This document shows positions 1 through 35,332 of a DNA stretch of 35,332 nt, piece by piece. The stretch's first letter is position 1. The number at the start of each line of letters is the position of its first letter. The translations under genes and the position numbers were made by a program. The notes under the pieces are model-generated. The model was given only the letters and a program-made list of their open reading frames with translations, was not told where the DNA came from and did no database searches. The stretch is from Holosporales bacterium (GTDB lineage Bacteria > Pseudomonadota > Alphaproteobacteria > UBA3830 > JAIRWN01): NCBI GenBank assembly GCA_031268985.1, contig JAIRWN010000005.1:1-35332 (forward strand), given 5' to 3'.

Positions 1-306
1 GCAAAGAACAAACACTTAGGTGTGCGCACAAAAGGAGTGCGGAGGCTAAACGCAAAAACCAAACGCCAGTTTTCGGTATGGTTCAATCGTCGAGAATGTC
101 AAAATGAAAACGCTAAAAAGCTTTCTGGGATGATTTTTTGTATATAGTTCCCTTAGCTACGAGCACAAAAACCTCCTGCACTTTCGACGAAGAAGTGCGT
201 AAGCGCCTTGATGCTCTACAGGATTGATTATGACGAAGAGATTTTTTCTCAATTAGCAAAAACACCAAAAAATGCGAGAAAAACCATAATGATAGCCATA
301 TAGATA
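1..306. other. Left-edge stretch without a supported gene
   Basis: I see no convincing gene here. Short open frames exist on both strands, but none has a ribosome binding site or a recognisable motif. The stretch lies directly downstream of the ABC ATPase relic on the minus strand, so it may be what is left of that gene's 3' part. The expected downstream H-loop (THD) motif is not readable in any frame. Confidence 0.4.
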
Positions 307-479
307 TCATTTGCAATACGTCTTGTAACGCATCTCATAGCGAAGAGCGGCATCAAAGCTCGATAGAGACTCATCAAACAGAAAGGCCTTCGGCTTACGA
401 ACAATTGCTCGGCCGATAGAGCGACACGTTGACGTTGACCGCCGGAAAGTTGGCATGGAGTTATTTCAAGGTCTGTGTT
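307..479 (-). pseudogene. ABC transporter ATP-binding protein relic (UgpC/MalK-like)
   Basis: Read on the minus strand, this piece gives the ABC signature [11 protein letters not shown]. After a one-base frame change near 412-422 it gives [16 protein letters not shown], which is the Walker B region, and then [13 protein letters not shown], which is the D-loop region. That order and wording match the sugar/glycerol-3-phosphate importer ATPases (UgpC, MalK, MsmX). A stop follows at 307-309. The Walker A and Q-loop halves and the C-terminal regulatory domain are absent. It therefore looks like a truncated, frameshifted remnant of an uptake ATPase that no longer codes for protein. A sequencing error could explain the frameshift but not the missing ends. 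Confidence 0.75.
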
Positions 480-856
480 TCTTGGATTATAGAGTTTTTT
501 GGGAGCTTTTCCAAAAGTTGCATAATAAATATTATGTTAAACGAATTATTGAGGTTTTAATTTATTATAAGGATCTTCTAAAATGGCTCTTTATTGCTAC
601 AGACAAAAACGGCATGCGCACATTTCGTCGTAGACGCTTTGCTTTTGCTTGTTATTTCCTAGATAAATTTAGATACATTTACTTCTCACATCTTGGAACG
701 GCTAATGAATCCGGTTTTTCCGCTTCCATTATTTGTCTGACTCTAAAAAAACTTCGAGAGCTCAAAATAATTTCATCAGAAAGAAAATCTAAAGATAAAA
801 CAGACCAGATCTTCTTCTACAAGAAGGAACCTCAAATAACAGACTCACGAGAGTAA
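455..856 (+). CDS. Hypothetical protein, possible winged-helix C-terminal part
   Basis: This is a 133-codon open frame, rich in Lys, Phe and Tyr, of unknown function. Residues around 84-110 ([22 protein letters not shown]) read like a winged-helix recognition segment of the kind S.s.i...L..L.elgii, but this is only a resemblance. The first codons lie antisense to the ABC ATPase relic, so either the true start is downstream (an ATG at 614 is available) or the frame is fortuitous. The sequence GGAAAG about 9 bases before the ATG could serve as a weak ribosome binding site. No neighbour gives it a role. Confidence 0.3.
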
Positions 857-1076
857 CGCACTCAAAATCCAGATGCCATGTCAACTAAGTCTGGCTGCCC
901 CTCATTTTAATGCATACGATTTTGAAAAAATTGGAACGTCGGAAAGTCGGGCACATGGGCAGTTTTACGGCGGACGGGAGGTGTTACAATGCCACTATAT
1001 ATGTTAACAGTAAAAATGTGAGGCTAGAGTTTTGCGATGACGAGCCGTGATGCGCTCATACAATTTTTGTAACAGC

Positions 1077-1110
1077 AAAAACGGGCAAGCGTTCAGTCGC
1101 ACTTGCCCGT
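1077..1110 (-). terminator. Rho-independent terminator of the 1142-2467 gene
   Basis: A perfect 9-base-pair stem, ACGGGCAAG (1081-1089) with CTTGCCCGT (1102-1110), encloses a 12-base loop. Read on the minus strand it is followed immediately by five T residues. It begins 32 bases past the stop codon of the exported protein. On the plus strand it is followed by GTTTTAATT, so it may also work weakly in that direction. Confidence 0.8.
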
Positions 1111-1141
1111 GTTTTAATTATTGCGCTAAGTATTATTTGTC

Positions 1142-2467
1142 CTACTCATAAACCCCATCAGGCCCATTTACGCTTCTGTCAAATGCTTCTGTCATTTCAT
1201 CCTGCCGTAATAGATACTCCCGAATCAATTCAAGCCCAGGATGCGCCGCGAATCCGCACTCAATTTCAAATATAGCGTCAGGTTCAATATCAACTCCAAA
1301 CTTAGTTCTCGCATAGTCGATTAAGCGATCGACTTTGGTACTTAAACCGACATTAGCAGCATAACAACACCGTCTACCCCAGAAATCCATCAGGTTTTTA
1401 ATTTGTCTGTCGTTTGCGGTGGAACTATCACGTATCACACGTTCCAACTTAGCGAGCCTAGCAGATCTATCGTACATTTCAGGATTCGTCATTGCAAAAT
1501 CAATTCTTGCCAATTTATAGGCTATTTCACCCTTAATATCAAGTTTGTACTCAGTCCACGCGAATTCGGTAAGTCCCGAGAAACGTGTATCCAGATCGAC
1601 AGTGAAATCCTGTTCCGCCCAAAACTCCACCAGTCTTTCAGTTCGTTCGTCGGCAATATCACGCATCACAAATGCAAGCATATTTCGCGCTAATCTACGA
1701 ACTTTTCCGGGACGCATCGCGAATCCAAGCTCAAATTGCGCGTGGCTGATAACGGTACGGAAGAGCTCTTCCGGGCTAGCAGCAGGATCCAGCCTCAACC
1801 AAAACTCCCGCAGCCCCTCAACTTGTTCGCTACTCAGGGCAATATCATTGGGTAGCACAATTCCAAGTTCAGTTAGAGCTAAACCGGCAAAGTCATGAAA
1901 GCGCTCTTCTGAACCGGGCGTGCGCCTTGTTGTATCCCAAAGCAACACTAGCCTTTTAGCAACTTCATAAGATACGTCAATATGCTCTACTGCTAAAAGA
2001 GCGCCTTGCATTGCTTTTATTTCAATCGCGCAGGTCGCTATGAAGGCGAGCATTGTTTCCGTGGTGCAGCTTGAATCCACCTTTCTTGCGTAAGCTCTTC
2101 TGAGATCTGGAAAATAAGCCAGAACATCGTGGATGGCACATGATTTAGACACAAATTCTCCACTTGCCGCCATTTCTATCACGAGATTATGCGCCTGTTT
2201 ACCTAAGTCAGACAATCCTTTGTGTAATTCGCTTACACATCGAGCCATGTTTCCCCAATAACCAGCGCTAACGTGGATATCATCTCTCATTGGACTTACA
2301 GCAGGGTGCAACTCAAGCTTCTGTTCTGCAACAACTGTCATGATCTTAACGATGGCGCCTGCCTCACTTAGAGACAGTCCTGACAAATCTAAGGACTTTC
2401 TTGGCAAACTTGCGCAAACGCTGACAGAGGCGAGGGCAAGCGATAAAGCTAACAATTCTTTTTTCAT
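1142..2467 (-). CDS. Exported protein of unknown function with internal repeats
   Basis: This 441-residue protein begins with a classic signal peptide: MKKE, a hydrophobic stretch LLALSLALASVSV, and a likely cleavage near CAS-LP. The AAGGAG ribosome binding site is 8 bases before the ATG at 2467 and too close to an ATG two codons earlier, so 2467 is preferred. From about residue 170 there are roughly four degenerate repeats of 50-80 residues. Each has a (R/G)L..(F/L)W motif near its start (VLLW, REFW, VEFW, MDFW), followed by an acidic/aromatic helix and then ELG(I/F) or K(F/L)(G/D)(V/I)D. I recognise no catalytic motif. It has its own promoter and terminator, so it is a single-gene unit. It could be a periplasmic structural or binding protein or a secreted host-interaction protein; the sequence does not decide between these. 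Confidence 0.8.
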   Translation of the reverse strand: MKKELLALSLALASVSVCASLPRKSLDLSGLSLSEAGAIVKIMTVVAEQKLELHPAVSPMRDDIHVSAGYWGNMARCVSELHKGLSDLGKQAHNLVIEMAASGEFVSKSCAIHDVLAYFPDLRRAYARKVDSSCTTETMLAFIATCAIEIKAMQGALLAVEHIDVSYEVAKRLVLLWDTTRRTPGSEERFHDFAGLALTELGIVLPNDIALSSEQVEGLREFWLRLDPAASPEELFRTVISHAQFELGFAMRPGKVRRLARNMLAFVMRDIADERTERLVEFWAEQDFTVDLDTRFSGLTEFAWTEYKLDIKGEIAYKLARIDFAMTNPEMYDRSARLAKLERVIRDSSTANDRQIKNLMDFWGRRCCYAANVGLSTKVDRLIDYARTKFGVDIEPDAIFEIECGFAAHPGLELIREYLLRQDEMTEAFDRSVNGPDGVYE

Positions 2468-2510
2468 AATCATCTCTCCTTATTTAATTAAACGACTACA
2501 CTTACCCCAT

Positions 2511-2540
2511 AATAAATAATCCTTTCAGTTAAAAAGTCAA
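2511..2540 (-). promoter_or_regulatory. Candidate sigma-70 promoter of the exported-protein gene
   Basis: On the minus strand TTGACT (2535-2540) is followed after 18 bases by TTTATT (2511-2516), about 44 bases before the start codon at 2467. The -35 box is good and the -10 box is fair. Confidence 0.45.
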
Positions 2541-2731
2541 GAAAAAAATAAAATACGGCAAATTTTGCGTATCGCTTGGCCAAATTTCAAAAGTTGTTTT
2601 TTAGTTAATTTATTGTCCGATCAGGCGCAAACACGACAGCCATTACGAAACAAGATTTTCCAGCCGGAATCAATTCCCCGTAACTGTTATCTCTGTAATC
2701 ATCGACTCGTCAAATCATGAGAAAGCCCCTA

Positions 2732-2774
2732 ACGACTTCAATGACCCACACTGCCTATGTGGACGTGAAGTCGT
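2732..2774 (-). terminator. Long hairpin downstream of cckA, possible terminator
   Basis: ACGACTTCA (2732-2740) pairs perfectly with TGAAGTCGT (2766-2774). An inner CACA/TGTG pair gives a two-tier stem. It lies about 38 bases past the cckA stop. No run of T follows on the minus strand, so it is not a standard intrinsic terminator. It may instead protect the mRNA 3' end. Confidence 0.4.
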
Positions 2775-2811
2775 CAGGAAACAAATTTTGAAACTAACAA
2801 ACTTTAACGCA

Positions 2812-4539
2812 TCAATTATGTTGACGTCTTTTCGGAAGCAAGACGCTTTTTACCTTGCTTGCCAATTCCTGAATACCAAATGGTTTTTGCAAAAAATAGA
2901 CTTTTTGTTCGTCTTGCAGCTTCAATCTAAATTCTTCTTCTGCGTATCCGGAAATGAATAAGATGTCTATGTCTAATTTCATTTCACGAATTTGTTTCAA
3001 AAACTCAACCCCACCCATAAATGGCATGACTACGTCGCTCACAACCAAGCATATACTGGAATCGTTTTTAAGGAATTCGATTCCTTCTGCTCCATCAACA
3101 GCCTCAACAACATAGTACCCCTTGTCTCTTAAAGCCCTTGCCGCAAACATTCTTACAGCGTCCTCATCTTCTATCAATAAAATCTTGCCCAATCCTGTAA
3201 GATCTACTGTGCGTTTATGTGCGTTAATATAAGCTTGGCTGAATTCTTGACCAAATTTCGGTTTAGCTTGGCAGAACGGAAAATAAAGATTAAATGCAGA
3301 GCCTGAGCCAACCTTACTTTCAACGGAAATAAATCCTCCTATTTGCCTCACGATGCCATACACGGTTGATAAGCCCAAACCGGTTCCAAGCCCTTTCTCT
3401 TTGGTCGAAAAAAACGGCTCGAACATATGTGCGATATGTTCCCGAGGAACTCCTAAACCTGTGTCTTTTATCTCTAGCAGGACGTACTTACCGACCGGGA
3501 TATTGTTAATCTCACTGTTGATTTGATCGTCAAGAACAATACTGCTCACAGTTATTGTAAGGCTCCCTCCTTCCGGCATAGCGTCTCTGGCATTTACCGT
3601 CAGATTTATTATTATTTGCTCAAATTGAGTTTGATCGATCTTAATCGCTCCGTGGAAATCGGTGATGCAGTCCAGTTTCAAAGATATGTCCGGGCCGATA
3701 AGGCGCCTTAAAAGCGCGCTTAATTCGGACAACTGCTCCATAACATCAACAATTTTGGGCTGCAATATTTGCTGTCGCGAGAAAGCCAACAATTGCTTAA
3801 TAAGATTTGCCGCCCTATTCGCATTCTGCTTTATCTGCATAATATCGTTAAACGACTGATCGTTCGGCAAATATCTTGCCAGAAGCAAATCACAGTACCC
3901 CGTCATTGCAGTTAACAAGTTGTTGAAGTCATGCGCAATTCCACCGGCAAGTTTGCCAACCATTTGCATTTTTTGGGATTGAAGAAGTTTGCGCTCAACT
4001 TGCCAACGTCTTGTAATATCTAAAATGTATAAAACAGCGCTGTATGAAGTGTTTTGTTTTTTTGGAAGCGTATGGAAATAAACAATAATGAAACAACTTT
4101 TTTCATCAGACAGCGGCAATTCCAATGAAAAATTTGCCATTAAAGAACAGTCCGCTTTATCAAGCGCTGCTTTTAAGTCGTTTTGTTTTTCTTCAGTTGT
4201 AATACTAAGCACGCTCTTCCCGACAGCCAAATCATCTCCGACGATCTTTTTGCATGTTTTATTATAAGCGGCTATCGTCTCGCCATTGACGAAAATTATC
4301 CCCAGCGGAATGTTGTCGAATATATTTGCAAACAACCGCTCTTCGTTTGGCTTTTTTAGGGCATCATTTTTGTGACAAATATCTTTTAAAGCCTGTTTGC
4401 GCCAAAAAATAGCTATAAGGGTAATGTTTGCAAGGAAAACAAGACTAAATGAAAGAATAAGTGGCGACGACCCCACAATGAAGCTGTACACGCAACCCCC
4501 AAGAATTCCTGCAGCTGAAAGCAAATATAGAAACAACAT
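2812..4539 (-). CDS. cckA: Hybrid sensor histidine kinase CckA
   Basis: This 575-residue CckA-type cell-cycle kinase sits at the top of the alphaproteobacterial CckA-ChpT-CtrA phosphorelay. Two membrane segments occupy residues 1-46. A PAS-like region follows (about 70-175). The HisKA box GGIAHDFNNLLTAMTGY has its phospho-accepting His at 203. The ATPase domain has N-box NARDAM (316-321), DTGLGV (359-364), the FEPFFSTK lid and GTGLGL (385-390). A receiver domain begins near 452 with IEDED, the phospho-acceptor Asp at 502 in VSDVVMP, and Lys 552 in KPF. It is shorter than Caulobacter CckA (about 690 residues) because the sensor part is reduced to one PAS-like domain. It lies downstream of xerD on the same strand with a gap of about 67 bases, so it may have its own promoter. 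Assignment as CckA rather than another hybrid kinase rests on the GGIAHDFNNLLT box, the overall layout and the lineage. Confidence 0.88.
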   Translation of the reverse strand: MLFLYLLSAAGILGGCVYSFIVGSSPLILSFSLVFLANITLIAIFWRKQALKDICHKNDALKKPNEERLFANIFDNIPLGIIFVNGETIAAYNKTCKKIVGDDLAVGKSVLSITTEEKQNDLKAALDKADCSLMANFSLELPLSDEKSCFIIVYFHTLPKKQNTSYSAVLYILDITRRWQVERKLLQSQKMQMVGKLAGGIAHDFNNLLTAMTGYCDLLLARYLPNDQSFNDIMQIKQNANRAANLIKQLLAFSRQQILQPKIVDVMEQLSELSALLRRLIGPDISLKLDCITDFHGAIKIDQTQFEQIIINLTVNARDAMPEGGSLTITVSSIVLDDQINSEINNIPVGKYVLLEIKDTGLGVPREHIAHMFEPFFSTKEKGLGTGLGLSTVYGIVRQIGGFISVESKVGSGSAFNLYFPFCQAKPKFGQEFSQAYINAHKRTVDLTGLGKILLIEDEDAVRMFAARALRDKGYYVVEAVDGAEGIEFLKNDSSICLVVSDVVMPFMGGVEFLKQIREMKLDIDILFISGYAEEEFRLKLQDEQKVYFLQKPFGIQELASKVKSVLLPKRRQHN

Positions 4540-4606
4540 GTCTCGGCAAGTTTAATTAAATTTTCTTACAATTCAAAATACTACTATGAATGCACGCAGG
4601 ACAAGA

Positions 4607-5497
4607 TTATGTTTTTTTAGATAAGGGATGGGTAGCCAGAAGCTCTGCTCTCATTTTTTCGTTGCTAACATGAGTATAAATTTCGGTAGTCGTAATACTT
4701 TGATGCCCTAACATTTTTTTTACGCTAAACAGATCTGCGCCATTATTTACAAGATGGGTCGCAAACGCATGACGCATAACGTGCGGAGAGACCAGATTTT
4801 GGTCAATTCCCGCAAAATCGGCAAGAGTTTTTATTATCTGAAAAATTCGCTGCCTGGTAAGCCTTCTTTTAGGGACATTAGATGGAAATAACCAACTGGT
4901 ACTGATAAGCTTATTTTGAGCCGTCCACTCTTTTACAAGAAATAATAGCTGCTTCGGGACCGGAACAACGCGTTCGCGCCCACCTTTGCCAAGCACGAGA
5001 ACATGCCGGCCATCAAAAGATATCGAATTTACTTTTAAGTCCAGAGCTTCACTCACACGAAGCCCGCTTCCATAGAGAAAATGCATAATTAGCTTAGCGC
5101 GCAAAGACTCCGGATATTTCAGCATTTCTGTGGCCTGAAATATTTTAAAAACTGACTGTATATCCAAAAATTTTGGCAAACTCTTAGCAGTACTTGGGTT
5201 ATCGATGTATAATGTTGGATTAAGGTTTATTAACTGCTCTTCTGTAAGAAAGTTATAAAACTGCCTCAGCGTAGATAAATGACGACAGATTGTTTTATTT
5301 GACTTTTTCTGATCGTGGAGCAATTCCATATAATCTGTAATATTAGCTACAACAACAGCCTTAAACGGAATGCGCCCTATAAATTTTTTGAAATCCTGTA
5401 AATCACTTACATAAGATTTAACTGTGTTTTCCGCGCTTCCGTGTTGGCCTATGAGAGTTTCTGCAAAAAGCTCTACTAGATTGTCTTGCTCCGGCAT
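4607..5497 (-). CDS. xerD: Site-specific tyrosine recombinase XerD
   Basis: XerD acts with XerC at the dif site to resolve chromosome dimers. The 296-residue protein has the SAM-like N-terminal core-binding domain (residues 1-100) and the catalytic domain. All six active-site residues are visible: Arg147 (GSGLRVSE), Lys171 (LGKGGRER), His239 and Arg242 (HVMRHAFATH), His265 (MLGHQSITTT) and the nucleophile Tyr274 (EIYTH). The motif TTEIYTHVSNE and the ending ATHPLSKK match XerD better than XerC. Length is usual for the family. Its start overlaps the end of lspA by 22 bases, so it is translated from the ileS-lspA message. Nothing points to a phage origin. Confidence 0.9.
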   Translation of the reverse strand: MPEQDNLVELFAETLIGQHGSAENTVKSYVSDLQDFKKFIGRIPFKAVVVANITDYMELLHDQKKSNKTICRHLSTLRQFYNFLTEEQLINLNPTLYIDNPSTAKSLPKFLDIQSVFKIFQATEMLKYPESLRAKLIMHFLYGSGLRVSEALDLKVNSISFDGRHVLVLGKGGRERVVPVPKQLLFLVKEWTAQNKLISTSWLFPSNVPKRRLTRQRIFQIIKTLADFAGIDQNLVSPHVMRHAFATHLVNNGADLFSVKKMLGHQSITTTEIYTHVSNEKMRAELLATHPLSKKT

Positions 5498-6012
5498 TCG
5501 CTATTTAAAAACGTATAAAAGATTATTATAGCCGTTCCAATACATATAAACGTGTCCGCAATATTAAACGAAGGCCAATGGTAATCAAAAATATGCCAAT
5601 CAATAAAATCAATCACCGACCCTATTCGAATACGATCAAACGCGTTACCAATAGCGCCTCCGGCAATGAATCCAACTGAAACAGAAACCATTAATCTCCG
5701 GCTCCTCACAACCCACACAAATAAGGCAAAGGCGATCGCTACAGCAAAAAATGCAAATATCGCAGAGCTATCGAAAGGCAAGCTGTGAAAAAGCCCGAAA
5801 CTTACGCCTCGATTATAGACGATACAGATATTAAACCATGACGTCAGACATATCCCTGCAAACTGAGAATTGCGATCAAAATACTCAACAATTGCTTGCT
5901 TTGACCATTGATCTACAGAGGTTACAAATACAGTTAACAAAAAACTAATGAGCAAAAAAAACAGTCTTTTAGACGTTGGCCACTTTCTTACATCTATTAC
6001 AAATTTCTTCAT
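5476..6012 (-). CDS. lspA: Lipoprotein signal peptidase (signal peptidase II)
   Basis: LspA cleaves the signal peptide from diacylated prolipoproteins in the inner membrane. The protein is 178 residues with four hydrophobic segments (about 16-34, 60-77, 84-102 and 150-168). The catalytic aspartates are Asp135 in GSVIDFIDW and Asp153 in FNIADT, 18 residues apart as in Escherichia coli LspA. VYNRGVSFGLF is the conserved VxNxGxAFG segment. I chose the ATG at 6012 because upstream codons in this frame run inside ileS and do not look like LspA. With this start the gene overlaps the ileS end by 44 bases and the xerD start by 22, an unusually tight packing. The ribosome binding site is weak, so translation is probably coupled to ileS. 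Confidence 0.9.
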   Translation of the reverse strand: MKKFVIDVRKWPTSKRLFFLLISFLLTVFVTSVDQWSKQAIVEYFDRNSQFAGICLTSWFNICIVYNRGVSFGLFHSLPFDSSAIFAFFAVAIAFALFVWVVRSRRLMVSVSVGFIAGGAIGNAFDRIRIGSVIDFIDWHIFDYHWPSFNIADTFICIGTAIIIFYTFLNSECRSKTI

Positions 6013-8878
6013 TGTTTTGACTAACTTCGGGTAAAATCTTCCAACAACGTCGACATTTTCCTCCTTTGGCCAAGTTAACTTCGATACCGAAAGAAACGTT
6101 TCCTTCTGTAAAACTTGCCTCTTCCGGCGGATGGGAAGATTTAATTTCAACGCAGGATGTAATGAACAACTCCGCCAAATCTTCAGATGAAAATTCGGAA
6201 GCGATTCCATCTGGGTCATAGAGAGCCACGCACGCCTGCAAACTTGAACCTATAATTTTCTTCTCACGAGCACGCTCAAGGGCCAAAGTTGCAGCAGAAC
6301 GTAAAATCTTCACAAGTCGCCACTTTTCTTCGCAGTCAGGATCGTACCATTCGGTTGGAATATCCGGCAGAACCTCCAAATGAACGCTTTCTGACCCGAG
6401 ATTTCGCGCAAGCCAGGCTTCCTCAGCCGTGAAAGATATTATGGGAGCAAGCCACTTAACAACGGCGTCAAATACTACGGATAAAGTATTCAAGTACGCC
6501 ATACGCTTGGGATTAGCGTCCTCATCACAATATAAGCAGTCTTTTCTTATATCAAAATAAAATGCAGACAAGTTATTACTGCAGAAGTTATGCAGTTCCA
6601 TGACAATCCTATTTAGCTCAAATGTTTTAAGATGTTCATTTATTGTTTTATCTAAACAGGCAATTTTATGTAAAATCCACTTATCAAGTTCACTTAAATA
6701 TTCATAGTCAAGAAGGCAACTTTCGTATTGATCCAACGCGCCAAGCATATAGCGCAAAGTATTTCTGAAACGCCTGTAAATATCTTCCTGTTGTTTCAAG
6801 ATTGCAGGGCCGAACTTCATGTCTTCGGTATATTCATTGTTTACCGCCCAAAGCCGCATGATATCGGCGCCATTTTTATTGACGATATCCATAGGGTCGA
6901 TCACGTTTCCAAGCGATTTAGACATCTTGTAGCCATACTCGTCCACCACAAACCCATGAGTGAGCACAGTTTTATACGGCGCCTTACCGTAGGTAACACA
7001 AGAATGCAAAAGCGACGCTTGAAACCATCCCCTGTGTTGATCAGACCCCTCTAAGTATAAATCCGCCGGCCAGCCCAGTTCTTCTCGGCTTTTGATCACA
7101 TAGGCATGAGTGCTGCCGCTTTCTAGCCAAACATCAACTATATCGAATACCTGCTCAAAATCATCGGCGTTATATTTGTCGCCAAGAAAATCTTGGGCCG
7201 GATGAGTGTACCAAGCGTCAGTTCCTTCAACCTCCACGATTGATGCAATCCTATTAATAACCTCCCGGTCTTTAAGAGCATCTCCGGTTTTTTTGTCTAC
7301 AAATATCGTTATGGGCACTCCCCAAGAGCGCTGTCTGGATATGCACCAGTCGCCACGAGCACTGACGAACGACTTTATCCTGTTATAGCCTTGTCCAGGC
7401 AACCATTTAACCGTATCAATTGCCTTTAACGCACTTTCGCGCAGCCCGGTTTTGTCTAAACTGATAAACCACTGCTTGGTCGTACGATATATAAGCGGAG
7501 CTTTGGAGCGCCATGAATGCGGATAACTGTGAAGAATCTCCTTCGCAGCCAATAACGCTCCCGGACGCTTACGGAGATGATCGAGGATATCCTGCTCAAC
7601 TTTAAAAATATGCTTGCCGGCAAATATCGGAACGTAATCGCAATAGCATCCACCATCATCAACGGTCTGTACAGCGCGGACGCCATATCTCTGGCAAACA
7701 TAAAAATCGTCTAAACCATGACCTGGAGCTGTATGCACAAGCCCTGTGCCAGAATCAGCCGTTACATGTTGTCCTTCAAGCAAAAGAATATCAAAATCAT
7801 ACCCCATACCAGCCCAAGGATGACTGGCGTAAAAGTCGTCCGACCCAGGGCTGGGTTCCATTGGCGACGATCCGACCCCTGGATCAGTAGTAACGTGCTT
7901 ACCGTCGATCAATTTAACATCAAAATTATAGCCCATACCAGCCCAAGGATGCTGGCAAACGATGCTTTTAAGCTCACCGGGACTAACCTGCCGAATTACG
8001 TTATATTCAACCGCATCTATATCTTTCAGAAAGCGATCTTTAAGCTCTTCTGCCACAATTATTTTGGTATTAAGACCCTTGTCCTCAAGACAACCTTTGA
8101 TAGAAACAAGAATGTACTTAATTTTATCTGAGTACGAAATCGCTCTATTGCCCGGCAGCGTCCACGGAGTAGTCGTCCAGATAACACACGACGCGTCAGT
8201 CAAATCAGCTGACAGAGCTTTTTTTATCTTAAAAGCGACGTATATGCTCATGGACTTTTTGTCTTTGTACTCAAGCTCAGCTTCAGCAAGCGCGGTCTTC
8301 TCGACAACAGACCATAGAACCGGTCGTTCGCCACGATAAATGGCTCCGCTCATAAGCAACTTTCCAAATTCACGGATCATAATTGCTTCATTTTTAGGAT
8401 CCATAGTCAAATACGGATTGTCCCAATCGCCCAACGCCCCCAACCGTTTAAAACTTTTGCGTTGTACGTCAATCCAATAGGTTGCAAAGTCGCGGCACAT
8501 ATTGCGAAACTCGACTGAGCCTGGATTACTCTGCTTTTCGTCCTTAAGTCTCTCAGCTACCTTCCACTCAATTGGCAATCCATGACAATCCCATCCGGGC
8601 ACAAACGGCGCATCGTACCCTTGCATTTGTTTAAACTTGATGATTGCATCTTTTAGAATACGGTTTAACGCTGTTCCCGCATGTGGCGAACCATTTGCAA
8701 ACGGCGGGCCGTCGTGAAGTATAAATTTTGGCCTCCCTCCGGATTTTTTCCTAAGTTTTTTATATAATCCTATTTTTTCCCAATACGCAAAAATTTCGGA
8801 CTCTTTTTCAGGCAAAGCCGTCTTCATCGAAAACGACGTTTTCGGCAAGAAAACAGTTGATTTATAATCGGCAGTCAC
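5969..8878 (-). CDS. ileS: Isoleucyl-tRNA synthetase with duplicated editing segment
   Basis: This class I synthetase of 969 residues charges tRNA-Ile and is of the bacterial type. The GPPFANGSPHAGT segment (58-69) replaces the usual HIGH with HAGT. WTTTPWTLPGN (234-244) is the threonine-rich editing peptide of the CP1 domain. HVTADSGTGLVHTAPGHG is the second editing motif. KMSKS is at 651-655 and a C-terminal zinc ribbon uses Cys942, 945, 960 and 963. The start is a GTG at 8878, with AGAGGGTT upstream overlapping the atpD end. The oddity is that residues 310-352 and 353-395 are two tandem 43-residue copies, both beginning HPWAGMGY and ending near DDFY. The first lacks the GTG.VHTAPGHG core and reads GVGSSPMEPSPG. 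Most of the length above the family's usual 930-945 residues is this extra copy. It sits between atpD (14-base gap) and lspA. Confidence 0.96.
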   Translation of the reverse strand: MTADYKSTVFLPKTSFSMKTALPEKESEIFAYWEKIGLYKKLRKKSGGRPKFILHDGPPFANGSPHAGTALNRILKDAIIKFKQMQGYDAPFVPGWDCHGLPIEWKVAERLKDEKQSNPGSVEFRNMCRDFATYWIDVQRKSFKRLGALGDWDNPYLTMDPKNEAIMIREFGKLLMSGAIYRGERPVLWSVVEKTALAEAELEYKDKKSMSIYVAFKIKKALSADLTDASCVIWTTTPWTLPGNRAISYSDKIKYILVSIKGCLEDKGLNTKIIVAEELKDRFLKDIDAVEYNVIRQVSPGELKSIVCQHPWAGMGYNFDVKLIDGKHVTTDPGVGSSPMEPSPGSDDFYASHPWAGMGYDFDILLLEGQHVTADSGTGLVHTAPGHGLDDFYVCQRYGVRAVQTVDDGGCYCDYVPIFAGKHIFKVEQDILDHLRKRPGALLAAKEILHSYPHSWRSKAPLIYRTTKQWFISLDKTGLRESALKAIDTVKWLPGQGYNRIKSFVSARGDWCISRQRSWGVPITIFVDKKTGDALKDREVINRIASIVEVEGTDAWYTHPAQDFLGDKYNADDFEQVFDIVDVWLESGSTHAYVIKSREELGWPADLYLEGSDQHRGWFQASLLHSCVTYGKAPYKTVLTHGFVVDEYGYKMSKSLGNVIDPMDIVNKNGADIMRLWAVNNEYTEDMKFGPAILKQQEDIYRRFRNTLRYMLGALDQYESCLLDYEYLSELDKWILHKIACLDKTINEHLKTFELNRIVMELHNFCSNNLSAFYFDIRKDCLYCDEDANPKRMAYLNTLSVVFDAVVKWLAPIISFTAEEAWLARNLGSESVHLEVLPDIPTEWYDPDCEEKWRLVKILRSAATLALERAREKKIIGSSLQACVALYDPDGIASEFSSEDLAELFITSCVEIKSSHPPEEASFTEGNVSFGIEVNLAKGGKCRRCWKILPEVSQNNEEICNRCKKVANV
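7694..7951 (-). repeat. Two tandem 129-bp units inside ileS editing domain
   Basis: Unit 1 is 7823-7951 (residues 310-352) and unit 2 is 7694-7822 (residues 353-395). They align without gaps at protein level. The start of each unit shares about 20 identical bases (CCCATACCAGCCCAAGGATG on the plus strand). The rest has diverged: positions for the fold (HPWAGMGY.FD, GkHVT.D.G.G, DDFY) are kept, while the editing core is kept only in unit 2. Confidence 0.9.
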
Positions 8879-8892
8879 AGCTTAGTAACCCT

Positions 8893-11215
<2,323 letters not shown>

Positions 11216-11218
11216 TCA

Positions 11219-12763
11219 TCAAGACTCGGTTGTTTTTTGAAGATAATCTTTAACGAAATCTTTCAAAAACTCTTCCAGATTACCTGCGACTTCTTTACTT
11301 AAAGCCTTTGTCGTTTTTATGGAAGCAATAATCTCTGGGCGAGAAATTTTTACCTCCTGAAGCAACCCTTTTTCGAAATCCTGAATTTTACTGACAGGAA
11401 TTGCATCCAAATATCCGCGTACGCCGGAAAAGATGCTGACGACCTGTTCTTCCGCGCTCAGCGGACTATATTGATCTTGCTTAAGCAGCGCGGTCAAACG
11501 CTCGCCGCGCGCAAGCAATTTGTGCGTGGATTGGTCAAGGTCGGAAGCAAACTGAGAAAAAGCCGCTATTTCTCTGTACTGAGCAAGATCCATCTTGATC
11601 CCGGAAGCAACGCTTTTCATTGATTTTAATTGAGCCGCCGAACCGACCCGGCTTACAGAGATTCCGACGTTTACGGCGGGTCTTATCCCTTTAAAAAACA
11701 GATCGGTCTCCAAAAAAATCTGTCCATCGGTTATTGATATAACATTTGTTGGAATATAAGCAGACACGTCGCCAGCTTGCGTTTCTACGATAGGCAAAGC
11801 AGTAAGCGAACCGCCCCCATGTTCATCGCTCAACTTGGCCGCTCGCTCCAATAATCTAGAATGAATAAAGAAAACATCTCCCGGATAGGCTTCTCGCCCA
11901 GGCGGACGGCGCAAGAGCAACGACATTTGGCGATAAGCGACCGCATGTTTAGACAAGTCATCATAAACAATCAGAGCATGCTCGCCATTGTTAAGAAAGT
12001 ATTCGCCGATCGCACATCCTGTATAAGGAGCCATAAACTGCAAAGGGGCAGGATCTGAAGCGGTTGCCGCAACCACAACCGAATACTCCATAGCTCCGGC
12101 GTCTTCAAGGGTTTTTACGACATGCGCCAATGACGAACGTTTTTGCCCTATAACTACGAAAATGCAATAAAGCCGTTCGTCTTCATTGCCGCTTTTAAAC
12201 GCTTCACGCTGATTTATTATAGCATCTATAGCAATCGCAGTTTTCCCGGTTTGGCGATCCCCTATTATAAGCTCTCTTTGTCCGCGCCCAATGGGAACCA
12301 AAGCATCAATGGCCTTTATCCCGGTTTGCATAGGCTCGTGCACAGACTTTCTTTCGATGATTCCCGGAGCTTTCATTTCAACACGACGGCGAACAAGCGT
12401 CTCAATGGGCCCTTTACCATCGATCGGATTGCCCAAACCATCGACAACGCGCCCCAACAAAGCCTTACCCACGCCAACTTCAACAATTTGGCCAGTGCGG
12501 CGAACTTCGTCTCCTTCCTTTACTTTATCGTCATCGCCAAACAAAACAATGCCAACGGAATCGCTGTCCAAGTTAAGCGCCATGCCTCTAACTCCCGATC
12601 CAAATTGCAGCATTTCGCCGTATTTGACATTATCAAGACCGGCGGCATGCGCGACCCCATCGCCTATTGAAACGACCCTCCCAACCTCGGCCAAGTCAAA
12701 CTTCTTATTTAGATCTAACAAACGCTCTTTCAAAACAGCGGTTATCTCTGACGTATTAATCAT
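11219..12763 (-). CDS. atpA: F1F0 ATP synthase subunit alpha
   Basis: The non-catalytic nucleotide-binding subunit of F1, 514 residues. The P-loop GDRQTGKT is at 168-175. The alpha signature [17 protein letters not shown] carries the arginine finger that completes the beta active site. [30 protein letters not shown] is the typical catalytic-interface stretch. GAGAGG, overlapping the atpH stop, sits just upstream of the ATG and gives tight operon coupling. Length is normal. Confidence 0.98.
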
Positions 12764-12766
12764 GCT

Positions 12767-13315
12767 CTACCTCTCGCCGCGCTCTTTAATATGCAACAAT
12801 CTGTTCTTCAATGAAGCATCAATTAAATGCGGACCTATTTTTAGCTTAAAACCAGCTATCAGATCGCTGTCTTGACGCCAATTAATTAGAATTTTTCCTT
12901 TAAAGACCTCTTCAAGCGTAGATTTTAGTTTCGATAGCTCGTCAACCTTAGGAGGCTGGGCCGAAACAACTTCCGCCAACTTTACTCCTTTAGCGGCCAA
13001 ACATGCACTATGCGTTTTTTCAATTACTAATGGGAAGAGGCTAAGTCTTCGATTTTCATGCATAATAGTCATAAGGTTAAGAAATATTTTCGGCAATTCC
13101 CAAAATGAGCTTTTAACAGCCTGAAACATTTCGTCGTATATATCCGACGTATGAAATATTTGCTTTATATAAGGCGATACGCCATCGGATTTGAACATAC
13201 CAATCAACTGCGACATGCAGTCGATGTTACTATCCAGCTCATTAGTAAAATTTTCCAAAAGCAATTCTTTTGTCGCATCTACATAACTGTTAACAACTGA
13301 AGCGCTGATTGACAT
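12767..13315 (-). CDS. atpH: F1F0 ATP synthase subunit delta
   Basis: The delta subunit links F1 to the peripheral stalk. The 182-residue protein starts MSISASVVNSYVDATKEL and has the diverged but recognisable C-terminal sandwich: AEVVSAQPP, then LEEVFKGKILINWRQDSDLIAGFKLKIGPHLIDASLKNRL. That segment matches the conserved v.v...pdLiGGi.i.iGd.viD.Sv...L. A longer frame to 13426 exists, but its extra 37 residues are Cys-rich and unlike delta, so the ATG at 13315 is chosen. No ribosome binding site is visible upstream, so this first gene of the operon may be translated weakly or from a near-leaderless message. Confidence 0.92.
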   Translation of the reverse strand: MSISASVVNSYVDATKELLLENFTNELDSNIDCMSQLIGMFKSDGVSPYIKQIFHTSDIYDEMFQAVKSSFWELPKIFLNLMTIMHENRRLSLFPLVIEKTHSACLAAKGVKLAEVVSAQPPKVDELSKLKSTLEEVFKGKILINWRQDSDLIAGFKLKIGPHLIDASLKNRLLHIKERGER

Positions 13316-13459
13316 TAGTTTTATGTAAAAACACAAAGAGCATCCCCGTCTTTTTAGCACAACAATCGCAGCATATGCAAGCGCAGTTTTGGCAAAAACT
13401 TTAAGCATCCCTACACTACAGCCCACGTTCTCAATCTATGCTGATGTGCTTGGTCGGTA

Positions 13460-13465
13460 TATAAT
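13460..13465 (+). promoter_or_regulatory. Candidate -10 box for the 3-hydroxyacyl-CoA dehydrogenase gene
   Basis: A perfect TATAAT lies 25 bases before the GTG start at 13491. I find no good -35 hexamer at 16-18 bases upstream. It is in the 175-base divergent gap between atpH and this gene. Confidence 0.45.
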
Positions 13466-13490
13466 TTATCGAAAAGAAGGGAACAAACCG

Positions 13491-14324
13491 GTGAATAATT
13501 CAAAGAAGTTGCCAAACATAGGCTTACTTGGTTGCGGACAGATGGGGTGCGGTATCGCAAGAGCGTTTTGTAATTTTGGATTTTCCGCGATTATTTACGA
13601 CTACGACACTTTTCAGCTGAAAAAAGGGAAAATGCTGATTGATCAAAAAATTGCTGAAAATAAAATCGTCGAGACAATTGACTTGAGCTTTACGAACAAT
13701 CTGGAAGACTTGGAAACTTCGGATCTGATCATAGAATGCGTCAGCGAAAAGCTCGAAACCAAAAAGCAGATTTTGGCCAAAGTATCAAGAACAACAAAAC
13801 GCAATTGTATCATAGCGACAAATACATCAAGTTTTCTTATAAATGAACTTGCTTTGTCGGTAGCAATTCCTGAGCGCTTTATTGGAATGCATTTCATGAA
13901 CCCAGCGCACATGATTCCTCTTGTTGAGCTGATAAAAGGCGATAAGACTTCGGCCAAAGTTATTGATTTTTGCGAAAAAACCCTTGCGTTAATACATAAA
14001 ACATTCGTTCACGTAAAAGACTCCCCGGGGTTTATCTTAAATCGGACGCTGATCCCAATGATAAATGAAGCTGCTTTTCTTGTCCATGGCGGAATAGGAA
14101 CTGTTGAAGATATTGACAAGGCGATAAAACTTGGATCAAACAATCCAACTGGGCCGCTTCAACTTGCCGACGCCATAGGTATAGACACGATTTACAGTAT
14201 ACTCGATTCCTTAGCCATGCGCCTTAAAGACGCCAAATACAACCCATGCCCACTGCTTTTGGAGTATATTGAAAAAGGATGGCTTGGTCGAAAATCCAGT
14301 AAGGGATTCTATACGTACGATTAA
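13491..14324 (+). CDS. 3-hydroxyacyl-CoA (3-hydroxybutyryl-CoA) dehydrogenase
   Basis: The enzyme interconverts 3-hydroxyacyl-CoA and 3-oxoacyl-CoA with NAD(P), in beta-oxidation or butanoate/polyhydroxybutyrate metabolism. The 277-residue protein has the dinucleotide site GLLGCGQMGCG (11-21) and NTSS (111-114). The catalytic dyad is His134 in GMHFMNPAHMIPLVE with Glu146, twelve residues apart as in the family. The C-terminal domain reads SPGFILNRTLIPMINEA, GPLQLADAIGIDT and GRKSSKGFYTYD. I chose the GTG at 13491, preceded by AGAAGGG at about 9 bases, because it leaves the family's usual N-terminus and length (about 280). An upstream ATG at 13389 would add 34 unrelated residues. It is a stand-alone gene; no thiolase or hydratase is nearby. 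Chain-length preference cannot be told from sequence. Confidence 0.93.
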   Translation: MNNSKKLPNIGLLGCGQMGCGIARAFCNFGFSAIIYDYDTFQLKKGKMLIDQKIAENKIVETIDLSFTNNLEDLETSDLIIECVSEKLETKKQILAKVSRTTKRNCIIATNTSSFLINELALSVAIPERFIGMHFMNPAHMIPLVELIKGDKTSAKVIDFCEKTLALIHKTFVHVKDSPGFILNRTLIPMINEAAFLVHGGIGTVEDIDKAIKLGSNNPTGPLQLADAIGIDTIYSILDSLAMRLKDAKYNPCPLLLEYIEKGWLGRKSSKGFYTYD

Positions 14325-14357
14325 TAATCGCGCTATACTTATGCAAAGCGGAAACGA

Positions 14358-14765
14358 CTAAGAAGTTGCCGACTCAGTCAACGTCTTACTTGGAATTTTC
14401 GAGAAAGCGGCATCCAGCCTCGCAATATAGTCGTCGGTAGGATCGTAGTGAAAAGAAATATCAGGCACAAACTTAAGTTTCAGCCGCTGCGCCATGTTAA
14501 AACGATATTTCTTGGATTTAGAGCTAAGATAACCAATTAACGTCTTTCGATCTATGTTGTTGTATTCAGTGACAAATATTTTAGCGTATCTTAAACACGA
14601 AGACACATCGATGCCTGTAACCGTTAAACATGGTTTTTTTTCTCCGGAAAAATCATAAAAATCATCCTGGCTGAAAATACAGGAAAAAATTCGACGCATT
14701 TCCTGAGCAACTTTTTGCGATCTAGATTTTACAAACTCCGGTTCAAATTTTGATTTAAACAGCAC
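14358..14765 (-). CDS. rbfA: 30S ribosome-binding factor A
   Basis: RbfA helps late 16S rRNA 5'-end maturation and cold adaptation of the small subunit. The 135-residue protein has the hallmarks SRSQKVAQEMRRIFS at the N-terminus, CLTVTGIDVSSCLRYAKIFVT in the KH-like fold and RLKLKFVPDISFHYD near the C-terminus. The start is a GTG at 14765 with GCGGAG about 9 bases upstream. It follows infB by about 40 bases, as in most bacteria. truB, the usual next gene, is not here; the neighbour is a convergent dehydrogenase. Confidence 0.93.
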   Translation of the reverse strand: MLFKSKFEPEFVKSRSQKVAQEMRRIFSCIFSQDDFYDFSGEKKPCLTVTGIDVSSCLRYAKIFVTEYNNIDRKTLIGYLSSKSKKYRFNMAQRLKLKFVPDISFHYDPTDDYIARLDAAFSKIPSKTLTESATS

Positions 14766-14805
14766 GCAATATTTCTCCGCTAAAACTAGTCTGCTATCAA
14801 AAACC

Positions 14806-17265
14806 CTATTTCAGTTTTCTCTCGATTTCTTCTATCATAAAGCATTCTATGCTGTCGCCTTCTTGAATGTCCTGATAGCTCTCAATCCCAACGCCGCATT
14901 CAAATCCTTCCCGCACCTCTTTCACTTCGTCTTTTATTCGCATTAGCGAAGACAGCCCTCCTTTGTGGATCACAACGTTGTCGCGAAGCACGCGAACCTT
15001 TGCTCCGCGTTTTATTGAACCAGACACGACCATACAGCCGGCGATCTTGCCAACTTTCTTTACACCAAACACCTGTCTGACCTCGGCAGTACCAAGAGCT
15101 TTTTCCCTCAGTTCAGGGGCCAACAAGCCAGAAAGGCTTGCGGTAATCTCATCAATTAAGTCATATATTATTGAGTAATATTTTATACTTACGGCATTAC
15201 GTCGAGCCAACTCTCTCGCCTCAGCGTTTGCGCGCACATTAAACCCAACTATGGCAGCAGCCGAAGCCCCCGCCAAAGATACATCGCTTTCTGTTATTTC
15301 GCCTACGCCGGAGTGCAAAATTTTAACCGCAACCTCGCTGGTTGACAGCTTCTGCAAGCTGAAGTCTATGGCCTCTATTGACCCTTGCATGTCCGCTCTT
15401 ATAATTAAAGGCAGCTCTTTTACCCCATCCTTTACCGTCAGATTATCAAACATCTGCTCTACAGACTCATTATTTACCGTGACGGCGCATGCAGCGGCCC
15501 GACCTTTCTTGTCTCTATACTGTGCAACCTCGCGCGCTTTAGCTTCGTCATCCAGCACGATAAAGTCGGAGCCGGGGCTAGGCACGCCATCAAAACCGGT
15601 AACTTCGATTGGCATAGATGGCAAAGCGGACTCCACCTTATTGCCAAGGTAATCTTTCATGGCACGAATACGTCCGGAGAATCTGTCCGAGACAAATATA
15701 TCTCCGCGCTTCAGCGTTCCTCTTTTTACAAGCACAGTAGCAACCGGCCCCAAGCCCTTTTCTTGGCGAGACTCAATAACAACTCCATCGCCGTTTCGAT
15801 TTGGATTAGCCTTAAGGTCGAGTATCTCTGCTTGCAACAAAATGGCCTCTGACAACTCATCAAGACCTTTGCCCGTCTTTGCCGAAACCTCAACGGTAAC
15901 AACATCTCCACCCAACGACTCGGCAATCACTTCATGGCGCAACAAATCCTGCCTTACCTTGTTCGGATCTGCGCCCGGTTTATCGATTTTATTTATTGCA
16001 ACAATGATTGGCGCCTTAGCGGCACGCGCATGATTAATCGCCTCTAGGCTTTGTTCTTTAACGCTATCGTCTGCAGCGATAACTAAAACAACTACATCGG
16101 TTATGTTTGCCCCACGCACTCGCATCTCGGCAAATGCTTCATGGCCGGGGGTGTCGATAAAAGTAATTTTGCGCTCATCTGTCATTTTAACCTGATAAGC
16201 ACCAATATGCTGAGTAATCCCTCCCGCTTCCTTAGCGGCCACGTCCGTTCTGCGGAACGCATCAAGAAGGGAGGTTTTTCCATGATCGACATGCCCCATA
16301 ACCGTGACAACAGGCGCACGAGGCGCCATTTGCCCAGCCTCATCCTCTCTCCCTTGAAGATCTTCTTCTATATCCGAATCACTGAAACGTTTTACTTTAT
16401 GACCAAGTTCAGAAACAACAAGCTCGGCCGTATCGCCATCAATTGTTTGATTTGCGGTTGCCGTAACCCCCAACTTGATAAGCGTTTTGATCAATTCCCC
16501 GGCCCGTATAGCCATTCTGTTGGCAAGCTCTCGGACTTCGATTGCTTCGGGAACTACAACTTCTCTTACGATTTTTTTTGCATCATCGCCGGATGTAACA
16601 TTGACCATACGGGCCTTGTTTCTTGCTCGGCGTACCGCAGCCAAAGATCTTATGCGCTCTTGCTCTTCAATCAACGCGTCATGGACGGATAGCTTTTTCT
16701 GCCTTCGTCCACCAAAATTGGTTACTTCGCGAATCGACTTTTTAACAGGCTTTTTCCAAGTATCTTTATCTCCGTCGGGAGAATTTTCACCATCAACCGG
16801 CTTAGGCTTTATCCCGGCGTATTTTTCCTCGTCTCGCAGCGCAGGAAAACCTTCGTCTCGCTTTTTTGAAGATGAAGCGTCTTGAGCCTCGCCTTTAGGC
16901 GTAACATCGTCAAAGTTGCTGCTGTCAGGCGAATTTATGTTGTCTATACGCTCTTTCAGCGCAGAAACCCCTTCCCTTTCTTTTGCTTCCTTAACAGCCT
17001 GAACTCGCGCCTCTAGTTCACGAGCAGTAAGGTTTAATTGACCGCCATGCGTCTCATCTTGAGCAGAAAAAGCCTCTGTTTGAAATCGAAAATTACTTAA
17101 AGACGAATCATTATCAAGTTTTTTAATGCCGCGCCGTTTCTTTACCTCTACCGCAACCGTCTTTACGCGTCCACGCGTAAAACTTTGTTGAATGTGATCA
17201 ACCTCTCCGACAGTTTTTATCTTTCGATTCAGAACAAGAGTTTTTTTTGTTGTTTCTGCACCCAT
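14806..17265 (-). CDS. infB: Translation initiation factor IF-2
   Basis: This GTPase brings formyl-Met-tRNA to the 30S subunit and promotes subunit joining. Of its 819 residues, 1-235 form a charged, low-complexity N-terminal region. The IF2_N module follows at about 236-290 ([20 protein letters not shown]). The G domain has GHVDHGKT (324-331), the switch region [17 protein letters not shown] (371-375) and NKID (about 425-428). Domain II and the C-terminal fMet-tRNA domain follow ([37 protein letters not shown]). It starts 16 bases after nusA with GAGGG overlapping the nusA stop. Length is normal for alphaproteobacteria with a short N-terminus. Confidence 0.98.
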
Positions 17266-17281
17266 CGGCTTTAGGAGTCCC

Positions 17282-18781
17282 TCAGTTAAACCACGGCTTT
17301 CTAGCCTTAATTATAATAGCGTCGGCCTCGTCTTTCGACAGCTGAAGACCTTGCGCCAGCTCTATGAGTTCATCACTCGCCAACCCCGCCAGATCATCGA
17401 CCGTTTTAATCCCGGATTGTGCTAATTTCGTTGCAAGCTGTATATTCATACCAGCCAGATCCAACATAGCCTCTTCCCCGTTCAAGCCGGCAAATTCCGC
17501 TCTCAGCTCAACATCACGCTTTTTTATGAACTGAACGGCGCGCTCTTGAAGTTCTTTGGCTACTTCCTCATCGAACCCTTCAATTTCGGCAATTTCTGAA
17601 GAATCAAGCTCTGCCAATTCTTCTACTGAGTTAAAGCCTTCTGCCACTAAGAGGTGGGCGATGACGTCATCGCAATCAAGCGCATTTATAAATATCTGCG
17701 ACTTCTCGTGATAATCACGATTCTTACGCTCGGTATCTTCGGATTCAGTCGATATATCTATCCTCCATCCGGTCAATTGACCGGCCAGCCGCACGTTCTG
17801 GCCACGCCGACCTATCGCAAAACTAAGTTGATCGTCGGGAATGACAACTTCAAAAGATTTCTTTTCCGGATCAATAACAATTTTTACGACTTCGGCTGGC
17901 GCTAAGGCATTTGCGACAAAAGTCGCAGGATCTTCCGACCATGGAACTATGTCAATTTTTTCTCCCTGAAGCTCTTGCACTACCGCTTGAACGCGAACCC
18001 CGCGGACTCCGACACAAGATCCCACGGGATCGATTGACGCGTCTCTGGAATAAACCGCGATTTTCCCTCTGCTGCCAGGGTCGCGAGCGACCGCCTTAAT
18101 TTCAACAACTTTGTCATAAATTTCAGGTACCTCCTGCATAAACAGTTTGGCCATAAAATTTGGATGCGTCCTTGATAGAAGGACTTGCGCGCCCACATCG
18201 CACCGGCGAACTTCTTCCAAATAAGCGCGAATTCTGTCGCCTACGCGAAAACTCTCTCGTGGAAGGAGACCGTCTCTACGCAAAACGCCTTCTCCGCGTC
18301 CTAACTCTACAACGACAGAACCAAAGTCCGATTTTTTTACTACCCCGCCAACCACTTCGCCCACGCGATCTTTGAATTCCTCGTATTGTTTTTGACGCTC
18401 AGCGTCACGGACTTTTTGATTGATTACTTGCTTGGCAACCTGCGCAGCAACTCTGTTAAAGTCGATCAAAGGCAAATCATCGGAAAGTTCCTGGCCCACC
18501 AAGACTTGCGGATCGATAAGCGCCGCCTCTGAAAGCGCGATTTGTTTATAATCGTCTTCAACTTCTTCAACAACGGTACGCGCTCGGCTCATTTTGATCT
18601 CGCCGGTAACACGATCGACATGCGCCCGCACATCATACTCCATACCATATTTAGCGCGACCGGCCTTTTGAATTGCCTCTTCCATTGCTCCCAATATCAC
18701 GTCTTTGGCAAGCCCTTTTTCTCTTGCGACGTTATCGGCCATTTGCAGCAGCTCCGGACCAAAAACATGAGCCTTGTCCAT
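17282..18781 (-). CDS. nusA: Transcription termination/antitermination factor NusA
   Basis: NusA binds RNA polymerase and nascent RNA and tunes pausing, termination and rRNA antitermination. The 499-residue protein has the polymerase-binding N-terminal domain and an S1 domain (about 135-195; GEVVGGVVKKSDFGSVVVEL). Two KH domains follow (GACVG-type SCVGVRGVRVQAVVQELQGEKIDIVPW and FAIGRRGQNVRLAGQLTGWRIDI). Two acidic helix-hairpin-helix repeats near 365-490, each with DLAGMNIQLA or DLAGLASDEL, match proteobacterial NusA. GAGG, overlapping the rimP stop codon, lies 4-5 bases before the ATG, so rimP and nusA are translationally coupled. Confidence 0.97.
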   Translation of the reverse strand: MDKAHVFGPELLQMADNVAREKGLAKDVILGAMEEAIQKAGRAKYGMEYDVRAHVDRVTGEIKMSRARTVVEEVEDDYKQIALSEAALIDPQVLVGQELSDDLPLIDFNRVAAQVAKQVINQKVRDAERQKQYEEFKDRVGEVVGGVVKKSDFGSVVVELGRGEGVLRRDGLLPRESFRVGDRIRAYLEEVRRCDVGAQVLLSRTHPNFMAKLFMQEVPEIYDKVVEIKAVARDPGSRGKIAVYSRDASIDPVGSCVGVRGVRVQAVVQELQGEKIDIVPWSEDPATFVANALAPAEVVKIVIDPEKKSFEVVIPDDQLSFAIGRRGQNVRLAGQLTGWRIDISTESEDTERKNRDYHEKSQIFINALDCDDVIAHLLVAEGFNSVEELAELDSSEIAEIEGFDEEVAKELQERAVQFIKKRDVELRAEFAGLNGEEAMLDLAGMNIQLATKLAQSGIKTVDDLAGLASDELIELAQGLQLSKDEADAIIIKARKPWFN

Positions 18782-18788
18782 AAGAACC

Positions 18789-19265
18789 TCAAACCTTATC
18801 AGTATTCAATTTCGCTCTTTTTATATTAATAAATGGCAACTCGACCATTTCCTGCCCCGCTTTCAGGGTCATCAATATATGTGGCATATTTCTTAAACTT
18901 TTAACAGCAACAATCGTTCCGGTAAATTTCCTACGATTTAACGCCGGGAAAGCCATTTCAACTGTTGCGCACTTGCCGGCAAATCTCACAAAATGCTCAA
19001 GCCTGGTCAATGGGCGCTCTATGCCCGGCGAACTTACATTCAACTTATATGAACTGTTTATTATATTTTCGACGTCTAGTAAAGCAGAAATAACCCTACT
19101 CGCCAGCGCACAGTCCGAAACAGCTGTGGCGCAGCCGTCTAAGCGTTCTATTAACACTTCCACTGTAGGATTCCCTCGGCCGGACACGCCAACGCGAACT
19201 ACTTCATATCCGCGAGCTTGAAGTGATTCGCTTATAATCGATTCTACTTTATCGCTTACGCTCAT
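18789..19265 (-). CDS. rimP: Ribosome maturation factor RimP
   Basis: RimP assists 30S assembly around the S12 and S5 region. The 158-residue protein has the N-terminal alpha/beta domain (ARGYEVVRVGVSGRGNPTVEVLIERLDG) and the characteristic YKLNVSSPGIERPLTRLEHFVRFAGK segment, followed by the small C-terminal beta-barrel. It is the first gene of the rimP-nusA-infB-rbfA operon. The ribosome binding site is a run of GGGGG about 12 bases upstream and is poor. The 500-base region upstream must hold the operon promoter, but I cannot place it with confidence. Confidence 0.93.
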   Translation of the reverse strand: MSVSDKVESIISESLQARGYEVVRVGVSGRGNPTVEVLIERLDGCATAVSDCALASRVISALLDVENIINSSYKLNVSSPGIERPLTRLEHFVRFAGKCATVEMAFPALNRRKFTGTIVAVKSLRNMPHILMTLKAGQEMVELPFINIKRAKLNTDKV

Positions 19266-19767
19266 ATCGCCAAGCCCCCATTAATTTTCTGCCGACGAAC
19301 CGATCAATCATCTTACAACCGGCAGACAATTTCAACCTTTGGGAGTTATATCCAGGCTGCCTAAATCAACAAAGCGCAATACCTTTAGTCACAGTAAAAC
19401 TTTTGAAGGATAACCCGGCGCCGTAAATCGTTTGGTTAGGCGCGTGCTGGCTAAATTATGGAAAGCAGACTTTAGCAAAACTTCCCGGCCTATTTTTCGA
19501 AATAAGGCAATTTGGGCTTAAACTGAAGAAATAGTTTATATTGAAAAGGATAAACCGCAGTAAGGCCCCAAGCCAATTCCAACACATCAACATTTAAGCC
19601 AAAGCACATGCAAAGGCGCAGTCCTAACTTGGCGTCGACGTACATTCCGCAGATTTCAAGAAACAGGCCGCAAGTTAAGAAACGAGATACGGCTCGGGAT
19701 CAACAAAATCAAAAACCTTAATTTTCAAACAAGCAGCGCCACAACATATGTTATAAACCTCAAAAAA
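19266..19767. other. Intergenic region upstream of rimP
   Basis: About 500 bases between the start of rimP and the end of the exported 512-residue protein. I find no RNA gene (no tRNA or SRP-like sequence), no good open frame and no clear terminator. The rimP operon promoter should lie here. Confidence 0.5.
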
Positions 19768-21306
19768 CTAAAACCCCCTTCCCCATTTGGCTCGCTGCAA
19801 AAAATCAAGAATCCCTTCCCCCGCCGAAAGCAAAAATACATCCATATCTTCTTCGGTTTTCACGCCCACCGTACTAAAAAAACGTTGCAACCTATCGTTT
19901 TCCCTAAACCGCACCCCAGGATAGGAACACCTTGAGAACGTTCCACTTAACGACTCAATAAGCTCCGCCCCACTGCAACCTGAAAGACAAAACCAAGCCA
20001 ACGTCAAAGCTCCGGCATCAGAATATCCTCCTCGAAGCTCTTCCGGCAAATCCTCAATCTCCACTGCTCCCCTTCTCCTAAACCTATTAAGTAGAATTTC
20101 TCGATCGACGGCACGAACCGCCGCTCCCAACATTAACATCTCTAATGTTGGGTCTTCCGCCCCAGCTATAAGTGGGGCAAGCTCATCAAATATAATAGAC
20201 AAAGCCGGAGGTAAACCCGAAAGTGGTTGCCGAAGAAACCCCTCTCCCAATGGGGCCAATACTGCATTAAAGAAAGCCATGTCTGGCGGCAATTCGGGCA
20301 TAAATAACACCAACGCCCTCATTAATTGTGCTGTGATTTTGTTGGGATAAACCTCGTTTACTACATTAAAAAACGGAATCAACGCAGTAAAAACCTCCGT
20401 ATTTAATGTTTTAAAAACGTAAGCAAGAGCTTCTTCCACCACAACACCAGCGCCGAGAATTGGAGCGTTTACACATGCTCTAAAAGAAGCGCAAAATTTG
20501 CGGCCAAACATGCAAAAATCAGAAATATATTCGTCGCGGTCATCTGAAGCAAGCGCCTCTGGATTTAAAAAACGATTTGGCATATAAGGTAACGAGCGAT
20601 CAATGGTATCAAAAACTAACCTAGCCAGAAATGATTCGTCACTTTCACCTCTCTCCATTGCCATAAGACGCATCGCTCCCATTAAATACAATTCTTGCCA
20701 GAAAACTGGGTCTGTTTGATCGCCACCAGCAATATAATCCCTTACATTTGGAAGCAGGTTAACTAGAGTTGATTCTGGCGCTTCGCCTGCCGGCACACAG
20801 AAACCCCATAAGATTGCAAGCGGCTGAAGCCCTTCAGCAAACATATCGAGATCGGTTTGCACAGCTCTTCCATAAGCCGTTCGCGTGCCATCTTTCGCAG
20901 CAAGAGCTCTAAGTAAATCCCTGAACAAACAAAACCCAAGCAAATCTTCACGCCAAGCATCTTCCAAAAATCCGTCCGCCGTTCTATCTCCTGCCATAAA
21001 CATTGCTTTTTGCAATTCTGAACAATACGATAACAAGGTGGCTACAGGCCCGTTACGCGGTGGCGTTTCCTGAAGAGCAACTCGAGCGATAGAAACATGG
21101 GATCGGTTACCGTCTCTATCGAGGAAGAAAGCGCCGCCAGTATCAGTAGGAAAATCACACATCAAAACCAACACTTTACTCCCATCCTCTAACTCCTGAA
21201 CATGAGGCTCTTCTTCGTGTGCGCTATAAGCGCCCGTCGCATCTACGCAAAAGCACGATCCGATTGCCAATAAAACAACAAAAAGCCTGTGTAACATTTT
21301 GTTCAT
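19768..21306 (-). CDS. Exported protein of unknown function
   Basis: A 512-residue orphan protein with a signal peptide: MNKMLHRLFVVLLAIGSCFC then VDATGA. GGAG lies 5 bases before the ATG. The mature part is acidic and mostly helical, rich in Leu, Ala and Phe, with proline-bounded helices (PELPPDMAFF, PLSGLPPALS) that suggest a repeat solenoid. It also holds several Cys residues (FCMFGRKFCASFRAC, WFCLSGCSG). I recognise no enzyme motif. It diverges from another exported protein across an AT-rich 456-base gap, and together with the exported protein at 1142-2467 it belongs to a set of lineage-specific secreted proteins. A periplasmic or host-directed role is possible but not shown. Confidence 0.8.
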   Translation of the reverse strand: MNKMLHRLFVVLLAIGSCFCVDATGAYSAHEEEPHVQELEDGSKVLVLMCDFPTDTGGAFFLDRDGNRSHVSIARVALQETPPRNGPVATLLSYCSELQKAMFMAGDRTADGFLEDAWREDLLGFCLFRDLLRALAAKDGTRTAYGRAVQTDLDMFAEGLQPLAILWGFCVPAGEAPESTLVNLLPNVRDYIAGGDQTDPVFWQELYLMGAMRLMAMERGESDESFLARLVFDTIDRSLPYMPNRFLNPEALASDDRDEYISDFCMFGRKFCASFRACVNAPILGAGVVVEEALAYVFKTLNTEVFTALIPFFNVVNEVYPNKITAQLMRALVLFMPELPPDMAFFNAVLAPLGEGFLRQPLSGLPPALSIIFDELAPLIAGAEDPTLEMLMLGAAVRAVDREILLNRFRRRGAVEIEDLPEELRGGYSDAGALTLAWFCLSGCSGAELIESLSGTFSRCSYPGVRFRENDRLQRFFSTVGVKTEEDMDVFLLSAGEGILDFLQRAKWGRGF

Positions 21307-21762
21307 ACCTACTCCAAATCAATAAAATTTATAAAAACTGTTTTGCCTCAAATCCTGTTTCTAGCACTTTTTAAGAAAACCGATATTTTTTTCTCGCCTT
21401 TACTCTTGCAAACACAAAATCTTTCACAAAAAACATCGTTACACAACAAAAAATTTTAGCAAAATCCAATTTAATTTATAATTAAAATTCACAAACTAGC
21501 TGATGTCAACATTTTCTTTTGTTTCACCCCCAGAAATAGGATCTTTTGAAAAATAATTGGAGCGTATAAATCCCTGAGAGCTTCGCCTGCCTGCGCGATC
21601 AAGGCATATTTTTTAAACGTCCGGTCAACACTTGCTTTGAGTGATTTTAATGAAAACAAGCAAAAACCATTAATTAACAAGGCATTTTTGTTAGCAAATA
21701 TTATTTTTATTGACAAATTTGTTGATCTGTTGTAATTATTAACAGGAAATTAAGGAGATGAA
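21307..21762. other. AT-rich divergent promoter region between two exported-protein genes
   Basis: This is a 456-base, strongly AT-rich gap. A 75-codon minus-strand frame (21489-21716) would start with TTG and has no ribosome binding site, so I do not count it as a gene. The right end holds a clear promoter for the HESGH protein. The promoter for the minus-strand neighbour must also lie here. Confidence 0.6.
21710..21738 (+). promoter_or_regulatory. Sigma-70 promoter of the HESGH protein gene
   Basis: A perfect -35 box TTGACA (21710-21715) is followed after 17 bases by TAATTA (21733-21738); AATTAT one base later is an alternative. The ribosome binding site AAGGAG (21752-21757) lies 5 bases before the ATG at 21763. 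The 5' leader would be only about 18 bases. Confidence 0.6.
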
Positions 21763-23115
21763 ATGAAAAAATTACTTGCAATAATTGCCGGCTGTTCGGT
21801 TTCGCTGGCCTCGCAGTGTCAAGCAGCTTTACCCCCAGCTTCCGATGCGCAAACACCAGAGGAAGTTTATAACTTTCCCTTTCGTGTTACTAGTCTGCGC
21901 GACGTGCCCCCTGAGTTGTTGCCGTTTACTGAAGAATACAAAGCGCGACTCGCTGCACACAAAGCGCAAAATCCCGAGGGAGAACTTCTGCCACTGTTAC
22001 CAGGTGTAGCTTTTACAGCATATTCAAGCCTTTTTTTTGAAGAGATGATCATTCGTCCGTATTATCTTCGTGTAGTACTTAGAGCGCAAGGATGGGATAT
22101 AAATTCTCGCGATTTTCCAATTTGCTCATTTGAAGAAATTCCCTCGGACTTTGGAGCAGAACTTGATCCCTTTTTTACTGCTTTAATGAAGGGTCGCGAT
22201 AGTTTATTGGCTACGCGTAGTGTTTTCTGCGCTCTTGCGCATGATCCTGAGCTCTTACCAACAGATCCGTTGTCCTCTTTTAATGACAAGTATCCACTTT
22301 TAGTGGCATCTATGGCAAAATTGTTGCGCTTCAATGATGATCAAAAAGGATTCTTCATGGCAACTATTGGACAAGCAGTAGATGATAAGCTTGTCTGTAT
22401 AGCTCCACAAGACTCTGAAGAAATGAAAGATTTTAGAGCAAGGCAAGCCGCTCCAAAATATACGGGCGGCTATTTCTCAAAGGATGACAAGAAGATAAGG
22501 GTTTTTACCGCTAATGTTTCTGATGCTTTGTTTACTGCTATCCATGAGTCCGGCCATGCTTACGCATATAAACACTTTGATGGAAATGGCGGAGAAGAGT
22601 ATTCCACATTCTTTAGTTTTGCCGCATTTCTTTCATCCCTGGACGAAGCGCTTTTGTCCAAAAATGAGACGCTTGATCAGGCAACGCATTTTTTAAACTC
22701 TATGTTTATAGACGTAGAGTTAATATGCCGATGTTTTTCTATAGTTAGGAAACAATCGCAGTTACCAACCCAACCATCTGGATTTCATGGTCTCGCTACG
22801 ATGATTATGAAACTCAATAATATTCCGCTAAACCCAGCCCGACCTGATCCGGTTTTGTATAGCTTTATGTTAGCAAACACCATGATTAGGGCATTAGATC
22901 CGCACCCAGAGCATATGGGGTATGGTAATTATGGATTTGCGCCCGCTTATATTTTAATAGAACTTGCACAAAATCCTGAGGCTGTTTTGTCGATTGAAAA
23001 AATGCTAACTCTTCAATTGTCGGAGTACTTCACTGCGCGAAATATTGAGGCCGCTTCTAATTATTTCCGTAAGACTGTCACGGAATATATTGGCCCTAGA
23101 AAACAAGGTCAATAG
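21763..23115 (+). CDS. Exported putative zinc metallopeptidase (HESGH)
   Basis: A 450-residue exported protein. MKKLLAIIAGCSVSLASQCQA is a signal peptide with likely cleavage at 21. The segment SDALFTAIHESGHAYAYKHF contains a HExxH zinc site at 261-265, and HExGHA is the form seen in gluzincin families M3 and M32. Downstream, FLSSLDEALLS (290-299) resembles the ...STLNEALLL segment after the third zinc ligand in oligoendopeptidase F. The usual ligand glutamate six residues before the Asn is Ala288 here, so the third ligand may be Glu278, Glu279 or Glu295. I cannot assign a family with certainty. The gene has a good promoter and AAGGAG, stands alone and diverges from another exported orphan. 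A secreted or periplasmic protease fits best; a protease-like non-catalytic protein is the alternative. Confidence 0.75.
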   Translation: MKKLLAIIAGCSVSLASQCQAALPPASDAQTPEEVYNFPFRVTSLRDVPPELLPFTEEYKARLAAHKAQNPEGELLPLLPGVAFTAYSSLFFEEMIIRPYYLRVVLRAQGWDINSRDFPICSFEEIPSDFGAELDPFFTALMKGRDSLLATRSVFCALAHDPELLPTDPLSSFNDKYPLLVASMAKLLRFNDDQKGFFMATIGQAVDDKLVCIAPQDSEEMKDFRARQAAPKYTGGYFSKDDKKIRVFTANVSDALFTAIHESGHAYAYKHFDGNGGEEYSTFFSFAAFLSSLDEALLSKNETLDQATHFLNSMFIDVELICRCFSIVRKQSQLPTQPSGFHGLATMIMKLNNIPLNPARPDPVLYSFMLANTMIRALDPHPEHMGYGNYGFAPAYILIELAQNPEAVLSIEKMLTLQLSEYFTARNIEAASNYFRKTVTEYIGPRKQGQ

Positions 23116-23127
23116 CGCAAACCCGCT

Positions 23128-23161
23128 AAGCGAGAGAACGGCCACAATTTTTCTCTCGCTT
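23128..23161 (+). terminator. Strong hairpin just after the HESGH gene
   Basis: AAGCGAGAGAA (23128-23138) pairs perfectly with TTCTCTCGCTT (23151-23161) around a 12-base loop, 13 bases past the stop. No T run follows, so it is either a weak terminator or an mRNA 3'-end stabiliser. Confidence 0.5.
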
Positions 23162-23310
23162 GGGGAAACCAAGGCGTATCTATAAAAACATCGCAGCTTT
23201 TTTGATTTCACTGGTATTCGCAGCGTCAACCAAACCAATTTGGCCCTAAGCCGTTGCGCAGTAACGACAGCCCTCTTTTAAGCACAAGAGATCAGCCCTA
23301 CGGGCGCGGC

Positions 23311-23613
23311 CTATTGCTTCGAATTAATTTTTTCTTTTAATACTCCGGATGGGTGAAAAGAAATGGATTTTCTGCTTGATATAAGCACAGGTTCGCCGGT
23401 TCTGGGATTAAAGCCTTTGCGCTCTTTTTTATTCCGAACAGAAAATGTCCCAAGGCCGACTATTTTAACACTTTCCTCTTGCTTAAGAGCATATGCTATC
23501 TCAACAAGAAATGTTTCTATCATATCAATCGCATGAATTTTGGTAATCTCGAACTCCGCCATCAACTTCGTCGCGATTTTCATACGAGTAAGCTTTGAAA
23601 GTTTGCAAGTCAT
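23311..23613 (-). CDS. ihfA: Integration host factor subunit alpha (IHF/HU family)
   Basis: A 100-residue DNA-bending protein of the IHF/HU family. The N-terminal helices are followed by VKIVGLGTFSVRNKKERKGF and the DNA-intercalating arm NPRTGEP. The end reads ISSRKSISFHPSGVLKEKIN. The form ISsRksisFhpS..LK and the N-terminal extension of about ten residues before the first helix match alphaproteobacterial IHF-alpha better than HU, which has IPAsk.paFkaG. Subunit assignment is likely but not certain. It is a single-gene unit with a weak ribosome binding site. Confidence 0.88.
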   Translation of the reverse strand: MTCKLSKLTRMKIATKLMAEFEITKIHAIDMIETFLVEIAYALKQEESVKIVGLGTFSVRNKKERKGFNPRTGEPVLISSRKSISFHPSGVLKEKINSKQ

Positions 23614-24166
23614 GCCTAGATTTGTTAAATTTTATTAAAATTGTTTATATATTAGCGCAAAAAATACTTTTTTCAATCGCCGCTAAATTTAAAAACTGCC
23701 CACACGGCAGAAGAGGCATTTCTTCTCTCGTCTTGTCGCAAGACTTTATATTGCCGCAATCAGCCGAAACGTTTTCTGTCAAAAAGAAAGGCCGTTTAGG
23801 CAGAAAGTCGGCTCTTGGTTCAGGAATTAGAGCGACGCATCAGGATTAAACGCAACAGTAACGTTATTAGTTTAAAAAATTAATAAAAAACGCTGGCATA
23901 GATTCTGATTAAATGGTATAAGTAACATGTTCTCAATAATCTCCTCGGAATAAAGAGCAATCTGCGACTCCTCGTTAGATTGCTTTTTTGTTTGACGGTC
24001 TGCGCCAAGCAGAAAACAATCAAAATGCCACAGCAAGGCAAGCGCCTTCTTGGCTGGGAAACAATGAGTCTTGAAAAGACCAACCACGTATCTTAAAATC
24101 GCAATTACACAGAGAATTAATACGCAATTGTGATGAGAGGCAGTTACGAATCCGTCAAAATTGCAT
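23614..24166. other. 553-base gap between ihfA and murB, with an unassigned terminator
   Basis: I find no gene I can support. A plus-strand 84-codon frame (23595-23849) and a minus-strand 106-codon frame with TTG start (23872-24192) exist, but neither has a known motif or ribosome binding site. The clear element is the plus-strand terminator at 23956-23989. It suggests a plus-strand transcript of up to about 300 bases, possibly a small RNA. The sequence does not match tmRNA or SRP RNA as far as I can judge. Confidence 0.5.
23956..23989 (+). terminator. Rho-independent terminator on the plus strand
   Basis: AGCAATCT (23956-23963) pairs perfectly with AGATTGCT (23977-23984) around a 13-base loop, followed by five more T. 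In the other direction the hairpin is followed by CTTTATT, so it may also end the murB transcript about 180 bases after its stop. Confidence 0.7.
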
Positions 24167-25087
24167 TCAATTAATGAGCTGCCGCTCGCCAATTATTACC
24201 AACTCCAGCTCCAAGTTGACGCCTGTTACAGCAAGAACTTTCGATTTTATTGTCTCTATAAGAGACTCGATATCGTTAGAAGTGGCGCTGCCATCGTTAA
24301 CGAGGAAATTACAATGCACTTCCGATAAACTGGCTCCTCCACACTTCATGTTTTTGCATCCGGACTTCTCTATCAACTTCCAGGCTTTTTCTTCAGGAGG
24401 ATTCTTAAATAAACTCCCGCAAGTAAATACTCCCGAGGGGTGAGAACGACGGCGCTGTTCCTCAAATTTTTGCATGTTTTCTTCGATCAAACTGCTATCT
24501 CCGCAGCTTCCTTTTACCCAAATTCGAGTAAAAATACAGTCCTTTGGCGGCTGGCATTTTCTGTAAGTAAACTTAAGGTCATCTTTGCCGAACCACTTCA
24601 TAAGGCTGTTAACATTCATACCCTCGGCCTCTACGAAAACATCTTTCATCTCAAAGCCAAAACACCCCGCATTCATCTTTAGCGCGCCACCGACCGATCC
24701 CGGGATGGCGTATAAAAACTCCAGCCCGCCTACACCGGCTTTAGCTGCACTTTTAGCCAGCTCTCGACAAGAAGTGGCAGCTCCAACCTCAAAATTTTCT
24801 CCGGAATTGTGAATCTTTTTAAACCAATCTCCGAAGCAAATGACAATGCCTTTAACCCCTCCATCGCGGATAAGAATGTTTGATCCGGCGCCTATTACGG
24901 TAATTTGGACGTTTTCCGGCTTCTTTTTGAGAAGATACCTAAGATCGTCTGTATCTTCAGGACAAAAAAACACTTCCGCGTTACCGCCAACCTTTAGCCA
25001 ATTAATATCGCGCAAGTTATAATTTGGCTTCATAACGCCGCGCGTTTCAGGAAGAAAATCAATTAGACGCTTTTCCATATAAGACAT
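24167..25087 (-). CDS. murB: UDP-N-acetylenolpyruvoylglucosamine reductase
   Basis: MurB is the FAD enzyme that reduces UDP-GlcNAc-enolpyruvate to UDP-MurNAc in peptidoglycan synthesis. The 306-residue protein has the FAD-binding segments VIGAGSNILIRDGGVKG and YAIPGSVGGALKMNAGCFG. The substrate-domain motif CGSLFKNP carries the catalytic Ser. The C-terminal block reads CGGASLSEVHCNFLVNDGSATSNDI. Length is normal. It is the last gene of dnaE-nadK-murB (about 82 bases after nadK). The usual cell-wall neighbours murC, ddl and ftsQ are not here. A cell that keeps murB probably still makes peptidoglycan. Confidence 0.96.
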   Translation of the reverse strand: MSYMEKRLIDFLPETRGVMKPNYNLRDINWLKVGGNAEVFFCPEDTDDLRYLLKKKPENVQITVIGAGSNILIRDGGVKGIVICFGDWFKKIHNSGENFEVGAATSCRELAKSAAKAGVGGLEFLYAIPGSVGGALKMNAGCFGFEMKDVFVEAEGMNVNSLMKWFGKDDLKFTYRKCQPPKDCIFTRIWVKGSCGDSSLIEENMQKFEEQRRRSHPSGVFTCGSLFKNPPEEKAWKLIEKSGCKNMKCGGASLSEVHCNFLVNDGSATSNDIESLIETIKSKVLAVTGVNLELELVIIGERQLIN

Positions 25088-25169
25088 TCAAACCAAGTCT
25101 CCCTTATACAAGCCAAAGTCTGCGATGTCAAATGTTGAGAATATTACATCGCCACATAACATACCTCTT

Positions 25170-25925
25170 CTAGGATAGGAACTGTTCGTTAAGAACTCGC
25201 TCTTCCAGCCTGTGGTCCGAATCAAAAAGTAAAGTTACGGACTGCTCTAGATCCTGTTTCACCAGCATGTTAATCATTCCCCTAAATTCAATGTAATCGG
25301 CGACAACGTTCACAGAGCGTTTCTCTGGCTCCAGTACGTTTATTTCAATTATTTCCGTATTTTTAAGCAGAGCTCCGCGCCACCTGCGTGGGCGAAATGT
25401 GTTTATAGGCGTTAGCGCGAGCAAATCCGAGCCTATTGGTATTATAGGGCCGTGAGCAGAAAAATTGTAAGCCGTACTTCCGGCAGGAGTGCTTACAATT
25501 ATCCCATCGCTGATCATTTCTTCCGAGCGGGTCACCCCGGAAATTTTTATGCTAAATTTGGCTGCCTGATGCGTACTTCTAAGAAGATAAACATCGTTTA
25601 TAGCGAAGGCGGAATGAACATCTCCCTTTGAGTCTGTCCCTTCCATTAAAAGTGGATTAAGCGCGCAAGAAGAAGAAGAAGAAATCTTTTCCGAAAGATC
25701 GTCGATATCCCCGCCATTTGTCAGAAAACCGACGTTTCCGCGATTTATGCCATATATCGGAAGGCTGCAGCAAATGTTCTCGTGTATCGTGCGCAAAATG
25801 AAACCGTCTCCACCAATGGCAACAATAACATCCGCATTAGCTTTATCATAATGTCCGTAACGTCTTGATAACGCCTCCGTAACTTGAGCGGCGCGGTCGC
25901 TGTCTCCTGAAAAATGTATACGCAT
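25170..25925 (-). CDS. nadK: NAD kinase
   Basis: NadK makes NADP from NAD and ATP. The 251-residue protein has the GGDG motif (VAIGGDGFILRTIHE, catalytic Asp40), YGINRGNVGFLTNG, AINDVYLLRS, and GIIVSTPAGSTAYNFSAHGPIIP, the family's second conserved block. The form and length are the short alphaproteobacterial type. GCAGG lies 6-7 bases before the ATG. It follows dnaE by 29 bases and is probably cotranscribed with it. Confidence 0.96.
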   Translation of the reverse strand: MRIHFSGDSDRAAQVTEALSRRYGHYDKANADVIVAIGGDGFILRTIHENICCSLPIYGINRGNVGFLTNGGDIDDLSEKISSSSSCALNPLLMEGTDSKGDVHSAFAINDVYLLRSTHQAAKFSIKISGVTRSEEMISDGIIVSTPAGSTAYNFSAHGPIIPIGSDLLALTPINTFRPRRWRGALLKNTEIIEINVLEPEKRSVNVVADYIEFRGMINMLVKQDLEQSVTLLFDSDHRLEERVLNEQFLS

Positions 25926-25954
25926 AAAAAACCTGCGAAATCCTCTAAATATAC

Positions 25955-28900
25955 CTAAGAAATAAACTTATCAAGTTCAAACAAAGCATCCAAGGTCAGC
26001 GAATATTTGCCAAGAAACAATTCTGCCTGATAATCGTTTATAACCGCACAAAGCGTCACATCAACGCCATTCGTCTGGAGATTAAGTTGGGATATGATTT
26101 TTTGCGCCTGTATTAAGTCTTTTTCAGTGCGAACAGTAAGATTCAAAGAACTGATTTTCTTTGTTACAACGTCGTCAAGCGGCTCAATACTTTGAGCGCT
26201 GAGGCGCAGCTCGCCGTCCTGGAGCTTACCGACGACAGACATTCTGAGAATTTTTCCAATTTCAAGCAAGCTGCGGTTTGCGACCAATAAATCTGAAAAA
26301 ACAACAACGTCAAAAGCGCTTTGCATATCGGACATTGTTACAAAAGCAAGTTTGTTTCCGTTTTTAGATGTTTTTGTCCGAACATCCAAAACCACTCCGG
26401 CCAAATAACAGTTGCCGCCGGGGTTATTGCCGAAAAATTCGCGCAGCTCAGCCGAGCCTCGGATAAATAAATCATCCAAGTGTTTCTTATAACTCTCCAA
26501 AGGATGTGATGAGATGTAAAAACCAAAAGCCTTTAGCTCATAGCTGAGCTGCTCGAGGTTCGACCATTTTGGACTTTCAGGGAAAAAGTCTTTGTCGTAC
26601 TTCGGCTCTTTTTTGGCCGCAAACAAACTTTCTTGCGCAGAATTTTGATCTTCTTGCTGTTTTGCCCCCAATAGTAAAGCCCTCTCTACGTTGTCGAACA
26701 ACGTCCTTCTGCTCGAGCTTATGCTGTCGAAGCATCCTGCGCACACTAGACCATCAAAATGCTTTTTGTTTGATACCCTGGAATCGAACTGACTTGAAAG
26801 ATCTATAAGCCCCGTAAAAGAGCGGCCGAGATCATTTCTTTTTTTGACGATTGCCTCCATCGCCGCAGCGCCTTGACCTTTGATTGCCGATAATGCGTAT
26901 CTGATAACAAGTTTGCCATCAGCGCTTTCAACTGAAAATTCAGATTCAGACTTATTAATATCGGGCGGCAGCAAAGGAATTCCCATATTCTGAAGCTCTT
27001 GCTTGTACGCGCAAAGTTTTTCGGTATTGCCAATATCGAGATTCATCAAGGCGGCCATGAATTCAACAGGATAGTTAGCCTTTAAATATGCGGTTTGGTA
27101 AGAAAGCAAAGCATAAGGAGTTGCGTGGGACTTATTAAACCCATATCCGGCGAACTTGCTTATCTGATCAAACAATTGATTCGCAAGTTCCGGTTCTACG
27201 TTATTACTCTGCGCCGCTCCTTCCACAAAACGCTTACGTTGAGAATCCATCTCCTCCTTGATTTTTTTTCCCATCGCTCTTCTTAAAAGGTCGGCTTGAC
27301 CAAGCGTATAACCGCTGAGGACTTGCGCGATTTGCATAACCTGCTCTTGATACACCATTACGCCATAAGTTTCCTTTAGGATTGGCTCTATCAACGGATG
27401 AGCGCATACAACCTCCTCCGCGCCATGTTTGCATGATATATACCTGGGAATATCGTCCATTGGACCAGGTCTGTACAACGCTATAAGCGCGATAAGATCT
27501 TCAAAGCGGTCCGGACACATATTCTTCGTAACCTCTTTCATCCCACCACTTTCAACTTGAAATACGCCAACAGTTTCCAATCTGTTAAATAAATCGAAGG
27601 TTTTCTTGTCGTCCAGGGGAACTTCTTCAACAACCAAATGAATCCCTCGCTTTCCAAGCAGATCAATGGCTTTTTGAATAACAGTAAGAGTCTTCAACCC
27701 CAGAAAATCAAATTTCACCAATCCGGTACTTTCAATGTATTTCATATTGAATTGAGTAACCGGGATTTCTGATTTTGGATCACGGTAGAGCGCAACTATT
27801 TCTTCAAGCGGCTCTCGTCCTATAACCACGCCGGCTGCGTGAGTCGAGGCATGTCTGTACAGTCCTTCAAGCTGAACCGAAATATCTATAAGCTGTTTAA
27901 TTTTTGGGTCGTCTTCTATGTATTTTTTAAGAGCGGGGTCCATCTCAATTGCCTGCTCAATCGTTATGTTCAGCGCCGGATTATTCGGCACTAGCTTGCA
28001 GATTTTATCTACGTAACCGTACGGGATCTGCAGAACACGACCAACGTCACGTAAAACGGCCCGTGCCTGCAATTTACCAAAAGTGATAATTTGAGCTACC
28101 TTATCGTAGCCGTACTTGCTCCGCACATATTCAATTACTTCATCTCTGTGTTTTTGGCAGAAATCTATATCGAAATCCGGCATAGAAACACGCTCCGGAT
28201 TAAGAAAACGCTCAAATAGCAAAGAAAACCTTATTGGGTCTACGTTTGTAATTGTAAGAGCCCAGGCGACCACCGATCCGGCGCCAGAACCTCTTCCCGG
28301 GCCAACAGGAATTTTCTTCGACTTCGCCCATTGCACGAAGTCAGCGACAATCAAAAAATATCCACAAAATCCCATTTGGATTAGAATCTTTATTTCATAC
28401 TCAATCCTGCTGTAATATTTTTTTGAAAAGTTCTCAAATTCCTCATCCGTTATACCGTAAAGCCCTTTTACCGAAGCCAAACGTTTTTCAAGCCCGATCT
28501 CAGATCTGTATCGCAACTCGTCTTCTTCTGTTCGCCCTTCAGATACGGGACAAACCGGCAAAATCGGCTTTTTCTTCTCGATTATAAACGCGCATCGTTG
28601 CGCTATTACCGCCGTATTATTAATCGCCTCAGGAAGATCTTTAAAAAGATCGCGCATTTCCGCTTCTGACTTAAAATAATATTCAGGCGAAGATGTGATA
28701 CGTTGCGGCTCGGATAATGTCACACCTTGACCAATGCACATAAGGACGTCGTGCGCTTCATACGTATCAGGCGAACCGAAAAACACATCATTTGTGGCAA
28801 CAATGGGGAGCCCTTTATCCAAGGCTATATTTATTAAATCTTCTTCTATTCTCTGCTCTATGTAGTCGCTATGGCGCGATATTTCCATATAGAAGCGTCC

Positions 28901-29410
28901 CGGAAACAGGCTGTTTAATGCATTGACGCAAGATACGGCGCCATCCTTCTGGTTTAGGACTAATAATTGTCCTATTTCTCCATGTTTGCCACTGCTAAGC
29001 GCTATTAATCCGTCGGTATGATCTTTAAGCTGATTTAAAGTGAGTTCAGGTTCAATGGGATCAGACGATCGAAGGTAGTAGTCGCTTACCAACTTTATCA
29101 GGTTTTTATAGCCGGCATCGTTTTGAACCAGCAAAATAAGCTGATACTGTTCGCCGGAAGTTTGCGTAAAATGTTTCTTTCCAATAAAGCCTTGCATATT
29201 CAGCGCGCAACCGATAATTGGCTGAATACCTTTTCCCGCGCATTCAAGAGAAAACTCTAACGCCCCGAAAAGGTTTCCCAAGTCCGTAATCGCAATAGCC
29301 GGCATACGATTTTTAACGCATAAACCAACTAACTCGCGTACTTTTAAAGCGCCTTTTGACAGCGAATAGGCCGAATGAGTACGCAAATGTACAAACGGAA
29401 GCTCGCTCAT
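25955..29410 (-). CDS. dnaE: DNA polymerase III subunit alpha
   Basis: The replicative polymerase catalytic subunit. The PHP domain is at the N-terminus (PFVHLRTHSAYSLSKGA, AIAITDLGNLFGALEF). The palm holds PVGPGRGSGAGSVVAWAL and the catalytic PDFDIDF (about 411-417), followed by ITFGKLQARAVLRDVGRVL. YRPGPMDDIP and GYGFNKSHATPYALLSYQTAYLKANYP belong to the fingers. The helix-hairpin-helix and OB-fold (LAGVVLDVRTKTSKNGNKLAFVTMSD) come at the end. I chose the ATG at 29410 (1151 residues) because family members start just before PFVHLR. An ATG at 29449 would add 13 residues; neither has a clear ribosome binding site. All domains are intact. It is first in dnaE-nadK-murB. Confidence 0.98.
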   Translation of the reverse strand: MSELPFVHLRTHSAYSLSKGALKVRELVGLCVKNRMPAIAITDLGNLFGALEFSLECAGKGIQPIIGCALNMQGFIGKKHFTQTSGEQYQLILLVQNDAGYKNLIKLVSDYYLRSSDPIEPELTLNQLKDHTDGLIALSSGKHGEIGQLLVLNQKDGAVSCVNALNSLFPGRFYMEISRHSDYIEQRIEEDLINIALDKGLPIVATNDVFFGSPDTYEAHDVLMCIGQGVTLSEPQRITSSPEYYFKSEAEMRDLFKDLPEAINNTAVIAQRCAFIIEKKKPILPVCPVSEGRTEEDELRYRSEIGLEKRLASVKGLYGITDEEFENFSKKYYSRIEYEIKILIQMGFCGYFLIVADFVQWAKSKKIPVGPGRGSGAGSVVAWALTITNVDPIRFSLLFERFLNPERVSMPDFDIDFCQKHRDEVIEYVRSKYGYDKVAQIITFGKLQARAVLRDVGRVLQIPYGYVDKICKLVPNNPALNITIEQAIEMDPALKKYIEDDPKIKQLIDISVQLEGLYRHASTHAAGVVIGREPLEEIVALYRDPKSEIPVTQFNMKYIESTGLVKFDFLGLKTLTVIQKAIDLLGKRGIHLVVEEVPLDDKKTFDLFNRLETVGVFQVESGGMKEVTKNMCPDRFEDLIALIALYRPGPMDDIPRYISCKHGAEEVVCAHPLIEPILKETYGVMVYQEQVMQIAQVLSGYTLGQADLLRRAMGKKIKEEMDSQRKRFVEGAAQSNNVEPELANQLFDQISKFAGYGFNKSHATPYALLSYQTAYLKANYPVEFMAALMNLDIGNTEKLCAYKQELQNMGIPLLPPDINKSESEFSVESADGKLVIRYALSAIKGQGAAAMEAIVKKRNDLGRSFTGLIDLSSQFDSRVSNKKHFDGLVCAGCFDSISSSRRTLFDNVERALLLGAKQQEDQNSAQESLFAAKKEPKYDKDFFPESPKWSNLEQLSYELKAFGFYISSHPLESYKKHLDDLFIRGSAELREFFGNNPGGNCYLAGVVLDVRTKTSKNGNKLAFVTMSDMQSAFDVVVFSDLLVANRSLLEIGKILRMSVVGKLQDGELRLSAQSIEPLDDVVTKKISSLNLTVRTEKDLIQAQKIISQLNLQTNGVDVTLCAVINDYQAELFLGKYSLTLDALFELDKFIS

Positions 29411-29550
29411 AATCTTGCGGAAACGTGTTTCACCTTTACTAAACATCATATTTAGTAGTAAAACAACTTGAAACTTCTGGCGTTAAATGCCCCAGTCCAT
29501 CAGGCTTTTGCGTATCAGTTGTTGCATATCGCGTTTTAAGTTTCTATAAC

Positions 29551-29627
29551 GGCGGAGTAGCTCAGTTGGTTAGAGCAGCGGAATCATAATCCGCGTGTCG
29601 GGGGTTCAAATCCCTCCTCCGCTACCA
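29551..29627 (+). tRNA. tRNA-Met (CAT), elongator type
   Basis: A 77-base tRNA with encoded CCA. The acceptor GGCGGAG pairs with CTCCGCT (G1-U72 wobble), with discriminator A. The D-loop has AGCTCAGTTGGTTAGAGC and the anticodon CAT is at 29585-29587 in a GCGGA/TCCGC stem. The T-loop is TTCAAAT with a GGGGG/CCTCC-type stem. The base pair at 1-72 rules out the initiator, which has a mismatch there. The body resembles alphaproteobacterial elongator tRNA-Met; tRNA-Ile with a lysidine-modified CAT is less likely. Phage-derived genes start about 100 bases past its 3' end, so it is the probable attachment site of the element. Confidence 0.95.
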
Positions 29628-29731
29628 AGGTAACCACTAGCGTTTCATGTGATTTAGGTTTTCTTAGCTTTTCGTGGAGTTAATAACCTACCCCACATTT
29701 CCCCCATGTTTTGTGTAGATGGAGTTTAGAT

Positions 29732-30364
29732 ATGTCTGTGGACAGGGATGAATTTTTACAAGAGCCGGCATCAAATACCCCTGAAGTATTTAATGGGAGA
29801 CCGCGTGCGCTAGATGAAGATAAATCGCTGGAACTAAGCATTCTTGAGGAAGTATTCAAGAAATTTGATGCGATTAAGAATCAGCTTCATCTATATGAGC
29901 TTGCGGAGATGGTTGTTGAAAACAGAGTTGAAAACAGAGAGGTCAATGCATTAGAGAGACTTAAGTGCAAAGTCAGACCTATCTTTAATCCTGAGTTCAA
30001 CACTGTAGATGAGTATCTCAACGCACATAAGGAGGCATGGGCGGCGAAGACCAATAAATATCAAGAAATACTCAAAGACTGCCAAGCTAATATTGCTGAC
30101 ATCATATCCGATATAGATAGTTATTGGGATGTTGGTTTGATTGGCTTTTATAAGGCTATTATTCACTTTATCGATGGCAAGGTTAGCAACCAGATCGATG
30201 GTAAGGTTAGCAACCAGGGTGTTTTCTTTCAGTTAAGTAAAGATCTGTTAAAGAGTTGCAAGGTAGCAATCAACGTCTTAGCTAAGTCATATCCTTATGA
30301 GTATAGATTCAAGCGTAATCTTCCGATTGATGACACGTTACCGTACATACTGTGTGGATGCTAA
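29732..30364 (+). CDS. Unknown protein of the tRNA-linked element, with tandem duplications
   Basis: A 210-residue protein I do not recognise. It is charged and helical, acidic at the N-terminus, without membrane segments or signal peptide. GGAG 7 bases before the ATG at 29732 decides the start. Two in-frame tandem DNA duplications are visible. A 12-base unit at 29915-29938 gives VENR VENR. A 24-base unit at 30170-30217 differs in one base and gives IDGKVSNQ twice. Its last 68 bases overlap the next ORF in another frame, so the two may be one protein split by a frameshift. It is the first gene after the tRNA, where an integrase would be expected, but it has no recombinase motif. Confidence 0.65.
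   Translation: MSVDRDEFLQEPASNTPEVFNGRPRALDEDKSLELSILEEVFKKFDAIKNQLHLYELAEMVVENRVENREVNALERLKCKVRPIFNPEFNTVDEYLNAHKEAWAAKTNKYQEILKDCQANIADIISDIDSYWDVGLIGFYKAIIHFIDGKVSNQIDGKVSNQGVFFQLSKDLLKSCKVAINVLAKSYPYEYRFKRNLPIDDTLPYILCGC
30170..30217 (+). repeat. 24-bp tandem duplication
   Basis: Two adjacent 24-base units (30170-30193 and 30194-30217) differ at one position (C or T at base 9). The duplication is in frame inside the unknown ORF. A second, 12-base perfect duplication is at 29915-29938. Both look like recent slippage events. Confidence 0.9.
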
Positions 30365-30854
30365 ACGGCAGAAGAACGATATATCAAAAACATCTGGCCA
30401 ATGGACGCCTCATAGTTTGCTAAAAGCTATTGAACAGATTAAAGAGATGCTGAATGACACAGACGCCGTAAGGGATGCGAAAGATAAGAAGGCCAGTGAG
30501 GTAACGGCGATGTGTTTGATTTGTGAGGTTGAAGAAAAATATCCGGAGTTCTATGAATTTATTCCAAGTTGGTTGAGAGAGAAAGACGGCTCTGGGCACG
30601 AAAACAAAATAAAATTATTGGAAAAGAAGATTCAAGATTTGGAAGCGGAAAAACCAAACAAAGTTGCATTAGAGATCATTAGAGTATTTTGCAAGGAGCA
30701 GTTTCCAAAATTTTATAAAAACAATTTTAGTGCATTGAGCAGAATGTTGGAAACTTTTTATCAAAAAAACCGTGAAGAAGCCTCCAAAGACATATCCAGC
30801 TCCTCATTTGATAAGATTGCGAAGAGTATTAGAGAACTTCAATCTAAGAAGTAA
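30297..30854 (+). CDS. Unknown coiled-coil protein of the tRNA-linked element
   Basis: A 185-codon frame with a Lys/Glu-rich helical C-terminus. HENKIKLLEKKIQDLEAEK near residue 100 is a good coiled-coil heptad stretch. No catalytic motif is visible. The start overlaps the previous ORF by 68 bases, and the first 20 residues are unconvincing. Either the true start is later (MLNDTDAV, about residue 51) or this is the second half of a frameshifted single gene; the shift would lie near 30340-30362. About 200 bases without a gene follow. Many Arg codons are AGA or AGG, as in the rest of the element. Confidence 0.55.
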   Translation: MSIDSSVIFRLMTRYRTYCVDAKRQKNDISKTSGQWTPHSLLKAIEQIKEMLNDTDAVRDAKDKKASEVTAMCLICEVEEKYPEFYEFIPSWLREKDGSGHENKIKLLEKKIQDLEAEKPNKVALEIIRVFCKEQFPKFYKNNFSALSRMLETFYQKNREEASKDISSSSFDKIAKSIRELQSKK

Positions 30855-30952
30855 CTTTTGTTAATCTATCGCTTTACGCCGCATAGGGTTCTAAATCTTC
30901 TGTAAGCCTTGTCCATCCTGACTTACCAGAGCGTAAAATAATAGTAAGACGA

Positions 30953-30962
30953 CGTAATTACG
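30953..30962. promoter_or_regulatory. Palindrome upstream of the HTH gene, possible operator
   Basis: CGTAATTACG is a perfect 10-base palindrome about 105 bases before the helix-turn-helix gene, in the only gap of the element's plus-strand gene run. It could bind a dimeric regulator. Evidence is limited to the symmetry and position. Confidence 0.25.
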
Positions 30963-31066
30963 AAAAATCGTTTTCTGTTTACGTGACACTGGGGAACAGC
31001 TCAATTATTAATCCCTCTGATCGAAGCTACATCGTGTGGCTTTGAGATTTTTATAGAGGTTTGATA

Positions 31067-31369
31067 ATGGATTTTGAAAAGATTTTAAGCGGGGTTAAAT
31101 CAGAACTGATATCTCGCAAGGACTTAGCCGCTCTTCTTGGCATGAGTCCCAACACGCTCAGAAACTTGGATGCGCATGGCATTGGAGTGCCTGGCAAGAT
31201 TAGGACTGGGCACAGGTCAGTTAGTTATCCGACTGCAAATGTAGCACCATGGTTAGAGAGCAGACATCTCAAATATAGCAACGCGCCGATAACCATCACG
31301 TCAAATGCTTTTTTAGCTAAGGAGAAAAAGGCTGCCGTCACTTTAGGAGCTGAGGTGGCGAATGGTTAG
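31067..31369 (+). CDS. Helix-turn-helix DNA-binding protein (AlpA/MerR-like)
   Basis: A 100-residue protein. ISRKDLAALLGMSPNTLRNLDAHGIGVPGKIRTGHRSVSYPTANVAPWLESR is a winged helix-turn-helix of the AlpA/excisionase/MerR-like type, which reads DNA at phage promoters or attachment sites. GAGG at 31056-31059, 7 bases before the ATG at 31067, sets the start. It overlaps the next gene by 8 bases (ATGGTTAG), so the two are coupled. As the first gene of the replication cassette it may regulate it or act in excision. It is too short and general to assign a specific role. Confidence 0.75.
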   Translation: MDFEKILSGVKSELISRKDLAALLGMSPNTLRNLDAHGIGVPGKIRTGHRSVSYPTANVAPWLESRHLKYSNAPITITSNAFLAKEKKAAVTLGAEVANG

Positions 31370-32243
31370 TTTTAAAGAAGCGTTGGACGGTGTTGGTATT
31401 CCACATCCAAGCCAAGATATCGCGGAAGGTAGATTTAGTCGTTGGGGCAAGAACAGCAGATATTGGGCTAAAGCCGTAGGAGCCGGCTATGTGTTTGGCG
31501 ATTATGTTAACGGTATAAGCGAGTGCGTATTTCCTAGATGCGAGGCTAATAGCAAAGATTGGGAAAAATATAGACGACAGATAAAGGCTGTTAGAGAAAA
31601 AAACAAACGCGAAGAAGCAGCAGCGGAAGAAGCGTTGTGTATATGGAACGATAGTGTGCCCATATCTGGTCAGAGTCATCCATATTTGAGATCTAAGGGG
31701 GTAGACTCATTCGGTCTTAGGGTTCAAGGCAATAACTTAATAGTCCCGCTGTACGAAACAGACGGCAGGCTCTCAAGCATCCAGTACATTTACTATGACT
31801 TTGGTACTTCTGATTGCAAAAAAAGGTTTCAACCTGGCTGTAAAACGAAAGGCTGTTTTTATCTTTTTGGGTGCGATTCTGAGCGCATTCTATTGTGCGA
31901 AGGGTATGCGACAGCAGCTTCAATTCACATGGCTACAGGCGAGCAGACTGTGGTGTGCTTCAGCAGTGGAAACATGGCTGCTGTGGCGTATGCACTGAGA
32001 ATGAAATATCCGGCCAAAGAGATAATCATATGTGCTGATAATGATGAGACGGGCCTAAAGGCAGCCAAGGCTACTGGGCTTAAGTACATGTATCCAAAGT
32101 TTGAAGACGTTGGGATTGATAGGTTTAGGAGGTTGACAGGCTTTACAACGTCAGTCCAGTCTGATGGTCGTCCCACAGACTTTAATGATTATGGGAATAT
32201 TTATGGTTTGGAGGATTTGAGAAAATGTTTGAAGAAGATATAA
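31362..32243 (+). CDS. Toprim-domain protein, primase-like
   Basis: A 293-residue protein with a Toprim nucleotidyl-transfer fold. ILLCEGYATAASIHMATG carries the catalytic Glu180, and IIICADNDETGLKAAK carries Asp226 and Asp228. The N-terminal part (HPYLRSKGV, NNLIVPLYETDGRLSSIQYIY) matches the region before Toprim in phage and plasmid primases of the DUF7146/TraC-like type. No CHC2 zinc finger and no DnaG catalytic core is present, so independent primase activity is doubtful. The start overlaps the HTH gene by 8 bases and the end overlaps the DUF927 gene by 19 bases, so all three are one operon. Primase-helicase pairs like this drive replication of phages and satellites. Confidence 0.82.
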   Translation: MVSFKEALDGVGIPHPSQDIAEGRFSRWGKNSRYWAKAVGAGYVFGDYVNGISECVFPRCEANSKDWEKYRRQIKAVREKNKREEAAAEEALCIWNDSVPISGQSHPYLRSKGVDSFGLRVQGNNLIVPLYETDGRLSSIQYIYYDFGTSDCKKRFQPGCKTKGCFYLFGCDSERILLCEGYATAASIHMATGEQTVVCFSSGNMAAVAYALRMKYPAKEIIICADNDETGLKAAKATGLKYMYPKFEDVGIDRFRRLTGFTTSVQSDGRPTDFNDYGNIYGLEDLRKCLKKI

Positions 32244-34078
32244 AAAGCGCCCCCGCTAGGAAGGTGGGGGCCTATACTGAAACCAGTTGTGGTTCTATCA
32301 CCTCTGCGGAGAGGTTCCAACAGTCTAGCGATGTTCCTGATGAGCCTGCCAATGACGTTGTCGTCGGGCAGGAGTTGGAGGGGCCTGGCGTTGAGGTATG
32401 CGAAGCCTGCGTGCTTGCGTCTGACGCAAACGGCTTTTTCCGCAAAGCGGACGGTTCGCTGTGGAAGGCAGGCGAGAACGGCAAAGAGGCCGTTTGCATC
32501 AGCGAGGATTACATAAAAGTTGTGGGTTTAAGCAGAACGCTCGAGAGTGACGAGTGGCGCATGCGAATAGAGTTCAAGGACTTGGACGGTAACATTCAGA
32601 GTATTGATGTGGACTGCTCGGTTCCTTTTGATAACAAAGAAATCTTAAAAGCTTTAAGGAACAGAGGCTTTTATATTCCCGCTAAATACCAACGGCATGT
32701 TTTAAACTATTTGCAGTCTGCAATTCCCGACAGGAGGATTAGGAAGATTGACAAGACAGGTTGGATTAATGGCTGCGAATATATATGTCCATCGTTTAAG
32801 GTTATACGTTCTGATAACGATGAACAGTATGAGCTGCCGAAGACTGCGCAAGGCTGGGGCTATGACCAAGAAGGCACTCTGGAAGACTGGCAGGAGCATG
32901 TAGCCAAGTATTGTATCGGCAATCATATTCTGACGTTATCTTTGTGTATTGGGTTATCAGGGCTATTGCTGAGGCTCTTTCCGCAGATAGGGACGACAGT
33001 TGTTAATTTGATTGGTAAAACTTCTTTAGGCAAGACGACGGCTCTTAAAGTAGCGGCGTCTTTGTGGGGAGGTCAGAAGTATGTCAAGCAATGGAGGGCT
33101 ACTGACAATTCTCTTGAGAGCATAGCGGAGGCGCATAACGACGGCCTACTGATTTTAGACGACCTTGGCCAAGCAGACTCCAAGAAAGTTGGAGAGATTG
33201 CCTATATGTTGGGAAACCAGAGAGGCAAAGGGCGGTGCAATGCCAATTCATCCCTGAAGAGAATCAAGAGCTGGAGTTTATCGGTACTGAGCAGCGGCGA
33301 GGTCAGTTTGGAAGATAAGCTGAATGAAGCAGGTCTTAAGGCCAAAGGAGGGCATAAGGTAAGGTTTATCGACATAGACGCGATAGTCTCAGACGAATGT
33401 GGCATATACAACAATCTTCATGGATTAAATTCAGGAGCTGAATTATCGAACCATTTGAAAGAACAGGCTTCTAAGTATTACGGGATTGTATCAGAAAGGT
33501 TTGTGAATTGGTTGATTGAGCAAGATGGCCTTGTAGATAGATTGAATAGTCTATACCGGCAAGCCAAAGAAAAGCTCATCAACAAATTCTGTTTATCTGC
33601 AGCTGATGGAGAGGTTTTGCGAGTAGTTGACGTATTCACTTTGTACGCAACAGCAGGAGACCTAGCCGTTAGCTTTGGCCTTTTCCCCACCAAACTGAAT
33701 GTTGAGGAGGCGATAGGCTTTGTCTTTGAGCGTTGGCTGAAGGACAGGGGTGGGAAGAGGAATGTCGATGAGGAAGAAATAATCCAGCATATTATGGGTT
33801 GGCTTGGTCAGTGTCAGAGCAGTTTTTTGAATGTGGCTAAGAAGGCTGACAATTCAGGTAAGCTTGAGGCTAGCATGACTAATTATTCGCCTAACAAGTT
33901 ATATGGATATGTCCATAAAACTGATAATGAGACTAGAACTTACTACATTTTTTTAAGAATCTTCAAAGAAGAGGCATGTAAGGGCTATGGCGAAAAAACA
34001 GTGAAGAAGGCCTTGCATAAAAAGGGCATATTGACGCTGGGCTCCGACGGTTACTCTCCAAAAACTAAAATGGCATAA
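32225..34078 (+). CDS. DUF927-type replicative ATPase/helicase
   Basis: A 617-residue phage/plasmid replication ATPase. Residues 1-65 are low-complexity. The DUF927 region follows (about 95-450): GFYIPAKYQRHVLNYL, GWIN, then Walker A NLIGKTSLGKTT (262-272), ALKVAASLWG and Walker B GLLILDDLGQ (307-315). The segment LSSGEVSLEDKLNE is the usual sensor strand. The C-terminal 150 residues are helical and could be a DNA-binding or loading part. It overlaps the Toprim gene by 19 bases, and the two probably act together as a split primase-helicase. Arginine is mostly AGG/AGA (for example AGG AGG ATT AGG near 32733), which differs from the CGN-rich core genes and suggests transfer. A GC-rich hairpin lies just inside its 5' end. 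Confidence 0.85.
   Translation: MFEEDIKSAPARKVGAYTETSCGSITSAERFQQSSDVPDEPANDVVVGQELEGPGVEVCEACVLASDANGFFRKADGSLWKAGENGKEAVCISEDYIKVVGLSRTLESDEWRMRIEFKDLDGNIQSIDVDCSVPFDNKEILKALRNRGFYIPAKYQRHVLNYLQSAIPDRRIRKIDKTGWINGCEYICPSFKVIRSDNDEQYELPKTAQGWGYDQEGTLEDWQEHVAKYCIGNHILTLSLCIGLSGLLLRLFPQIGTTVVNLIGKTSLGKTTALKVAASLWGGQKYVKQWRATDNSLESIAEAHNDGLLILDDLGQADSKKVGEIAYMLGNQRGKGRCNANSSLKRIKSWSLSVLSSGEVSLEDKLNEAGLKAKGGHKVRFIDIDAIVSDECGIYNNLHGLNSGAELSNHLKEQASKYYGIVSERFVNWLIEQDGLVDRLNSLYRQAKEKLINKFCLSAADGEVLRVVDVFTLYATAGDLAVSFGLFPTKLNVEEAIGFVFERWLKDRGGKRNVDEEEIIQHIMGWLGQCQSSFLNVAKKADNSGKLEASMTNYSPNKLYGYVHKTDNETRTYYIFLRIFKEEACKGYGEKTVKKALHKKGILTLGSDGYSPKTKMA
32249..32271 (+). other. GC-rich hairpin at the Toprim/DUF927 junction
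   Basis: GCCCCC (32249-32254) pairs with GGGGGC (32266-32271) around an 11-base loop, six bases past the Toprim stop and 24 bases into the DUF927 frame. No T run follows. It could slow ribosomes or the polymerase and tune the ratio of the two proteins. Confidence 0.45.
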
Positions 34079-34276
34079 TTTGTCTGTAATTTTATATACT
34101 TATATTATTTAGGGGATGTGTGTAGCATTAATCTGCCGGTTTAGAGCGTGGGGATATATAGATTCTCTATTTTAAAGGGCGTATGTAGGGGTAATTATTT
34201 TTGGTGTTAAGTCTTTTAAGGTGGGTTACATCAACGTACGGTCGTTTAAATGAGAATATGCCCCCCCCCTTCAAGT
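34079..34276. other. Convergent gap between the DUF927 gene and the terminase relic
   Basis: About 200 bases, AT-rich, without an open frame or clear terminator. It ends with a run of nine C at 34261-34269, just past the 3' end of the terminase relic. Confidence 0.5.

Positions 34277-35332: not shown

Follow-up and report, generated by a model that had tools for sequence, protein, structure and literature searches.

A genus-specific in-frame tandem duplication within the editing domain of isoleucyl-tRNA synthetase in a Holosporales bacterium

The isoleucyl-tRNA synthetase (IleS) encoded in the window, that is, in the whole 35,332-nt stretch of DNA analyzed here (contig JAIRWN010000005.1 of a Holosporales bacterium), carries a genus-specific in-frame duplication that leaves the editing site intact; it is a known enzyme in a lineage-specific form, and a modest curiosity. 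We consider it likely that an in-frame tandem duplication has given rise to a tolerated, constrained surface loop on an IleRS that still edits. According to this explanation, the duplication of 43 codons in the CP1 editing domain of ileS was a single event in the stem lineage, and the species of the genus share it by descent. Since then, the downstream copy would have stayed the beta-strand and editing-site segment (GTGxVHTAPGHGxDD), and the upstream copy, released from catalysis, would have kept its first half, diverged from the editing signature over its last 19 residues, and become an extra excursion of ~43–44 residues at the H-P position of CP1. Charging of tRNA-Ile and editing of Val-tRNA-Ile should both persist in this enzyme, the latter at a presumably normal level, and the role of the insert is probably structural or mildly modulatory. 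The protein offers a natural case in which an editing-site segment was duplicated inside an essential enzyme and survived, with one copy catalytic and the other drifting yet constrained, and it is a ready test of the tolerance of CP1 to insertion. A narrow search of the open-licence literature found no papers describing such a duplication in a synthetase.

The ileS gene and its internal repeat

The window ileS (Table 1) belongs to the TIGR00392 equivalog family, which it matches with 871.2 bits against a cut-off of 621.4, and it is the single IleS of the 858-kb genome, in which the remaining matches are weak (25–34% identical). A preliminary description, made by a model from the letters and their open reading frames, had proposed that residues 310–352 and 353–395 are gap-free repeats of 43 residues; the repeat is real and its coordinates are exact. 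The two units align without a gap, with 24 of 43 residues and 82 of 129 bases identical; when copy 1 was shuffled 20,000 times, the identities always stayed below 24. A repeat search also returned it, as a direct repeat of 74 nt (spacing 129 nt, 76% identical) that exceeds all others of the region in length, and no further large tandem duplication of this kind was found in the window. The units had been described as ending in DDFY, which both contain, although each runs two residues further, to DDFYAS and DDFYVC.

Table 1. Coordinates of ileS, its duplicated segment, and its editing residues in the window
Feature	Position	Strand	Remark
ileS, isoleucyl-tRNA synthetase	5969-8878	minus	969 aa; GTG start at 8876-8878 = residue 1
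Copy 1, residues 310-352, HPWAGMGYNFDVKLIDGKHVTTDPGVGSSPMEPSPGSDDFYAS	7823-7951	minus	additional, diverged unit without editing signature
20-base stretch of copy 1, same as in copy 2	7932-7951	minus	
Copy 2, residues 353-395, HPWAGMGYDFDILLLEGQHVTADSGTGLVHTAPGHGLDDFYVC	7694-7822	minus	ancestral editing segment; 24 of 26 conserved positions kept
20-base stretch of copy 2, same as in copy 1	7803-7822	minus	
T235-T240, Thr-rich editing motif TTTPWT (E. coli T241-T246)	8159-8176	minus	T235-T237 invariant in 35 sequences; T240 is T or S
H382, equivalent of E. coli H333	7733-7735	minus	invariant in 35 sequences
D391, equivalent of E. coli D342	7706-7708	minus	invariant in 35 sequences

Distribution and origin of the duplication

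Two further genomes of the same genus, G001 and G002, encode IleS proteins (79% and 78% identical, respectively) that can be aligned with that of the window over their full length and contain both copies, with a copy 1 of 44 residues in each, one more than the 43 of the window. G002 (L035; JAIRYS010000010) is Holosporales bacterium isolate Gsp477_bin58, and another MAG of the Gsp477 series has the lower termite Glyptotermes as its source (PMC11707648); from the sample name, a termite-gut origin may be inferred for G002. Across the order, 48 of 50 genomes matched IleS, and both copies were spanned in three, all of this genus. In the other 45, which are without the duplication, the match begins at query residue 45 or later, over copy 2. 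In a sample of 385 Alphaproteobacteria, the doubled segment was spanned, among the matches listed, only by G000 and G002, both of this genus, and when copy 1 with its flanks was probed in 398 genomes of the phylum (121 of which matched at all), two matches were found only in the window's genome. In an alignment, 32 single-copy relatives show a clean gap of 43–44 residues. In a tree of the segments, the six copies from the three genomes form one group (0.97) and their copy-1 sequences a clade (1.00), although with a stretch of just 43 residues it is supportive only. Because the sister genomes carry both copies, the other matching genomes of the order lack the duplication, none of the listed matches from outside the genus in the alphaproteobacterial sample spans it, and the copies group in the tree, we conclude that the duplication arose once, in the stem of this genus, and was inherited thereafter. 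The comparison with relatives that had been proposed earlier thus finds an insertion shared within the genus and absent from the other matching genomes of the order, and the earlier view that a segment of the editing domain was tandemly duplicated is borne out, as is the suggestion that the event is old.

As to which copy is original, 26 positions of the segment are at least 80% conserved among the single-copy relatives. Copy 2 retains nearly all of them (Table 1), including 13 of 13 in its catalytic half; copy 1 retains 11 of 13 in its first half and 6 of 13 in its second. This bears out the initial reading that the editing core was kept downstream and lost upstream, and copy 2 is the ancestral editing segment.

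Selection on the upstream copy and its predicted structure

Copy 1 is under purifying selection. Between G001 and G002, its 17 base changes produced five amino-acid changes against a neutral expectation of 11.4 (P = 0.00025), a test that rests on these 17 substitutions in one genome pair. The dN/dS ratio is lowest in copy 2 (0.007), intermediate in ileS outside the repeat (0.043), and highest in copy 1 (0.17), and at the shorter, sister-to-sister distance copy 1 is under weaker constraint than the remainder of ileS. Between the window and G001, where synonymous sites are saturated, copy 1 is constrained about as much as the rest of the protein, since it is 77% identical against a gene average of 78%, and this constraint lies chiefly in the first half, the first 25 residues being 92% and the last 18 residues 56% identical.

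AlphaFold2, run on an alignment of 35 sequences, modeled the window IleS with a mean pLDDT of 85.6, and the best Foldseek match of the model is Priestia IleRS1 (8c9f; TM 0.88), which places it within the IleRS fold. The sole segment of at least three residues with a pLDDT below 50 is exactly 310–352, where the alignment holds three sequences only and low confidence may reflect its shallowness rather than disorder. In copy 2, strands are predicted at 363–368 and 381–383 and a helix at 389–397. A model of the sister CP1 alone, from 12 sequences, is poorer (pLDDT 64) and again has a low-confidence excursion, of 44 residues, in this case spanning residue 7 of copy 1 to residue 6 of copy 2; we attribute this shift to the alignment, which would set the H-P of the relatives on copy 1. 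When the relatives were cut after DDF to deepen the alignment over copy 1, MAFFT still aligned the main part of the segment to copy 2. From the models, we infer that one of the two repeat units protrudes as a loop at the CP1 H-P position, with an ambiguous register. The structure prediction that had been suggested at the outset thus yields a standard IleRS with one repeat unit looped out at very low confidence, and the earlier idea that the duplication may add a surface is compatible with such a model.

The strongest alternative is that copy 1 has gained a new function as an additional, ordered beta-hairpin or loop, which would be in contact with tRNA-Ile, with the synthetic domain, or with a partner protein and would alter editing, translocation, or stability. 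Purifying selection on copy 1 and the conservation of its first 25 residues despite saturated synonymous sites argue for it; however, neither AlphaFold2 model gives copy 1 an ordered structure, its last 18 residues have diverged much further, and the constraint on its first half may reflect merely the needs of folding or the avoidance of interference. We regard this alternative as unlikely. Somewhat more doubtful is the specific case in which copy 1 forms an ordered structure that is new to the editing domain and adjusts proofreading through contact with tRNA-Ile or some other region of the enzyme; if true, a catalytic segment would have been duplicated in an essential synthetase and turned regulatory.

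Sequence similarity between the copies

The 20 bases shared by the copy starts are present as first described, and the preliminary description had seen in them, against the diverged remainders, either an old event or partial gene conversion. The event is indeed old, but gene conversion is not needed to explain the similarity. If partial conversion held the copy starts alike, the identical run would be one sign of it (P = 0.012 given both proteins, uncorrected, for a run that was picked by eye beforehand), and another would be the Ala codon, which the two copies of a genome have in common (GCT in the window, GCA in either sister). On the other hand, the Gly codons beside this Ala do not track within genomes, copy 1 of G002 departs from its copy 2 at W3L and M6V, and overall the same codon is used at 13 of the 24 shared residues, where codon usage predicts 10.8 (P = 0.21). 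From these codons, a contribution of gene conversion appears weak at best, and we consider it improbable.

The editing site

In E. coli IleRS, the editing residues T241, T243, T246, H333, and D342 have been studied; H333 keeps Ile-tRNA-Ile from being edited, and D342 serves in editing catalysis (PMC9023258). All of their equivalents (T235, T237, T240, H382, and D391) are present in the window IleS, the last two in copy 2. At the position equivalent to H333, copy 1 has Pro in the window and Gln in the sisters; at that equivalent to D342, Asp is still there. The preliminary description had also raised the possibility that the duplication is tolerated as the editing pocket decays, which would be conceivable in a reduced genome of this size, as the loss of editing can be tolerated: a B. 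subtilis strain with ileS(T233P), whose quality control is defective, grows as fast as the wild type (PMC5282499). However, because every tested editing residue is present, decay is unsupported, and with copy 2 almost invariant (dN/dS about 0.007) we hold it to be very improbable. An assembly or binning artefact, for which nothing was found in favor and to which we give practically no weight, is ruled out by the presence of both copies, diverged, in three separately assembled genomes.

Other features of the window

Following ileS on the same strand is lspA (5476–6060; Pfam Peptidase_A8), and an in-frame ATG (MKKFVIDV...) lies near the ileS end, so that the two genes seem to overlap slightly. 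A phage-like stretch at 31362–35120, with a Toprim primase, a DUF927 primase/helicase, and, on the opposite strand, a fragment of a terminase large subunit (PHROGs), lies near chromosomal housekeeping genes. Within the ORF at 29711–30364, positions 30170–30217 hold a second, recent in-frame tandem duplication, of 24 bases, the two units being 95% alike. The ORF at 1142–2473 (443 aa) has a signal-peptide-like start, no Pfam match, and three diverged copies of a 31-base stretch at distances of 180–240 bases, features that suggest an exported protein with internal repeats.

Comparison with known isoleucyl-tRNA synthetases

Among the class I signatures, KMSKS is present in the window IleS, and the HxGH position reads HAGT (residues 66–69; 8672–8683), with Thr in place of the last His of HIGH. 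HxGH was found in all IleRS1 examined in a previous study (PMC10485003). HAGT also occurs in L006, L035, L013, L014, L016–L019, L065, and others, and a DNA pattern for HxGT in context matches 33 of the 50 genomes of the order and 51 of the 385 Alphaproteobacteria, several of these matches lying near the IleS match on the same contig, as checked for some of them. To specialists, this form of HIGH may be more interesting than the duplication.

Compared with single-copy IleS from other genera of the order (L008–L034, L065), the window protein is 51–57% identical over the C-terminal two thirds, and their segment corresponds to copy 2; unlike the window IleS, they have no duplicated segment. With bacterial IleRS in general (TIGR00392; IleRS1 structures 8c9e/8c9f, 1ffy, and 8wnf), it shares a full-length family match, the same fold (TM 0.88 to 8c9f), and intact KMSKS, editing motifs, and C-terminal zinc finger, and it differs in having a further 43-residue unit inserted at the CP1 H-P position and in a HIGH signature that reads HAGT.
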